Shown piece by piece: positions 1-64,000 of a stretch of 64,000 nucleotides of DNA; within the stretch, counting starts at the first letter, position 1; every line of letters starts with the position of its first letter. The position numbers and the translations under genes are program-made. The notes beneath the pieces are model-generated. The model saw only the letters and a list, made by a program, of their open reading frames with translations, ran no database searches and was not told the origin of the DNA. The stretch is taken from the NCBI GenBank assembly GCA_946405135.1, contig CAMJGD010000019.1:1-64000 (forward strand), read 5' to 3'. Source of the stretch: an uncultured Clostridiaceae bacterium (GTDB lineage: Bacteria > Bacillota > Clostridia > Clostridiales > Clostridiaceae).

Positions 1-1
1 A

Positions 2-982
2 AATTCATTACCAGGAGCAGAATTTAAACTTTACAAAGAAGCAGATACAAGCTATAAAAATCCTGTGGCTACAGTTATAAGTTATGAAAATGGAAAAGTA
101 GAGTTTGAAAATGTGGAATATGGAAAGTACATTATTAAAGAAACAAAAGCTCCAGAAGGATATGTGCTTTCAGAAGAAGTATTAACTGCTAATGTAACTG
201 AAAATGGTGTTACTATAAAAGCAAATCCTGAAAGTATCTCTAACACAAAAATTAGAAGTTCTGTCCAAGTTAAAAAGCTAGATGAATATCAGAAACCTGT
301 TAAGGGTGCTGAATTTACATTATATGATTCAGAAGGTAAAGAAATTAAAACTTCAGTATCAGGAGAAGATGGAATTCTATTATTTGAAAATCTTGTTTAT
401 GGTCAATATATTATAAAAGAAACAAAAGCCCCAGAAGGATATCTGGTTTCAGAAGGTACTATAAAGGTGTTTGTAGATAAAGATGGAGAATTGTATACTT
501 ATGATGTAGTAAATAACAGAATTAAGGGTGTTATTATAATTACTAAGACTGATATGAATGGAAAACTGCTTCAAGGAGCTGAGTTTACTTTATATGATAA
601 AAATGGCAAAGAAGTGGCTGCAGTAGTTTCTGATAAGAATGGAGTTGTAATCTTTAATGATGTAGATTATGGTGATTACACCATTAAAGAAACCAAGGCT
701 CCTAAGGGATATGTTTTAAGTAAAGAACAACTAGAAGTTAAAGTTACCTCCCCAGAAACTCAAAAGTTTACTGTTAAGAATGAAGCTAAAAACTTTAAAG
801 ACAAAATAATTAATGTTATCGCTGAAACACACTTGCATCCAGGCCATTTGACCAACTTTAAAGACAAGATAGTTAATGTTATCCCTAAGGCTGGTAGTTT
901 ATTTGATTTAAAAGCTATAATTATAATGGGCACATTGACAATTCTAAGTGGTATTTGCTTATTATTAAAAACAAAAAGGTAA
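2..982 (+). CDS. Cna-B/SpaA-repeat surface protein, 3' part (5' end outside window)
   Basis: The reading frame is open from base 2, so the gene starts upstream of the window. The visible 326 residues hold three tandem prealbumin-like Cna-B/SpaA domains of about 85 residues. Each has a GAEFxLY strand and an IKETKAP(E/K)GY strand, the pattern that carries the Lys and Glu of intramolecular isopeptide bonds in Gram-positive pilins and adhesins. The tail has PKAGS, a hydrophobic segment (about IIIMGTLTILSGICLLL) and KTKR, which looks like a sortase cell-wall sorting signal with a non-standard motif instead of LPxTG. A ten-residue unit (NFKDKI-NVI type) occurs twice just before it (791-820 and 854-883). 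The protein is probably a wall-anchored adhesin or pilin subunit; its ligand is unknown. Confidence 0.85.
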   Translation, partial: NSLPGAEFKLYKEADTSYKNPVATVISYENGKVEFENVEYGKYIIKETKAPEGYVLSEEVLTANVTENGVTIKANPESISNTKIRSSVQVKKLDEYQKPVKGAEFTLYDSEGKEIKTSVSGEDGILLFENLVYGQYIIKETKAPEGYLVSEGTIKVFVDKDGELYTYDVVNNRIKGVIIITKTDMNGKLLQGAEFTLYDKNGKEVAAVVSDKNGVVIFNDVDYGDYTIKETKAPKGYVLSKEQLEVKVTSPETQKFTVKNEAKNFKDKIINVIAETHLHPGHLTNFKDKIVNVIPKAGSLFDLKAIIIMGTLTILSGICLLLKTKR

Positions 983-1018
983 AGATAACTGAAAGTAAAG
1001 TATAAATTAAATTATTTT

Positions 1019-1066
1019 AAAAGCTATGAAAAAAGGCTGTTTCAGCTCTAATTTCATAGCTTTTTA
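1019..1066 (+). terminator. Rho-independent terminator after the Cna-B gene
   Basis: A 13-bp inverted repeat (aaaagctatgaaa at 1019-1031, tttcatagctttt at 1052-1064) is followed by T-rich sequence and lies 37 bases after the stop codon. Confidence 0.75.
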
Positions 1067-1184
1067 TGTTTTCAGATAAAAAGTTAAAAAGAGTGAATTA
1101 AATAACTTTACTAAACTATTTTTAAAGTTTAAAATAAATATAAAAGTTATTAGTTAAAAATTATTATATTTAGGAGGTATGAGT

Positions 1185-2201
1185 ATGAAAACTTTTGAGA
1201 TTTATAAGATAAGAGATATGGAGCTTAAAAACAGGATAGTTATGCCGCCTATGTGTATGTATAGTGCAGATAGAGAAGGATTTTCTAAAGATTTTCACTT
1301 TGTGCACTATGCTACTAGAGCTGTAGGAGGAGTAGGACTCATAATTTTGGAAGCCACTGCTGTTACTCCTAATGGAAGAATAAGTGATAATGATTTAGGC
1401 CTTTGGAGAGATGAACATATAGAAGGTCTTAAAAGCATTGTAGAGGAAAGCAAAAAATATGGAGCAAAAATGGCAGTACAGCTTGCTCATGCAGGGAGAA
1501 AGTGTGAAGCTGAAGCAGAATATATAGTGGCTCCAAGTGCTATAAGGTTTGATGAAAATTATAGAGTGCCAAAAGAGCTTTCAAAACAAGAGATAAAAGA
1601 AATAGAAATGCACTTTAAAGAAGCAGCTATAAGGGCAGATAAGGCAGGCTTTGATGCTATAGAAATACATGCAGCCCATGGATATTTAATAAATGAATTT
1701 CTTTCTCCTTTAACCAATAAAAGAGAAGATGAATATGGTGGAACTATAGAAAATAGAGTACGATTTTTAAAAGAGATATTACAGGATATAAGGAAGGTTT
1801 GGCCAGAAAGAAAACCTATAATTGTTAGGGTTTCAGCTTCTGATTATGCAGAAGGTGGAGTAGATATAAATGAAATGATAAATATAGTAAACCAAATAAA
1901 AGAATATGTAGATATGATTCATGTAAGTTCTGGAGCTGTAGTACCTGCAAAGATAAATATATATCCAGGATACCAAATAAAATTTGCAGAAAAAATAAAG
2001 CAAGAGTGTAATATACCAACTATTGCTGTAGGGCTAATAGACAAGGTGGAAATGGTGGAGGAAATACTAGGAAACGAGAGAGCTGACCTTGTAGCTCTTG
2101 GAAGAGAGCTTTTGAGGAATCCCTATTGGGTACTAGAAAATGCTTATGAAAAAGGTATAGATATAGATTTCCCTGAAGCTTATAAAAGAGCTTTTATGTA
2201 A
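1185..2201 (+). CDS. namA: NADH:flavin oxidoreductase, old yellow enzyme family (NamA/YqjM-like)
   Basis: This is a 338-residue FMN-dependent ene-reductase with a TIM-barrel fold. Near the N-terminus MPPMCMYS carries the Cys and Tyr typical of the YqjM class. It also has QLAHAGRK, IEIHAAHGYLINEFLSP, the NKREDEYGG loop and a C-terminal ALGRELLRNP motif. The family reduces activated alkenes with NAD(P)H; the physiological substrate is not evident. ATG 1185 is chosen over ATG 1179 because the SD GGAGG (1173-1177) is only 1 base from the first but 7 from the second. The gene stands alone and ends at a strong terminator. Its 3' third was copied downstream (3064-3340). Confidence 0.9.
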   Translation: MKTFEIYKIRDMELKNRIVMPPMCMYSADREGFSKDFHFVHYATRAVGGVGLIILEATAVTPNGRISDNDLGLWRDEHIEGLKSIVEESKKYGAKMAVQLAHAGRKCEAEAEYIVAPSAIRFDENYRVPKELSKQEIKEIEMHFKEAAIRADKAGFDAIEIHAAHGYLINEFLSPLTNKREDEYGGTIENRVRFLKEILQDIRKVWPERKPIIVRVSASDYAEGGVDINEMINIVNQIKEYVDMIHVSSGAVVPAKINIYPGYQIKFAEKIKQECNIPTIAVGLIDKVEMVEEILGNERADLVALGRELLRNPYWVLENAYEKGIDIDFPEAYKRAFM

Positions 2202-2205
2202 TAAA

Positions 2206-2233
2206 CCAGCGAGCCTTAAAAAAGGTTCGCTGG
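2206..2233 (+). terminator. Terminator after namA-like gene
   Basis: A 10-bp stem, ccagcgagcc (2206-2215) with ggttcgctgg (2224-2233, one G-U pair), has an A-rich loop. The same hairpin recurs in the duplicated fragment at 3313-3340, and a diverged form lies at 9055-9078. Confidence 0.65.
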
Positions 2234-2322
2234 TAAAGACTGTGTAAATAATTTTGTGTATTTTAATTTTTATTGTAAGAAGCCGTTTTATTTTGGTTTC
2301 TACTATAAAGATAGCTTTATAA

Positions 2323-2811
2323 CTACTCTTCTGCAATAACTTTAATTATATATTCTGCAAAGTGATTTTCATCCCATTCCGCATAAATGTAATAAATATA
2401 TTCACCAGTTTTTTCAGGAATTTTAATAATATTATTAGTTAAATTAACATCTTTAAGAACGTAGTTATTCTTGTTTGTTCCTATAACTTGTTTTACCTTA
2501 AAACTCTTTATATTTTTATCTGAAGATAATGTTAGTTTTAAGTCACTGCATTCATGTACTTTATGCGGATTTATCTTTTTTGCTGTTTCAATTGCATAAT
2601 CTCCTAAATTTGAGTTTGATTGTTTAAAATTAGACCAGTTATACTCATTTTTAATAGCAGTGAATTTTTCGCCATTAACTTCAATTATTAGATTTGGTAC
2701 TGATAATGGAATATTCATTGTTGAGTATTCATACATAAAAAATAGCAGTATAATTATAAATATGCCTACTAAAAGGGATCTTTTTTCTAGTATTTGTTTA
2801 AATCTTTTCAT
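2323..2811 (-). CDS. Unknown membrane-anchored extracytoplasmic protein
   Basis: This 162-residue protein is not recognised. Its N-terminus is basic (MKRFKQILEKR) and is followed by one hydrophobic segment, about residues 13-28 (LLVGIFIIILLFFMY), which suggests an uncleaved signal anchor. The rest is hydrophilic and beta-rich with no motif I know; it may be an Ig-like extracellular domain. The start has a good SD (AAAGGAG, 7 bases upstream). It lies on the opposite strand between the namA-like gene and that gene's truncated duplicate, so it may have been acquired or bracketed by the duplication event. Confidence 0.65.
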   Translation of the reverse strand: MKRFKQILEKRSLLVGIFIIILLFFMYEYSTMNIPLSVPNLIIEVNGEKFTAIKNEYNWSNFKQSNSNLGDYAIETAKKINPHKVHECSDLKLTLSSDKNIKSFKVKQVIGTNKNNYVLKDVNLTNNIIKIPEKTGEYIYYIYAEWDENHFAEYIIKVIAEE

Positions 2812-3063
2812 ATTAAACTCCTTTTATTTAATTACGATAAGTTTATGACTATTTTTATCTTCAACTAATTCTCTAGAAAATATTGCTAGATAAATTATCC
2901 CACCACGTTGCGTTTGTTACTATAGGATGTACACTAATAGTTAATAGTAATGTTAATCCTATTATAAGATTTTTTAATAGTTATAATTAATAATTCTACA
3001 AAATGGATTATTTTCCTTTTTTTAAATAGGAATTTTAAAAAATATTATTAATATTTTATTGTA
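2812..3063. other. Intergenic, no gene seen
   Basis: This AT-rich stretch has no supported ORF. It presumably holds the promoter of the minus-strand gene and the left junction of the duplicated namA segment near 3064. Confidence 0.5.
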
Positions 3064-3308
3064 CAGAAGGTGGAGTAGATATAAATGAAATGATAAATAT
3101 GGTAAAGCAAATAAAAGAATATGTAGATATGATTCATGTAAGTTCTGGAGCTGTAGTGCTTGCCAAGATAAATGTATATCCAAGATACCAAATAAAATTT
3201 GTAGAAAAAATAAAGCAAGAGTGTAATATACCAACTATTGCTGTAGGACTAATAGACAAGGTAGAAATGGTGGAGAAAATACTAGGAAATAAAAGAGCTT
3301 TTATGTAA
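3064..3308 (+). pseudogene. Truncated duplicate of the namA-like gene
   Basis: From about 3064 the sequence nearly matches 1849 onward in the intact gene, starting in the middle of the TIM barrel, so the FMN-binding N-terminal half is missing. A 108-base in-frame deletion between two agagct repeats (2079 and 2187 in the parent; one copy at 3294-3299 here) removes 36 codons including the ALGRELLRNP motif. The remaining frame still ends with RAFM and a stop. About 5-8 substitutions separate the copies, so the event is not brand new. It has no promoter or SD of its own and is very unlikely to make a functional protein. Confidence 0.9.
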
Positions 3309-3312
3309 TAAA

Positions 3313-3340
3313 CCAGCGAGCCTTAAAAAAGGCTCGCTGG
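3313..3340 (+). terminator. Duplicated copy of the namA terminator
   Basis: A perfect 10-bp stem (ccagcgagcc / ggctcgctgg) is followed by tttaag. It was copied with the namA 3' end and may now also stop transcription for the convergent lipoprotein gene. Confidence 0.6.
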
Positions 3341-3350
3341 TTTAAGTTTA

Positions 3351-3836
3351 TTAAAGTTCTACTTTGTTAAATGTGCCTTTATCAATCTGTAGTTCAAGAT
3401 TAATATCTGCTTTTTTATAACCTACTACTCTTATACGATTTTTCCCTTTTTTAATTGGTGCAGTTAATGATGTTTTACCTTCTACAGTAGATTTGTCTGT
3501 ATTCTCCACAAGATTAACAACTGTATTGTCAGGGGATACTAAAACAATTTTTGCTTTTCCACTTTTAACTGATAAGGTATAGGGAACTTGTAAGTCAAAA
3601 TCTTCACTGCTGTCATATGTCCAAATGGTCATACTTCCACTTAATTTTAGATTTCCTTTATATGTTCCTGATTCTATTTTCTCTACACTTTTATCTAATG
3701 AAAAAGAATCATATATATTAGCTATTTTATTATTATCATCATAAATTTTATCCATAGTATTGTTACTACATCCAATGAATAAGCTAATTATCATAACTGT
3801 TATTGAGATTAGTATTATTTTTTTTCTGGAAGCCAT
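3351..3836 (-). CDS. Putative lipoprotein of unknown function
   Basis: This 161-residue protein has a clear lipoprotein signal: basic MASRKK, a hydrophobic core, and a lipobox ending at Cys23 (LFIGC-SNN), so it should be lipidated and held on the outer face of the membrane. The mature part (residues 24-161) is beta-rich and has no recognised enzymatic motif. SD AAAGGAG lies 7 bases before the ATG. It is encoded on the same strand as the two genes to its right, with a gap of about 115 bases. I cannot assign a function. Confidence 0.75.
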   Translation of the reverse strand: MASRKKIILISITVMIISLFIGCSNNTMDKIYDDNNKIANIYDSFSLDKSVEKIESGTYKGNLKLSGSMTIWTYDSSEDFDLQVPYTLSVKSGKAKIVLVSPDNTVVNLVENTDKSTVEGKTSLTAPIKKGKNRIRVVGYKKADINLELQIDKGTFNKVEL

Positions 3837-3951
3837 CAGAAATCTCCTTTCATATACCTATAAATTATTTATTATAAAAATATACTATGTATTTAATAAT
3901 GCCACTATAGTAGATTTGTAAATTTATAATAAGAATAACAGGTTTAAATAA

Positions 3952-4215
3952 TTAGATTAATGATATTACTAAATTTGTTATCTTATACACTGCTATATTA
4001 AAAAGTATTCCGCTTGATATGTTTATTACAGTCCATAAAGTGCATAAAGTTAATCTTTTCTTTAAGGGTTTATCTGTATCTTTACTTATCTTTATGCATT
4101 TATAACATATAAATAGTGATATACACCATACTATAAAGCTTTCTATAGAAAGTACAGGTACCGCCAAACATGCTAGAATGAATACATAGCACCAGGAAGG
4201 AATTTTATTTTTCAT
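3952..4215 (-). CDS. Small multi-pass membrane protein
   Basis: The 87-residue protein has hydrophobic segments at about residues 7-33 and 55-85, separated by a basic loop containing DTDKPLKKR, so two or three membrane spans are likely. No family is recognised. ATG 4215 is chosen over the GTG at 4224 because an AAGGTG-type SD sits about 7 bases before the ATG. The start overlaps the end of the upstream LTA-synthase-like gene by 11 bases (ATG inside its last codons), so the two are translationally coupled and this protein may assist that enzyme. That functional link is inference. Confidence 0.7.
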   Translation of the reverse strand: MKNKIPSWCYVFILACLAVPVLSIESFIVWCISLFICYKCIKISKDTDKPLKKRLTLCTLWTVINISSGILFNIAVYKITNLVISLI

Positions 4216-6091
4216 TACTTTCACCTTTTTCCTTAAGATAGTTAGAACGTATTATTTTATCACTTAATTCTATAGATTCTTTTAATAAAGCTTTATCTTC
4301 TTCTTTTAATCCTTTTTCTCTAAAATCACCATTTGAAAGTATTGCAAAGTCTTTTTTAGTATTTAAAAGATTTCTTCCCATAGAAGTAAAGACATAATCT
4401 TTATAATCAGCACCCATAACATAACTTAGAGTAGGAAGGATATCAACTTGTCCACCATTTATAGAAATAACTTCTCCTTTCATACCTTTATTATAAATTA
4501 TAAAAGGAATTTTAAAGTCATTACTTAACCACCATTCTTCCGCTGGTTTTGTAGATGCTAATTCGTCACTGTAGAATTTATGTATCCCTTCATGATCTCC
4601 ATATATAACTACTATGGAGTTATCCAGTAATCCTTTTTTATCGAGAGTATCCAAAAATGTTCCTAGCTGCTTGTCTGTATAATGAACACATTGAAAATAA
4701 TTACCTAGCCTTGAATCTTCTATAGGAGATTCAAGCTTCATGCCCTTATACTTTTCTGGAAGATTAAAAGGAGCATGACTTGTAAGGGTTATAGAAAAAC
4801 TATAAAAGGGCTGAGGCTCTTTTTCTAGAATACCTGTAAGTTGTTTTAAAAAGCTCTCATCACTTAAACCTAGACCTATAATCTCATCCATATTAAAATA
4901 GCTGGCATCTATGCACTTATTGAAACCTATAGATTTTAATGATTGAAGCCAATTCCAGTAAGAGCCCTTATCAGGGTGAACAGCCATAGTGTTATAGCCA
5001 AGATTCTCCATTATATTAGGAAGAGAATTTGTATAAGTATTGGTTGGATATCTGAAAAAAGTACTTCCGCTTCTTACTGGGAATATAGATGTATTTGCCA
5101 TAAGTTCTGCATCGGAAGTAGTTCCATTATGAGTTTGTTCATGGAAATTATTAAAGTACAAACTGTTTTTTAATAGTTTATTTAAGTTAGGTGTTATCTC
5201 TTCACCGTTAACCTTTTGATTTATTACAAAGTTTTCTAGGGATTCTACTTGAATTACTATAAGATTTTTACCCTTAAAAATTGATTTATATTTATTATCA
5301 GGAAGTACCTCCTGCTTTTTATTAAACCATTTATTTATATGATTTTTTTCTTCTGAAGACAATATATAAGGCTTACTCTCCTCATAATAATCATAGGCAT
5401 CAAATAGGTGGTATCCTATAGGTGTAAGAGAACTCATAGTTTGATTTTGATTCCAGCTTTTTCTAAAAATATATTGATTCTCATAACATTTTCTCATTAC
5501 ATCTACTTTGATGTGAGCATAGCTTAAATATAAAACAGGTAAACAGAAAAATAGTATAAAAGTTTTAAAATGTATTTTTTCATTTTTACAAATTTTTAAC
5601 TCTTTAATACATAATATTATGATTATAAAAAAGTCAATAAAAAATAGTATGTCCACAGGCCTAAACATGGAGAATACACTGTCACCTAGGTTTTCTAAAT
5701 TTGAAGTCAGCTTAAACATGTGATAATTCAAAAAAGAATGATTGCTCCTATAGTACCAGATATCACCAATATATAATATAGTAAGTAAAAGGTTAATAAT
5801 TATAAAATATAGTAAGTGTCCCTTCCCTTTTAATAAAAAAGAAAAAGATAAAAATATAAGTATAAAAGCTATATATACTAGTACTGGCGGTGCACTGTCA
5901 AACATCTGCTTTATATTAATGCCTGTGGCAGTGTTGTCGGATATTAATACTATAAAAAGCAAAGTCTTTAAAGCTATAGCATAAAAACTAGATTTAAATA
6001 AAGTGTCGTTTTTTGCTACTTTCAGTGCTTCTTTAATATTTTGCATAAAAATATTAATATAATTCTTATTTTGTTTTTTTGAAAGTTCCAT
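4205..6091 (-). CDS. LTA synthase family sulfatase-fold membrane protein (paralogue 1)
   Basis: The 628-residue protein has about five N-terminal membrane spans (residues 1-210) and an extracellular alkaline-phosphatase/sulfatase-fold domain (about 265-600). This is the layout of lipoteichoic acid synthase, which transfers glycerol phosphate from phosphatidylglycerol. Visible active-site elements are VIQVESLENF (metal-binding Glu), HNGTTSDAEL (nucleophile Thr at residue 325), HPDKGSYWNW and IYGDHEG (metal-binding Asp-His). SD GAGGT precedes the ATG. A small membrane protein gene overlaps its 3' end. A second paralogue lies at 17171-19033. The family also includes LTA primases and other phosphoglycerol transferases, so the exact polymer is uncertain. 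Confidence 0.88.
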   Translation of the reverse strand: MELSKKQNKNYINIFMQNIKEALKVAKNDTLFKSSFYAIALKTLLFIVLISDNTATGINIKQMFDSAPPVLVYIAFILIFLSFSFLLKGKGHLLYFIIINLLLTILYIGDIWYYRSNHSFLNYHMFKLTSNLENLGDSVFSMFRPVDILFFIDFFIIIILCIKELKICKNEKIHFKTFILFFCLPVLYLSYAHIKVDVMRKCYENQYIFRKSWNQNQTMSSLTPIGYHLFDAYDYYEESKPYILSSEEKNHINKWFNKKQEVLPDNKYKSIFKGKNLIVIQVESLENFVINQKVNGEEITPNLNKLLKNSLYFNNFHEQTHNGTTSDAELMANTSIFPVRSGSTFFRYPTNTYTNSLPNIMENLGYNTMAVHPDKGSYWNWLQSLKSIGFNKCIDASYFNMDEIIGLGLSDESFLKQLTGILEKEPQPFYSFSITLTSHAPFNLPEKYKGMKLESPIEDSRLGNYFQCVHYTDKQLGTFLDTLDKKGLLDNSIVVIYGDHEGIHKFYSDELASTKPAEEWWLSNDFKIPFIIYNKGMKGEVISINGGQVDILPTLSYVMGADYKDYVFTSMGRNLLNTKKDFAILSNGDFREKGLKEEDKALLKESIELSDKIIRSNYLKEKGESNEK

Positions 6092-6435
6092 AATTTTACC
6101 TCATAAATGCTTATTATTTTTATATTTAAACCTATATTTATAGATTATAAAGATTTATATAATAAACCTACAAGTATAATGTATTTGTAATTATAGAAAT
6201 AGTAAACCTAAAATGGGGTGTTTTATAGGGTTTTAAGAAAAATTTAAGAATTTGATGGATAATTATGGTGATATGAGTGATTTTGTGGAGATTTAAGATA
6301 TAAATTCTGTAAAATTTTCTTGAAACCTTCATGAGAAAAGTATAAAATTAAGGTGTGAAAAGGTAATATTAAAAGATATTAATTATCCATAAAAAAGATG
6401 TATAAAAATTTTATTTATGATAGGGAGCTGAGTTT
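6092..6435. other. Divergent promoter region
   Basis: The 344 bases between divergently transcribed genes contain no supported ORF. A plus-strand promoter is visible at 6320-6348; the minus-strand promoter could not be placed with confidence. Confidence 0.5.
6320..6348 (+). promoter_or_regulatory. Sigma-A-type promoter for the GlpA-like gene
   Basis: TTGAAA (6320-6325), a 17-base spacer and TAAAAT (6343-6348) lie about 80 bases upstream of the start codon. Confidence 0.5.
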
Positions 6436-7881
6436 ATGTATGATGTTAGCATTATAGGAGCTGGTGTAGTAGGGTCAGCTATAGCTAGAGAGTTATCAAG
6501 GTATAATTTAAAGATATGCCTCATAGAAAAAGAAGAGGATGTTACTACTGGGGCTTCCAAGGCTAACAGCGGTATAGTCCATGGAGGTTATGCAGCTAAG
6601 TATGGGACTTTAAAAGGAGAACTTTGTGCCAAAGGCAATAAAATGTACAGGCAACTGGAAAAAGAATTGAATTTTGGATTTAGAGAAACTGGAGCCTTAG
6701 TAATAGGATTTAATGAACAAGATGAAAAGAAAATTAAAGAACTTTATGAAAACGGTTTAAAAATTGGATGTGATGATTTAGAAATCATTCATGAAGATAG
6801 AATAAGAGAATTAGAACCTTATATAAGCAGAAAAGTTAATATAGCTTTGTATGCAAAAAGTGTAGGGGTTACATCCCCTTATGAATTCACTATAGCTTTA
6901 GCTGAAAATGCTGTAGCAAATGGTGTGGAGCTTAAGCTTGAAACTGAAGTAATAAATATAGAAAAAAAAGAACACTATTTTGATATTATCACCAGCAAAG
7001 GAGTTATTCAAAGCAAGTATGTAGTTAATGCAGCAGGATTATACAGCGACAAGGTAGCTGCTATGGTAGGAATTGATGATTTTAAAATATTGCCAAGAAG
7101 AGGGCAATATATACTACTTGGTAAAGATCAAGGACACCTTGTAAATACTGTAGTATTTCAGGTACCTACAGAAAAAGGTAAAGGCATATTAGTTACTACT
7201 ACTTATCATGGAAACTTTATGATAGGTCCTAATGCAGAGGAAATAGATGATAAGGATGACGTAGCCACCACTTTAGAAAGCTTAGAATATGTAATAGAAA
7301 CTGCCAGACTTTCTATTCCGGATTTCAATATAAAAAGAGCACTGACTACTTATTCAGGAATAAGAGCAGTGAGCAGTACAGGAGATTTTATCATAGAAGA
7401 AAGCAAAGTAAAAGGTTTTATAAATGTAGCAGGTATAGATTCTCCAGGTCTTACATCTTCTCCGGCTATAGCAGAAAAGGTTGCAGGAATATTAAAAAAT
7501 GCAGGGTTAGATTTAATTAGGAAGGAAAATTTTAATGCTTATAGAAAGCCTATAATCATTAAAAAGGATAAGGACTTTCAGGGGAAGATAGATGATGAAG
7601 ATCCATCAAAAAATATAATATGCAGATGCGAAAAGGTGACTGAAGCAGAAATATTAGATGCTATGCATAGGGGAATACCTATAAAGTCTACAGATGCCAT
7701 TAAAAGACGTACAAGGGCAGGTATGGGACCATGTCAAGGAAATTTCTGCAGACCAAGGGTAAAGGCTTTGATAGCTAGAGAGCTAAATATACCTGTGGAA
7801 GAAGTTACTGTCAGAGGAAAGAACTCAGGAGAACCACCTATAAGAGCAGATATTAATTTTATAAGGAAATGTAATAAGTAA
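6436..7881 (+). CDS. GlpA-like FAD-dependent oxidoreductase with C-terminal [2Fe-2S] domain
   Basis: The 481-residue protein starts with a dinucleotide-binding fold (IIGAGVVGSAIARELS), followed by a DAO-type oxidase domain. Its C-terminal BFD-like domain (about 390-450) has four cysteines in CRCEKVT and CQGNFC, a [2Fe-2S] ligand set. This matches the anaerobic glycerol-3-phosphate dehydrogenase large subunit or a related NAD(P)/FAD-dependent oxidoreductase of clostridia. In many clostridia this gene is followed by a second FAD/NAD oxidoreductase and a DUF1667 gene, but here it stands alone before a terminator, so its electron partner must lie elsewhere. SD GGGAG precedes ATG 6436. A 2-hydroxyacid dehydrogenase role (LhgO-like) is possible. 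Confidence 0.82.
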   Translation: MYDVSIIGAGVVGSAIARELSRYNLKICLIEKEEDVTTGASKANSGIVHGGYAAKYGTLKGELCAKGNKMYRQLEKELNFGFRETGALVIGFNEQDEKKIKELYENGLKIGCDDLEIIHEDRIRELEPYISRKVNIALYAKSVGVTSPYEFTIALAENAVANGVELKLETEVINIEKKEHYFDIITSKGVIQSKYVVNAAGLYSDKVAAMVGIDDFKILPRRGQYILLGKDQGHLVNTVVFQVPTEKGKGILVTTTYHGNFMIGPNAEEIDDKDDVATTLESLEYVIETARLSIPDFNIKRALTTYSGIRAVSSTGDFIIEESKVKGFINVAGIDSPGLTSSPAIAEKVAGILKNAGLDLIRKENFNAYRKPIIIKKDKDFQGKIDDEDPSKNIICRCEKVTEAEILDAMHRGIPIKSTDAIKRRTRAGMGPCQGNFCRPRVKALIARELNIPVEEVTVRGKNSGEPPIRADINFIRKCNK

Positions 7882-7899
7882 GTATTAAAAGATTATAGA

Positions 7900-7939
7900 T
7901 TTAGGCAGAAAAATTTTATTTTCTGCCTAAATATTTTTG
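7900..7939 (+). terminator. Terminator after the GlpA-like gene
   Basis: An 11-bp stem, tttaggcagaa (7900-7910) with ttctgcctaaa (7921-7931), is followed by tatttttg. Confidence 0.8.
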
Positions 7940-8080
7940 TAATATAATTTTTGCAAAGTTATAACTAAAAATAAGTAAATTTTTTATAATATAATATTGT
8001 AAAATTTTATTACATAATACATAATTAAAGTATTAACCATATTATACATAAAAATAGCTATTAGGTGGGGGTAAAAAAAC

Positions 8081-9040
8081 ATGAAAAATTGTAATAGGAA
8101 AAAAATTATTTTTCCAGTAGTTTTTACACTTATAATTGTGTTATTGATTTCATTAATTGAGGTAAGAAAGTATAATAAAAAATACAAACATATAAACACA
8201 AAGCAGATAAGCATTATAGATTATATAAAAGCTGCAGATGAAGCTAGTAAGGGGAAACTCCAGGTTAACTGGAAGCAGATGGCGGCTATTGATGGAGTAA
8301 GATATAAAAATGATTTTTCTAATTGTTCTAAAGACAGCATGAGAAATTTAGCAGAGATGTTTATTGCTGAAAATAAGGGTAAAAATAAAGTTAAAGGAAG
8401 TAACTATAGATTAAAAGAATTTGATGAGATAATGGAGCAGTTATCCTTTGATAAAAATCAGAAAAAAAGAGCAGAGGATTATTTAAAGGATTTACAATAC
8501 ATAGGATTAGTGAAACAAAATCTTGCAGCGGATTCTTATTATCTGGAATTTATAAATGAAATAAAAGGCGAGGCTATTGAAGGATATAAAGAAAGCGGTA
8601 TATTACCTTCTGTGACTATCTCTCAGGCTATACTTGAGTCAGGCTGGGGAGCATCAGATTTAGCTATGAAAGCTAACAATCTATTTGGAGTAAAGGCAGA
8701 TAAAAGCTGGAAAGGTAAAAAAATAGATATGAAAACCACTGAATACAATAATGAAACTATAACTGCCAGTTTTAGAGTTTATGAAAGTACTAGCGAATCC
8801 ATAAAAGATCATAGAAAGTTTTTGGTTGAAAATCCAAGATATAGACAAGCAGGGGTATTTAGTGCTAAACATTATATTGAGCAGGCTCAAGCCATAGAAA
8901 AAGGCGGATATAGCACTGTTGAAAATAAAAATGGAGATAAAATATATTCTGAAATGCTTATAAGTATAATAAGAGAATACAATCTTCAGCTTATTGACTA
9001 CGAAGTAGAGATGCAGTATTTAAAAGGACAAGTAAAATAA
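8081..9040 (+). CDS. Membrane-anchored glucosaminidase, GH73 family
   Basis: This is a 319-residue cell-wall hydrolase. Basic residues and a hydrophobic segment (about residues 9-27) form a signal or signal anchor. The C-terminal half (about 165-310) is a glucosaminidase domain (GH73, FlgJ/LytG-like), with the catalytic-Glu motif SQAILESGWG, then NNLFGVKA, FRVYES and the late GGYSTVENKNGDKIYSEML region. The family cuts N-acetylglucosaminyl bonds in peptidoglycan outside the membrane. SD AGGTGGGGGT is close to ATG 8081. It is monocistronic with a following terminator. The middle region (about 40-160) is helical and may regulate or position the enzyme. Confidence 0.88.
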   Translation: MKNCNRKKIIFPVVFTLIIVLLISLIEVRKYNKKYKHINTKQISIIDYIKAADEASKGKLQVNWKQMAAIDGVRYKNDFSNCSKDSMRNLAEMFIAENKGKNKVKGSNYRLKEFDEIMEQLSFDKNQKKRAEDYLKDLQYIGLVKQNLAADSYYLEFINEIKGEAIEGYKESGILPSVTISQAILESGWGASDLAMKANNLFGVKADKSWKGKKIDMKTTEYNNETITASFRVYESTSESIKDHRKFLVENPRYRQAGVFSAKHYIEQAQAIEKGGYSTVENKNGDKIYSEMLISIIREYNLQLIDYEVEMQYLKGQVK

Positions 9041-9054
9041 AAACTACTATAGAA

Positions 9055-9088
9055 AGCGGACCTTAAAATAGGTTCGCTGAATTTTATT
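9055..9088 (+). terminator. Probable terminator, related to the namA terminator
   Basis: An 8-bp stem, agcggacc (9055-9062) with ggttcgct (9071-9078), is followed by a T-rich run. Loop and stem resemble the hairpins at 2206 and 3313. Confidence 0.55.
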
Positions 9089-9287
9089 TTACGGAGAATA
9101 GATAAGTTTTTAAGTATATATTAATTTTATTTTAATATTATAAATAGTATAAGTTTTTTATAGTTTTTCGATTATAATTAGAATAGAGGAAGAGTAAAAG
9201 GGATATAAATATAAAGAATAGTTAGAGTTATATAGAAAGTGCTGATATAATTATAATAGAGAAAGGTTAAATAAGGATGTATATATT

Positions 9288-9512
9288 ATGAAGAATATTT
9301 TTATTGTGGATAGAATAGAAGGGGAGTTTATACTGTGTGAAGATGAAAATAGAAATATGGTTAAAATAAAAATTTCAGATTTAAACTTTAAAGCTCATGA
9401 AGGAGATATACTAATAAAAGATGAAAATGAATTTTCTATAGACTATGATGCCACGAAAAAGAGAAAAATGGAAATAGATAACTTAATGAAAGGTATGTGG
9501 ATAGATGAATAA
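9288..9512 (+). CDS. DUF3006 domain protein
   Basis: This 74-residue protein has the DUF3006 pattern: an N-terminal VDRIEGEFILCED strand pair, a middle KISDLNFKAHEGD and an ATKKRKMEIDNLMKGMW helix. It is probably a small cytoplasmic beta-barrel protein of unknown role. Its last 8 bases overlap the start of the signal peptidase gene, so the pair is almost certainly co-transcribed and translationally coupled. That link to protein export is inference from context only. Confidence 0.78.
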   Translation: MKNIFIVDRIEGEFILCEDENRNMVKIKISDLNFKAHEGDILIKDENEFSIDYDATKKRKMEIDNLMKGMWIDE

Positions 9513-10104
9513 CGACTTTACAACAAGTAACTCTGGAAAAGAAGAAATTAAAGATGAAGAAGTAAAGTATGAAAAAGAAGCTAAAACTAAAAATAATTAT
9601 AGTAAATTTTTCATGGATTGGATAATGCCTATTATATTAGCTCTGATTATAGCAGGACTTATTAATAAATTTTTATTATTTAAGGTTTATATACCATCTG
9701 AATCCATGGTACCTACTTTAAAAGTAGGAGATCAACTTTTCGTAACTAAAATTTATGACACAGATAAGATAAAAAGAGAAGAAATACTGGTATTTTTTTC
9801 TGAAGAGTTAAATGATCTATTGATAAAAAGAGTCATAGGGCTTCCAGGAGATACAGTAGAAATAAAAGAAAATGGAGATGTATATGTTAATGGTAATCTG
9901 TTGAATGAGCCTTATGTAAAAAATCCTAGTGATAAAAGCGGAAGCTTTAAAGTGCCTAAAGATAAATTTCTATTTTTAGGAGATAACAGAGCTATCTCTA
10001 AAGATAGCAGATGGTGGAATGACCCATTTATCGACAAGAAAGAAATTAAAGGAAAGGCTTGGATAAGGATATATCCTTTTGACAGAATAGGAACAGTAAA
10101 ATAA
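9505..10104 (+). CDS. lepB: Signal peptidase I
   Basis: This 199-residue type I signal peptidase (S26) removes signal peptides from exported proteins on the outer face of the membrane. A charged cytoplasmic tail of about 35 residues precedes one membrane span (about 38-56). The catalytic Ser is in PSESMVPTLKVGD, the catalytic Lys in LIKRVIGLPGDTVEI, and box E is GDNRAISKDSR. The start overlaps the upstream DUF3006 gene by 8 bases, and the PepV gene follows 27 bases after the stop. The Lys/Glu-rich N-terminal extension is somewhat long for the family but common in clostridia. Confidence 0.95.
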   Translation: MNNDFTTSNSGKEEIKDEEVKYEKEAKTKNNYSKFFMDWIMPIILALIIAGLINKFLLFKVYIPSESMVPTLKVGDQLFVTKIYDTDKIKREEILVFFSEELNDLLIKRVIGLPGDTVEIKENGDVYVNGNLLNEPYVKNPSDKSGSFKVPKDKFLFLGDNRAISKDSRWWNDPFIDKKEIKGKAWIRIYPFDRIGTVK

Positions 10105-10131
10105 TTTATATAGATTTGGGGGGTATTATAG

Positions 10132-11520
10132 ATGTTAAATGAAAAGATAGAAGAGTTAAAAGAAGAACTAGTAAAATCTACGCAAGAAGTACTAAAAATA
10201 AAAAGTGTAGAAGAGGATGCAAAAGAAGGAATGCCTTTTGGCGAAGGAGTATCTAAAGCTTTAAACAAAACACTAGATATATGTTCAAAATTAGGATTTA
10301 AGACTGTAAATATGGATGGTTATGCTGGTTATGCAGAATATGGCGAGGGAGAAGATTATGTAGCTGTACTAGGCCATCTTGATGTAGTTCCTGAAGGTGA
10401 TGGATGGGTTTATCCGCCTTATGGAGCTGAAATACATGAAGGTAAAATATATGCAAGAGGTGCTATGGATGATAAGGGACCTATGATGGCAGCTTTGTAT
10501 GGATTAAAAGCTATAAAAGATTTAAATTTGTCTTTATCTAAAAAAGTAAGAATAATATTTGGAACCAATGAAGAAACTGGAAGCAAGGATATAGAGTATT
10601 ATGTAAAACACGAAAAATCACCTGTAGTAGGATTTACACCTGATGCTGAGTACCCTATAATTTATGCTGAAAAAGGCATAACTATATTTGATTTAGTTAA
10701 AGACATCAATACTTCAGGCAGTGCCAATACAAGAATAAAGTATATAAAAGGTGGACAAAGACCTAATATGGTGCCGGATTATTGTGAAGCAGGCATAATA
10801 TGTAATGATGTTCAAAACATAATTGATGCTTTAGATGATTTTAATAAAAAGAATCAATCTAAAATAGAGGTAGAAAAAACCGAACATGGGATAATTTTAA
10901 AATCCTTTGGTGTATCTGCTCATGGAAGTTTACCTCATCTTGGAAAAAATGCTATAATGCAATTATTTAGTTTTTTAGCTGTACTAGATATGGGTGAAAG
11001 TGACCTTGCAGATTTTATAAAATTCTTTAATAAACATATAGGTTTTGAGACAGATGGAAAAAGCTTTGGTGTAGGTCTGCAGGATGAAGTTTCAGGAAAG
11101 CTTTCTTTTAATGTAGGAACCATAGAGTATAATGGTAACAGAGTGGTTTCTAAATTAAATTTGAGATATCCTGTTACCTTTAAACTTGAGGATATGCTTA
11201 ATCCGTTAAATAAAACTCTTGAAGGCAGTGGTATTAGCATAGAAAACTTTGAACATCAAAAGCCTTTGTATTTTCCAGAAGATCATAAGTTAATAAAAGC
11301 TCTTCAGAAAGTTTACAAAGAACAGACAGGAATGGAACCAAAATTAATAGCCATAGGAGGAGGAACCTATGCAAAGGAAATGCCTAATATAGTTGCTTTT
11401 GGACCAATAATACCAGGTAAACCGGATCTAGATCACCAGGCTAATGAATATATAGAAATAGATGACTTGGTGTTAAATGCTAAAATATATGCAAATGCTA
11501 TTTATGAGCTGGCAAAATAG
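10132..11520 (+). CDS. pepV: PepV-like M20 dipeptidase
   Basis: The 462-residue zinc dipeptidase of the M20 family releases amino acids from dipeptides in the cytosol. Metal-site motifs are visible: GHLDVVPEGDGW (His, Asp), ARGAMDDKGP (bridging Asp), GTNEETGSKD (Glu pair), PDAEYP and, near the C-terminus, PGKPDLDHQANE (His). A lid domain with SAHGSLPH lies in the middle. Length matches PepV (about 465-470). The SD GGGGGGT lies about 9 bases before ATG 10132. It lies in line with lepB and ftsH and may share their transcript; no terminator is seen before ftsH. Confidence 0.93.
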   Translation: MLNEKIEELKEELVKSTQEVLKIKSVEEDAKEGMPFGEGVSKALNKTLDICSKLGFKTVNMDGYAGYAEYGEGEDYVAVLGHLDVVPEGDGWVYPPYGAEIHEGKIYARGAMDDKGPMMAALYGLKAIKDLNLSLSKKVRIIFGTNEETGSKDIEYYVKHEKSPVVGFTPDAEYPIIYAEKGITIFDLVKDINTSGSANTRIKYIKGGQRPNMVPDYCEAGIICNDVQNIIDALDDFNKKNQSKIEVEKTEHGIILKSFGVSAHGSLPHLGKNAIMQLFSFLAVLDMGESDLADFIKFFNKHIGFETDGKSFGVGLQDEVSGKLSFNVGTIEYNGNRVVSKLNLRYPVTFKLEDMLNPLNKTLEGSGISIENFEHQKPLYFPEDHKLIKALQKVYKEQTGMEPKLIAIGGGTYAKEMPNIVAFGPIIPGKPDLDHQANEYIEIDDLVLNAKIYANAIYELAK

Positions 11521-11537
11521 AAAGGAAGTGAAAACAC

Positions 11538-11565
11538 CCTAGCACATGCGTTCTTATGTGCTAGG
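11538..11565 (+). promoter_or_regulatory. Hairpin between SD and start codon of ftsH
   Basis: A perfect 10-bp stem, cctagcacat (11538-11547) with atgtgctagg (11556-11565), has an 8-base loop and ends 6 bases before the ATG. The only plausible SD (AAGGAAG, 11522-11528) lies upstream of it. No T-run follows, so it is not a terminator. It may bridge the SD to the start or gate initiation. Confidence 0.6.
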
Positions 11566-11571
11566 TATTCT

Positions 11572-13413
11572 ATGTTTGATGATAAAAAGTTTAAGTATAG
11601 GATAGTTTATCTTGTAGCTGTAATTTTTGTGGTGCTTCTTATAAATTATATAAGCTCAAGTATGACCACTAAACAGATCAGCTATAATGAGTTTTTAACT
11701 CTTTTAGATCAGAAAAAAGTAGAAAAAGTTTTAATACAGAAGGATAAAATATTGATAAAATCAACTAGTGACAGCAAGTATGCCAATAAAGCTTTATATA
11801 CAGGTAATCCTAAGGACCCTGAACTTGTAAAGACTTTAAAAGCAGCAGGGGTGAGCTTCAATGCTGAAGTTCCTAATAATGATCCTATTTTGAATATAAT
11901 TCTTTATTGGATTGGACCCATATTGATTTTTATGATTTTAGGAAGAATGATATTTGGAAAGATAGATAAAAAAATGGGTGGAGGAGTTATGTCTTTTGGG
12001 AAAAATACTGCTAAACTCTATGCAGAAAATGAAACCGGCAAGACCTTTAAAGATGTGGCTGGTCAAGAAGAAGCGAAAGAGTCTTTAGTAGAAATAGTAG
12101 ATTTTCTTCATAATCCTCAAAAGTATGCAGAAATAGGAGCTAAACTTCCTAAAGGTGCTTTATTAGTGGGACCTCCTGGTACAGGTAAAACTCTTTTAGC
12201 AAAAGGAGTAGCTGGAGAAGCTAAGGTTCCATTCTTCTCCATGTCTGGTTCAGACTTTGTTGAGATGTTTGTGGGTATGGGTGCTGCCAGAGTAAGAGAC
12301 CTTTTTAGGCAAGCAGAGGAAAAAGCACCTTGCATAATCTTTATAGATGAGATTGATGCTATAGGTAAGAGTAGAGATGGAGCAATTCAAGGTAATGACG
12401 AAAGAGAACAAACCCTTAATCAGCTTTTATCTGAAATGGATGGTTTTGACTCTTCTAAAGGTGTAGTAATATTAGCAGCAACTAATAGACCAGAAGTATT
12501 AGATAAAGCTCTTTTAAGACCTGGAAGATTTGACAGGAGAGTTATAGTGGACAGACCTGACCTTAAAGGAAGAGAAGCTATATTAAAAGTTCATTCCAAA
12601 GATGTAAAGCTTGGAGATGATGTAGATCTATCTTCCATAGCAAAAGGAACTCCTGGAGCTGTAGGAGCAGATTTGGCTAACATTGTAAATGAAGCAGCTT
12701 TAAGAGCTGTAAAGCATGGAAGAAAGGTAGTTTTACAGGAAGATTTAGAAGATGCAGTAGAAATAATTATAGCAGGGAAAGAGAAAAAAGACAGAATAAT
12801 GTCTGATAAGGAAAAGAGAATAGTAGCTTTTCATGAAGTAGGTCACGCTTTGGTGGCAGCTTTGCTTAACAATACAGACCCTGTACATAAAATAACTATA
12901 GTTCCAAGAACTATGGGAGCTTTAGGTTATACGATGCAGCTTCCTACAGAAGAAAAATACCTTGTATCTAAAGAAGAGATGATAGACCAGATAACTGTTA
13001 TGCTTGGTGGCCGAGCAGCAGAAGAAACAGAATTTAGTATGATATCTACAGGGGCTTCAAACGACATAGAAAGAGCTACTCAAACTGCCAGAAGTATGGT
13101 AACTATATATGGAATGACAGATAAGTTTGATATGATGGCATTAGAATCTATAAGTAATAGATATTTAGATGGAAGACCTGTAACAAACTGCAGTGCTGAA
13201 ACTGAAGCTTTAATAGATGATGAAACTTTAAAAATTATAAAAAATTGTCATAATAGAGCAATTAAGATATTGGAAGATAATAGAGAACTTTTAACAGAGA
13301 TTTCAGAAAAACTTATAGAAAAAGAAACATTAATGGGAGAAGAGTTTATGGATATGATAAATGAATATAAAAAAAGAAAAAACCCATTAAATGAGGAAAG
13401 TTCTGAAATTTAG
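11572..13413 (+). CDS. ftsH: ATP-dependent zinc metalloprotease FtsH
   Basis: This 613-residue membrane AAA+ protease degrades membrane and regulatory proteins. Two N-terminal membrane spans (about 10-28 and 105-124) flank a small outer domain. The AAA module has Walker A GPPGTGKT, Walker B IIFIDEID and the second region of homology ([17 protein letters not shown]). The zinc site is HEVGH near residue 425. There is no in-frame alternative start between the preceding stop at 11518 and ATG 11572. The start is unusual because a stable hairpin separates the SD from the ATG. Many clostridia carry more than one FtsH; this copy sits after pepV, away from the usual tilS-hpt context, so it may be a paralogue. 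Confidence 0.95.
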
Positions 13414-13440
13414 ATATAGACTTGTTAAAAACTATGTAAC

Positions 13441-13487
13441 TTAACCGTGGTTTCTTAAGCATGGAATCACGGTTAAAATTTTCATTT
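13441..13487 (+). terminator. Terminator after ftsH
   Basis: The stem ttaaccgtg (13441-13449) with cacggttaa (13468-13476) is followed by aattttcattttt. Confidence 0.8.
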
Positions 13488-13580
13488 TTAATTGTTTAAT
13501 AGTCTTTGAAAAGCAAAAACTATAAGATGAGAATGAAGTTAAGTTTAATCATTATGTGGAAAGGAGCGTGTATCTATAGT

Positions 13581-15746
13581 ATGAATGATAAGGATAATAT
13601 ATTAAAATCTACTGAAAAAGATATAGAGCTGGCAGTAGAAAAACTGAAACTGGAAGATACCCTTAAGATAATAAATGCTGAAATATTGAATTATATATCT
13701 AAGAGAAAGTATATAGCAGACTACATAATGGAATATAGAAAAAATGTAGTAGAAGAGTACAAAGAGGATGAAGACAAGGTTGCAGAATATTTTGATCATG
13801 AAAGATATGTCAAAGAAGAAGCTTTTAAAACCATAGATAGAAGATTGAAAGAACTTACTGCTCTTAAGCTGTCTCCTTATTTTGGAAAGGTAACATTTGA
13901 AGAAGAGGGTTCACAAGGAGAGGAATATATCTATATAGGTAAGTTTGGGCTAATGCCAGAAGATAGTTATGAACCTGTAATAATAGATTGGAGGGCTCCG
14001 GTAGCTTCATTATTTTATGCAGGCACATTGGGAAAGGTAACTTATAATCCTCCAGAAGGATCTATTAATACGGATATAAAGGGCAGAAGACAATTTATAA
14101 TTAAGAAAGCTGCTCTTAAGGGAATGTTTGACTCCGCACTAGATGTAAAGGATGAAATACTCCAGATGGTTTTAAGCTCAAATAGTAGTGATAAGCTTAA
14201 AGATATAATAATGACTTTACAAAAAGAACAGGATAATATAATAAGAAGTCCCAAAAATCAAGTGGTAGTAGTAAATGGAGTAGCAGGCAGTGGTAAGACT
14301 ACTATAGCTCTTCATAGAATTGCATATCTTTTATATAATTACAGAGCCCAATTACAGGATAAGGTTTTAATTTTAGGACCTAACAGCATATTCATGGAGT
14401 ATATATCTAATGTATTGCCTAGTCTTGGAGAAGAAGGGGTTAAGCAAAGAACTTTTAGTGAATTTGCAGAGGATATATTACAATTAGATAAACCGGTTAT
14501 GGATTTTAAAGAGTATATTGAAAGAATTTTAAGTGGAGATAAGGAATTCATAGAAGAGATAAGGTATAAATCCTCTAGTGAGTATAAAAATAAGTTAGAA
14601 GAAAAAGTGAAAGATCTCAATGAAAATTATTTTGAAATTAAAGATGCAGAATTTAAAGGAGAGGTAGTAGTAGATTCTAAAGAGATAAGAGAGATGTTTT
14701 TTAATCATTATAGTTATATGCCTCTTTTTAGAAGAAGTAAAAAGATAAAGAGAATAATAATATCTAAAATAAAGGATAAAAGAGATATTTATTTTAGAGA
14801 AATACAGAATAAATATAAAAGCATGAGAGATAAACTGTCTTTAGAGCAGATGAATCTTGAATGGAACAATATTGAAATGCAAAGAAGGATAGAAGTAAGA
14901 GATTTAATTATGGAAGTTGTAAAGGCTAAAGAGTCTTTAAGATGGCTTGATACTCAAAATATAGAAAGTATATATGATGAGTTCAATAACCATAAAGCTT
15001 TAATTGTGGAAGATTTAGCCCCTATGCTATATTTAAAGCACCAGTTAGAGGGAATTAAATTAAAGCAGGAAATAAAGCATGTGGTGATAGATGAAGCACA
15101 AGACTACACGGAACTTCAATTTGAAGTAATAAAAGCTATTACAGGATGCAAATCTTTCACTATAGTAGGAGATTCAAATCAGAAGCTTATACCTCTAGAA
15201 GGAAAAGCAGCTATGCTTAATATGGAGCATATATTTAATGATGCACCCATAGAATATTTTAATTTAAATAAAAGCTATAGATCTACTCAAGAGATAATGA
15301 CTTATGCAAATCAATATTTAGATGAAGATAAGGTAGTCCCTTTTGTAAGAAGTGGAGAAAAAGTTGAAACTTTGACTTTTGCCGAAAAGGAAGAGCTTGC
15401 ACTTCAGATAAAAGATACAGTTACTAGATTTAAAGAAGATGGCTACGAAAGTATAGCCATAATATGCAGAAATGAAAAGAATGTAAAAGAAATAAAGAAT
15501 TTTATAAAGGATAAAATTCCTGTAAAAATAATAGAAGATGAAAATATAATTTATAACGGAGGAGTAGTATTGATTCCTTCTTACTATGCTAAAGGACTAG
15601 AATTTGATGCTGCTATAGTGGTAGATGACTTGGTGGAAAAAGATAAAACTGATTATGACCACAGAAAAGATTCAGCAGAAGATCTAGTTAAATACATTAT
15701 GTGCACTAGAGCTCTTCATGTCTTAAAAGAATTTAGAGTTATGTAA
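13581..15746 (+). CDS. helD: HelD-like superfamily 1 helicase / RNA polymerase recycling ATPase
   Basis: The 721-residue UvrD/Rep-type NTPase matches HelD: a charged coiled-coil N-terminal arm (about 1-110), Walker A GVAGSGKTTIALHRIAYLLY near 235, a long insertion, Walker B VVIDEAQDYTELQ near 515 and motif IV-VI elements (NLNKSYRST, CTRALH). HelD clears RNA polymerase from DNA in Firmicutes using ATP. ATG 13581 is preferred to the TTG at 13506: it has AAGGAG (13561-13566) upstream, although the 14-base spacing is long, and the family N-terminus starts there. The C-terminal tail is short after the TRALH motif. Confidence 0.88.
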   Translation: MNDKDNILKSTEKDIELAVEKLKLEDTLKIINAEILNYISKRKYIADYIMEYRKNVVEEYKEDEDKVAEYFDHERYVKEEAFKTIDRRLKELTALKLSPYFGKVTFEEEGSQGEEYIYIGKFGLMPEDSYEPVIIDWRAPVASLFYAGTLGKVTYNPPEGSINTDIKGRRQFIIKKAALKGMFDSALDVKDEILQMVLSSNSSDKLKDIIMTLQKEQDNIIRSPKNQVVVVNGVAGSGKTTIALHRIAYLLYNYRAQLQDKVLILGPNSIFMEYISNVLPSLGEEGVKQRTFSEFAEDILQLDKPVMDFKEYIERILSGDKEFIEEIRYKSSSEYKNKLEEKVKDLNENYFEIKDAEFKGEVVVDSKEIREMFFNHYSYMPLFRRSKKIKRIIISKIKDKRDIYFREIQNKYKSMRDKLSLEQMNLEWNNIEMQRRIEVRDLIMEVVKAKESLRWLDTQNIESIYDEFNNHKALIVEDLAPMLYLKHQLEGIKLKQEIKHVVIDEAQDYTELQFEVIKAITGCKSFTIVGDSNQKLIPLEGKAAMLNMEHIFNDAPIEYFNLNKSYRSTQEIMTYANQYLDEDKVVPFVRSGEKVETLTFAEKEELALQIKDTVTRFKEDGYESIAIICRNEKNVKEIKNFIKDKIPVKIIEDENIIYNGGVVLIPSYYAKGLEFDAAIVVDDLVEKDKTDYDHRKDSAEDLVKYIMCTRALHVLKEFRVM

Positions 15747-15748
15747 AA

Positions 15749-15797
15749 ATGCTTGCTCCTATTACAATATAAAATAGGAGCAAGCATAATTTTTACT
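15749..15797 (+). terminator. Terminator after helD
   Basis: A perfect 14-bp stem, atgcttgctcctat (15749-15762) with ataggagcaagcat (15774-15787), is followed by aattttta. Confidence 0.88.
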
Positions 15798-15921
15798 TAA
15801 TTACTAGTAAAAAGGAGCCTAATATTTAAGGTACTTTTTCTTTTATTGTTTGCAATAATTTATTAATTTATGATTATAGTAAATAAAAAAATATATTTTA
15901 TATGTGTATAATTAAATCAAA

Positions 15922-17016
15922 CTATTTATTATAATCTTTTTCATAAAGTTCTATTTTCTTTATTACCCACTGAGTTTTAGCATTAACTTTTTCAAAGTCC
16001 ATAGCCTGTATATAATATTTTTCCATTTCGTCATGGAGTAACTTAGCATTGGCTATAAGATTCAAAGCTTTATCTGTTAGTTCATAAAATAGATTTTTGT
16101 TATAGTCTATTTCACTTCTATATTTTTCTAAAACAGATTTATTACAATAGTCTTCCATGTATATTTGATTGCCGGGAATTAGTTTTTTATTGATTTCATT
16201 AGAAGTTAAAAGTGCCGTGGAAAGGTCAGGAATTATTACATGTTCAATTCTTTCAGGGATGAAAGGATCATGATATATCTCCACATAAAATCCTCTTCTT
16301 AAGGCCTCTTCTGAAATGTATTTTAGCATGTCAGACTTTCCGGTGCCTGGCCCTCCATTAAACACATAAACATTTTTATAATCCTTATATAGAGTATCAA
16401 TAAAAGTAACTATTCCATTTGGGGTAAAGGCTGTAGCAAATAGGTGCCTATCAGTACCAAGAAAACCTATAGGAGATTTTAATAAATTTTCTTTTAGTTC
16501 TTCTTTTAAAAGATTCAATTTAGAGAAGCTTAAAGCTTCGCCGTTTAAAGAACTCCAGTCATCATGAACTAATTTTGCGGAGCCTAAAAATTTATAAGCT
16601 CTTTTAAAGTTCTTTCCAACTTCTCTGCTTATATCTATTATTTGCTTTCTATAATCTTTAAAGCTTTCTTCTATCCAGCATTCTCCCATATTTAGAATTT
16701 CATCTACAGCTCCAGGAGTTATAGGGTCTACAATATGTGGAGAGGTACCATCTACTAAAGCTACATTTAATCCTTTTACTACTACTCCATCTAGAGAATT
16801 ATTATCAGAAGAACAGTGATGATATTCAATGTCATAACCTTTATATGAAAAATGTTCTCCAACTTTTTTCATTAAAGAGGATTTACCTGTTCCAGGTCCA
16901 CCTTTTATGCAGAGAATCCGCCTTGCATCATCCTGATTTAGTATATACCTGTAAAAAGAATAAAAACCTTTAGAAGTATTTCCGCCAAGAAACATATGTC
17001 TTACTGAGCTGCTCAT
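15922..17016 (-). CDS. Double P-loop ATPase, PRK06851-type family
   Basis: The 364-residue protein is built from two similar NTPase halves. Walker A CIKGGPGTGKSSLM lies near residue 36 and FNGGPGTGKSDML near residue 218. Each half also has an EY/EIYH-type strand (DIEYHHCSSD, VEIYHDPF) followed by a loop leading to a DGT/DLS strand. This matches a widespread clostridial/bacillar family with no established function. SD AAGGAGTG is about 9 bases before the ATG. It is divergently transcribed from the LTA-synthase-like gene to its right. The tandem-domain layout suggests an intramolecular dimer; a role is not assignable. Confidence 0.8.
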   Translation of the reverse strand: MSSSVRHMFLGGNTSKGFYSFYRYILNQDDARRILCIKGGPGTGKSSLMKKVGEHFSYKGYDIEYHHCSSDNNSLDGVVVKGLNVALVDGTSPHIVDPITPGAVDEILNMGECWIEESFKDYRKQIIDISREVGKNFKRAYKFLGSAKLVHDDWSSLNGEALSFSKLNLLKEELKENLLKSPIGFLGTDRHLFATAFTPNGIVTFIDTLYKDYKNVYVFNGGPGTGKSDMLKYISEEALRRGFYVEIYHDPFIPERIEHVIIPDLSTALLTSNEINKKLIPGNQIYMEDYCNKSVLEKYRSEIDYNKNLFYELTDKALNLIANAKLLHDEMEKYYIQAMDFEKVNAKTQWVIKKIELYEKDYNK

Positions 17017-17170
17017 AAAATCACACTCCTTATTTTCAAACTATTATATAATATGCCTAGTTCAATACATAGTGCATTGAATTAGTAGAAATAACCCATA
17101 TTTTATTATATAATTAAACTTATATGTTACAAATTGAATAGTAAGTTCCTATAGAAAGGTAGTGAATATA

Positions 17171-19033
17171 ATGTTTAGGAGAAAAAAGAAACAATTCACT
17201 CTTTTTGGTAAAAAAAAGAGCAGGTTTAGAATGTTTTTTGAAGGTATAGACAAAATGTGGCTGTATACCTTTTTGGCTATATGGATAAAGTCCTTACTTT
17301 TTCTGTCTTTACTCCATGGGAAAAATTCTGCCACTATTAATGTTGCAAGAATGTATTTTACAAAACCACCATTTCTATCTCATATATTATTTGTAGTTGC
17401 CCTTATATCTTTTGGATTTTTATTCAAAAACAGGGCCAGAGCAGTATATTATATAATAATGAATACATTGATAAGTTTGATGATTATAGGGGATTTGTTT
17501 TATTATAGAGCTTATGGAGCATTTTTATCCTTAAATTTTATAAAAAATCCTCAGATATTTAATCCTTCAGGGAAAAATCTAATACTGTTTCATCCCATAG
17601 ATTTATTATTCTTTATAGATATTTTAATAGTTATATTTATACTTGCTTATAATAGATATGTGTATAGAGAAGCTAAAACTAAAGTATTAGCCTTTGTTTT
17701 AACTTTGGTCATACCAGTAGCTTTTATAGGTCTTGATCATTATAGGATAGATGTTAAGGATACTACTAAGGGAAGCATGATGTTCTTCAGAAATGCTTGG
17801 GCTCCTTTTCAAACTATGTCAAATCTATCTCCTATAGGGTATCATTTGTATGATGCTTATAGACAAGTTACCGAAGCAAAAAATATCAAACTATCTGAAA
17901 AAGATGTAAAAGAAATCAATGCTTGGTATGAAGGGAAAAAAGAAAATATTCCAGATAATGATTATAAAGCAGTGTTTAAAGACAAAAATGTTATCTTTAT
18001 ACAGGTAGAATCACTAGAACAATTTGTAGTGAATGAAAAAGTAAATGGTGAAGAAATTACTCCAAATTTAAATGCTATGCTTTCTCATAGTCTATATTTT
18101 CCTAATATATATGAGCAGGTAAATAACGGGACAAGCTCTGATGCAGATTTTATATTAAATACATCTTTATATCCTGTAAGACAAGGAACAACTTTTTTTA
18201 GATATCCAGGAAATACATTTAATTCTATGCCAAAGCTTATGAAATCCATGGGATATAATACTATATCCACCCATCCGGAAAATGGAGGGAACTGGAATTG
18301 GATACATTTCCACAAATCTTTGGGCTTTGATAAAAGTTTTGACATAACAGATTATAATGTAGATGAAACTATAGGACCTGGACTTTCTGATAGAACTTTT
18401 TTTAAACAGCTGGTAGAAAAGCTTGATAATGAAAAAAAGCCTTATTATGCTTTTGCACCTACACTTACTAGTCATGGTCCTTTTGAAATTCCTAAAGAAG
18501 AGAAAAAGTTAAATCTTCCTAAAGAATTTGATGAAACCATACTTGGAGCATATTTTCAGAGTGTAAATTATGTAGACAGACAAATAGGAAATCTTTTAAA
18601 TATGTTAAAAGAAAAAGGTATGCTAAAGGATACTGTGCTTGTAATATATGGAGATCATACAGGAGTTCACAAGTTTTATCAGGATAAGCTACAAAATATA
18701 AATGCAGAAAATAGCAAATGGCTTGAAAAAGATCTTAAAATTCCTTTTATCATTTATAATGAAGACTTTAAAGGAAGCACCATAGAAACCATAGGCGGCC
18801 AAGTAGATATAATGCCTACAGTAGCATATCTTATGGGTGTGCCTGAAGAAAAGTTTGATAATAGTGCTATGGGTAAAATTTTAGTTAAGACTAATAGAAA
18901 TTTTACAGTACTTAATTATGGGGATATAGTTGGAATGCCAGCTTCAGCACAAGAAAAAGAAAATGCTGTAAAGGGAATAGAGATTTCTGATAAAATACTT
19001 CAGGGTGATTATTTTAAAGATAAAGTAAAATAA
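17171..19033 (+). CDS. LTA synthase family sulfatase-fold membrane protein (paralogue 2)
   Basis: The 620-residue protein has the same architecture as paralogue 1 (4205-6091): about five N-terminal membrane spans and an extracellular phosphoglycerol-transferase domain (about 260-600). It has IFIQVESLEQFV, HPENGGNWNW, VIYGDHTGVHKF and GGQVDIMPTVAYLMG. At the nucleophile position the motif reads NNGTSSDADF, so the Thr of paralogue 1 is Ser here (codon 18134-18136). ATG 17171 is chosen because GAAAGG lies about 11 bases upstream; the GTG at 17162 is too close. It is monocistronic. It could be a synthase, primase or related transferase. Confidence 0.88.
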   Translation: MFRRKKKQFTLFGKKKSRFRMFFEGIDKMWLYTFLAIWIKSLLFLSLLHGKNSATINVARMYFTKPPFLSHILFVVALISFGFLFKNRARAVYYIIMNTLISLMIIGDLFYYRAYGAFLSLNFIKNPQIFNPSGKNLILFHPIDLLFFIDILIVIFILAYNRYVYREAKTKVLAFVLTLVIPVAFIGLDHYRIDVKDTTKGSMMFFRNAWAPFQTMSNLSPIGYHLYDAYRQVTEAKNIKLSEKDVKEINAWYEGKKENIPDNDYKAVFKDKNVIFIQVESLEQFVVNEKVNGEEITPNLNAMLSHSLYFPNIYEQVNNGTSSDADFILNTSLYPVRQGTTFFRYPGNTFNSMPKLMKSMGYNTISTHPENGGNWNWIHFHKSLGFDKSFDITDYNVDETIGPGLSDRTFFKQLVEKLDNEKKPYYAFAPTLTSHGPFEIPKEEKKLNLPKEFDETILGAYFQSVNYVDRQIGNLLNMLKEKGMLKDTVLVIYGDHTGVHKFYQDKLQNINAENSKWLEKDLKIPFIIYNEDFKGSTIETIGGQVDIMPTVAYLMGVPEEKFDNSAMGKILVKTNRNFTVLNYGDIVGMPASAQEKENAVKGIEISDKILQGDYFKDKVK

Positions 19034-19044
19034 ATAGCAATATG

Positions 19045-19086
19045 AAAATGGAGATTGTTTATGTATTTACAATCTCCATTTTTATT
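19045..19086. terminator. Bidirectional terminator between LTA-synthase paralogue 2 and the CDF gene
   Basis: A stem, aaaatggagattgt (19045-19058) with acaatctccatttt (19069-19082), is A-rich on the left and T-rich on the right, serving the two convergent genes. Confidence 0.82.
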
Positions 19087-19092
19087 TATTAA

Positions 19093-20271
19093 TTACATAA
19101 AGTCATCATCTATGGTTATTATACATTCATAATGAGGATAAATAGATTTTATTTCACTGCATATTTCATTTTTTAAATGTTCATCAGATATGGATTTATT
19201 TCTTTTACTTGAATCCACTACTACATCAAAAATGAGATTTTTTCGTTCTCCTTCTCCTACTACTCTAAAGTCGTGCATAGATTTTATCATTGGATTTTTA
19301 TCAAGGATTTCTGCTACTTGTTTTTGAGTGTTAAGCACTTCTTTATCATCTACATTTATAGGGTCCATATGGATAACTAGATGTATCTTAAACTTTTCTG
19401 AGATCTCTTTTTCAGCTGTGTCTATTATATCGTGTATTTTAACTATAGAAATATTACTTGGAACTTCTGCATGGATAGAAGCCATACATCTTCCAGGTCC
19501 ATAGTTGTGGATTATAAGATCATGTACTCCTGTAATATTTTCATAGGATAATACACCATCCTTTATGTCCTTAACCAGTTCTTCATCTGGAGCTTCACCA
19601 AGCAAAGGATTTAATGTATCTTTTACTAAAGAAAATCCTGAATATAATATTAAAATAGAAACTATAACTCCTATATAGCCATCCACAGGAAAAGAAGTCC
19701 ATTTTGACAAAAGAAGAGATAAAGCTACAGTACTTGAAGTCACTACATCTCCAAGAGCATCTAAAGAAGCAGCTTTAAGTGCAGTAGAATTTATAGAGTT
19801 ACCTATAAACTTATTAAATCTGCTTAACCATACCTTAAATCCTATAGATAAAAGTATTAAAACAAAAGGAATAGTTTCAAAGATCACAGTTTGAGGATTT
19901 AATATTCTTTGGATAGAAGATTTTATAAATTGGAAACCAACTATCATCACCATGAATGCTACAATTAGTCCAGAAATATATTCTATTCGTCCATGACCAA
20001 AGGGATGTTCTTCATCCGCAGGTATATTAGAAAGTTTAAAGCCTAGTATGGTTATTATAGAGGAGGCTGCATCTGATAGGTTGTTAAAAGCGTCTGCAGT
20101 TACAGCTATACTTTTAGATATAATTCCTATAATAAGCTTTGTTGTGAATAAAGTAAGATTTACTAGTATTCCAACTATTCCTCCTAAAATACCATAACCG
20201 GTCCTTACAGATTCTTCTTCAGTATTTTTATAATTTTTTATAAATTTATGAACTAATAATTTAGAAAGCAT
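19093..20271 (-). CDS. Cation diffusion facilitator family transporter
   Basis: This 392-residue divalent-cation/proton antiporter has six predicted membrane spans (about 25-220). The metal-site motifs of the CDF family are visible: DAFNNLSDAASS in TM2, HPFGHGRIEY in the following loop and DALGDVVTSS in TM5. A cytoplasmic C-terminal domain (about 225-315) with HDLIIHNYGPG is followed by an extra segment of about 75 residues (316-392) that is longer than the minimal family and could be a second regulatory ferredoxin-like domain. SD AAGGGTG precedes the ATG. Metal specificity (Zn, Mn, Fe, Co) cannot be read from sequence alone. Confidence 0.9.
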   Translation of the reverse strand: MLSKLLVHKFIKNYKNTEEESVRTGYGILGGIVGILVNLTLFTTKLIIGIISKSIAVTADAFNNLSDAASSIITILGFKLSNIPADEEHPFGHGRIEYISGLIVAFMVMIVGFQFIKSSIQRILNPQTVIFETIPFVLILLSIGFKVWLSRFNKFIGNSINSTALKAASLDALGDVVTSSTVALSLLLSKWTSFPVDGYIGVIVSILILYSGFSLVKDTLNPLLGEAPDEELVKDIKDGVLSYENITGVHDLIIHNYGPGRCMASIHAEVPSNISIVKIHDIIDTAEKEISEKFKIHLVIHMDPINVDDKEVLNTQKQVAEILDKNPMIKSMHDFRVVGEGERKNLIFDVVVDSSKRNKSISDEHLKNEICSEIKSIYPHYECIITIDDDFM

Positions 20272-20434
20272 TTTTAATCACCCTTATATTATTACTATCA
20301 ATTATTTTGTATTATAACACAATATTTAAAAATATAACACAATTATTGATTATCAATTGATAATACAAATTAACTGAAGTAAAGTATTTTCTGATTTATT
20401 AAATCAATGCTATTTTAAAAAGTTTAAAATAACA

Positions 20435-20463
20435 TTGACAATATTAAAAAGTAAAGGTATATT
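20435..20463 (+). promoter_or_regulatory. Sigma-A promoter of the lysC leader
   Basis: TTGACA (20435-20440), a 17-base spacer and TATATT (20458-20463) lie about 38 bases upstream of the riboswitch. Confidence 0.75.
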
Positions 20464-20500
20464 AGATTTTATAAAATTAAATATTTTCAGGTAACCTAGG

Positions 20501-20672
20501 GTAGAGGTGCTGTAAACTAAAAGTATTTATCTGGAGTCGGCAGGCAGTGATGGATAAAGAAAGGAGTTACAGCCGAAGGAAATAAATTGGCAGACTTATT
20601 TCCTGGTTCTTCATAAAACATGTGGAGGATTGTCACCAAAAAACATATTGGTGGAGAGCTACAAAGGTACAC
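20501..20672 (+). promoter_or_regulatory. Lysine riboswitch (L box)
   Basis: The leader carries the conserved L-box pieces in order: gtagaggtgct at the 5' side, ggagtcggcaggcag, agccgaagg, cctggttcttc and a closing ggtggagagctac that pairs with the 5' strand. It sits between a promoter and a terminator, directly ahead of aspartokinase. Lysine binding is expected to favour the terminator and shut off lysC-lysA. Confidence 0.93.
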
Positions 20673-20694
20673 TTTATATTGCATAAAGCGTTAT

Positions 20695-20732
20695 ATACGC
20701 AGCAAGGGTGTTCCTTTGCTGTGTATTTTTTA
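20695..20732 (+). terminator. Riboswitch-controlled terminator of lysC
   Basis: The stem atacgcagcaagg (20695-20707) with cctttgctgtgtat (20713-20726) is followed by a T-run, 54 bases before the lysC start. Confidence 0.85.
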
Positions 20733-20785
20733 TACCTAAATTACCAGATTATGTTTTAATATTGTAGTAAATATGAGGTGATTAC

Positions 20786-21985
20786 ATGCAAATAATTGTG
20801 CAAAAGTATGGTGGAAGTTCTGTAGAAAATATTGAAAAGATAAAAAATGTGGCAAGAACACTTATTAAAAGAAAGAATGAAGGCTATGCTATGGTAGCTG
20901 TAGTATCTGCCATGGGTGACACTACAGATGATTTAATAAGTTTAGCAAAAGAAATTTCTGATACTCCAGATAGGAGGGAATTAGATGCACTTTTATCCAC
21001 TGGAGAGATGATTTCTAGCTCTCTTCTAGCTATGACTTTAGTCAATATGGGGTATGAAGCTGTAAGTTATACTGCTTACCAATTAGGTATAAAAACTTTA
21101 GGTGACTATGGTAAATCTCTTATTAAAGATTTAGATGATAGAAAGATATTTAATTCATTATCTGAAGGTAAGATTGTCATAATAGCAGGATTTCAAGGGA
21201 TAAATGAAATTGGAGATATAACTACCTTAGGAAGAGGCGGTTCTGACACTACGGCAGTAGCTATTGCTGTAAAGCTTAAAGCCTCCTGCGAGATATATAC
21301 AGATGTAGATGGAATATATGATGTGGATCCGAGATTATATAAAGAAGCTAAAAAATTGGACATCATAGATTATGAGGAAATGTTGGAAATGGCAAGTCTA
21401 GGAGCTCAAGTTATGCATTCAAGATCTATAGAATTAGCTGAAAAATACAATATTCCTCTGTATGTTGGATTAAGTAACAGTTATATAAGAGGAACAATAA
21501 TAAAGGAGAGAAATAGTATGAATATGGAAAGTAAACCGGTGACAGGTATAGCTACTAGCGATGAAGATATTGCTATAACTTTAAAAAATATTGAAAATGA
21601 TATAAATTTTTTATCTGATATATTTGGAAGTATAGGAAATAAAAAAATTAATATAGATATGATAAGTCAGACTGCACCTTTAAATGGCAAAGTGAATATA
21701 TCATTTACTATACCGGAATATGATTTGAATGAATGTTTAAATATAGTAAGTGAATATGTAGACAAAGATAATATAAGTTTAGATAAGTATATTACTAAGT
21801 TTTCTATAGTAGGGATAGGCATGAAATCAACTTCGGGAGTGGCAGCAAGAATGTTTAAAGTTTTTAAAGAAAATAGTATATCAGTTAAGATGATTACTAC
21901 ATCTGAAATAAGAATTACCTGTACTATAAGAACAGCTGATAAGAAGAAAGCCATAGAGCTTATAGCACAGGAATTTAATCTTTAA
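20786..21985 (+). CDS. lysC: Aspartate kinase
   Basis: The 399-residue enzyme phosphorylates aspartate, the first step toward lysine, diaminopimelate, threonine and methionine. It has VQKYGGSSVEN at the N-terminus, the nucleotide-binding GRGGSDTTAVAIA loop and two C-terminal ACT domains (about 255-399) for feedback control. The lysine riboswitch upstream and lysA directly downstream (15 bases between stop and start) mark it as the lysine-specific isozyme. An internal ATG after GGAG near 21505-21520 could start a separate regulatory beta subunit, as in Bacillus LysC, but this is only suggestive. Confidence 0.95.
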   Translation: MQIIVQKYGGSSVENIEKIKNVARTLIKRKNEGYAMVAVVSAMGDTTDDLISLAKEISDTPDRRELDALLSTGEMISSSLLAMTLVNMGYEAVSYTAYQLGIKTLGDYGKSLIKDLDDRKIFNSLSEGKIVIIAGFQGINEIGDITTLGRGGSDTTAVAIAVKLKASCEIYTDVDGIYDVDPRLYKEAKKLDIIDYEEMLEMASLGAQVMHSRSIELAEKYNIPLYVGLSNSYIRGTIIKERNSMNMESKPVTGIATSDEDIAITLKNIENDINFLSDIFGSIGNKKINIDMISQTAPLNGKVNISFTIPEYDLNECLNIVSEYVDKDNISLDKYITKFSIVGIGMKSTSGVAARMFKVFKENSISVKMITTSEIRITCTIRTADKKKAIELIAQEFNL

Positions 21986-22000
21986 TTGGAGGAATCAATC

Positions 22001-23308
22001 ATGAGATTATTTGGTACTATGAATATAATAAATAACAATCTTTTTATTGGAGGTAAGAATACTCTTGAACTTGCAAAGGAGTATGGAACACCTCTTTACG
22101 TAATAGATGAGAGTTTAATTAGAGATAATTGCAGGAGATATATAAAAGGAATGAAGGTAATGGAAGAAGGTAACAAGGTAGCATATGCAGGAAAAGCCTT
22201 TCTTACCATAGCCATGTGTCAGATAGCAGAAGAAGAGGGATTAAATCTTGATGTGGTTTCTGGAGGAGAATTGTACACTGCCTATAAAAGTGGATTTCCT
22301 ATGGAAAAAGTATATTTTCATGGAAATAATAAAACTTTTGAAGAGATTAAAATGGGAATAAACTTTGGAGTAGGAAAATTTGTTGTGGATAATTTTAATG
22401 AACTTGAAATAATAAATAGTTTGGCTTTGAATATGAAAAAAACACAAGATATCTTAATAAGGGTTACTCCTGGAATAGAAGCTCATACTCATAATTATAT
22501 AAAGACTGGACAGGTAGATTCTAAATTTGGCTTTACTATGTTAGGGAATAATATAATTGAAGTGGTTAAAAAAATAAGAAATATGAAGGGATTGAATCTA
22601 GTAGGACTTCACTGTCATATAGGTTCTCAAATTTTTGAAACAGAAGGCTATAAAGAGGCTGCAAGAGTAATGGTAAATATAATTAAAGAAATAGAAGATC
22701 ATTTTAAACTGCCTTTAGAAGAATTAAATCTTGGAGGTGGATTTGGAATATATTATAAAGAGGGAGATAAACCTAAATCTATTGAAAGCTTTTGTGATAT
22801 TATATTGAATAGCGTAAAGAAAAACTGTGAGGATTGTAACATTAAACTTCCTAAAATTGTTATAGAACCTGGCAGGTCTATAGTAGGTAATGCAGGAACT
22901 ACTTTATATACTGTAGGAGCAGTAAAAGAAATACCTAATATAAGAAAATATGTATCTGTAGATGGAGGAATGACAGATAATATAAGACCTTCTTTATATA
23001 ATGCAGAATATGAGTGTATACTTGCAAATAAGGCAGAAGAAAGTTTGAGCGAAAAGGTAACTATTTCAGGAAAATGCTGTGAATCTGGGGATGTGCTTTT
23101 AAGCGATGTTAAAATACCAGATGCAAAAAAAGGAGATTTACTTGCGGTATTTTCTACAGGAGCTTATTGTTATTCCATGTCCAGCAATTATAACAAAATA
23201 CCTAAACCCCCAGTAGTTCTTGTAAAGAGTGGAAAGCCTAAGCTTATATGCAGAAGGGAAACTTACGAAGACATAATAAGAAATGAACTATATATAAGTG
23301 CTATGTAG
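22001..23308 (+). CDS. lysA: Diaminopimelate decarboxylase
   Basis: This 435-residue PLP enzyme of fold type III makes lysine from meso-diaminopimelate, the last step of the pathway. It shows the PLP-lysine region AYAGKAFLT, HCHIGSQIF, GGGFGIYY, the phosphate-binding EPGRSIVG and the CESGDVL motif that contributes the partner-subunit Cys. ATG 22001 is chosen because GGAGGA (21988-21993) lies 7 bases upstream; the TTG at 21986 is part of the SD itself. It is co-transcribed with lysC and controlled by the same lysine riboswitch. A strong terminator follows. Confidence 0.96.
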   Translation: MRLFGTMNIINNNLFIGGKNTLELAKEYGTPLYVIDESLIRDNCRRYIKGMKVMEEGNKVAYAGKAFLTIAMCQIAEEEGLNLDVVSGGELYTAYKSGFPMEKVYFHGNNKTFEEIKMGINFGVGKFVVDNFNELEIINSLALNMKKTQDILIRVTPGIEAHTHNYIKTGQVDSKFGFTMLGNNIIEVVKKIRNMKGLNLVGLHCHIGSQIFETEGYKEAARVMVNIIKEIEDHFKLPLEELNLGGGFGIYYKEGDKPKSIESFCDIILNSVKKNCEDCNIKLPKIVIEPGRSIVGNAGTTLYTVGAVKEIPNIRKYVSVDGGMTDNIRPSLYNAEYECILANKAEESLSEKVTISGKCCESGDVLLSDVKIPDAKKGDLLAVFSTGAYCYSMSSNYNKIPKPPVVLVKSGKPKLICRRETYEDIIRNELYISAM

Positions 23309-23338
23309 TATTAAAAAAATCAGCTTATATATTACCGC

Positions 23339-23385
23339 AAAAAGCCTTGTAAAGTCTATAAAATGAGATTATACAAGGCTTTTTG
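23339..23385 (+). terminator. Terminator after lysA
   Basis: A perfect 13-bp stem, aaaaagccttgta (23339-23351) with tacaaggcttttt (23372-23384). Confidence 0.88.
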
Positions 23386-23410
23386 GATAATTGATGGAAT
23401 TGTTTAAATA

Positions 23411-23439
23411 TTGACTATTTTTTGTCAAAGTAATATACT
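23411..23439 (+). promoter_or_regulatory. Promoter of the cobalamin riboswitch transcript
   Basis: TTGACT (23411-23416), a 17-base spacer and TATACT (23434-23439). Confidence 0.65.
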
Positions 23440-23472
23440 TTATATAGTATTAAAAGTTAATAATTATTAGAT

Positions 23473-23630
23473 GAAGGTATGAAAGATATAAATTTTTTCA
23501 TTTAAAAGGGAATCAGGTGTAAGTCCTGAACGGTCCCGCCGCTGTAATGGTGAGGAGCTTCAATAAAAACCACTGATTGAAATCGGGAAGGTTGAAGCAA
23601 CTATGAACCAAAGTCAGAAGACCTGCCTTT
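23473..23630 (+). promoter_or_regulatory. Cobalamin (B12) riboswitch
   Basis: Conserved B12-element pieces appear in order: gggaatcaggtg, aagtcctgaacggtcccgcc, gctgtaatgg, a variable arm, atcgggaaggttgaagcaa and the terminal B12 box agtcagaagacctgcc (23612-23627). A terminator lies at 23745-23778 and a YitT-family gene starts at 23826. Adenosylcobalamin binding would be expected to repress the gene. Confidence 0.92.
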
Positions 23631-23660
23631 ATTGATGCACTGGTAACTCTACGAACGATG

Positions 23661-23751
23661 GAGGGTGTTTAAAACATGGAGCCGCATATAGATATGAGTG
23701 TTTTTACTCTTGTACCTGTTTAGAGCTTTATTTTGCGATGTTTTAAACCTC
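23661..23751 (+). promoter_or_regulatory. Predicted antiterminator pairing in the B12 expression platform
   Basis: gtttaaaacat (23667-23677) is exactly complementary to atgttttaaac (23738-23748), with further pairing of gagg (23661-23664) to cctc through a small bulge. The right arm uses the aaacctc bases that the terminator also needs, so the two folds exclude each other. Confidence 0.6.
23676..23723 (+). other. Possible 15-codon leader ORF in the B12 riboswitch platform
   Basis: An ATG at 23676 with GGAGGG (23660-23665) ten bases upstream opens MEPHIDMSVFTLVPV followed by TAG. The SD and ATG lie in the left arm of the predicted antiterminator. It could be a translated leader peptide or coincidence. 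Confidence 0.3.
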
Positions 23752-23778
23752 TTAACCTTTAAGTTAAGGGGTTTTTTA
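23745..23778 (+). terminator. Terminator of the B12 riboswitch
   Basis: The stem aaacctcttaac (23745-23756) with gttaaggggttt (23763-23774) is followed by a T-run, 48 bases before the YitT start. Confidence 0.85.
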
Positions 23779-23825
23779 ATGCCCTTCACATTGAAAAATT
23801 AATATTTAATAAAAGGGGGATTTAT

Positions 23826-24677
23826 ATGAAACAAACACTAAAAGAATTTATACTAATAAACCTAGGGATTTTAATGGTAGCGTCAGGTATGTATTTTTTT
23901 CTCATGCCAAACAATCTAGCTACAGGAGGAGCAAATGGGTTAGCCATTGTTATTAATAAATTTTTTCCTTCCATATCTGTAGGAATACTTATGATAATTA
24001 TAAATATAGTGCTTTTTATATTAGCATTTATAGTAATAGGAAGAGGATTTGGATTTAAAACCATATATTCAAGCTTTGGAGTATCTTTTATCATTTTAAT
24101 ATTAGAAAAGTTATTGCCTATAAAAAGTTCTATTACTGGCGAGTTATTTTTGGAACTTTTATTTGGAATAATGATATCTGGGGCAGGTATGGCAATAGTA
24201 TTTAATCAGAATGCTTCTACAGGTGGTACGGATATTATAGCAAAAATTTTAAATAAATTCTTTCATATAGATCTTGGGAAGGGAGTGCTCATGTCGGATA
24301 TAATCATAACAATTATGGCAGCTTTTGCTTTTGGACCTAGACTATCTATGTATGCTATGCTGGGAGTTATGATAAATGGATTTATGATAGACAGCATAAT
24401 TGAAGGATTAAATATGTGTAAGCAGGTTACTATAATTAGCGATAAGTATAGTGAAATAAAAAGATATATAGTGGAAGATCTGGAGAAAGGCTCTACGGTA
24501 TATGATGCAAAGGGCGGATTCAGTGATGAAAGTAAGAAAGTAATAGTAGTGGTTATGGGAAGAAGAGAATTTATAAGGCTAAAAAAATTTGTAAATACCA
24601 TAGATAAAGATGCTTTTATAACTGTAAGTAATATATATGAAGTATTTGGAAATGGTTTTGGAAGTTTAACCCATTGA
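23826..24677 (+). CDS. YitT family membrane protein (DUF161 + DUF2179)
   Basis: The 283-residue protein has five to six membrane spans (about 10-205), including the family's GGANGLAIVINKFFP and NQNASTGGTDIIAKIL segments. It is followed by a cytoplasmic DUF2179 domain (about 215-280: KQVTIISDKYSEIK, GSTVYDAKGGFS). Function of the family is not established; transport is suspected. The SD is a GGGGGA tract before ATG 23826. What is unusual is the complete cobalamin riboswitch with terminator just upstream, which suggests a link to B12, cobalt or a B12-dependent process. That link is inference from regulation only. Confidence 0.9.
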   Translation: MKQTLKEFILINLGILMVASGMYFFLMPNNLATGGANGLAIVINKFFPSISVGILMIIINIVLFILAFIVIGRGFGFKTIYSSFGVSFIILILEKLLPIKSSITGELFLELLFGIMISGAGMAIVFNQNASTGGTDIIAKILNKFFHIDLGKGVLMSDIIITIMAAFAFGPRLSMYAMLGVMINGFMIDSIIEGLNMCKQVTIISDKYSEIKRYIVEDLEKGSTVYDAKGGFSDESKKVIVVVMGRREFIRLKKFVNTIDKDAFITVSNIYEVFGNGFGSLTH

Positions 24678-24802
24678 TTAATATGGCATATGGTTATTAC
24701 TTAAGTAATTTGCTATACTATAAGTGTCATATAAATCTTAGTGTATATAGATATATTAGCTAATGTTTAAGAAATAAGCTTTATAGATCAGGGGGGATAT
24801 AT

Positions 24803-26104
24803 ATGAATAAAGAAATTAAATTAGCACAGGAGCTTATAGACTTTATCTATGATAGTCCTACAGCCTTTCATGCTGTAGAAACTGTAAAAAATATGCTAAA
24901 TGAAAATGGTTTTAAAGAGTTAAAGGATTATGAAAGATGGACAGTAGAAAAAGGCGGAAAATACTATGTTACTAAAAATGACTCTGCCATTATAGCTTTC
25001 TCTATAGGCAAAGGAGAAATAGAACAGCAGGGTTTTAAACTTATAGGAGCTCATACAGACTCTCCTTGTTTTAGAATAAAACCTTCACCAGAAATAACAG
25101 CTGAAAATACTTATGTAAAATTAAATACAGAAGTTTATGGAGGACCTATTTTAAATACTTGGATGGATAGACCTCTTGCTTTGGCAGGAAGAGTGACTTT
25201 AAAGAGCGATAATCCTTTATTTCCAGAAACAAAGTTAGTAAATATAAAAAGACCTATTTTGGTAATTCCTAATTTAGCTATACATATGAATAGGGATGTA
25301 AATTCAGGAGTGGAATTAAATAGACAGAAGGATATGCTTCCATTGCTATCTCTTGTAAATGAGAATCTAGAAAAAGATAAATACCTTTTAAATATTCTAT
25401 CAGAAGAACTTAAAGTTAAAGCAGAACAAATATTAGATTTTGATTTATTTTTATATGAATATGAAAAAGGAAGTATAATAGGACTTAATAATGAATTCAT
25501 ATCTTCTTCAAGATTAGATGACCTTGCTATGGTACATGCAGGTATTAAAGCTTTAATAAACACAAAAGCTAACAAAGCTACAAATGTGATGGTTTGTTTT
25601 GATAATGAAGAGGTAGGAAGCTCTACAAAACAGGGTGCAGATTCACAGCTTTTATCTAATGTGCTTGAAAGAATAGTTTTATCTTTAAACAAGGATAGAG
25701 AAGACTTTTTAAGAGCTTTATCAAAATCTTTCATCATATCAGCAGATTTAGCTCACGCTGTACATCCTAATGTGGGAGAAAAGCATGATCCTATAAATAG
25801 ACCCGTTATAAATAAAGGACCAGTTATAAAGGTAAGTGCTAATCAAAGCTATACCTCTGATAGCAATTCATCTGCAGTATATGAGCAGATATGTAAATCT
25901 GCAGGAGTACCTGTGCAGAAATTTGTAAACCGTTCAGACTTAAGAGGAGGCTCTACTATAGGACCTATTTCATCTACTCATTTAGATATACGTTCCGTAG
26001 ATATGGGAACTCCTATACTTGCTATGCATTCCGTAAGAGAACTTGGAGGAGTTTCAGACCATTACTATGTGTTAAAATCCTTTGAAGAGTTTTATAAATT
26101 ATAA
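24803..26104 (+). CDS. apeB: M18 family aminopeptidase
   Basis: This 433-residue zinc aminopeptidase of the M18 family forms large oligomers in the cytosol and releases N-terminal residues, often acidic ones. Metal-site motifs are GAHTDSPCFRIKP, the aspartate in SSRLDDLAMVH, CFDNEEVGS (Glu pair), SADLAHAVHPN and the C-terminal MHSVRELGGVSDHYY. GGSTIGPI is also typical. Length matches the family. SD GGGGGG lies about 7 bases before ATG 24803. The HAD gene follows 23 bases after the stop with its own SD, so the two are probably one transcript ending at the terminator at 26772. Confidence 0.94.
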   Translation: MNKEIKLAQELIDFIYDSPTAFHAVETVKNMLNENGFKELKDYERWTVEKGGKYYVTKNDSAIIAFSIGKGEIEQQGFKLIGAHTDSPCFRIKPSPEITAENTYVKLNTEVYGGPILNTWMDRPLALAGRVTLKSDNPLFPETKLVNIKRPILVIPNLAIHMNRDVNSGVELNRQKDMLPLLSLVNENLEKDKYLLNILSEELKVKAEQILDFDLFLYEYEKGSIIGLNNEFISSSRLDDLAMVHAGIKALINTKANKATNVMVCFDNEEVGSSTKQGADSQLLSNVLERIVLSLNKDREDFLRALSKSFIISADLAHAVHPNVGEKHDPINRPVINKGPVIKVSANQSYTSDSNSSAVYEQICKSAGVPVQKFVNRSDLRGGSTIGPISSTHLDIRSVDMGTPILAMHSVRELGGVSDHYYVLKSFEEFYKL

Positions 26105-26127
26105 AATAATTATGTTAGGAGGTACCT

Positions 26128-26730
26128 ATGATAAAAAATATAGTGTTTGATATAGGAAGTGTATTGGTAGAATTTGAACCTAAAAAGTACTTAGACAAAT
26201 TTAATTTTACTGAAGAAGTAAAGGAAGAGATATTTCAAAATGTTTTTAGAAGTACTTATTGGTGTGAATTAGACAGAGGAACCATAACAGAAGAAGAGGC
26301 TATGGAGAAGATATGCAAAGAGGCTTCTCATATTAAAAAAGAGATAGCTCAGGTTATGGAAAATTGGATGGACATGTTAGTGCCTAAAGAGGATACTATA
26401 GAAATACTTAAAGAAGTTAAGCATAGAGGATATAATATCTATATACTCTCAAACTACCACAAAAATTCTTTTGAAAAAATATGTAGAGAAAATGGTTTTT
26501 TTACTCTTATAGATGGTGCAGTGGTATCTTATAGTGTAAATTACTTAAAGCCTGAAGAAGAAATTTATAAAATACTTTTGGACAGGTATTCTCTCATACC
26601 AAAGGAAACTTTATTTATAGATGATATGAAAGACAATGTGGAAGCAGCAGAAAAGCTTGGTATTAATGCAATAAAGTTTACAAATTCAAAAGAATTAAAA
26701 GAAAAACTTACAGAATTAAATATTATATAA
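26128..26730 (+). CDS. HAD family phosphatase (subfamily IA, YihX-like)
   Basis: This 200-residue haloacid-dehalogenase hydrolase starts with the nucleophile motif VFDIGSVLVEF. The second acid of the usual DxD is replaced, as in the YihX/epoxide-hydrolase-like branch of subfamily IA. Motif II is ILSNYHK, and the metal-binding motif near the C-terminus is LFIDDMKDNVEAAEKLG. An alpha-helical cap of about 70 residues lies between. The substrate is unknown; YihX-type relatives act on sugar phosphates. SD AGGAGGT precedes the ATG. It is downstream of the aminopeptidase gene in the same transcript. Confidence 0.87.
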   Translation: MIKNIVFDIGSVLVEFEPKKYLDKFNFTEEVKEEIFQNVFRSTYWCELDRGTITEEEAMEKICKEASHIKKEIAQVMENWMDMLVPKEDTIEILKEVKHRGYNIYILSNYHKNSFEKICRENGFFTLIDGAVVSYSVNYLKPEEEIYKILLDRYSLIPKETLFIDDMKDNVEAAEKLGINAIKFTNSKELKEKLTELNII

Positions 26731-26771
26731 TATAAATTTTTGTGAATATAAAGAGTAAGGGATTGCTAGAT

Positions 26772-26823
26772 AAAAATGACTTATAATCTTACAAGTGAAG
26801 ATTATAAGTCATTTTTATTTTTT
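26772..26823 (+). terminator. Terminator after the HAD gene
   Basis: A perfect 19-bp stem, aaaaatgacttataatctt (26772-26790) with its complement at 26798-26816, is followed by a T-run. Confidence 0.9.
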
Positions 26824-26924
26824 TGCTAATCTCATTTAATAATATTTTTATTAGATGTGGAAATACTAATTAAGCATGCTAAAAACTTCAATTACATTAA
26901 GGGGATATAAAGGAGTTGGAATAT

Positions 26925-29900
26925 ATGATATTTATTTATGCTGCAATATTAGTTATTTTAGCGTTTTTTACCATTTACTATTTTTATGCAGGTAAGATTA
27001 ATTTTCATGAAAACATATTTGAAGATATACATAATGAATTTTTTGATAGAGAACAACTAAATAAATATGCTTTTAATATAAGTAAAGATGATTCTGAGAT
27101 TTCAAAAGAAAATTGCAAAAGAGCTGTAGTTAGAAACTTGGATTATAATTACAAGTCTATATTGGATAGTTACGAATATATAGACAGCGTTTCTAAGCAA
27201 AATAAGAATATTATTCCTGCGGCAGAATGGATGTTAGATAATTTGTATCTAATAGAAAAAGAGTATAAAACCATTAAATACAATATGCCTTCCAACTACT
27301 ATAGAAATCTTCCAGTAATACGATCAGGGAAAATGGAAGGCTATCCAAGAGTATATTACATAGCGGTAGAACTTGTTTCTCATACTGATGGCATGGTGGA
27401 TAAAAGAATTATTGAGGAATTTATTGAATCTTATCAAAAAAATAAAGTGTTAACCATGGGAGAAATGTGGGCTTTACCACTTATGATAAGAATTGCCTTA
27501 ATACAAAAGATAAGCCAAGTGGCTAAAAAAATTGAATTAACACAAAAAGAAAAGTGCAAGGCAGAATCAGTAGGTGACAGTATCATAGAAGCTTATGGTA
27601 GCAACAATGTAGATTCAAAGTTAGAAAAATTTTATGTGGAGGATATCCATTTAACTCCTCAATTTATGGAAAGATTAATAAAAATTTTAAGGGATAATGG
27701 ATTAGATAATGTTAAATTAAACAATTGGATAAATAAAAAGTGGCATTGCTCTGAAAAAGAAATAGAAGATATGATAAATGAAGAGCATCTTATGGAATCT
27801 AATTTTAAGTTATCCATAGGAAATTGCATAACATCTTTAAGAAATATAGATGCTATTAACTGGCATGAGTCCTTTGAAAATTTAAGTTATGTTGAACAGA
27901 TATTAAGAAAAGATCCTTCGGGAGTATATGAGAAAATGGATTTTAAATCCAGGGATCATTATAGACATAAGTTGGAAGATATGGCAAGGTCAATGGATAT
28001 AGAGGAATATGTGCTAGCTGGAAAGATAATTGAATGCTGCTTAAAAGCTCCCTTAAAGGAAGAAGAATCTTTTAAAAAACATGTAGGCTATTATCTCATA
28101 GATAATGGAACTTATGATTTAAAGTCTTATATAGATTATAAGGATAGAGAAATTGATAAATTAAAAAGAAACATAAAAACTAATCCTTTCAATTTTTATT
28201 TAGGTACAATAATTTTTGGAGTGCTTTTATTAGAAACTTTGGCAATAGGACTAAGTATATATAGAGGTTATGGTGGAAGCTTATGGACATATATAATTGG
28301 GGCATTAGCTTTACTAATACCATGCAGTGAGATAGTTATATCCATATTTAATTGGAGTATAAATAAGCTTATTTCTCCAAGTTTTATACCTAAATTAGAA
28401 CTAAAAGAAGGTATACCAAAAGAGAACAGTGCCATAGTGGTAATACCTACTTTAATAAACAATGAAAAAAGAGTAAAAGAACTTATTGAGGAGCTAGAGG
28501 TATATTATCTTGCAAACAGGGAGAAAAATTTGTATTTTGCAATATTAAGTGATTTTAAAGACAGTAAAAAGGAAAAAGAAGAAGGAGATCAGGCAATAAT
28601 TAACTGTGCCTTAAAAGAAATAAAAAGATTAAATAAATTATATGCAGAAAATGATGAAGATATATTCTATTATTTAAGCAGATACAGGCAATTTAATGAC
28701 AAGCAAAATTTATGGCTGGGCTGGGAAAGAAAAAGAGGAAAGCTAATGGAATTTAACTCTTTAATAAGAGGTGATAAAAATACAAGTTATGATGTGATAA
28801 GCGGTGATGTAACAAAGCTTTATAAGATAAAATATGTTATAACCTTAGATGCAGATACTCAGCTTTTAAGAGATAGTGCAAAAAAACTTATAGGAGCTTT
28901 ATCTCATATATTAAATAAAGCACATATAGACGAAAAAAATAAAAAAGTAATAAGAGGTTACGGAATAATGCAGCCAAGAATAGCTGTAAGCATTCAAGCT
29001 GCCAGTAAGACTTTGTTCTCTAAAATATTTTCAGGTGAAACAGGTATAGATACTTATACTACGGCAGTGTCTGACACATATCAGGACTTGTTTGGCGAAG
29101 GTATTTTTACAGGTAAAGGCATTTATGATGTAGATGTATTTAATCATATGCTGAAAGATGAAATTCCTGAAAATACTGTTTTGAGTCATGACTTATTAGA
29201 AGGAAGTTATGTAAGATGTGCTCTTTTAACAGATGTAGAGCTTATAGATGGCTACCCCGCTTACTATAATTCAAGTTCATTAAGACTTCATAGGTGGGTA
29301 AGAGGAGATTGGCAGCTTGTACCATGGTTATTTAAAAGATCTCCTATTAATAAGCTTTCTAAGTGGAAGATACTAGATAACCTAAGAAGAAGTCTTTTAA
29401 CACCATCTATAGTGATTTTAATAATTCTTGCTCTCACTGTTTTACCTGCAGGCTATGAGCAATGGATTACTTTTGCATATGTATCTATATTAGTTCCAAT
29501 ACTATTTGATGTATCGGATACAGTAGTGTCACCTATAAAAGGTATAGGTATTTCAGGAAAAATACATAACTTCAAAACTATTGTAGAACAAGTATTTCTT
29601 ATATTTGCATTTATACCCTATCAAGCTTATTTGATGCTAGATGCAATAATAAGAACTCTTTATAGAGTATATGTAAGCAAAAGAAATCTTTTAGAATGGC
29701 AGACTGCTGCAGATGTAGAAGCAAAGTCGGGCAGAAAATTTAAGGACTATGCAAAATCTATGTGGATGGGCAGCATTATAGCTTTGGCAATAGAAATTCT
29801 AGCTTTTAATTATAATTTTGCTTCAGGCTATATATTATTACCTTCAGCTGTTATTTGGTTTTTAAGTCCTATGATTGCTTACTATATAAGTAAAGATAGA

Positions 29901-32900
29901 GTTATAAAGATAGCAGAAATAAGTAATGAAGACAGAAGAATGCTTAGAAATTTATCTCGCAGAGTATGGGCATATTTTGAGGACTTTTTAAAAGAAGAAG
30001 ATAATTGGTTAGCTCCAGATAATTATCAGGAGGAGCCTCATAACGGGGTAGCCCACAGAACCTCTCCAACTAATATAGGCATGGGTATAATATCCAACAT
30101 TGTAGCTTATGACCTTGGATACATAGGTATTGAGGAAACTATGGAGAGGTTAGAAAATATATTAAATAACATGGAAAGCTTAGAAAAATATAAAGGTCAT
30201 CTATATAATTGGTATAATACAGAAACTAAAGAACCTTTACATCCAAGATACGTTTCTACAGTGGATAGCGGAAATTTGGCAGGATATTTATGGGTTACAG
30301 CTCAAGCGCTAAAAGAATATTTAGATGGTCCTTTAATTAATATGAATTATGGTGAAGGATTAAAAGATACTCTCTTATTATCACAGGAAGAGTTAGGAGA
30401 AGAATTATTTAAAGAAGAAATAGAAAAAATTCTATGGGAAGAATTTGATTTAAAACTTTATAAAGACATTTTAATATCTGTAAGAGATAAATGCTTAACT
30501 TTAGAAAAATCAAAGGATAAACAATTATATTGGGTTTTAAAACTTAAGTTAATGACTTCTAGGCAGCTTGATGAAATAGAAAATTTATTTTCTTGGATTC
30601 ATGAGATGGAAGAGGAAGGAGAAGATTTAAAAACTTTTTATAAAGATATAACTGAGCAGTCTATAAAAGGCTATAGAGATAGTTTAAAGGCTTACAGGGC
30701 TACAAGAAGCGGAAAAACTGAAGCAGAAGAATTATTGAATAAAAATATAAGCAATATAGAAATTTTAATAAACAGCATAGATAGTATTATAAATAGATGT
30801 GGTGAATGGATCAGTAATACAGATTTTAAAATTCTTTATGATAATGATAGAAAACTTTTTTCCATAGGATATGACATAGAAAAAGATATTATAGGAAATT
30901 GCTATTATGATCTTTTAGCTTCTGAGGCAAGAGCAGCTAGTTATATAGCTATAGCTAAAGGTGATGTAGATCAGGAACATTGGTTTAAGCTAGGCAGAGC
31001 TATGACCTATATGGGCGGTATGAAAGGATTAGTTTCATGGAGTGGAACCATGTTTGAGTATCTTATGCCTTTACTTATAATGAAAAGTTATAATGGGACA
31101 CTATTGGATAATACTTATGCTGCAGTAGTAAGCGGTCAGAAAAAGTATGCAAAAGATAGAAAAGTTCCTTGGGGAATATCTGAATCTGCATTTTACCATT
31201 TTGATGTAGCTCTAAATTATCAGTATAAAGCCTTTGGAGTTCCCGGTATAGGATTAAAAAGGGGACTTATAGATGAACTGGTTATAGCACCTTATGCCAC
31301 AGTTATGGCACTTATGATAAATTTTAAAGATGCTATAGATAATATGAAGCATTTTATAAGCTGCGACTTTATGGGCAGATATGGATTTTATGAAGCCGTT
31401 GATTACACTAAAGACAGAATACCAAAAGGAGAGAAAAAGGCGGTAGTAAAATGTTTTATGGTTCATCATGAAGGTATGAGCTTCATGGCTTTAGACAATG
31501 TGCTTCAAAGTAACATACTTCAGAAAAGATTTCATAGTATACCTGAAGTTAAGTCTGCAGAGCTACTGCTTCAGGAGAAGGTTCCAAAGATAGTTACCTA
31601 TGATAGGGAGTATAGGTTTAATGTGTCTGAAAAAAATGAAGAAAATCAGACTATAATTGTAAGAGAATATGATACTGCTAACACTGAATTTCCTGAAGTC
31701 CAGCTTTTATCTAATGGACATTATTCTCTTATGCTATCTAATAGTGGTGCTGGATATGCCAAAAAAGAAGATATGATGGTATATAGGTGGAGAGAAGATG
31801 CCACTATAGAAAACAAAGGAATGTTTTTTTATATAAAGAATCTAAATTCTAATGAATATTGGAGTGCTGCTTATGAACCCTGTAAAAATGAAGGAGATTC
31901 ATATAAAGTTATATTTTCACTAGATAAGGCAGAGTTTAAAAGAAGAGATGGAAATATATCCACTTCTATGGAAGTAGCAGTATCTAGTGAAGATAATGTA
32001 GAAGTCAGAAGATTAACATTAACAAATCATAGTTTAAACAGCAGAATTATGGAGGTTACTAGCTATTTAGAAATTACTTTAGCTCCTCATAATGCAGATA
32101 TAGTACACCCTACTTTCAGTAATCTATTTATAAGCACAGAGTATATGGATAATCCCAGCTGTGTAATTGGCTATAGAAGACCAAGAGCTCAAGGAGATAA
32201 AAAGCCCTATATAATGCAAACTGTAGTGGTGGATGGAGCTGTGTTAGGACCTATTCAGTATGAAACCAGCAGACTTAATTTTATAGGGAGAAATAGAGAT
32301 GTTTCTAATCCGCAGGTTATGGATAATGAAGCACCCTTAAAAAACACTGTAGGTGCAGTGCTTGATCCTATAATCAGCCAGAGAAGAAGAATAAGTCTAA
32401 AGCCAGGAGAAAGCTGCAGCATAACATTTACTACAGGCATAGGTGAATCTAAAGAAGAAGTAATAGAACTTGCCAGAAAATATAGAGAAGTAAAAAATAT
32501 AAATAGAGTATTTGAAGCTTCTTATAATCAGAATCAAATGGAATTAAATTATTTAGGGATAAAGTCAACTCAGGCAAATTTATACCAGCTAATAGCATCT
32601 AGAATTTTATTTCTTAATAGTAATATAAGAGATAGAGAAGGGTATATAAAAAATTTAAAAAATCATCAAAAGGATCTTTGGTCTTATGGTATATCTGGGG
32701 ATTTGCCCATAATGCTTATTTTAATTAAGGAAGATAAGGATTTAGATATGCTGAGGCAGGTATTAAATGCCCATGAATATCTTCATAGAAAAGGACTTAA
32801 AGTTGACTTAGTTATAATAAATATGCAGGCTGCTTCTTATAATCAATCTCTTAAAAATTCAATAAAAGATATGATATATTCTATAGGCGTAAAAGATAAA

Positions 32901-35705
32901 GAAAATAAATCTGGAGGAATATTTATTTTAAATAATTCTTCCATGGAAAAAGAAATATTAAATCTTTTTATGGGTACAGCAAGATTAGTTATTAGAAGTG
33001 GAGGAGGCTCTTTGCTAACTCAACTAAAAGTTTCAGAGGATAATGAAGAGCAGTCTATAAGATTTATTAAAGGCGGCTCAAAGCAAAAGATTGAACAGGT
33101 AGTAAATTATATGAGAAATTCTAATTTTGAAAATAATAATCTCCATAAAAAAACTACTAGAGCAGGGTTTAATAATAACGATAACTGGAATAGAGAATAT
33201 GAGGGTATGATGCCTTTAAAGTTTAAAAAGAAAAATTATTCTTTAGAATTAAGTAGAGAATTAAGCGAAAAGTATATAAATAAAAGAGAAACAAAGAAAA
33301 ATTTTTCTAATAGTTATGATACATCTAAACTTTTGTATTTTAATGGATTAGGCGGTTTTGACCCTGAAAATAACAGCTATGTCATAGTTATAAGAAACTT
33401 TAAAAGTACCCCTGCTCCATGGATAAATGTAATAAGCAATAAAAACTTTGGATTCCATGTATCTGAGTCAGGGGCAGCTTATACTTGGAATAAAAATAGC
33501 AGAGAAAATAAGATAACACCATGGAATAATGATAGTGTAACAGATGAAATGGGAGAAGCTATTTTTATCAGGGATGAAGACAATGGCGATTTTTGGAGTA
33601 TATCTCCAAAACCTGTATCTGATGCTGGAGAGTATGTAATAGAGCATGGATTTGGTTATTCCAGGTTTATGCATAAGTTTCAGGACATAAATGGAGATAT
33701 GATCATGTTTGTAGATGAAGAAAAATCCATTAAATACTGCATTGTAAAGCTAAAAAATGAATCTAAAAAGATTAAAAAACTTTCCTTAACCTATTATGGA
33801 AGAATGGTACTAGGAGTAGCTCCTGAACAGACAGCGCAATATATATTTACTAATATCGAAGAAAATTTTATGTGGGCTAAAAATTCTTATAGTGAATATT
33901 TTGGAGAAATGTATACTTTTTTAAAGATAATAGGAGGAAAAGAAAATAGTTTTACAGGAAATAGAAGGGAATTTATAGGCAGAGGAGGAAGTATAAATTA
34001 TCCACTAGCCATGCTTAAGGAAGCTTTATCTGGAACAGCTGGTGCGGGATTTGATCCTTGTATGGCAGCTTGCAGCAAAGTAGAAATAGCTCCAGGGGAA
34101 GAGAAGAGCTTCGCTATAGTATTAGGTCAGCATGAAGATTTAAATTATATAAAGCATATGCTGGATTCAATGGAAGTAAGCACTATAGAAGCTATATTAG
34201 AACAATCTAAAGTTTATTGGAAGGATATATTGGGAAGAATACAGGTAGAGACACCAGATAAAAGCATGAATATAATGTTAAATGGATGGCTGATGTATCA
34301 AACCATAGCCTGCAGGTACTTAGCTAGAACTGCTTTTTATCAGTCTGGAGGAGCTTACGGATTTAGAGATCAGCTTCAAGATTCTATGGCTATTGGATTT
34401 TTAGATAGCCAGGTGACAAAAAATCAGATAATAAGAAGTGCGTCTAGGCAATATATAGAAGGAGATGTTCAGCATTGGTGGCATCCTGTAATAAACAGTG
34501 GAATAAGAACTAGATTTAGTGATGATTTATTATGGCTCCCTTATGTCACAGCAGATTATATAAAAAATACGGGAGACATGGGTATATTAGATGAAGAAAT
34601 AGCATATTTGCAGGATGAACCTTTAAAAGAAGGAGAAGATGAAAGATATACTATAGTTGAAGCTTCTAAATATAAAGGAACTCTTTATGAACACTGTATA
34701 AAGGCCATAGATAGGGCTCTAAAGTTTGGAGCACATAATATTCCTCTCATGGGAAGTGGAGATTGGAACGATGGAATGAGTACTGTAGGGAATAAAGGTA
34801 AAGGAGAAAGTGTATGGTTAGGTTGGTTCCTCTATGGTATATTAGATAATTTTATAGAAATATGTGTTTACAAAAAAGATAAAGAAAAACAGATTTATTA
34901 TGAAGAGATGAAAGTATATATAAGAGAAAATTTGGAAAACAATGCTTGGGATGGAGGATGGTATAGAAGAGCATATTTTGATGATGGAATTCCATTAGGT
35001 TCTATGGAAAATGATGAATGCCAGATAGATTCTCTTTCACAAAGTTGGTCTGTCATATCTGGAGCAGGAAAACTAAGCAGGACTGAAGAAGCTATGCAGG
35101 CAGTAGAGAGATATCTTATTAAAGAAGATAAAGGAATGATACTTCTTCTTACTCCACCTTTTAATAATTCTAATTTAGAACCAGGATATATAAAAGGATA
35201 TGTACCTGGGGTAAGAGAAAATGGAGGACAGTACACTCATGCTTCTATATGGGTGATATTAGCCATAGCTAAATTGGGTAATGGAGATAGAGCTTGGCAG
35301 CTATTTAATATGATAAATCCTATAAATCATTCTAAATCTTTGCTGGATACAGAAACTTACAAAGTTGAACCTTATGTGATGTGTGCAGATATTTATGATA
35401 GGGAGCCTCATGAGGGCAGAGGCGGCTGGAGCTGGTATACTGGTGCTTCAGGATGGATGTATAAAGTTGGTATAGAAGCTATATTGGGGTTAAAACTAGT
35501 AAAGGGAAGAGGATTCACTATAGAACCTTGTATACCTTCTCATTGGAAAGAGTATAAGATAATCTACAAAAGAAAAAATAGTATTTACCATATAAAAGTT
35601 ATTAGAGGAGAAGATAAAGGAATTAAAGTAAATGGGCGAATTTTAAGTGACGGCATAATTCCTTTTGGTGATGAAATGAAATATGAGGTAGAGGTTATAA
35701 TATAA
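26925..35705 (+). CDS. Cyclic beta-glucan synthase-like GT84/GH94 membrane protein
   Basis: This 2,926-residue enzyme is the largest gene here and has the NdvB/ChvB layout. A membrane anchor (about 1-21) precedes a soluble region. Two spans (about 425-480) lead to a glycosyltransferase domain with TLDADTQ near 641, EGSYVRCALLTDVEL near 758 and RWVRGDWQ near 790, followed by more spans (815-1000). A glycoamylase-like domain (about 1030-1560) comes next, and a GH94-type phosphorylase half ends the protein (IPLMGSGDWNDGM near 2611). Relatives make and trim cyclic beta-1,2-glucans. ATG 26925 is chosen because AAAGGAG lies 9 bases upstream; TTG 26916 abuts it. It is monocistronic between terminators. 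The product and its export in a Gram-positive are unproven. Confidence 0.9.
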   Translation: MIFIYAAILVILAFFTIYYFYAGKINFHENIFEDIHNEFFDREQLNKYAFNISKDDSEISKENCKRAVVRNLDYNYKSILDSYEYIDSVSKQNKNIIPAAEWMLDNLYLIEKEYKTIKYNMPSNYYRNLPVIRSGKMEGYPRVYYIAVELVSHTDGMVDKRIIEEFIESYQKNKVLTMGEMWALPLMIRIALIQKISQVAKKIELTQKEKCKAESVGDSIIEAYGSNNVDSKLEKFYVEDIHLTPQFMERLIKILRDNGLDNVKLNNWINKKWHCSEKEIEDMINEEHLMESNFKLSIGNCITSLRNIDAINWHESFENLSYVEQILRKDPSGVYEKMDFKSRDHYRHKLEDMARSMDIEEYVLAGKIIECCLKAPLKEEESFKKHVGYYLIDNGTYDLKSYIDYKDREIDKLKRNIKTNPFNFYLGTIIFGVLLLETLAIGLSIYRGYGGSLWTYIIGALALLIPCSEIVISIFNWSINKLISPSFIPKLELKEGIPKENSAIVVIPTLINNEKRVKELIEELEVYYLANREKNLYFAILSDFKDSKKEKEEGDQAIINCALKEIKRLNKLYAENDEDIFYYLSRYRQFNDKQNLWLGWERKRGKLMEFNSLIRGDKNTSYDVISGDVTKLYKIKYVITLDADTQLLRDSAKKLIGALSHILNKAHIDEKNKKVIRGYGIMQPRIAVSIQAASKTLFSKIFSGETGIDTYTTAVSDTYQDLFGEGIFTGKGIYDVDVFNHMLKDEIPENTVLSHDLLEGSYVRCALLTDVELIDGYPAYYNSSSLRLHRWVRGDWQLVPWLFKRSPINKLSKWKILDNLRRSLLTPSIVILIILALTVLPAGYEQWITFAYVSILVPILFDVSDTVVSPIKGIGISGKIHNFKTIVEQVFLIFAFIPYQAYLMLDAIIRTLYRVYVSKRNLLEWQTAADVEAKSGRKFKDYAKSMWMGSIIALAIEILAFNYNFASGYILLPSAVIWFLSPMIAYYISKDRVIKIAEISNEDRRMLRNLSRRVWAYFEDFLKEEDNWLAPDNYQEEPHNGVAHRTSPTNIGMGIISNIVAYDLGYIGIEETMERLENILNNMESLEKYKGHLYNWYNTETKEPLHPRYVSTVDSGNLAGYLWVTAQALKEYLDGPLINMNYGEGLKDTLLLSQEELGEELFKEEIEKILWEEFDLKLYKDILISVRDKCLTLEKSKDKQLYWVLKLKLMTSRQLDEIENLFSWIHEMEEEGEDLKTFYKDITEQSIKGYRDSLKAYRATRSGKTEAEELLNKNISNIEILINSIDSIINRCGEWISNTDFKILYDNDRKLFSIGYDIEKDIIGNCYYDLLASEARAASYIAIAKGDVDQEHWFKLGRAMTYMGGMKGLVSWSGTMFEYLMPLLIMKSYNGTLLDNTYAAVVSGQKKYAKDRKVPWGISESAFYHFDVALNYQYKAFGVPGIGLKRGLIDELVIAPYATVMALMINFKDAIDNMKHFISCDFMGRYGFYEAVDYTKDRIPKGEKKAVVKCFMVHHEGMSFMALDNVLQSNILQKRFHSIPEVKSAELLLQEKVPKIVTYDREYRFNVSEKNEENQTIIVREYDTANTEFPEVQLLSNGHYSLMLSNSGAGYAKKEDMMVYRWREDATIENKGMFFYIKNLNSNEYWSAAYEPCKNEGDSYKVIFSLDKAEFKRRDGNISTSMEVAVSSEDNVEVRRLTLTNHSLNSRIMEVTSYLEITLAPHNADIVHPTFSNLFISTEYMDNPSCVIGYRRPRAQGDKKPYIMQTVVVDGAVLGPIQYETSRLNFIGRNRDVSNPQVMDNEAPLKNTVGAVLDPIISQRRRISLKPGESCSITFTTGIGESKEEVIELARKYREVKNINRVFEASYNQNQMELNYLGIKSTQANLYQLIASRILFLNSNIRDREGYIKNLKNHQKDLWSYGISGDLPIMLILIKEDKDLDMLRQVLNAHEYLHRKGLKVDLVIINMQAASYNQSLKNSIKDMIYSIGVKDKENKSGGIFILNNSSMEKEILNLFMGTARLVIRSGGGSLLTQLKVSEDNEEQSIRFIKGGSKQKIEQVVNYMRNSNFENNNLHKKTTRAGFNNNDNWNREYEGMMPLKFKKKNYSLELSRELSEKYINKRETKKNFSNSYDTSKLLYFNGLGGFDPENNSYVIVIRNFKSTPAPWINVISNKNFGFHVSESGAAYTWNKNSRENKITPWNNDSVTDEMGEAIFIRDEDNGDFWSISPKPVSDAGEYVIEHGFGYSRFMHKFQDINGDMIMFVDEEKSIKYCIVKLKNESKKIKKLSLTYYGRMVLGVAPEQTAQYIFTNIEENFMWAKNSYSEYFGEMYTFLKIIGGKENSFTGNRREFIGRGGSINYPLAMLKEALSGTAGAGFDPCMAACSKVEIAPGEEKSFAIVLGQHEDLNYIKHMLDSMEVSTIEAILEQSKVYWKDILGRIQVETPDKSMNIMLNGWLMYQTIACRYLARTAFYQSGGAYGFRDQLQDSMAIGFLDSQVTKNQIIRSASRQYIEGDVQHWWHPVINSGIRTRFSDDLLWLPYVTADYIKNTGDMGILDEEIAYLQDEPLKEGEDERYTIVEASKYKGTLYEHCIKAIDRALKFGAHNIPLMGSGDWNDGMSTVGNKGKGESVWLGWFLYGILDNFIEICVYKKDKEKQIYYEEMKVYIRENLENNAWDGGWYRRAYFDDGIPLGSMENDECQIDSLSQSWSVISGAGKLSRTEEAMQAVERYLIKEDKGMILLLTPPFNNSNLEPGYIKGYVPGVRENGGQYTHASIWVILAIAKLGNGDRAWQLFNMINPINHSKSLLDTETYKVEPYVMCADIYDREPHEGRGGWSWYTGASGWMYKVGIEAILGLKLVKGRGFTIEPCIPSHWKEYKIIYKRKNSIYHIKVIRGEDKGIKVNGRILSDGIIPFGDEMKYEVEVII

Positions 35706-35712
35706 ACATTAA

Positions 35713-35752
35713 AAAAACAAAAGCGTTGACATGAACAGCGCTTTTGTTTTTC
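35713..35752. terminator. Bidirectional terminator after the glucan synthase gene
   Basis: The stem acaaaagcg (35717-35725) with cgcttttgt (35739-35747), flanked by A and T runs, lies between convergent genes. Confidence 0.82.
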
Positions 35753-35755
35753 TTA

Positions 35756-35944
35756 TTATTGATCCTCTTTAGATGTGTAGTCAAATTCACTATTAGCTAT
35801 ATTGTTGCTTACTATAGGGTCTTCCACAGGATTAGGAAGTTTGGTAAAATCTTTTCCAGAAGTGGAATGGGATTTTATTGTATTTGGATTTTGATCTAAG
35901 TAATCTCTTTCATGGGGCAGGTAAATTTTATTTTTTTTTTGCAT
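35756..35944 (-). CDS. Small hydrophilic protein of unknown function
   Basis: This 62-residue, polar, Asn/Asp/Lys-rich protein has no membrane segment and no motif I recognise (MQKKNKIYLPHERD at the start, a Pro-Asn-Pro-Val stretch in the middle). Support comes from a good SD (AAGGAAG about 8 bases upstream), its own position against a bidirectional terminator, and absence of a competing ORF. Small proteins of this type in clostridia are often sporulation-related, but nothing here proves that. Confidence 0.55.
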   Translation of the reverse strand: MQKKNKIYLPHERDYLDQNPNTIKSHSTSGKDFTKLPNPVEDPIVSNNIANSEFDYTSKEDQ

Positions 35945-36142
35945 AACTTATCACTTCCTTATGATATATTGTTTTCAAAATCAAAAAATATATAAAAGAA
36001 TATGACAATAAATTTTAAATATTATTAATAATTTTAAAATTATATATATATGCATTTATTAATAGAACAAGATAATGTATAATGGTAATAGACGGTAGTT
36101 TATGATCATAAGCTATACTATAATTTTAGGGAGGAAAGTTTT

Positions 36143-36517
36143 ATGACTCAATTACATCAAATTTATAAGTGTCAAGTATGTGGAAACATAGTAGAAGTGG
36201 TTCATAATGCTGGTGGTACCTTAGTATGCTGCAATCAACCAATGAAATTAATGGCAGAGAATACAGTGGATGCAGCAAAAGAAAAGCATGTTCCTGTGGT
36301 TGAAAAATTAGAAGATGGAATATTGGTTAAAGTAGGAGAAGTTCAGCATCCTATGGAAGATGCTCACTATATTGAATGGATAGAAGTTATAACTAAGGAT
36401 AAAGTATATAGAAAACATTTAAAACCAGGTGAAAAACCAGAAGCTAAATTTAATATTGCAGGAGATATAGTTTGTGTAAGAGAATACTGCAATCTTCATG
36501 GATTGTGGAAAGCTTAA
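36143..36517 (+). CDS. dfx: Desulfoferrodoxin (superoxide reductase)
   Basis: This 124-residue non-heme iron protein reduces superoxide to peroxide in anaerobes. The N-terminal desulforedoxin domain has the four-Cys iron site (YKCQVCGN and LVCCNQPM). The superoxide-reductase domain holds the His/Cys ligands of the second iron: EKHVPVVE, QHPMEDAHYIEWIE and VREYCNLHGLW. Length matches the two-iron class. SD GGGAGGA lies before ATG 36143. It is monocistronic, ending at a terminator shared with prfC. Electrons probably come from rubredoxin, not encoded here. Confidence 0.96.
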   Translation: MTQLHQIYKCQVCGNIVEVVHNAGGTLVCCNQPMKLMAENTVDAAKEKHVPVVEKLEDGILVKVGEVQHPMEDAHYIEWIEVITKDKVYRKHLKPGEKPEAKFNIAGDIVCVREYCNLHGLWKA

Positions 36518-36528
36518 ATAATTAAAAA

Positions 36529-36572
36529 TACACAGTTAGGGTAAAGTTACCTTAACTGTGTATCTTTTTTTA
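36529..36572. terminator. Terminator between dfx and prfC
   Basis: The stem atacacagttagggtaa (36529-36545) with ttaccttaactgtgtat (36547-36563) has a minimal loop and a following T-run; it serves convergent genes. Confidence 0.85.
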
Positions 36573-38165
36573 TTATTCAGTTTTTCCTATGTCTGACAAA
36601 ATAAGCCCTTTATTATGATCTAATGCCCAGCTTATTCCCCAGTCATTTTGGAAGATAAGAATATTTCTTTCTTTTAAATCCTTGACTTTTTTAGTATCAC
36701 TAGTTAAATTAAGGGAGTCTAAATCTATATCTTTATTTTCAATCCAACGAACATATCTATAAGAAAGTCTATCTATTTTTATGTCCACATTATATTCATT
36801 TTTTAATCTATATTCTAGTACTTCAAATTGAAGCACTCCTACTACTCCAATTATCAATTCTTCCATTCCTATGTAGAGTTCTTTAAATACTTGAATAGCT
36901 CCTTCTTGAGCTATTTGAAGTATACCTTTAACAAATTGCTTTCTCTTCATAGTGTCTATAGGTCTAACTCTTGCAAAGAACTCTGGTGCGAAAGTGGGAA
37001 TGGCTTCAAATTTGAATTTATTAGAGGAAGGACATAAAGTATCTCCTATCCTAAATATACCTGGATCAAACACACCTATAATGTCTCCAGAATAAGCTTC
37101 TTCGATGATCTCTCTATCTTGTGCTAAAAATTGCTGTGGCTGAGTTAGCTTGATTTTATTTCCACCCTGCATATGGAATACTTCCATACCTTTTGTAAAT
37201 TTACCGGAACATATTCTCATAAAAGCTATTCTATCTCTATGAGCAGGATTCATATTTGCCTGTATCTTAAAGACAAAAGCAGAAAAATTTTCATCAAAGG
37301 CACTTATTTCACCTATATCAGATTGTCTTGATAGAGGTGAAGTGGTAAGCTTTAAAAATTCTTTTAAGAAGGGTTCTACACCAAAATTAGTAAGAGCACT
37401 TCCAAAAAATACAGGAGTTAGTTCTCCTTTTCGTACTTTTTTTATGTCAAAATCATCTCCAGCAATATCTAAAAGCTCAATATCTTCTACTAATTTGTTA
37501 TGCAGATCATCACCTAAAAGATCATTAAAAACAGGATCATTTATATCACCTTTTACAGATTCTACTTCGGTCTGACCGTGGTTACCACCATTAAATACCT
37601 GTATGGTATTTGTATTTCTCTCATAAACCCCTTTAAAGTTAGAACCGCTGCCTATAGGCCAATTCATAGGATAAGATTTTATGCCAAGCTCTTTTTCTAT
37701 GTCCTCCATAAGTTCAAAAGGATCACGGGTTTCTCTATCCATCTTATTTACAAAAGTGAATATAGGAATACCTCTTAAAGCACAGACATGGAATAACTTT
37801 TTCGTTTGCTCTTCTACTCCTCTTGCCCCATCTATTACCATTACAGCACTATCTGCAGCCATTAAAGTTCTATAAGTGTCTTCACTAAAATCTTGGTGAC
37901 CTGGAGTATCCAAGATGTTTATACAATAACCATCATAATTAAATTGCATTACAGAAGAGGTAACAGAAATACCCCTTTGTTTTTCTATTTCCATCCAGTC
38001 GGAAGTAGCGTGTTTTGATGCTTTTCTCGCTTTTACTGAACCAGCTAATCTTATAGCTCCACCGTATAAAAGTAATTTTTCTGTCAATGTGGTTTTACCA
38101 GCATCTGGGTGGGATATAATAGCAAAGGTTCTTCTCTTTTCTACTTCGTTTTTTATATTTACCAC
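36573..38165 (-). CDS. prfC: Peptide chain release factor 3
   Basis: This 530-residue translational GTPase recycles RF1 and RF2 from the ribosome after termination. It has the P-loop SHPDAGKTTLTEKLL, switch region KQRGISVTSS, DTPGHQDFSEDT, NKMDRE and the RF3-specific C-terminal domains (PTFAPEFFARVRP, LQFEVLEYRL). The start is GTG at 38165: an AAGGAGG SD lies 6 bases upstream and no better ATG is present. Length matches the family. A separate P-loop gene on the same strand ends 43 bases upstream and may share its transcript. Confidence 0.97.
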   Translation of the reverse strand: MVNIKNEVEKRRTFAIISHPDAGKTTLTEKLLLYGGAIRLAGSVKARKASKHATSDWMEIEKQRGISVTSSVMQFNYDGYCINILDTPGHQDFSEDTYRTLMAADSAVMVIDGARGVEEQTKKLFHVCALRGIPIFTFVNKMDRETRDPFELMEDIEKELGIKSYPMNWPIGSGSNFKGVYERNTNTIQVFNGGNHGQTEVESVKGDINDPVFNDLLGDDLHNKLVEDIELLDIAGDDFDIKKVRKGELTPVFFGSALTNFGVEPFLKEFLKLTTSPLSRQSDIGEISAFDENFSAFVFKIQANMNPAHRDRIAFMRICSGKFTKGMEVFHMQGGNKIKLTQPQQFLAQDREIIEEAYSGDIIGVFDPGIFRIGDTLCPSSNKFKFEAIPTFAPEFFARVRPIDTMKRKQFVKGILQIAQEGAIQVFKELYIGMEELIIGVVGVLQFEVLEYRLKNEYNVDIKIDRLSYRYVRWIENKDIDLDSLNLTSDTKKVKDLKERNILIFQNDWGISWALDHNKGLILSDIGKTE

Positions 38166-38208
38166 AATAATCCTCCTTAAAAAGTTATAAGTGTGCTAGG
38201 CACTGCAT

Positions 38209-38784
38209 TTATGCATTTTCTACTTTTTTTTCTACTAAATTCATTATTTCTAATATATTCTTTGATCTTTCTTTTGTACATCCGTTTAAAATGGTGTAGG
38301 GCACATTTTCAGCATCTAAAAAATTTCTAATAGAATTGTCTACTAGTTTTGCAGTACTCTCATCCTGCCATCTAACACCATCTTGCTCATAACCAAATTC
38401 TCTTGGAACAAAGAATATATAATCATATTTAGGTAAATCTTTAATGGCAAGGCAATAAAGATCCTTCAATATTTCTATTTCTTTTTTTGTCCTCTTTTTA
38501 GAACCTAGCATAAAGCGACCATATATATAAGGTACAAAGGTTGCATAGTCTGTAATAGCATAATCAAATTGCTCTAAATCTTTTTCTAACTGAAGCTGAC
38601 CTAAATATATTCCATATTGTTCTGCTATACTTTCAATCATGCCTTTATCTCTTAAATAATCTGTGCTATATTCAGTGGCGGCACCTACACTTAATCCCTT
38701 TATCTTCATATCCACATATAACTGCTGTATTAGAGTAGTCTTGCCACATCTTGGACCACCTAAAATTGCTATTCTAACAGGCAT
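38209..38784 (-). CDS. AAA family P-loop ATPase/kinase-like protein (NadR-like AAA_28)
   Basis: The 191-residue protein begins with a Walker A motif (AILGGPRCGKTTLIQQL) and has EYSTDYLRDKG, ITDYATFVPYIYGR, YDYIFFVPREF and DGVRWQDE motifs resembling the AAA_28/NadR kinase group, which includes nucleotide and nicotinamide riboside kinases and phage homologues. No adenylyltransferase domain is fused. SD GGAGGT precedes the ATG. It lies 43 bases upstream of prfC on the same strand. The substrate is unknown. Confidence 0.75.
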   Translation of the reverse strand: MPVRIAILGGPRCGKTTLIQQLYVDMKIKGLSVGAATEYSTDYLRDKGMIESIAEQYGIYLGQLQLEKDLEQFDYAITDYATFVPYIYGRFMLGSKKRTKKEIEILKDLYCLAIKDLPKYDYIFFVPREFGYEQDGVRWQDESTAKLVDNSIRNFLDAENVPYTILNGCTKERSKNILEIMNLVEKKVENA

Positions 38785-39113
38785 TTTTTTGACCTCCGAA
38801 TTATAACTTAAAGTATTTTATTTAAATATCATTAATTACATAATAAAGCATAGTAATTATAGCAGTTTAATTGAATTTTTTCAATAAAACAACGAATTTT
38901 TTTATTACTGTGAAAAGCATTGTTCTCTTTTCACAGAAAATAGTAGTTATATTGTTTCATTATAGAGAGCAATAAAGAGATGAAAACGTTAAAGATACAT
39001 GGATATTTGGAATTTTAGACTCTGTCCAAAAGAAGAAAAATTGTGAATAATGATATAATATAAATTGAAGTAATAGATAATAAAATTTAAAAATAAAATT
39101 TGGAGGAATACCT
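38785..39113. other. Intergenic region between divergent genes with an isolated hairpin
   Basis: No ORF is supported. The region holds the promoters of the divergent ATPase and HAD genes and a perfect 10-bp inverted repeat, ctgtgaaaag (38908-38917) with cttttcacag (38927-38936), that is not next to any gene end. Confidence 0.5.
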
Positions 39114-39923
39114 ATGTATAAGTTGATAGCTGTAGACATGGATGGTACTTTATTAAAGGAAGATAAAACCATATCAAAAGAAACCATAAAAGCTATAAAC
39201 AAAGCTAAAGCAAGAGGCATAAAAGTAGTTTTAGCTACTGGAAGACCTATAGAAGGTATCCAAAGCTACTTACAGGAATTGAATTTAATCAGCTCTGAAG
39301 ATTATGCAATTGCATATAATGGAGCTATAATACAGAATACAGAATCAAAACAAATTATATCTAAAGCTCTTATAAAAGGATCAGATTTAAAATATCTTTA
39401 TGATTTAAGCAAGAAACTTAAAGTTAATATACATGCATTTGATTTAGAAGGATGTATAACCCCTAAAATGACAAAATACACAGAGTTTGAGGGGGCTATG
39501 AATGACATAAAAGTAAATATAAAAGATTTTAACCTCATAGAGGATGAAGAAGGTATAATTAAAGTTATGATGGTAGATGATGAAGAAATATTAGATGAAG
39601 CCCTTAAAAATATGCCTAAAGAAGTATTTGAAAAATATACAGTGGTAAGAAGTGCCCCATACTTTTTAGAGTTTTTAAATAAAAAGGTCAATAAAGGAGA
39701 AGGGGTAAGAGCTTTATCGGAAGTTTTAGGTATTAAACAAGAAGAAGTTATATGCATTGGTGATGCGGGCAATGACATTCATATGATAAGATATGCTGGA
39801 CTAGGTGTAGCTATGGGAAATGCCTTTGAAGAAGTTAAGAAAGAAGCAGATTTTATCACAAAAACCAATGAAGAAGATGGAGTAGCTCATGTTATAAATG
39901 AGTTTATATTTAAAGCCAGCTAA
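39114..39923 (+). CDS. Cof-type HAD-IIB hydrolase
   Basis: This 269-residue sugar-phosphate-type phosphatase of the Cof/YidA family has the nucleophile motif AVDMDGTLLKEDKTIS, VLATGRP (motif II), a central cap domain (about 85-190) and the metal-binding CIGDAGNDIHMIRYAGLGVAMGNA region. Only the usual family core is visible; the specific substrate is not. SD TGGAGGA lies about 8 bases before ATG 39114. It is monocistronic with a terminator after it. Confidence 0.93.
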   Translation: MYKLIAVDMDGTLLKEDKTISKETIKAINKAKARGIKVVLATGRPIEGIQSYLQELNLISSEDYAIAYNGAIIQNTESKQIISKALIKGSDLKYLYDLSKKLKVNIHAFDLEGCITPKMTKYTEFEGAMNDIKVNIKDFNLIEDEEGIIKVMMVDDEEILDEALKNMPKEVFEKYTVVRSAPYFLEFLNKKVNKGEGVRALSEVLGIKQEEVICIGDAGNDIHMIRYAGLGVAMGNAFEEVKKEADFITKTNEEDGVAHVINEFIFKAS

Positions 39924-39951
39924 TTTAGTGGTTTATAGATAGGAATATAAT

Positions 39952-39992
39952 GTGGATTAATAGGAGTTTTATGCTATTAGTCCACTTTTTTT
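39952..39992 (+). terminator. Terminator after the Cof gene
   Basis: The stem gtggattaatag (39952-39963) with ctattagtccac (39974-39985) is followed by a T-run. The remaining bases up to 40238 hold no supported gene. Confidence 0.85.
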
Positions 39993-40238
39993 ATTCTACT
40001 CTTAATTTATTTAAATAAAAACATTCTAGTTATTTTCAATTTCTATAGAATTACTGGCAACCATTTATAAAACAAATAATTGCCAAGAGCATAGTGTGTT
40101 AATATATCTATAGATAGTCTAATAATTTTATGTTTAAAATAAAGAATAATTTTTTAAAAAAGATTAGTAATGTTCCTTAGAAAATAAAGATGTTTTCTAT
40201 CAAATGTTACAACTATATTGTACGAGGGGGATAATATT

Positions 40239-41387
40239 GTGTACGATTTGCCAGAGGCTTTCAATGAATTTAGTGAGGCTAGAAGAAATGGTTTTATAAA
40301 AGTAAAAGAGTGTAAAGAACAAGGTAAAAAAATAGTAGGAACTTTTTGCACTTTTACCCCTGTAGAAATGATATATGCCGCAAAGGCTATACCAGTTTCT
40401 CTTTGTGGTATGAGTGAAGAGCCTATACCTGAAGCAGAGAGGGATTTGCCTCAAAACTTATGTCCTTTAATTAAATCCAGCTATGGCTTTGCTATAACTA
40501 ACAAATGTCCTTATACATATTTTTCAGATCTTATAGTAGGAGAAACTACTTGTGATGGAAAAAAGAAAATGTATGAATACTTGGGAAAAATAAAAAATGT
40601 ACATGTAATGCAGCTGCCTCAAAATATAAATAGAGAACATGCTCATTATTTATGGAAAAATGAAATATTGTTTTTAAAAAAGAGATTAGAAGATGAATTT
40701 GGAGTAATAATAACAGAAGATGATATAAAAAAAGCTATCAAAGACAGAAATGAAGAAAGAAGATTATTACAAGAGTTTTATTCTTTAGGTAAGTTGTGTC
40801 CGCCACCTATAACAGGTTTAGAGATACATAAAGTTTTAGAAGGGGTATCTTTTACCTTGGATAAACAGGAACAAAATATAAAACTGAGAGAGATGATAGA
40901 GAACATTAAATCACAGTACAAAAATGGAGAGAAAAAAGTTCCAAAGGATTTTAGAAGAATACTTATAACAGGTTGTCCTATAGGAGGAGTAGCTGGCAAG
41001 GTTATTAAATCTATAGAAGAAAATCAAGCAGTAGTAGTTTGTTATGAAAATTGTTCAGGAGTAAAAGAAAAGATTAATCTTGTAGATGAAACTATAGATC
41101 CTATAGATGCTCTTACAGAAAAATATTTAAATATAGGATGTTCTGTAATGTCACCTAATGAGGTAAGGATAAAACTTTTAGATGAACTTATAGATGAGTA
41201 TAAGGTAGATGGGGTAATAGACATAACATTGCAAGCCTGTCATACTTATGCTGTAGAAACTAAAAGGATAAAAGAATTTGTAACTAAGGAAAAGGAAATT
41301 CCTTATATGTCTTTAGAAACAAATTATTCTCAGTCAGATATGGGTCAGATACAAACTAGAATATCTGCATTTATTGAAATGTTATAA
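40239..41387 (+). CDS. 2-hydroxyacyl-CoA dehydratase D-like / double-cubane-cluster reductase
   Basis: The 382-residue protein belongs to the HgdB/BcrBC family of iron-sulfur reductases. Conserved cysteines occur in GTFCTFTPVEM, SLCGMSE, NLCPLIKSSYGF, NKCPYTYFSD, GETTCDGKKKM, ITGCPIGG and LQACHTYAVE, more than one 4Fe-4S cluster needs. This fits the double-cubane-cluster type, which uses an ATP-dependent activator for low-potential electrons. No activator (HgdC-like ATPase) lies beside it. The start is GTG 40239, with GAGGGGG (40224-40230) 8 bases upstream; TTG 40218 would lie upstream of that SD. The substrate is unknown. A terminator follows. Confidence 0.85.
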   Translation: MYDLPEAFNEFSEARRNGFIKVKECKEQGKKIVGTFCTFTPVEMIYAAKAIPVSLCGMSEEPIPEAERDLPQNLCPLIKSSYGFAITNKCPYTYFSDLIVGETTCDGKKKMYEYLGKIKNVHVMQLPQNINREHAHYLWKNEILFLKKRLEDEFGVIITEDDIKKAIKDRNEERRLLQEFYSLGKLCPPPITGLEIHKVLEGVSFTLDKQEQNIKLREMIENIKSQYKNGEKKVPKDFRRILITGCPIGGVAGKVIKSIEENQAVVVCYENCSGVKEKINLVDETIDPIDALTEKYLNIGCSVMSPNEVRIKLLDELIDEYKVDGVIDITLQACHTYAVETKRIKEFVTKEKEIPYMSLETNYSQSDMGQIQTRISAFIEML

Positions 41388-41389
41388 AA

Positions 41390-41445
41390 TCACTGTCTCA
41401 AAGTGAAGTTTAATATACAGATCTTTGAGACAGTGACTTTTATTA
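41390..41445. terminator. Bidirectional terminator between the HgdB-like gene and trpS
   Basis: A perfect 14-bp stem, tcactgtctcaaag (41390-41403) with ctttgagacagtga (41423-41436), has T-rich sequence on the right and A-rich on the left. Confidence 0.85.
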
Positions 41446-42444
41446 TCTTGGAATTAATCCTATCTTTTTTTGCATCTTTCTTAAAGTTTTCATAGATACA
41501 TAGTTAGCTTTCTCAGCACCTTTTCTATATATTTCTTCAAGATAAGATTTATTTTCCATTAATTCTTGTATTTTATTTTGTACAGGCTCTAATTCATTTA
41601 TTATAGCTTCTGCTACATCGGATTTAAATTCAGCGTAACCTTTTCCTTCATATTTTTTAACTATTTCTTCTGGAGAAAGGTTTGTAATAGCACTTAATAT
41701 ATTTATTAAATTTTTTACGCCAGGTTGATCATCGGAATAGTTTACTACTCCTAAGCTGTCAGTAACAGCTCTGCTTATTTTTTTCTTTATTACTTCAGGA
41801 GGATCCATAATTAGAATATATCCATTAGGATTCTCCTCAGATTTTGACATCTTTTTGGAAGAATCCTGTAAGTCCATGATTTTAGCTCCTGCTGGTGGTA
41901 TATATGCATCAGGTATAGTAAAGGTTTGGCTATATAGTCTATTGAATCTTTCTGCAATATCCCTAGCAATCTCTAGATGCTGTTTCTGATCTGTACCTAC
42001 GGGTACTAAGTCAGTGTTGTATAAAAGTATATCTGCAGCCATTAAAATAGGGTAGTTAAATAAACCAGCACCTATAGAAGAATCCCCCATATTTTTAGAC
42101 TTATCTTTATACTGAGTCATTCTGCTTAATTCACCCATATAGGTATTGCAGGTTAATAGCCATGAAGCTTCAGAATGAGCAGGAACATGAGACTGAATAA
42201 ATAAAGTATTTTTTTCAGGATCTATACCTGAAGCTATATATATAGCAAGAATTTCTAAAGTTCTTCTTCTTAAATCCTTTGGCTCTTGTCTTACAGTAAT
42301 AGCATGTAAGTTCATTACACTGAAATAGCATTCATAATCATCTTGAAGCTTTACCCAGTTTTTTATGGCTCCTAAATAGTTACCTAGTGTCAAATCTCCA
42401 GAAGGTTTTATACCACTGAATATCACTTTTTTGTTTTCTTCCAT
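41443..42444 (-). CDS. trpS: Tryptophanyl-tRNA synthetase
   Basis: This 333-residue class I synthetase charges tRNA-Trp. It shows the HIGH-type motif GIKPSGDLTLGNYLGA, the KMSKS loop (SSKKMSKSEENPNG), GTDQKQHLEIARD and DILLYNTDLVPVG. ATG 42444 is preferred to the ATG at 42459, since GGAGG lies 8 bases before 42444 and within the longer reading. A T-box leader with a TGG specifier lies upstream, so expression rises when tRNA-Trp is uncharged. It ends at a terminator shared with the convergent HgdB-like gene. Confidence 0.97.
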   Translation of the reverse strand: MEENKKVIFSGIKPSGDLTLGNYLGAIKNWVKLQDDYECYFSVMNLHAITVRQEPKDLRRRTLEILAIYIASGIDPEKNTLFIQSHVPAHSEASWLLTCNTYMGELSRMTQYKDKSKNMGDSSIGAGLFNYPILMAADILLYNTDLVPVGTDQKQHLEIARDIAERFNRLYSQTFTIPDAYIPPAGAKIMDLQDSSKKMSKSEENPNGYILIMDPPEVIKKKISRAVTDSLGVVNYSDDQPGVKNLINILSAITNLSPEEIVKKYEGKGYAEFKSDVAEAIINELEPVQNKIQELMENKSYLEEIYRKGAEKANYVSMKTLRKMQKKIGLIPR

Positions 42445-42483
42445 TAAAAAGACCTCCATTTTATATTCATTATATTATAATTA

Positions 42484-42745
42484 AATTAAAAAACGTCCTA
42501 TGAAAAATCATAGGACGTTAAAAAACGCGGTACCACCTAACTTTAAGGAAAAAATCCTTCTCACTAAAGATACAATCATATCCTACCTTTATAACGTAAG
42601 GCTTACGGTTTAGCATACTTTAAATTTTCCTCTAAACATCTCAAGGACCCATTCAACTTAAACATAATTGTTGTAATTTCACCAATCTACAACTCTCTGA
42701 GAATCTGTTTTTAAGTTTACTTGCTTCCTATCAAAGATTTAAAAT
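42484..42745 (-). promoter_or_regulatory. T-box leader of trpS, tryptophan-specific
   Basis: Read on the minus strand, the leader has the T-box motif aggtggtaccgcg (42538-42526), a terminator stem aacgtcctatga/tcataggacgtt (42519-42492) with a T-run, and a stem I with an AGAGA-type bulge. In stem I the string gaaTGGgtcc places TGG (42651-42649) at the specifier position, matching tRNA-Trp. Confidence 0.93.
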
Positions 42746-42759
42746 ATCTCTTTTAAATT

Positions 42760-42788
42760 ATATTATTACTTTAACATATGTATGTCAA
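42760..42788 (-). promoter_or_regulatory. Promoter of the trpS T-box transcript
   Basis: On the minus strand TTGACA (42788-42783), a 17-base spacer and TAATAT (42765-42760) lie just upstream of the leader. Confidence 0.75.
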
Positions 42789-42865
42789 TAGCATTTTGGT
42801 ACTCAATAGGTAAATTAATAGAATTTTTCAATAAAAAACTTTAGGATATTTATTTTTGGAATAAA

Positions 42866-43021
42866 TTACATAGTTTTTTTCTTTGAGAAAACCGCATCTA
42901 CAACAAATATGAGTGCTGCGGCTGCTAAAAGCAAATTTATCAAACTTCCGCCAACTCTAAATATTAAGCCTATAAGCCAAAAGAGAATCACAAAACCGCC
43001 TAACCATCTTAAAAATGCCAT
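42866..43021 (-). CDS. 51-residue membrane protein (Lmo0937-like)
   Basis: This short gene encodes MAFLRWLGGFVILFWLIGLI at the start, then FRVGGSLIN, a second hydrophobic helix (LLLAAAALIFVVDAVF) and a basic SKKKTM tail. That is two membrane spans, matching the small Lmo0937-type membrane family of Firmicutes. Its role is unknown, and stress induction is reported for relatives only in general terms. Support comes from a clean AAGGAG SD (about 9 bases upstream of ATG 43021), the family-like sequence and the lack of any competing gene. It lies upstream of, and is oriented the same way as, the trpS T-box unit. Confidence 0.85.
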   Translation of the reverse strand: MAFLRWLGGFVILFWLIGLIFRVGGSLINLLLAAAALIFVVDAVFSKKKTM

Positions 43022-43242
43022 TTTAACCACTCCTTATAGATCAGATGGATATATATTAACTTTATTATTTGATTTAATATTTATAATGATGTGTGGATAA
43101 TAATTCATATGGTGAGTACTATTGGAAAAAATGGCTTAAAGCAAAGATAGATACAATGTATCCATACATTTTAAAAAGTGAACAGAATGTAATATAATTA
43201 ATTAGGGCTTTAAATGTAATTTTTTTAAGAGGAGGAATTAAA

Positions 43243-43803
43243 TTGGAAGACAAAAAAATTATGAGTAAAAAGCATAATAGCAGTTTAGTAGATATGGTAC
43301 ATGTTAGTCTTATGGCAGCTATGATTTGTCTTGTAACTTCGGTAATAACTATACCATCTTATAATGGAGTTATTCATATAGGTGATAGTATGGTATTTGC
43401 AGCTGCAATTTTGCTTGGAAAGAAAAAAGGAACAGCAGCTTCAGCCTTAGGAATGTTTCTATTTGATATGATACACGGATATTTAATTTGGGCTCCTTTT
43501 ACTTTAATTATAAAAGGTGTTATGGCATATATAACAGCAGATATATATTATAGGAAGGAAAAAAAATCTTTAGGATATGAAATTTTTGCTTTTTCAGTAT
43601 CCAGTGTGTGGATGGTAGCTGCTTATTATTTAGCAGGAGCTATTAAAAATTTATTATTTAGTGGAAAAGGTATAACTTTCAAACAAGCACTTATAGCATC
43701 ATCTTATGATATACCTGGAAATATACTACAGGTTCTTGTAGGAATCCTTATAGCTATTCCACTATTAAAGGCTGTAACTTCAATTAAAAAGAACTCTAAG
43801 TAG
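43243..43803 (+). CDS. ECF transporter S component
   Basis: This 186-residue integral membrane protein is the substrate-binding S subunit of an energy-coupling-factor importer. Five to six membrane spans cover about residues 17-180. Typical S-component features are ITIPSYNGVIHIGDSMVFAAAILLG near the start of the fold (helix 1-2) and a basic loop KKKGTA. The start is TTG 43243 with GGAGG (43231-43235) 7 bases upstream; the next ATG (43261) is too far. The vitamin or metal substrate cannot be read from sequence, and the shared ECF module genes are not in the window. No riboswitch is visible upstream. Confidence 0.86.
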   Translation: MEDKKIMSKKHNSSLVDMVHVSLMAAMICLVTSVITIPSYNGVIHIGDSMVFAAAILLGKKKGTAASALGMFLFDMIHGYLIWAPFTLIIKGVMAYITADIYYRKEKKSLGYEIFAFSVSSVWMVAAYYLAGAIKNLLFSGKGITFKQALIASSYDIPGNILQVLVGILIAIPLLKAVTSIKKNSK

Positions 43804-43809
43804 TCAATA

Positions 43810-43842
43810 AAACCCCTATGAAAAAATCATAGGGGCTAAATT
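43810..43842. terminator. Terminator between the ECF S gene and the zinc-ribbon gene
   Basis: The stem cccctatga (43813-43821) with tcatagggg (43827-43835) has a better T-run on the minus strand (ggggttttatt), so it mainly serves the zinc-ribbon gene. Confidence 0.65.
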
Positions 43843-43860
43843 TCAAATTAATGCAGGCTA

Positions 43861-44025
43861 TTATCTCATATCTCTGTTTCTTTTTTCAGCCTTTCTAGCT
43901 TTTCTGCATTCAGGACATCTTACAGGATCGTTTTCAAATCCTTTTTCTTTGAAGAATTCCTGTTCTCCTACTGTAAATACGAATTCTTTTCCGCAATCTT
44001 TACAAATTATGTTTTTGTCTTCCAT
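43861..44025 (-). CDS. 54-residue zinc-ribbon protein
   Basis: This short gene encodes a protein with two Cys pairs, ICKDCGKEF and VRCPECRKARK, separated by FTVGEQEFFKEKGFENDP. It ends in a basic AEKRNRDMR tail and matches the small probable zinc-ribbon (zf-trcl-like) proteins of clostridia and other anaerobes. It likely binds one Zn and may bind nucleic acid. SD AGGAGG lies about 9 bases before ATG 44025. A hairpin (atcatagg 44044-44051 with cctatgat 44074-44081) sits just upstream of the SD in the leader. Function is unknown. Confidence 0.88.
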   Translation of the reverse strand: MEDKNIICKDCGKEFVFTVGEQEFFKEKGFENDPVRCPECRKARKAEKRNRDMR

Positions 44026-44043
44026 TAAAAAAAACCTCCTTAG

Positions 44044-44081
44044 ATCATAGGCTAATTTCCTTGGTTACTTCTACCTATGAT
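44044..44081 (-). promoter_or_regulatory. Leader hairpin upstream of the zinc-ribbon gene
   Basis: An 8-bp inverted repeat (atcatagg / cctatgat) with a 22-base loop lies directly before the SD of the minus-strand zinc-ribbon gene. It could affect its translation; no known riboswitch class is recognised. Confidence 0.35.
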
Positions 44082-44327
44082 TGTAGGAAGGAGAATTACC
44101 TAGTGGAAAAATTACCTACTATCTTTTTAAATAAATATTTCATTAATATTATAACATATAGCTTTATTTTTTCAATAATAAAATTGCACTATAATAGTAA
44201 ATTTTCTTAACATTACAGATTAAAGTAAATTTTTATCAATTTTTCGAGATATTTAAATTAAATAGTTGATTATATATCTAAAATAAATTAAACTATAAAT
44301 GTTACCATATTTTTAGGAGGAAATACC

Positions 44328-44819
44328 ATGGCTAATAGTTATTCTTTTGATATAGTTTCAGAAGTGGATTTACAGGAGATAGATAATGCTGTAAATCAGG
44401 CTACAAAAGAAATAAGTCAAAGATATGATTTTAAAAATAGTAAAACAGAAATAGAACTTTTAAAAGATGAAATAAAAATAACATCAGATGATGAATATAA
44501 ATTAAAAGCTGTAATGGAAATATTAAATGCAAAACTTATAAAAAGAGGGATATCTCCAAAAACATTGGATTTAGGTAAGATTGAAAAAGCCAGTATGGGT
44601 ACAGTTAGACAGGTAGCAAAAATATTAGAAGGAATTTCAAAAGAAAAGGCGAAAGATATAGTTAATGAAATAAAGAGTAGTAAGATAAAAGTACAAACTC
44701 AGATTATGGATAATAAAGTAAGAGTTACAGGAAAGGAGAAGAATGATCTCCAGGCTGTAATAGCATTGCTTAAATCAAAGGATTTCGGAATAGCTCTTCA
44801 GTTTACTAATTATAGATAA
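44328..44819 (+). CDS. YajQ family nucleotide-binding protein
   Basis: This 163-residue cytoplasmic protein has two ferredoxin-like domains. It shows the family's N-terminal [45 protein letters not shown] and C-terminal [14 protein letters not shown] motifs. YajQ-type proteins bind nucleotides, and in Xanthomonas and others cyclic di-GMP. The next gene is a diguanylate cyclase, 47 bases downstream, so a local cyclic di-GMP signalling link is plausible but not shown. SD AGGAGG lies about 8 bases before ATG 44328. Confidence 0.94.
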
Positions 44820-44866
44820 TTATTTTTACTGTTAATTTTCTATAAACTTTAGGAGAGAGAAATGAT

Positions 44867-45943
44867 ATGGAAAATTATAAAATTAGGTATGAAAAACTTA
44901 AGGAAGAGTTTGAGACCTATCAAAATTTTGCAGAAGGTCAGATTCAAATACTAAATGAGAAAAATATAAAGCTTGAAAAAAATCTGGATGCTTTAGTAAA
45001 TATAGTGGAAATAAGCAAATACATAAATTCTTACTTAAGTGATGATAATTTGATACCTATGATTAATGATATGATAATAGGTATCCTTGGAGTAAAATAT
45101 TCTTCAATATATTTAAGGGAAAATGGAAATTTAATGATCAAAGCTACTAATGTAAATAGTAAGTATGCAATGAGTATTAAAAATGAGTATTTGAGAAGAA
45201 TCGAAAATGGTAAACCTTTTATATTGAATAGTAAGGAATCCCTTTTTAAAAATAATTCGGATAGGGAGGAAGTCCACTCCGTAATAGGTGTTCCCATACA
45301 AATAAGAGACAAATTTATTGGCTACATACTAGTAGGGCATACCTTATGGAATTTTTTCACCTATGATCATATTAAATTTATTTCTTCTATAGCTAATCAA
45401 ATAGCTATAGCTATAGAGAATAGTATCTTATATAAAGAAATTCAAGAAAGGGCTAAAAGAGATCCACTTCTTAATATATATAATAGGAGATATTTTCTAG
45501 ATTTTATAGAAAAAAGGATAAAAGATAATCAAGAAGATGAATTTGCTTTAGTTATGATGGATATAGATAATTTTAAAAATGTGAATGATAACTATGGCCA
45601 TCAATTTGGAGATGAAGTTTTAACACAGACTGTAAAGTTAATTGTAGATAATCTTTCTTCTGAAGATGTAGTAGCTAGATATGGTGGAGAAGAGATAGTA
45701 ATTTATATAAATAAAGTTGAAAGCTATAATGAAGTGTTTGAAAAAGTGAATTATTTAAGATTTCTTATAGAAAATAATAATATAAAATTGAAGGATAAAG
45801 AAAAATCTATTACTGCAAGTTTTGGACTTAGCTACTATCCTAAAAGCGGTAGAAGATTAGAAAGAATATTAAGCGTTGCAGACAGATTGCTGTATGAAGC
45901 AAAACGATCAGGAAAAAATAAAGTAATTGCAGATGTTAATTGA
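44867..45943 (+). CDS. Diguanylate cyclase with GAF sensor domain
   Basis: The 358-residue protein has a coiled-coil N-terminus (about 1-45), a GAF domain (about 50-185) and a GGDEF domain (about 195-358). The active-site loop reads ARYGGEEIVIY, an active variant of GGDEF, with MDIDNFKNVND upstream for metal and nucleotide binding. It should make cyclic di-GMP from two GTP. The product-inhibition I site (RxxD five residues before the loop) is absent: the sequence is SSED. There is no membrane segment. It is probably co-transcribed with the YajQ gene upstream, and a terminator follows. Confidence 0.92.
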   Translation: MENYKIRYEKLKEEFETYQNFAEGQIQILNEKNIKLEKNLDALVNIVEISKYINSYLSDDNLIPMINDMIIGILGVKYSSIYLRENGNLMIKATNVNSKYAMSIKNEYLRRIENGKPFILNSKESLFKNNSDREEVHSVIGVPIQIRDKFIGYILVGHTLWNFFTYDHIKFISSIANQIAIAIENSILYKEIQERAKRDPLLNIYNRRYFLDFIEKRIKDNQEDEFALVMMDIDNFKNVNDNYGHQFGDEVLTQTVKLIVDNLSSEDVVARYGGEEIVIYINKVESYNEVFEKVNYLRFLIENNNIKLKDKEKSITASFGLSYYPKSGRRLERILSVADRLLYEAKRSGKNKVIADVN

Positions 45944-45970
45944 CGGTTTAGTAATAGCCGTCTTTTTATT
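45942..45970 (+). terminator. Terminator after the cyclase gene
   Basis: The stem gacggtt (45942-45948) with agccgtc (45956-45962) is followed by a T-run. Confidence 0.75.
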
Positions 45971-46048
45971 TTATATATTATATTTAAAATAAAATCATAT
46001 AAATGTATCATAATATTATAATAAGATTAATATTTAAGAGGTATTTGT

Positions 46049-47212
46049 ATGGAAAAAAGAAAACTTATGAATTTAATAAAAAAAGAAGAAGGTATAAAAC
46101 TAGATTTTAAGCAGAAACTAGAGTTAAGCATTGAAAGCGGAAGAAAAGAATTAGCAAAAGATGTTTGTGCTATAGCTAATTCTAGAGGCGGCAGAGGGTA
46201 TATAATAGTTGGCATAGAAGACAAAACTAAAAAGATTATAGGATTAAAAGAAGAAGATATGTTTACTGAAGAACAGATACAGCAGATAGTAAGCTCAAGA
46301 TGTGAACCTCCTATACCTATTTCTGTAGAAGACTTTGGAATAGATAATAAAAAAATAGCCATTATAATCATATATGATGGCATGCAGAAACCTTATCAGC
46401 TAAGAGAAAATGGAGCTTTTTATATAAGAAGGGGCTCGACTACTGATAACATGAGGAAAGAAGAGCTTATAGCTGCTTTTGAAGAAAATTTAAGTTTTAA
46501 TATAGAAATATGTCCAATAATGAAAAGCAGTCTAGAAGTTATTAATTATGAAATTGTAGACAGGTATTTTGCTTCTAAGGGCATTGATGTGAATGATGAT
46601 AATAGAGAGTTCCTTATGGAAACCACATCTATTGTATATAAGGATAAAGAAACAGGAGAGCTTAAAGCTACTTTAGGAGGGCTTTTAGTTTTTTCAGATA
46701 TTAATAGCTTATATGTTCCTCATAATATGATTAAAATAGTAAATAGAATAAAACCTGACATGGATGAGTTCATAATAGTTCAAGGGAATTTACTTCATAT
46801 TATTGATGAGTGTGAAGAAATTTTAGAAAAAATATTCCCCATTAATTATCCTAAGCAGGCTATATATGAAGGAATTAAAAATGCAGTTTTATATAGGGAT
46901 TATGGGGATTACTATAAGGAAATTCAAGTTATTATAAACTATAATAGCACTGTGGTAATAAGTCCTGGAGGGCTTATTAGGGAAAACTTATGGAATAGTA
47001 GCAGAGACTATTCTAAAAGAAATATGTGGCTTTATGAAAAATTGATAACTTTAGACAGAAGAAAAAGGTTTATACAGAGTGGAACAGGTTTTGGAAGAAT
47101 GAAAAATGCATTTAAAAACAAAGGGAAGGTAGTTTTTATAAATTCTAAATGGGATAATAATTTTAAAATAATATATCCTGGTGTTAATGCTTTTTTAAAA
47201 GCTAAGGAATAA
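46049..47212 (+). CDS. AlbA_2/Schlafen-domain ATP-binding protein
   Basis: The 387-residue protein has an N-terminal AlbA_2 (Schlafen-type) domain (about 10-150). Its motifs are KLDFKQKLELS, KDVCAIANSRGGRGYIIVGIED, EPPIPISVE and the end motif YIRRGSTTDNM. The middle and C-terminal parts resemble the reduced HATPase-like region often found in these putative transcriptional regulators, but no clear winged-helix domain is seen. It is probably a nucleic-acid-binding regulator; some relatives act in anti-phage or RNA-processing roles. SD AAGAGG precedes ATG 46049. It stands alone. Confidence 0.8.
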   Translation: MEKRKLMNLIKKEEGIKLDFKQKLELSIESGRKELAKDVCAIANSRGGRGYIIVGIEDKTKKIIGLKEEDMFTEEQIQQIVSSRCEPPIPISVEDFGIDNKKIAIIIIYDGMQKPYQLRENGAFYIRRGSTTDNMRKEELIAAFEENLSFNIEICPIMKSSLEVINYEIVDRYFASKGIDVNDDNREFLMETTSIVYKDKETGELKATLGGLLVFSDINSLYVPHNMIKIVNRIKPDMDEFIIVQGNLLHIIDECEEILEKIFPINYPKQAIYEGIKNAVLYRDYGDYYKEIQVIINYNSTVVISPGGLIRENLWNSSRDYSKRNMWLYEKLITLDRRKRFIQSGTGFGRMKNAFKNKGKVVFINSKWDNNFKIIYPGVNAFLKAKE

Positions 47213-47376
47213 TATTATTTATGAAGTTATTGTAAAAATTTGAATGTAATTAAAAAATCAATATGTAAATAAAATATTAAGCTTAAATCTTTCTATTGAA
47301 AAAATTTTCTGAATATTATATAATCATATCAATGGTAAATGTTTTCACCTAAAATATTATATAAGGGGTGTTTAAA

Positions 47377-47790
47377 ATGATACATGTATTTTGCAGCGAA
47401 AGAGGAGCAGGAAAGACAAAGGCATTAATCCAAATGGCAAATGAAAAGGTAAAAGATGTTAAAGGAACTTTTGTGTACATTGATGATGATAAGGGACCTA
47501 TGTTTGAACTTGACAGCAGGATAAGATTTATCACCACAGAAGATTTTAAATTAAAAGATTATGACGAATTTTATGGTTTTTTGTGCGGCATCCTTTCAGA
47601 AGATTATGATATTGAGACCATTTTTATTGATGGATTGCTTAATATTGTTTCTGGAGATATTAAAGATGCGGCACATTTGTTTTTAAAGATGGAAAAATTA
47701 GCTCACAATTATAGTTTGGAGTTTTATATAAATGTAAATGGTGAATGTGAAGAAGAAATGCCTGAATTCTTAAAGAAATATGTGGCATAG
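47377..47790 (+). CDS. Small P-loop protein of unknown function
   Basis: The 137-residue protein has a short Walker A-like motif at its N-terminus (HVFCSERGAGKTKALIQMAN), a strand FVYIDDDKG and a Walker B-like strand IETIFIDGLLNI. The rest looks like a minimal P-loop NTPase fold truncated after strand 5 (LEFYINVNGECEEE). ATG 47377 is chosen because AAGGGGTG lies about 7 bases upstream; the GTG at 47368 is part of that SD. It is monocistronic with its own terminator. No named family is recognised; it could be a nucleotide-binding regulator. Confidence 0.75.
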   Translation: MIHVFCSERGAGKTKALIQMANEKVKDVKGTFVYIDDDKGPMFELDSRIRFITTEDFKLKDYDEFYGFLCGILSEDYDIETIFIDGLLNIVSGDIKDAAHLFLKMEKLAHNYSLEFYINVNGECEEEMPEFLKKYVA

Positions 47791-47882
47791 ATTAAGTATG
47801 ATTTTAGGAAAAGTTAATAAACTAAAATATGTTGATTTTTAAATTCCGTGGTGCAAAACCATATATTAAATAATTTTGTGTT

Positions 47883-47932
47883 AAAAGCTAAAAAGAGTTT
47901 CAATCTACTCTTTTTAGCTTTTTAGCTTTTTA
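47883..47932 (+). terminator. Terminator after the P-loop gene
   Basis: A perfect 16-bp stem, aaaagctaaaaagagt (47883-47898) with actctttttagctttt (47907-47922), is followed by T-rich sequence. Downstream to 48099 no T-box or other leader element for tyrS is visible. Confidence 0.85.
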
Positions 47933-48099
47933 GGAGTATTTTAGTTAATTTCCTGTATATAATATTATTTGCTTTTACACAAAGCCTAAGTTGTGATAAA
48001 ATTTATAAAAGTAGATGCTATTTAACATCAAATCTAGCAATAAAATAATAAATTATTTATATATAAAATTTAATGCATAAAAGAATAGGAGGCTTAAAT

Positions 48100-49320
48100 A
48101 TGGAGAGTGTATATCAATCACTTATGGAAAGAGGATACATAAAGCAGTTTACTCATGAAGAAGAAATAAAAGAGCTATTGGAGAAAGAAAAAATAACTTT
48201 TTACATAGGATTTGATCCCACAGCAGATAGTTTACATGTGGGTCACTTTATTGCACTTATGTTTATGGCACATATGCAAAGAGCAGGGCATAGACCTATT
48301 GCACTGATAGGTGGAGGTACTGCTATGATTGGGGATCCTAGCGGAAAGACAGATATGAGAAAAATGCTTACTAAAGAAGAAATTAATCATAATGTAGAGA
48401 GTATTAAAAAACAAATGGAAAGATTTATTGATTTTAGTGAAGGCAAAGCCATAATGGTTAATAATGCAGACTGGTTACTAGGATTAAATTATGTTGAATT
48501 TATAAGAGATATAGGAGTTCACTTTTCTGTAAATAGAATGCTTTCAGCAGAGTGTTTTAAGCAGAGAATGGAAAAAGGATTATCCTTTCTTGAATTCAAC
48601 TACATGCTTATGCAAGCTTATGACTTTTTTGAACTTAATAAGAGATACGGATGTATTGCAGAGTTAGGTGGAGATGACCAGTGGTCTAACATGATTGCAG
48701 GAGTAGAGCTTATAAGAAGAAAAGTACAAAAACCTGCTTATGCTATGACATGCACACTATTAACTAATAGTGAAGGAAAGAAAATGGGTAAGACAGAAAA
48801 AGGTGCTTTATGGCTTGATAAGGAAAAAACATCTCCTTATGATTTTTATCAATATTGGAGAAATATAGATGATGCGGATGTTGAAAAATGTCTTTCACTT
48901 TTGACCTTCCTTTCTATGGAAGAAGTTAAAAGGCTTTCAAGCCTTGAAGGATCCCAAATAAATGAAGCAAAAAAAGTACTTGCTTATGAAGTTACAAAGC
49001 TTGTACATGGAGAAGAAGAAGCTGAAAGGGCAAAAACTGCAGCAGAAGCTCTATTTGGTGCTGGGGGCAACATGGAAAATGTTCCTACAGTAACTATAAG
49101 CAGAGATAAAATAAATTTACCTCTTATAGATATATTAGCAGATACAGGAATAGTTCCTTCAAAAGGAGAAGCTAAAAGGCTTATAAAGCAAAATGGTCTT
49201 TCTCTTAATGATGATAAGGTAACAGATGCTTCCAGGGTGTTAGGTGAAGAAGATTTTAAAGAGGGTATCGCTTTAATAAGAAAAGGTAAAAAGAGTTATC
49301 ATAAAATAGTGGTAGAATAG
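48100..49320 (+). CDS. tyrS: Tyrosyl-tRNA synthetase
   Basis: This 406-residue class I synthetase charges tRNA-Tyr. It has [17 protein letters not shown] (HIGH-type), [12 protein letters not shown], the KMSKS-type [13 protein letters not shown] and a C-terminal S4 RNA-binding domain (about 340-406: [17 protein letters not shown]). ATG 48100 is chosen because AGGAGG lies 7-8 bases upstream; the ATG at 48073 lies before that SD. No T-box is visible upstream, unlike trpS. A terminator follows. Confidence 0.97.
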
Positions 49321-49329
49321 AATTTTCAA

Positions 49330-49376
49330 GCATGCACTAACTTTAAATATTTAATGGTTACTGCATGCCTTTTTTA
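49330..49376 (+). terminator. Terminator after tyrS
   Basis: The stem gcatgcactaac (49330-49341) with gttactgcatgc (49357-49368, one mismatch) is followed by a T-run. Confidence 0.82.
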
Positions 49377-49448
49377 TTTAGATTTCATAATCTTATACGA
49401 TAATAAAATAAAGAATAACTTTTTAAAAGTTTGAAGGAGGGAGAAAAA

Positions 49449-51767
49449 ATGCCAACGATTTGGAATATAAACAGCACCTATGCCATTAATAATAAAAAAG
49501 TAGCAACAAAATTGACTTTTGAAACTGGAGAGAAGTTTTCAGCAAGAGTTATAGATATGAATGGAGATAAAAAAGAAGTAGTATTGAGATTATTAGATGG
49601 CTGGCAATTCCCTGCTGAACTTGAAAACACCAAGGATATTTCTAAAAATAGCGTATTAAGGTTCCAAGTAGAAGGGTATGAAAATGGTAAGTTAATAATA
49701 AAGCAAATTAAAACTGAAGGCAATCAAGAAGAACAAACAGAAAGTTCTTTGCAATCCATATTAGAGGAAAATGGTTTTGACAAAAGTGACGTAGATATTT
49801 TAAAGAGTATGATTAAATACAATATGCCTTTAACTAAGGAAAATATATCTAAAGTAAAAAGCATACTTGATTTTAAGGAAAAGATAGGTAAAGATGCTGA
49901 GGAAGAGGAAAATTTTATAAAAAATTATATTTCCAGTAAAAATGTATCCCAAGATAGTAAAGAAGGAAAAAGTATAAGAGATACTTTAAGAGAATTTTTT
50001 AAAGAGTTTAAAAACCTATCAAAAGAAGATGTATTATTGTTTTTGGAAAATAATATAGACTTTAATAAAGATAATATAGATAGCTTTCAGAAGATATTTA
50101 AAGATTCCTTAGGACTTTATAAAGAAATTGAAGAGATAAAAGGCATAGCAGAAGAAGACAATAGAGATGTAATTTCCATAGATGTTCAAAAAAATTTAGA
50201 TTCAGAAATACCTATTAAAGATATTGAAACTGAATTAGAGTCTGTTAAGGTTGAAGAGGAAGGGGAAAGCTTAGAGGACTCTTTAAAAAATATTTTGCAA
50301 GATATATTTAAAAATAATGTGGAAATAGATAAAGATGCTGTGGAACATTTAAAGGACATATTAGATATATTTAATAAAGATAATTTGGTAAATAATATAA
50401 AGGATAAACTTGGAGAAGAAGATATAGATTTAATTATAAAAGACATATTAGTAGGAGACGTTAATGAAGAAGATCTTGATAATATTAGAAGTATTGTTAC
50501 AGTGTCTAAAGAATCTGTAGATAATTTAAATGATCAGATTAAATCTGCAGTAAAAAATCTTTTTGCACAGGATTTTATTTTATCTGAAAATGAAATAAAT
50601 AAAACTGTGGACACTATTAAAACTCAATTTGTAGAAAAAAATATGATGTCTTTTATGAAAGGTATAGCAGAGCTTTCAGATAAAATCAGTATGTCTTTAG
50701 GAATAATGAGTGGAAACATGGAAATTAATGTACTAGGAGGAACAGTAAATGAGGGTGAAACTTCAAATAATGTCCTTAATCTGTTAAAAAATTTTTCTCA
50801 AGATAAAGATATAGTAAAGCTTTTAGTTCAAGATATATTATATGATAAAAAATTTGATATGAGCCAAAGTGATTTAGAACATTTGAACAGACAGCTTAGA
50901 AATTTAACTGATAATGATATATTAAATGAAATAAAAAATGTTTTTCAAAATAGTGATAATGATGGGGCTTTTGTAAAAGATTTAAACTTTAGCACAAAAG
51001 ATGTTGAGAATATATTTAATAATATCTTAAAAAGTGACATTAAATTTACTGAAGAAGATTCTGGAAAGATAATCAATTCACTAAAAGAATTTTTAGGAGC
51101 AGAAGAAATAAGTGGCAATATTTCTAAAGATACCATAGTAAATGCCATAAAATCAAAAACAGAAGAAACTCTATTGAAGGAATCTAAAATTAATATTTCT
51201 AATGGGGCTAAGGATACTTCAGAAATAATTAAGGAACAAATAAGCAGTAAAAATGATTTTATTAAAGGCATAATTAAAGATATAATTGATAATAAGCCGG
51301 GATTTAAATCTGAAGCTTACCACAACGCCTTAGATTTTATAAAAAGTAATATTAATGATTTTAAATTATTTAATACTTTATCAAATCAATATTATTATCT
51401 AGATATTCCTGTAACCTTAAATAATAATGAATATCCATGTAAGTTGATGATAAAAGATGAAAGAGAAAAAGGCAAAATTATTGATTCAAAGAATGCTAAA
51501 CTGGTGATAAGCGTGAAAACCAATCATATTGGCATGGTAGATGGATACATAAAAGTGAAAGATTTTAGGATGAGCATAGATATTAAATGTGAAGAAAAAT
51601 GGGTAAAAGTATTAGATATGGCCAAAGGAAACCTTATAAATTCTTTAGAAAATATAGGTTATGAAGTAAAAGTGAATGTAGAAAGAAGAATTAAAGAAAG
51701 CAACATAGCAAATTGTAGAGAATTTTTTAATGATTCGGATCTTTCAGCTTTAGATGTTAAGGTATAG
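49449..51767 (+). CDS. Large acidic YlqG/FliK-like protein
   Basis: This 772-residue hydrophilic protein is rich in Lys, Asp, Glu and Asn, with many short LKDIL/IKDII-like helical segments. It has no membrane span or signal peptide. A folded N-terminus (about 1-95, SH3-like strands such as FSARVIDMNGDKKEVVLRLL) and a C-terminal domain (about 640-760) resemble the hook-length-control/FliK-like layout. In Bacillus ylqG precedes ylqH, an FlhB C-terminal homologue, and the next gene here is exactly such a homologue, which supports a YlqG assignment. SD AAGGAGGGAG lies before ATG 49449. Function is unproven. Confidence 0.7.
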   Translation: MPTIWNINSTYAINNKKVATKLTFETGEKFSARVIDMNGDKKEVVLRLLDGWQFPAELENTKDISKNSVLRFQVEGYENGKLIIKQIKTEGNQEEQTESSLQSILEENGFDKSDVDILKSMIKYNMPLTKENISKVKSILDFKEKIGKDAEEEENFIKNYISSKNVSQDSKEGKSIRDTLREFFKEFKNLSKEDVLLFLENNIDFNKDNIDSFQKIFKDSLGLYKEIEEIKGIAEEDNRDVISIDVQKNLDSEIPIKDIETELESVKVEEEGESLEDSLKNILQDIFKNNVEIDKDAVEHLKDILDIFNKDNLVNNIKDKLGEEDIDLIIKDILVGDVNEEDLDNIRSIVTVSKESVDNLNDQIKSAVKNLFAQDFILSENEINKTVDTIKTQFVEKNMMSFMKGIAELSDKISMSLGIMSGNMEINVLGGTVNEGETSNNVLNLLKNFSQDKDIVKLLVQDILYDKKFDMSQSDLEHLNRQLRNLTDNDILNEIKNVFQNSDNDGAFVKDLNFSTKDVENIFNNILKSDIKFTEEDSGKIINSLKEFLGAEEISGNISKDTIVNAIKSKTEETLLKESKINISNGAKDTSEIIKEQISSKNDFIKGIIKDIIDNKPGFKSEAYHNALDFIKSNINDFKLFNTLSNQYYYLDIPVTLNNNEYPCKLMIKDEREKGKIIDSKNAKLVISVKTNHIGMVDGYIKVKDFRMSIDIKCEEKWVKVLDMAKGNLINSLENIGYEVKVNVERRIKESNIANCREFFNDSDLSALDVKV

Positions 51768-51787
51768 CGTAAATAGGATGGTGTGAT

Positions 51788-52057
51788 ATGAAGCATAGAA
51801 AAAAAGCTGCAGCTTTAAAATATGACAAAGGTTATGATGCCCCAGTAGTTACAGCAGCTGGTATGGGGCATATAGCTGATAAAATAATAGAAAAGGCTCA
51901 AGAAAGTGATGTACCAGTAGTGTATAATAAAGAATTAGCAGATCTTTTAACTAAAGTGGATGTTGGAGATTATATTCCTCAAGAATTATATGAAGCAATT
52001 GCACACATAATAGCTTATGTAACGGATATTGATAAACTCATAGATGAAGGGCGTTGA
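51788..52057 (+). CDS. FlhB C-terminal-like protein (YlqH family)
   Basis: This 89-residue protein matches the cytoplasmic part of the FlhB/YscU export switch after its cleavage site (AALKYDKGYDAPVVTAAGMGHIADKI ... VPVVYNKELADLL ... GDYIPQELYEAIAHIIAYV). The membrane part and the NPTH autocleavage motif are absent, so it resembles the cleaved fragment alone, as in Bacillus YlqH. It follows the YlqG-like gene by 20 bases and is probably in the same transcript. It may modulate flagellar export. No other flagellar genes lie nearby. Confidence 0.9.
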   Translation: MKHRKKAAALKYDKGYDAPVVTAAGMGHIADKIIEKAQESDVPVVYNKELADLLTKVDVGDYIPQELYEAIAHIIAYVTDIDKLIDEGR

Positions 52058-52064
52058 TAAAATA

Positions 52065-52751
52065 ATGGCTTTATATGCTATATCAGATCTTCATCTGGCT
52101 TTAAGCGGTGATAAACCTATGGATGTGTTTGGAGATCACTGGTATAAGCATGATGAAAAGATCAAAAATAATTGGATTAATAGTATAAAAGATGAGGATA
52201 CAGTTCTTATATCAGGAGATATATCTTGGTCAATGAATATGGAAGAAGGTAAAAGTGATTTAGAATGGATACATAAGCTTCCCGGCAGAAAGATAATTGT
52301 AAAAGGAAATCATGACTACTGGTGGGGAAGTATATCTAAACTAAATGGCATGTATCAAAATATGCATTTTATACAAAACAACTTTTTTACTTATGAGAAT
52401 TTTGCTATATGTGGTACAAGAGGCTGGATGTGTCCAGGAGGAGATAATTTTACAGTTCATGATGAAAAAATATATAAAAGAGAGATTATAAGATTAAGAT
52501 TATCTTTAGATGCGGCTGTAAAGTCTGGATTTACTAAATTTATATGCATGGTTCATTATCCACCAACCAATGAGAGATTTGAAGAGTCAGAATTCACTAA
52601 AATATTTAAAGAATATGGAGTGTCTATGGTGATTTATGGACATCTGCATGGACCGGCTTTAAGAAGGGTGTTAAATGGAGAAAGAAATGGTATAAAGTAT
52701 ATAATGACTTCTTGTGATTTTATAGACTTTAATCCTGTAAGAGTGTTATAA
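52065..52751 (+). CDS. Metallophosphoesterase
   Basis: The 228-residue calcineurin-like phosphoesterase has the two-metal motifs YAISDLHLAL (D-x-H), VLISGDISW (G-D), VKGNHDYWW (GNHD), CMVHYPPTN (H) and IYGHLHGP (GHxH). The substrate is unknown. ATG 52065 is chosen because the family starts just before the first metal motif and no SD fits the upstream ATG at 52044. It starts 7 bases after the FlhB-like gene and probably shares its transcript. A terminator follows. Confidence 0.9.
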   Translation: MALYAISDLHLALSGDKPMDVFGDHWYKHDEKIKNNWINSIKDEDTVLISGDISWSMNMEEGKSDLEWIHKLPGRKIIVKGNHDYWWGSISKLNGMYQNMHFIQNNFFTYENFAICGTRGWMCPGGDNFTVHDEKIYKREIIRLRLSLDAAVKSGFTKFICMVHYPPTNERFEESEFTKIFKEYGVSMVIYGHLHGPALRRVLNGERNGIKYIMTSCDFIDFNPVRVL

Positions 52752-52754
52752 AAA

Positions 52755-52793
52755 ATAGTAACGGTGTTTAGCAAGCATCGTTATTATTTTTTT
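52755..52793 (+). terminator. Terminator after the phosphoesterase gene
   Basis: The stem agtaacggtg (52757-52766, G-U pairs) with catcgttatt (52776-52785) is followed by a T-run. Confidence 0.75.
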
Positions 52794-52812
52794 AAAAAAC
52801 TTTGTTATATTA

Positions 52813-52841
52813 TTGACAACTATATCTATATATCGTAATAT
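52813..52841 (+). promoter_or_regulatory. Promoter of the arsR-sulfur operon, with possible operator
   Basis: TTGACA (52813-52818), a 17-base spacer and TAATAT (52836-52841). An inverted repeat, tatatct (52822-52828) with agatata (52852-52858), brackets the -10 and could be the ArsR operator. Confidence 0.7.
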
Positions 52842-52884
52842 ACAAATATAAAGATATATTATTAGAAAGAGGTCATAGTTATAT

Positions 52885-53181
52885 ATGGACAGAAATTACA
52901 AACAATATGAAGAAATTGCTGAATTCTTAAAAGTACTTGCTCATCCCGTTAGATTATGCATAGTAAGTGGACTCTTAAAAAGTGGCGGATGTAATGTAAG
53001 CCATATGCAGGAATGCCTTGAACTACCACAATCTACTATATCACAGCATCTTCAGAAACTTAAAAGTGCAGGCATAATAGAAGGAGAAAGAAATGGGCTT
53101 GAGATAGTTTATAGTGTAAAAGATGAAAGAGTTAAATTACTTGTTCAGGATTTAATAATCAAAATCGCAAAGGAACAATAA
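52885..53181 (+). CDS. ArsR family winged-helix regulator
   Basis: This 98-residue repressor-type protein has helix-turn-helix residues in LPQSTISQHLQKLKSAGI and a wing with GLEIVYSV. It has three Cys (RLCIV, GGCNV, QECLEL). The family senses metals or, in SqrR/BigR-like members, reactive sulfur through a Cys pair. Because the next gene, 27 bases downstream in the same transcript, is a persulfide-handling fusion enzyme, sulfur sensing is a reasonable inference. The SD (AGAGG) before ATG 52885 is modest. It probably represses its own promoter at 52813-52841. Confidence 0.9.
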   Translation: MDRNYKQYEEIAEFLKVLAHPVRLCIVSGLLKSGGCNVSHMQECLELPQSTISQHLQKLKSAGIIEGERNGLEIVYSVKDERVKLLVQDLIIKIAKEQ

Positions 53182-53208
53182 AAAATAATTTTTATAGGAG
53201 GATAATGT

Positions 53209-55677
53209 ATGGGTAAGAAGGTTTTAATAGTTGGAGGAGTAGCAGGTGGAGCATCTACAGCTGCTAGGCTTAGAAGATTGGATGAAAACTTACAGATAGT
53301 AATGTTTGAAAGAGATGAATATATATCCTTTGCTAATTGTGGATTGCCTTATTATATTGGAGAGACCATAAAAGAGAGAGATAAACTATTGGTCCAAACC
53401 CCTGAAGCTATGAAAGCCAGATTTAATATAGATGTAAGGATAAATAGTGAGGTTATTGAAGTAAATACTAAGGGAAAAAAGATAAAGGTAAATAGCAAAG
53501 ATAAAGGAATATATGAAGAAGATTATGACTATTTAGTGTTGTCGCCAGGGGCTAAACCTATAAAACCTAATATAGAAGGAATAAATAGCAGCAGAATATT
53601 TACTTTGAGAAATATACCTGATACAGATAGGATAAAAGCTTATGTTGATGATAAGTCTCCAAGTAAGGCTATAGTGATAGGCGGAGGATATATAGGAGTG
53701 GAAATGGCTGAAAACCTCATAGAGAGGGGGGTTAATACCACTTTAGTAGAAGCGGCACCTCATGTACTAGCACCTTTTGATTCAGATATGGTTACTATAG
53801 TTGAAAAAGAGCTTCAAGATAATGGAGTTGCTATGATATTAAATGACGGGGTAAAGGCTTTTAAGGAATGTGAAGATTCCATAAAGGTAATACTAAATAG
53901 TGGTAAGGAACTAGAAGCTGATATAATAATATTGGCTATAGGAGTATTACCAGATGTGGAATTTTTAAAAAACTCAGGTGTAAATCTTACAGCTAAAGGT
54001 CATATAATAGTAAATGATCATATGGAAACTAACGTACCGGGAATATATGCGGTAGGAGATGCAGTACAGATAAAAGATTATGTAAATGGCAGTGATGCTG
54101 CCATACCGCTTGCAGGACCAGCTAATAGACAGGGAAGGATAGCTGCAGATAATATTTGTGGGATAAGTTCTAAATATAAAGGTACTCTAGGTACTTCTAT
54201 AATAAAAGTATTTGAATTAACTGCGGCTAGCACTGGAAATAATGAGAGAACTCTTAATAGGCTTAATATACCTTATAAGGCAGTTTATGCTCACCCTGTA
54301 TCCCATGCTTCTTATTATCCTGGCGCAGTTCAGATGTCTATAAAACTCTTATTCAATGAAGAAGGAAAAATACTTGGATCACAAGTTATAGGCTATGATG
54401 CTGTAGATAAAACCATAGATGTAATAGCTACTGTTATCAAATTAAAAGGAACTGTAGAAGATCTTACAGAATTAGAACTTGCATATGCACCTCCATATTC
54501 TTCTGCAAAATCTCCAGTAAATATGGTAGGGTTTGTGGCACAGAATACTTTAAAAGGTACTATGGATATATTTACCATAGGGGATTTGGAAAACTTTGAT
54601 AAAGAGAAGCATCTATTATTAGACGTAAGAGATAAAGTAGAAGTAGATAATGGATATATAGATGGAGCAATAAATATACCTGTAAATTCATTAAGGGAAA
54701 GAATGAATGAATTAGACAAAAACAAAGAAATATGGATTTATTGTCAGGTGGGTTTAAGAGGCTATATAGCATCCAGAATATTGTACCAAAATGGATTTAA
54801 AGTTAAGAACCTTACTGGAGGATATAAAACAAAGCATTTAGCAGAATTTAAACCTAAAGATATAAATCAAGATATAAATGATAATAACAAAGATAATAAA
54901 GTTACATCAGAAAAAGATAATTTAAAATATGATGAGGAATGTGATGCTTGTGGATTATGTTGTCCTGGTCCTCTTATGACGGTAAAAGGGAGTATAGATA
55001 ATCTTGAAGAAGGAAAAATACTTAAGGTTACAGCTTCAGATCCTGGATTTTATGAAGATATAAAGTCTTGGTGTTCAAAGACTGGTAATGAGCTAATAAG
55101 TTTAGAGAAAGCTTCAGGTATAATCACTGCATTTATTAAAAAAGGCTCTAATAAACAAGAAAGCAGTAAAGAAAACTTATTAAATAACTGCATGATAAAT
55201 GAGAGCAAGGATGGCAAAACCATGGTAGTATTTAGTGGTGATTTAGATAAAGCTATAGCTTCATTCATTATAGCTAATGGAGCAGCTTCCATGGGAAAAA
55301 AGGTAACTATGTTTTTTACATTCTGGGGAATAAATATATTAAGAAAAAATGAAAAGATACCTGTGCATAAATCATTTATAGAAAAAATGTTTGGATTTAT
55401 GATGCCTAGAGGTACACATAAATTAAAGCTTTCACAAATGAATATGATGGGAATGGGTCCTAAGATGATAAGAAAGATAATGAAAGATAAAAATGTATCT
55501 TCCTTAGAAGAATTAATAAAATCTGCCATGGATAGCGGGGTAGAAATTGTAGCCTGCCAGATGTCTATGGATCTTTTAGGACTAAAGCAGGAAGAACTTA
55601 TAGATGGAATTAAAATAGGTGGAGTCGGCTATTATCTTGGGGAAGCAGAAGATTCCAATGTAAACTTATTTATATAA
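53209..55677 (+). CDS. CoA-disulfide reductase / rhodanese / TusA / DsrE-like fusion
   Basis: This 822-residue protein joins four sulfur-handling modules. Residues 1-445 form a FAD/NAD(P)H CoA-disulfide reductase (GGVAGGASTAARLRR; active-site Cys44 in FANCGLPYYIG). Residues about 455-545 are a rhodanese domain with a Cys in IYCQVGLRG. Residues about 575-645 are TusA-like (LCCPGPLMTVK). Residues about 665-822 are a DsrE/DrsE2-like domain (FSGDLDKAIASFIIANGAASMG). The modules suggest reduction of persulfides or polysulfides with sulfur relay between domains. It is preceded by an ArsR-type regulator in the same operon, with SD AGGAGGA. A terminator follows. The natural substrate is unproven. Confidence 0.93.
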   Translation: MGKKVLIVGGVAGGASTAARLRRLDENLQIVMFERDEYISFANCGLPYYIGETIKERDKLLVQTPEAMKARFNIDVRINSEVIEVNTKGKKIKVNSKDKGIYEEDYDYLVLSPGAKPIKPNIEGINSSRIFTLRNIPDTDRIKAYVDDKSPSKAIVIGGGYIGVEMAENLIERGVNTTLVEAAPHVLAPFDSDMVTIVEKELQDNGVAMILNDGVKAFKECEDSIKVILNSGKELEADIIILAIGVLPDVEFLKNSGVNLTAKGHIIVNDHMETNVPGIYAVGDAVQIKDYVNGSDAAIPLAGPANRQGRIAADNICGISSKYKGTLGTSIIKVFELTAASTGNNERTLNRLNIPYKAVYAHPVSHASYYPGAVQMSIKLLFNEEGKILGSQVIGYDAVDKTIDVIATVIKLKGTVEDLTELELAYAPPYSSAKSPVNMVGFVAQNTLKGTMDIFTIGDLENFDKEKHLLLDVRDKVEVDNGYIDGAINIPVNSLRERMNELDKNKEIWIYCQVGLRGYIASRILYQNGFKVKNLTGGYKTKHLAEFKPKDINQDINDNNKDNKVTSEKDNLKYDEECDACGLCCPGPLMTVKGSIDNLEEGKILKVTASDPGFYEDIKSWCSKTGNELISLEKASGIITAFIKKGSNKQESSKENLLNNCMINESKDGKTMVVFSGDLDKAIASFIIANGAASMGKKVTMFFTFWGINILRKNEKIPVHKSFIEKMFGFMMPRGTHKLKLSQMNMMGMGPKMIRKIMKDKNVSSLEELIKSAMDSGVEIVACQMSMDLLGLKQEELIDGIKIGGVGYYLGEAEDSNVNLFI

Positions 55678-55691
55678 AACAATAATTAAGG

Positions 55692-55726
55692 AAGCTGCCT
55701 AAATTAGTAGGCAGCTTATTTAAGTT
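55692..55726. terminator. Bidirectional terminator after the sulfur fusion gene
   Basis: The stem aagctgcct (55692-55700) with aggcagctt (55709-55717) is followed by T-rich sequence; it overlaps the end of the convergent chemoreceptor gene. Confidence 0.72.
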
Positions 55727-56687
55727 TATCCTCTATGTTTTTTATGCTTTCATACATATCTTTTATAGAAGAATCCTGATTTTCTATAGTACTAACCATT
55801 TCTTGAGATAAAGAAGAATTTTCTTCTGAAAGAGTGGATAAATCATTTATAGAAGCAATTATCTTATCCTTTTTGTCAGAAGCCTGAGTTAAATTAGCTA
55901 TACTCATATCTATCTCTTTGGCAGATTCGTCAATAGCTTCTTTTATTTTAGAAAATGTGTCTTTGGTTTCTAAAATTGTATTGTGCTGTGTTTCTATAGC
56001 ATTGTTACCGCTTGACATAGCAGAGGATGTGTTTAATATATCTACTTTTATTTCTTCAAGAATCTTTGTTATATTTTGGACTGCATTTTTAGAATTTTCT
56101 GCCAGCTTTCTCACTTCACCTGCCACTACAGAAAACCCTTTACCTGCTTCTCCAGCTCTAGCTGCCTCGATAGCTGCATTTAAAGCTAGAAGATTAGTCT
56201 GACTAGCTATTTGGCTGATAGAATCTGTTATTAAGTTTACAGATTCTAGTTTTGATACTAAATCATTTACAGTGGAAGTAGAGATATCAAAGGCCTCATG
56301 AAGCTCATTTAAAGAAGAATCAAGCTCCTGCATGGTTTCTAATCCATTATCAGCCATTTTATCTGTATCCATTACTTTTATTTGAACATTAGTAACATTA
56401 TAAGCCAGTTCTTCCATATCACTATGAAAATCTTTTAACATATCAGAAGTACTGTTTAAATCCGTACTTTGAGACATGTTACAGGATGCTATTTCTTTTG
56501 CAGAAGAACTAATTTCAGAAGAAGCATTAGATAGAAATTTCATACTTTCTTTTAATTTTGCTATTTCCTCTGAAATTTCTATGGTATCATTACTTTGTTC
56601 CATATGTATCACGTTAGTACTATTTTCTTCAAATTTATTTTTGTTGTCTTTTTCAATTGTAGACTTCTTTTTGTTGAAAAATGACAT
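55716..56687 (-). CDS. Soluble methyl-accepting chemotaxis protein
   Basis: This 323-residue protein lacks a membrane span or a sensor domain of known type. Almost all of it is the helical signalling domain, with the conserved hairpin tip [18 protein letters not shown] followed by [14 protein letters not shown]. The N-terminus (about 1-45) is charged. It probably signals to CheA from the cytoplasm, but the input is unknown. ATG 56687 has a GGGGGAG SD; the upstream ATG at 56762 coincides with the end of the neighbouring gene and lacks an SD. It lies in line downstream of the DUF2225 gene. Confidence 0.9.
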
Positions 56688-56761
56688 ACTCTCCCCCCTA
56701 TCAATTTTTATAAGAATATTTAGACTAAATTTAATTATATCATAAATTACATTAAAAAGCA

Positions 56762-57658
56762 TTATTTAGAACGTTTAAATATGTTTAAAAAGAAATTTTT
56801 TTTCTCTTCTGGTAAAGGTTCCTGTAATGTATTGTCATCTTCTAGTTTGGCAGCCATAGAAGCTTTTATGATATCCTTTTGATCTCTAGCTAATTCTTTT
56901 AGCTTTTGTGGTACAGCAGGAGTTGTTACTACTTTACTAAGCCATACTAAAGATTCTTCATAATTTTCTAATCTTCTGTTAAGCTCTCCTATAAGATACA
57001 TGGTAGTATATCGATTCATACCATATATAGGAAAATCCTCGTTATAATATGCTTCATTAAAGCCCTGAAGTGCATTATTTAAAAAAATACTTTCAGAATA
57101 GAAGTCTTCTATCAATCTGAACATCCAAGCTAATTTAAGACAATTCATAGCCTTAGCACTAGCTTTAGCATCTATAACTGCATAGTTTAATAAAGAAAGC
57201 TTGTATCTTTCTATAGCTGTATTTACATCATATACATCAGGATAGCTTTTTCCTTTCCATTTCATAGATATTTCTTTTTGAACACGTTCTATCTGATAAC
57301 CTTTTATTCTTTCAAAATCTATTTTCATGGCGGCATATCCACAGATATTACATAGCCATACATCATAGAAATATGGATTTATGTTTTCATATCTTATGAA
57401 AAAGTCAGAATCCTTTTTTACCATTCTCGGAGCAGATATTTTTACAGCCTTTGCTTTAAACCTGTTTTCACACACAGGACAAATAATTTCTTTTTCATAT
57501 ATCAAAGATAATTGCTTTTGGCTTTCACTAATTTCATTATTAACTTTTTCGGACTTATCAACTTCTTTTTTAAATATTTCTATGTTTTCCGTATCATTGA
57601 AGCCTAAATGTTCTAAACCAGAAAATATAGAAATATTATTGTTTTTATCATCAGCCAT
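56762..57658 (-). CDS. DUF2225 family protein with zinc-ribbon-like cysteines
   Basis: The 298-residue protein has the DUF2225 pattern: [12 protein letters not shown] and [11 protein letters not shown] near residues 57-110 give two Cys pairs that can bind zinc. A long helical, TPR-like C-terminal part (about 130-280) contains [19 protein letters not shown] and [18 protein letters not shown]. The family is common in clostridia and its function is unknown. SD AGAGGTG precedes ATG 57658. Its 3' end lies 74 bases before the start of the chemoreceptor gene on the same strand, so they may be one transcript. Confidence 0.87.
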
Positions 57659-57809
57659 AGATTACACCTCTGTCATAAAATGTGAAATAATGTTAAAAAC
57701 CTTGAGGCTTTTTATATAAATTATATCATAAAAAACATTATTGTTTATAAGTTTGTGTAAAATTTGTTATAATGTATGAAGATACTATAAGCTTAGAGGG
57801 TGGTTGTTA

Positions 57810-58604
57810 ATGGTAATAAAGGAATGGAAAACTTTCTTAGCCCCTTATGAACAGGCTGTTGAGGAACTTAAGGTAAAATTTAGAAGTATAAGAACGGAAT
57901 ATAGAGGAAAAAATGAATATTCACCTATAGAATTTGTAACAGGAAGAGTAAAAGAGATATCTAGCATTCTTGAAAAAGCAAATAAATTTAATATACCTTT
58001 AACTAGGCTTCAATATGAGATGGAGGACATAGCAGGCATAAGAATAATGTGCCAGTTTGTGGATGACATAGAAAAAGTGGTTAACCTAATTAGAAATAGA
58101 AAAGATATGCAGATAATGTATGAAAAAGATTATATAACTAATGTAAAAGCCAGCGGTTATAGGAGTTATCATATTATAATTAAGTATCCAGTGAATATGG
58201 CAGAAGGTCAGAAAGAAATTTTGGCTGAATTTCAAATAAGAACCCTAGCTATGAACTTTTGGGCAACCATTGAGCATTCTTTAAATTATAAGTATAAGCA
58301 GCAGATTCCTGAAGAAATAAAAAATAAGTTAAAGAGTGCAGCAGATTCAGCTTTCCAATTAGATGAACAGATGCTTGAAATTAAAGATGAAATAAAGGAC
58401 GCACAAAAACTTTTTGAAGTAAAGTCAGATATAATTTCAAACATAATAAACAACATATTAATTTTAATATCCTTAGGTAAAATAGCTGAATCAAGCAGGT
58501 ATCAGATTCAGCTCAATAAATTGATAGAAGAAGGAGAAGTATGGGAATTAAACAATCTTTTATTTTCTATTCAAAGAGATGTAGAAAAGTATAGAGAACT
58601 TTAA
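57810..58604 (+). CDS. relQ: Small alarmone synthetase (RelQ/YjbM-type)
   Basis: The 264-residue protein has the RelA/SpoT synthetase fold without hydrolase or regulatory domains. Motifs include DIAGIRIMCQF, ASGYRSYHIII and EFQIRTLAMNFWATIEHSLNYK-type helices (split here as EFQIRT and FWATIEHS). It should make (p)ppGpp from ATP and GTP or GDP in the cytosol. The C-terminal helical tail (about 185-264) fits the tetrameric RelQ class. ATG 57810 is chosen because GAGGGTGG lies 6-7 bases upstream; the TTG at 57804 directly abuts it. Monocistronic with a strong terminator. Confidence 0.93.
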   Translation: MVIKEWKTFLAPYEQAVEELKVKFRSIRTEYRGKNEYSPIEFVTGRVKEISSILEKANKFNIPLTRLQYEMEDIAGIRIMCQFVDDIEKVVNLIRNRKDMQIMYEKDYITNVKASGYRSYHIIIKYPVNMAEGQKEILAEFQIRTLAMNFWATIEHSLNYKYKQQIPEEIKNKLKSAADSAFQLDEQMLEIKDEIKDAQKLFEVKSDIISNIINNILILISLGKIAESSRYQIQLNKLIEEGEVWELNNLLFSIQRDVEKYREL

Positions 58605-58631
58605 GATACAGCAAAATGCTGTATCTTTTAC
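58604..58631 (+). terminator. Terminator after the alarmone synthetase gene
   Basis: A perfect 10-bp stem, agatacagca (58604-58613) with tgctgtatct (58618-58627), is followed by a T-run and overlaps the last base of the stop codon. Confidence 0.82.
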
Positions 58632-58725
58632 TTATTAGTTTATTTAATAATACCTGTAAATATTATTTTCTATATGGTATAATAACTTCTGCATAATAAT
58701 TATTATTTGTATAAGGAGATAAAAC

Positions 58726-59502
58726 ATGAGTAAGGAAGAATTAAAATTAATTTTAGATAATCCTTTTTATATAAAAAATATAGAGAATCCTTCTTTAGAA
58801 ATGCAGCTTGCAGCAGTAAAAAGAAATGGCTCTTTAGTACAATATATAAAAGATCCTAGTTATGAAATTCAGCTTGAGGCAATTAAGTCTAATGCCTTAG
58901 CTATAGAATATATTAAAAGTCCAGATGAACAAGTTCAACTTATGGCTGTTAAGAGTTCTTGGAATGCACTTAAATATGTAAGCAATCCTACTTATGAAGT
59001 AATGAAAGCCGCTGTAACTGTAAAGGGATGGGCTCTTCAATATATAAAAAATCCTTCGGAGGAGCTTCAGCTCATAGCTGTGAATAAAGATTATGATGCA
59101 GTAAAGTATATTAAAAATCCTTCTGAAAGGGTGCAGGCAGAAGCAGTAAAAAATTACTGGGGGGCTATAAAGTATATAGATAAGCCTTGCTTAGCAGCAC
59201 AAAAGGAAGCTGTTAGGCAAAATGAAGAAGCTATAACTTATATAGATGCGTATGGAGAAGAAAATATAAAAATATTTCTAAAAGAAAATATAAATATTCT
59301 TAAATATCTATACGAAAACATAGACATTTCCTTGGTAGATGAGGTACTAATAACTAAATTAAAAGATGAAAATGTAGAAGACAAATATGTTATAGATTTT
59401 TTGAATCTTGAAATATTAGATATGGATAAAGTAGAGTTTATATATAATTATGGAAGTAAAAAAGCAAAAAAAGTATTGATAGATTACAAATTAGCAATGT
59501 AA
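58726..59502 (+). CDS. 22-residue-repeat helical protein
   Basis: The 258-residue protein carries about seven repeats of 22 residues covering residues 12-175. Each repeat has a Y(I/V)xxP turn and a helix of the form xxxxQLxAVKxNxxAIxY (YIKDP, YIKSP, YVSNP, YIKNP twice, YIDKP). The fold is expected to be a HEAT- or LRV-like superhelix resembling DUF4116-type repeats. The remaining C-terminus is unlike the repeats. It is not membrane bound. SD AAGGAG precedes ATG 58726. It starts a likely operon with a MoxR-type ATPase (17 bases downstream) and a VWA protein, suggesting it is a scaffold or adaptor. Confidence 0.85.
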   Translation: MSKEELKLILDNPFYIKNIENPSLEMQLAAVKRNGSLVQYIKDPSYEIQLEAIKSNALAIEYIKSPDEQVQLMAVKSSWNALKYVSNPTYEVMKAAVTVKGWALQYIKNPSEELQLIAVNKDYDAVKYIKNPSERVQAEAVKNYWGAIKYIDKPCLAAQKEAVRQNEEAITYIDAYGEENIKIFLKENINILKYLYENIDISLVDEVLITKLKDENVEDKYVIDFLNLEILDMDKVEFIYNYGSKKAKKVLIDYKLAM

Positions 59503-59519
59503 AGAGGGGAAGGATTTTT

Positions 59520-60644
59520 GTGAATTTTTCTGAAGCATTTATGACAGTAGACCTAGTTTTGAAAAGCAAAGCAGTACCTCTTATCATAGGTGAAAGTGGT
59601 ATAGGTAAAACAGCCCTTGTAAAAAAATTAAGTAAGTGCAAGGGTTATTATCTTATAACTATAGATGCAAATCTTTTAAAAGAAGGAGAAATTGGCGGGC
59701 TTCCTACAGTAGAAGATTATGAAGTAGAGGTTCAGGGAAGAAAGGTATGTAAAAAAAGAACAGTGTATGCAGTACATACAAAACTTGCTGAGATACAGCA
59801 AGTTTTGAAAGAAGATAAAAATAAAAAAATTATGTTTTTCATAGATGAAATAAATAGATGTGAGCATAGTGTACAGCAGGAGCTTATGAATTTAATTTTA
59901 AATAGAGAAATAAATGGATATTATCTTCCAGAAAATGTTGAAGTTATAGCAGCCATGAATCCATCTAATAAATATGATAATTTTGAAAATAGTGAATATC
60001 AGGTAGTAGATATGGATCCTGCTCAAGAAGATAGATTCGTTTGGATAGAAATGGATTCAAATTCTAAGGAATGGATAAGATGGGGCATGAGTGAAGAAGG
60101 AAATATTCACCAACATATATTAGAATTTATTTCATCTTTTCCTGAATATCTTCATACTCCAGATTCTAGAGAAAGTGTAAAGGCCACTCCAAGGAGCTGG
60201 GAGAGAATTTCTGAAGCTTATAAGATATATGTAAATGAAAAAGGGAAATATCCTCCAAAGATATTTTACAATGTGGTAAAAGGAAATGTAGGAGCTAGTA
60301 TAGCTCAAGACTTTATTTCTTTTATAGAAAACTACAAATCCTGCTTTATAGAACCTAAAGATATATTTGAAAGCGAAATAATAGGACAAGAGATAAGAGA
60401 TAGAATTCAAAGGGAGAGCCATTCAAGGCTTTATATAATAGCTAAAAATTGTATTATGTATCTACAGGAACATGAGCATAGTGAAAAGCAAATAAGCAAA
60501 TTTTCCAAGTTTTTAGATTTATATCCGGTGGATCTTCGCATGGGTATAATGAAAGAAATAAAAAATGATTTTGAAGAGAAGTTATATAAAGAGTTTTTAG
60601 ATAATGATGACTTTATAGAATTGTTTTTCTCTTGCTATATATAA
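59520..60644 (+). CDS. MoxR-type AAA+ ATPase
   Basis: The 374-residue AAA ATPase has Walker A GESGIGKTALVKKL near residue 25, Walker B MFFIDEINRCEHSVQQEL near residue 107 and sensor 1 VIAAMNPSNK, plus a winged C-terminal region. It is close to the AAA_5/MoxR group, which remodels metal-enzyme or protein complexes with VWA partners. The start is GTG 59520, with GAGGGGAAGGA (59504-59514) about 6 bases upstream. The next gene encodes a zincin/VWA protein, the expected partner. It is 17 bases after the repeat protein. Confidence 0.9.
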   Translation: MNFSEAFMTVDLVLKSKAVPLIIGESGIGKTALVKKLSKCKGYYLITIDANLLKEGEIGGLPTVEDYEVEVQGRKVCKKRTVYAVHTKLAEIQQVLKEDKNKKIMFFIDEINRCEHSVQQELMNLILNREINGYYLPENVEVIAAMNPSNKYDNFENSEYQVVDMDPAQEDRFVWIEMDSNSKEWIRWGMSEEGNIHQHILEFISSFPEYLHTPDSRESVKATPRSWERISEAYKIYVNEKGKYPPKIFYNVVKGNVGASIAQDFISFIENYKSCFIEPKDIFESEIIGQEIRDRIQRESHSRLYIIAKNCIMYLQEHEHSEKQISKFSKFLDLYPVDLRMGIMKEIKNDFEEKLYKEFLDNDDFIELFFSCYI

Positions 60645-60713
60645 TTTCTAAAACTTATAATAATAATTTTAATATAGAGATTTAATAGAATAATTAAAAA
60701 TAAAGGAGGATAA

Positions 60714-60732
60714 GATTAAGGTTTTCTTAATC
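60714..60732 (+). promoter_or_regulatory. Hairpin between SD and start codon of the VWA gene
   Basis: The stem gattaag (60714-60720) with cttaatc (60726-60732) lies between a strong SD (AAAGGAGG 60702-60709) and ATG 60744. If the hairpin is skipped, SD-to-start spacing is about 15 bases, similar to the ftsH arrangement at 11522-11572. Confidence 0.5.
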
Positions 60733-60743
60733 AGTATTTATTT

Positions 60744-62123
60744 ATGGTAGGAGGAAGCTTTGAAGATCTTAGAAAAAAACTTAAAAATCAGATTGTAAGT
60801 ATGACCTATGATGACTTTCAGGTGGAAAATAAAAAGCTATTTTTGGGAGATGAATTTAAAAGAGATTTTAATAATATTATAGAAAAATGTATTCTTTCTC
60901 TTATGGAAGGAGAAGATAATTTCTTTGGGCTTTTCATGATACAGGTGAAAAGGGAATTATCCATAAGCATAAAATATCCTATAAGTACCCAAGCTACTTT
61001 ATCTCATTTTATAATGTATTTTAATCCAATAAGCCTTTTGGATTACAGCTTTGAAGAAATGAAGGCTCTTATAAAACATGAGATATATCATATAATGTAT
61101 GGACATCTTTCTAGAGCAAAATCTTTGCAAATGAAATATGGTAAAACTGCAGTAAATTTAGCCATGGATATATCGGTGAATCAGTATATAAAAAATCTTC
61201 CGCCTTGGAGTGCTAAACTAGACAATGTGAGATTAGCCTATAATGTAGAGCTTAAAGAAGAAGAAACCATGGAAGCTTATGCAGAACACATTTATAAAGC
61301 ATTAAAAGATATAAAGTCAAAAAACTTAGATAGAGATATGAAGGATAATAAAGATTTATTTGATTTTGAAGATATTCATGATACTTGGGATTTTAATGAG
61401 CAGAATATCAGTGAAGATAATATTAAAGAACTTACAAATAAAACTGCTAAAAATGCAAATAAGTCAAGCTTATCTCCTAAGGGATTAGAGGAACTATTAA
61501 AAGGCATTGATGTGATACCAGAAATAAGCTGGAAGGATTATTTAAAGAGGATTATTCCGTCCATGCCCTATGGAAAGAGAAAAACCATCACAAGAAAAGA
61601 TAGAAGACAACCCAATAGGCTGGATTTAAGGGGAACTTTGAGAAACCATGTAGCTCAAATAATTGTAGCCATTGATATAAGCGGAAGTATTACGGATAAA
61701 GAGATAGAACAGGTAATGGTAGAGATATTAGGTATAGTAAAAAACCATGAAGCAGAGATAACTGTAATAGAGTGTGATGATAAGATAAGAAGAGTATATA
61801 AAATAAATTCAAAAAAAGATTTAAAAGAAAGATTAGACAAAAGAGGAGGCACAGCCTTTTCCCCTGTATTTGAATATGTAAATAGAAAATCCCTTAGAAA
61901 TCATCTAGTTATATATTTTACTGATGGTATGGGAGAAAAGGAACTTTCCGTAAAGCCTATAAATTATAAAACCCTATGGGTACTTACAGGCAAAGGGGAG
62001 AAGTTATCTTTGGAAAAACCCTATGGAGAGATAAAAAGATTAAAAGATGTAGATTACTCTCAGGTAGACAATACCTACGGTCTTAAAGTTATGAGAGAGT
62101 TATTGCATGAGTGGGCAAGGTAA
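60744..62123 (+). CDS. DUF2201 zincin-like and VWA-domain protein
   Basis: The 459-residue protein has an N-terminal putative metallopeptidase domain with ALIKHEIYHIMYGH (HExxH, then GH) near residue 113. A C-terminal VWA-like domain starts near residue 304 and has a metal-ion-dependent adhesion-site motif (VAIDISGSITDKE) and the later YFTDGMG. Such proteins pair with MoxR-type ATPases, and one is just upstream (about 100 bases). The target is unknown. ATG 60744 is the only sensible start in the open frame from 60720; the SD is 34 bases upstream across a hairpin. A terminator follows at 62177. Confidence 0.87.
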   Translation: MVGGSFEDLRKKLKNQIVSMTYDDFQVENKKLFLGDEFKRDFNNIIEKCILSLMEGEDNFFGLFMIQVKRELSISIKYPISTQATLSHFIMYFNPISLLDYSFEEMKALIKHEIYHIMYGHLSRAKSLQMKYGKTAVNLAMDISVNQYIKNLPPWSAKLDNVRLAYNVELKEEETMEAYAEHIYKALKDIKSKNLDRDMKDNKDLFDFEDIHDTWDFNEQNISEDNIKELTNKTAKNANKSSLSPKGLEELLKGIDVIPEISWKDYLKRIIPSMPYGKRKTITRKDRRQPNRLDLRGTLRNHVAQIIVAIDISGSITDKEIEQVMVEILGIVKNHEAEITVIECDDKIRRVYKINSKKDLKERLDKRGGTAFSPVFEYVNRKSLRNHLVIYFTDGMGEKELSVKPINYKTLWVLTGKGEKLSLEKPYGEIKRLKDVDYSQVDNTYGLKVMRELLHEWAR

Positions 62124-62176
62124 AAATAATAACAATAAAAGTTATACTTAATCATTCTTAGTAATTTCCTAAAAAC

Positions 62177-62220
62177 AAAAAATTACTACAAGAAAATTTT
62201 CTTGTAGTAATTTTAAATTT
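62177..62220 (+). terminator. Terminator after the VWA gene
   Basis: A long inverted repeat, aaaattactacaagaaaa (62179-62196) with ttttcttgtagtaatttt (62197-62214), is followed by T-rich sequence. Confidence 0.82.
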
Positions 62221-62296
62221 TAATTTATCTATTTTACACAAACCTATATATGTTCTCGAAGTATAGGTATTTATTATCCTTACCTCTTAGCTAATA

Positions 62297-62629
62297 TTAA
62301 TGACATCCGCCGCCGCAAGTAGAACAGCCACCGCCACCATCAATATTTTTAAGGGGTTCTAGCATTAATCCTTTTCCATTTTCAGAAGTACAGGTTATTT
62401 TAAATCCTTCAAAGTCTTCTATTAAAGACTTATCTATAAGAAAAGTAATATCTTTTACTTTTTCAACTATATCATTTTCTCTTTGTTCATCCAGAACAAT
62501 ATTAAACATTGGGCCGCTTCAGCCCATACCAGCTAGGTTTATCCTGATTATATAATTTTCAAGTTTATTATCATCAAGCACCTGCTTAAATTCATTATAA
62601 GCTATATCACTTATGTTTACAGCACTCAT
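62297..62629 (-). CDS. HesB-like selenoprotein (in-frame UGA)
   Basis: Read through one in-frame TGA (62521-62519), the gene encodes 110 residues of the HesB/IscA-like family. The N-terminal part ends in NLAGMG, the TGA follows at codon 37, and SGPMFNIVLDEQREND continues in the same frame. The adjacent paralogue (62933-63262) reads GMGCSGP at this place, so TGA stands for the metal-ligand Cys, as expected of selenocysteine. A stem-loop 20 bases after the UGA fits a bacterial SECIS. The C-terminus is Cys-rich (GGGGCSTCGGGCH). ATG 62629 has AGGGA upstream. Related HesB-like selenoproteins are known in bacteria. The role may be Fe-S or sulfur/selenium handling; that is inference. Confidence 0.85.
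62483..62499 (-). promoter_or_regulatory. Predicted bacterial SECIS element
   Basis: On the minus strand ttgttc (62499-62494) pairs with gaacaa (62488-62483) around a 5-base loop tggat. The stem starts 20 bases after the UGA and the loop has G at its second position, which fits the bacterial SECIS consensus. Confidence 0.7.
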
Positions 62630-62908
62630 AAAAATCCCTCTTTTCTTTAAAGTATCTTTTTTAGTATAACCTTTATTCCTTTTATATATTAAGGAAACTT
62701 CTTCATAATTTGAGAAACAAGCTACTATTATCAAATCATAAAGTTTAAATAGTTGGTTATAAAAATTAATAAAATTATTATAATATATTATGACTATTAT
62801 GTATAGTAATACAATGTAAATTATCTATAGAAAATATCTATCGCGATAATTTGTATTTTTAAATAGTGATTATTCAATAATATATTAAAGCTTTAATTTT
62901 AAAAATAA

Positions 62909-62932
62909 AAAAGACGCTTTCGCGTCTTTTTG
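62909..62932 (-). terminator. Terminator after the Cys-type HesB gene
   Basis: On the minus strand a gacgc/gcgtc stem with a gaaa tetraloop and A/T flanks (62909-62932) ends in a T-run, so the two HesB-like genes are probably separate transcripts. Confidence 0.82.
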
Positions 62933-63262
62933 TTAATGTCCACAGCCAGAACAGCCAGAACAACAATTCGTTCCAAAATTTTTTAAAGGTAACAGCATAA
63001 GACCTTTGCCATTTTCTTCTGTAGATGTTATTTCAAAACCATCAAATTGTTCTATTAAATCTTTACTGATTAAGAAGGTTATATCTTCAATTTTTACTAT
63101 TAGGTCATTTTCTCTTTCTTGATCTATAACTATATTAAAAGCTGGGCCGCTACAACCCATGCCAGCTAGGTTTATTCTTACCCTATAGTCTTCAATGCTA
63201 TTTTCCTCTAATAATGTTTTAAACTCATTATAAGCAGAATTGCTCATTTTTATAGCTTCCAT
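62933..63262 (-). CDS. HesB-like protein (cysteine form)
   Basis: This 109-residue paralogue of the selenoprotein next door has NLAGMGCSGPAFNIVIDQEREND in the region where the neighbour has UGA. It has the HesB/IscA-like fold and a Cys-rich end (NCCSGCSGCGH). SD AAGGAG precedes ATG 63262. In IscA-type proteins Cys residues bind Fe or Fe-S clusters; here the family Cys pattern is unusual, so it may belong to the distinct clostridial HesB-like branch. About half of the residues match the selenocysteine copy. The pair is a tandem duplication. Confidence 0.9.
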   Translation of the reverse strand: MEAIKMSNSAYNEFKTLLEENSIEDYRVRINLAGMGCSGPAFNIVIDQERENDLIVKIEDITFLISKDLIEQFDGFEITSTEENGKGLMLLPLKNFGTNCCSGCSGCGH

Positions 63263-63467
63263 GTATTATCTCCTTTTCTCCTTTTTATTAAATAAAAAAT
63301 TATAAAGTTTATACTTTAAAATTAATATTCTTTAACAATTATTTTAACTTATAATAATATATAACTCAATACAATTATTAAAAAAGATTATAAGTCTTAT
63401 AGAAAAATCAAATAATAAATTTTCTATATATAGATTTTAATAATAGCTACTATACAAAAATAAAATT

Positions 63468-63506
63468 AAAAGAGCTGCCTTTTAGAATATATCTTAAAGG
63501 CAGCTC
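63468..63506 (-). terminator. Terminator of leuS
   Basis: On the minus strand the stem gagctgccttt/aaaggcagctc (63506-63472) is followed by ttttaatttt. Confidence 0.85.
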
Positions 63507-63520
63507 CATATTAAAGAAAT

Positions 63521-64000
63521 TTATTTAGCAACTATATTTACAAGTCTTCCTTTTATAACTATTACTTTAACTATATTTTTTCCTTCTAAAGCCTTCTTTA
63601 TTTCTTCATTGCCTAAGGCAGCTTCTTTTATATTATCTTCATTTAAGTCTGAAGGAATGTTTATTCTAACTTTTATTTTACCGTTTATCTGTATAGCAAT
63701 TTCTATTTCATCTTTAATTAATGCATCTGCATCAAAAGCTGGCCAGCTCTGACTAAATACAGAATAATTGTTGTCATCTGTATTATTTTTGTAAAGCAGA
63801 TTCCAATGTTCCTCAGCAAAATGAGGAGCAAAAGGTGCTAACAATTTAATAAAGTCAGATACGGTTTCTTTTAAGAAGGATAAATTCTTTTCAGTTTCAT
63901 TCATATATTTGTATAGAGCATTAGTTAATTCCATTAATCTTGCAATAGCAGTATTAAATTGAAGTATTTCTGAATCTTGAGTTACATTTTTTATAGCAAA
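63521..64000 (-). CDS. leuS: Leucyl-tRNA synthetase, 3' part (5' end outside window)
   Basis: The frame is open to the window edge at 64000, giving the last 159 residues. It shows the anticodon-binding domain region [34 protein letters not shown] and the C-terminal domain [30 protein letters not shown] and [14 protein letters not shown], all typical of bacterial LeuRS. The catalytic domain, the start codon and any T-box leader lie outside the window. A terminator follows the stop codon. Confidence 0.95.

Follow-up and report, generated by a model that had tools for sequence, protein, structure and literature searches.

A HesB-like gene with an in-frame UGA, predicted to encode a selenoprotein, beside a cysteine twin in a Clostridiaceae genome

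One gene in the 64,000-nucleotide stretch of DNA analyzed here (the window) very probably encodes a HesB-like selenoprotein related to the A-type Fe-S carriers, with a UGA at codon 37 that would be decoded as selenocysteine (Sec) via SelB and a SECIS element, Sec thereby replacing the first ligand Cys of IscA-type proteins; we put the probability of this reading at about 0.96. The features of the locus are listed in Table 1. The frame, on the minus strand, runs from the ATG at 62629 to the TAA at 62297 and is interrupted solely by the TGA at 62521-62519, confirming the earlier proposal that the ORFs 62519-62734 and 62297-62509 are one. Its 110-residue product begins MSAVNISDI, continues through GMGUSGP to VLDEQ and beyond, and reads MSAVNISDIAYNEFKQVLDDNKLENYIIRINLAGMG-U-SGPMFNIVLDEQ around U37. 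The adjacent paralog at 63262-62933 carries a TGT within GMG-C-SGP (...NLAGMGCSGPAFNIV...), matching the GMG and SGP flanks as previously noted, and the two proteins align from end to end with 62% identity. Translation most likely starts at the ATG at 62629, which is preceded by GAGGG, rather than at the TTG at 62734, which we therefore consider an artifact of the ORF listing. A simple gene caller would report the gene as two short ORFs, an annotation that is corrected here.

Table 1. Features of the HesB-like locus in the window
Feature	Position	Strand	Basis or remark
HesB-like selenoprotein gene	62297..62629	minus	110 aa with U37, stop TAA included; TIGR01911 105.6 bits
Predicted bacterial SECIS core hairpin UUGUUC-UGGAU-GAACAA	62483..62499	minus	loop 62493-62489, 25 nt after UGA
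TGA read as selenocysteine (predicted), in place of the conserved GMGCSGP Cys	62519..62521	minus	frame and cross-species alignment
Likely ribosome-binding site of the Sec gene, GAGGG	62636..62640	minus	by eye; AAAGAGGGAT common to orthologs
Promoter-like TATACA-17-TATAAT 5' of the Sec gene	62777..62805	minus	consensus match only
Intrinsic terminator between the Cys and Sec genes	62908..62931	minus	10-pair stem, T tail
Cys twin, HesB-like, 109 aa, TGT at the Sec column, without SECIS	62933..63262	minus	alignment, TIGR01911
leuS (leucyl-tRNA synthetase), 3' part	63521..64000	minus	conserved upstream neighbor in several relatives; complete in L023

The assignment to the HesB-like family proposed in the earlier note is borne out by the NCBIfam model TIGR01911 (HesB_rel_seleno; cut-off of 66.35 bits), against which the Sec protein and its Cys twin score 105.6 and 98.2 bits, respectively. 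The GMGUSGP of the window protein places the UGA at the conserved Cys, within the U-x-G-P motif described for this family in a 2026 review (PMC13188914). Both copies score far below the equivalog cut-offs for IscA, SufA, and ErpA, and neither matches a Pfam family, PF01521 included. A sequence search reached AQ_1857 (1nwb) and HI1723 (2apn), and E. coli IscA weakly (E about 0.1); in the alignments with 1nwb and 2apn, U37 is aligned with the GCSG Cys. An AlphaFold2 model built from five sequences (pLDDT of 78, with the tail 97-110 below 50) matched 1x0g (Z of 9.6, rmsd of 2.9 over 96) and 1s98 (Z of 9.5), and on this model the protein is predicted to have the IscA-like fold of an A-type carrier. 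The modeled fold and the position of the first conserved Cys are those of the IscA/SufA/ErpA carriers (E. coli 1s98 and 1r94; A. aeolicus 1nwb), whereas the C-terminal tail is CSTCGGGCH in the window protein and CGCG in theirs.

Conservation extends across and beyond the TGA. A TGA occupies the same alignment column in 50 distinct genes of this genome and its relatives, and in other genomes the orthologs that share the leuS/VWA locus possess both the TGA and the hairpin. Downstream of the TGA, 27-37 of 48 residues are identical to those of orthologs, and the nucleotide differences lie mainly at third codon positions (7 comparisons, with third equal to first positions in one, L128); by this comparison, the C-terminal half of the gene is coding.

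A search downstream of the TGA, as advised in the earlier note, located a SECIS-type hairpin at 62499-62483. With its UGGAU loop, 6-bp stem, and spacing of 25 nt, it fits the published rules for bacterial SECIS elements, namely, a spacing of 16-37, a loop of 3-9, and a G within the first two loop positions (PMC13188914). Across this genome and its relatives, at least five of the six stem pairs are kept in 47/50 TGA genes (all six in 36 and one break in 11) versus 1/22 Cys genes, and the mean number of pairs kept is 5.62 versus 2.64, these counts coming from related sequences and hence not representing independent events. Compensatory swaps are common in the stems of the 50 TGA genes: pair 26-36 is T-A in 27 and C-G in 21, and pair 24-38 is T-A in 29 and G-C in 11. 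The GG of the loop is mostly lost from the 22 Cys genes, and the Leu codon that supplies it is CTG in 45/50 TGA genes, whereas CTG makes up 3.1% of the window's Leu codons. Taken alone, the hairpin of the window gene is weakly significant because the peptide VLDEQ itself favors the stem: of the synonymously recoded trials, 7% paired all six named positions, and 1% produced a stem of six or more pairs that obeyed the loop-G and spacing rules as well. The SECIS argument is therefore best seen as a comparison across genes, not as one drawn from the window gene by itself. An Rfam scan of 61800-63400 gave only sub-threshold chance matches, with the SECIS family absent. A second, stronger 7-bp hairpin spans the UGA itself; since the Cys twin has a similar one, we rejected it as a SECIS feature and regard it as a by-product of GMG[C/U]SGP coding.

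Three TGA genes without the canonical core carry a different hairpin that conforms to the rules: in G126 (locus L147), whose protein falls among the Cys proteins, it is UAUCUC-AGUUG-GAGAUA, and in both G014 and G100 (L117 and L123) it is AUCUA-GUUU-UAGAU. Differing in register or sequence, these hairpins seem to represent SECIS elements that were separately gained or shifted.

The earlier note implied that the organism has the selenocysteine machinery, and selA, selB, selD, and tRNA-Sec are indeed all found in its own genome. SelA (C2:178307-179662) scores 642.6 bits and SelB (C2:176389-178278) 391.5 bits (cut-off of 242), and selD lies immediately 5' of selA, scoring 411.9 bits against TIGR00476 and containing its own in-frame TGA near the N terminus (...SG-U-AAKIGP). 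The three genes form a selD-selA-selB cluster (L001 1483-3918 and C2:176389-178278), and SelD is itself a predicted selenoprotein with SGUAAKIGP. The tRNA-Sec, at C1:98466, scores 68 bits (gathering threshold of 47) and has the anticodon TCA according to ARAGORN; because it is on another contig, a tRNA scan of the 64-kb window found none. In a set of 58 genomes (this one and relatives, which are related and so not independent), TGA-type HesB genes occur in 31/39 selA-positive and 0/19 selA-negative genomes (Fisher p of 2e-9), and the selA-negative genomes have Cys-form HesB or none. The genome has a third HesB-like gene (L012 1761-1465; C3:33597-33848), in which the TGA falls in the shared alignment column and the SECIS core matches that of the window gene exactly. 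Unlike the window gene, it belongs to another subfamily (61.2 bits, under the TIGR01911 cut-off), lies just above the PF01521 cut-off, and has a shorter C terminus and no twin.

These data bear on three other explanations of the TGA. The earlier note ruled out decay as the source of a single TGA in an otherwise intact frame. That goes too far, because a single nonsense mutation from TGT/TGC to TGA would leave an identical picture. In a tandem pair of Cys genes, the downstream member could in this way have become a young pseudogene or a gene for a 36-residue peptide; a single base change suffices, and the adjacent intact Cys copy would relax selection. Such a recent event does not account for the 50 distinct genes, all from selA-positive genomes, that share this TGA column, for the covariation of the SECIS stem, or for the coding constraint that persists 3' of the TGA. 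We set nonsense decay aside as very improbable on the strength of the SECIS, the Sec machinery genes, and conservation across species, not of the intact frame. A one-base sequencing or assembly error, for which nothing specific speaks, has a negligible likelihood, given that other genomes have, in the orthologs at this locus, the TGA together with the same hairpin, which is intact in no Cys gene.

An open and conserved frame would equally be expected if the UGA were read through, in a programmed or leaky manner, with the insertion of Trp, Cys, or a residue other than Sec, and UGA readthrough is common to some degree. The full Sec machinery and the SECIS-type hairpin, together with the strict link to selA and the exchange of Cys and Sec at the TGA column, make this explanation scarcely credible. 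Selenocysteine is almost certainly inserted at residue 37, as judged from sequence comparison. In the mechanism that we propose, SelB carrying Sec-tRNA-Sec(UCA) would decode the UGA at codon 37, recruited by the SECIS hairpin whose apical UGGAU loop lies within the coding region, 25 nt 3' of the UGA. The selenolate of Sec37 would substitute for the first Cys ligand of the cluster or metal in IscA-type proteins and, together with the cysteines of the C-terminal CSTCGGGC, would probably serve in Fe-S or metal binding or in thiol/selenol redox chemistry, while the neighboring Cys paralog could be produced without selenium. The analysis directly shows the frame, the TGA, the machinery genes, the covarying hairpin, the conservation, and the fold model; the insertion, this biochemical role, and any division of labor between the twins are inferred.

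The two HesB genes of the window are separated by an intrinsic terminator, so they probably form separate transcription units, which would allow separate regulation. Upstream of them, Fur/PerR boxes gave only 4-mismatch matches, which are at chance level, and we therefore do not claim Fur/PerR regulation for this genome. Fur-box-like palindromes occur 5' of the HesB genes of relatives (e.g., L147, L135, L131, and L122), including a perfect TGATAATAATTATCA in L147, and, taken together, the relatives show an enrichment relative to shuffled sequences, with a mean best mismatch of 3.61 versus 4.30 +/- 0.09. The k-mers common to the HesB leaders are just ribosome-binding-site context and AT-rich words, and the many AT-rich inverted repeats in the two window leaders include none notable beyond terminators. 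On the other strand, positions 58726-62123 encode a DUF4116 repeat protein, an AAA ATPase, and a DUF2201 metallopeptidase/VWA protein, a set that also flanks the HesB genes of several relatives.

Pairing of Sec and Cys genes recurs in the family. In a survey of 147 Clostridiaceae genomes, 35 contain Sec genes above the TIGR01911 cut-off, and in 13 of these 35 a Cys gene is directly adjacent (loci L115-L125, L127, and window 62297-63262). Pairs are found at the leuS/VWA locus in the present genome, G007, G072, G010, and G089 and at three further places, in G014/G100/G131, G020/G080/G103, and G034/G112; both gene orders occur among the 13 pairs. In two more genomes (G119 and G149; loci L126 and L128), the neighbor of the Sec gene has neither Cys nor Sec; Pro stands at that position (GGNGPMGPM and GGYGPVGPM), and the remaining protein is intact. 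In the protein tree, supported branches record no fewer than 8 switches of the Sec/Cys label, and Sec and Cys copies cluster together within four genera. A sister relation between the two copies of the window genome is unsupported, and the Cys copy of this genome clusters with the G105 one (97/86). Where loci and order differ, the simplest reading of the sequences is independent duplication followed by a Sec-to-Cys change; gene conversion could mimic this at one locus. Adjacent Sec and Cys genes might be a selenium-dependent isoform pair, built repeatedly as a Sec gene was duplicated in tandem and one of the copies changed to Cys and lost its SECIS, the Cys copy being used when selenium is short; we hold this speculative reading to be rather unlikely.

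The window gene adds one member to a long-listed selenoprotein family; its recognition is correct and its novelty low, since HesB-like selenoproteins have been listed for bacteria, including Clostridia, since at least 2006 (PMC1794560). The earlier note was right that such proteins are known in bacteria and overstated the novelty of this one, the family being already catalogued and annotated in RefSeq (PMC1794560, PMC13188914). The gene shares with that family its sequence, the Sec at GMG-U-SGP, a bacterial SECIS, and its occurrence in Clostridia (PMC1794560, PMC13188914); nothing essential differs, and the window gene adds the adjacent Cys twin. Sec/Cys conversions and a remnant SECIS (Desulfitobacterium) have also been reported for HesB-like proteins (PMC1794560). 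MMJJ_08070 of Methanococcus maripaludis, identified by mutagenesis and 75Se labeling, is likewise a HesB-like selenoprotein, but an archaeal one, and the disruption mutant still fixes nitrogen (PMC11097638).

What is new here is the side-by-side occurrence of Sec and Cys twins (13/35 genomes), at several places and in both orders, and the shifted-register SECIS of a few relatives. Archaeal SECIS elements, by comparison with the hairpin proposed here, normally lie outside the coding region. For the twins, the evidence of novelty is weak: no description of tandem Sec/Cys HesB pairs turned up in the literature searched, which was mostly open-access. Together, our results show the window organism to be selenocysteine-using, and the recurrent twins, with intact, decayed, and re-registered SECIS elements, offer a natural series on when selenocysteine is worth keeping and on how a SECIS arises or disappears. 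If the twins are indeed selenium-dependent isoforms, Sec/Cys exchange and the birth of SECIS elements would be traceable in progress.
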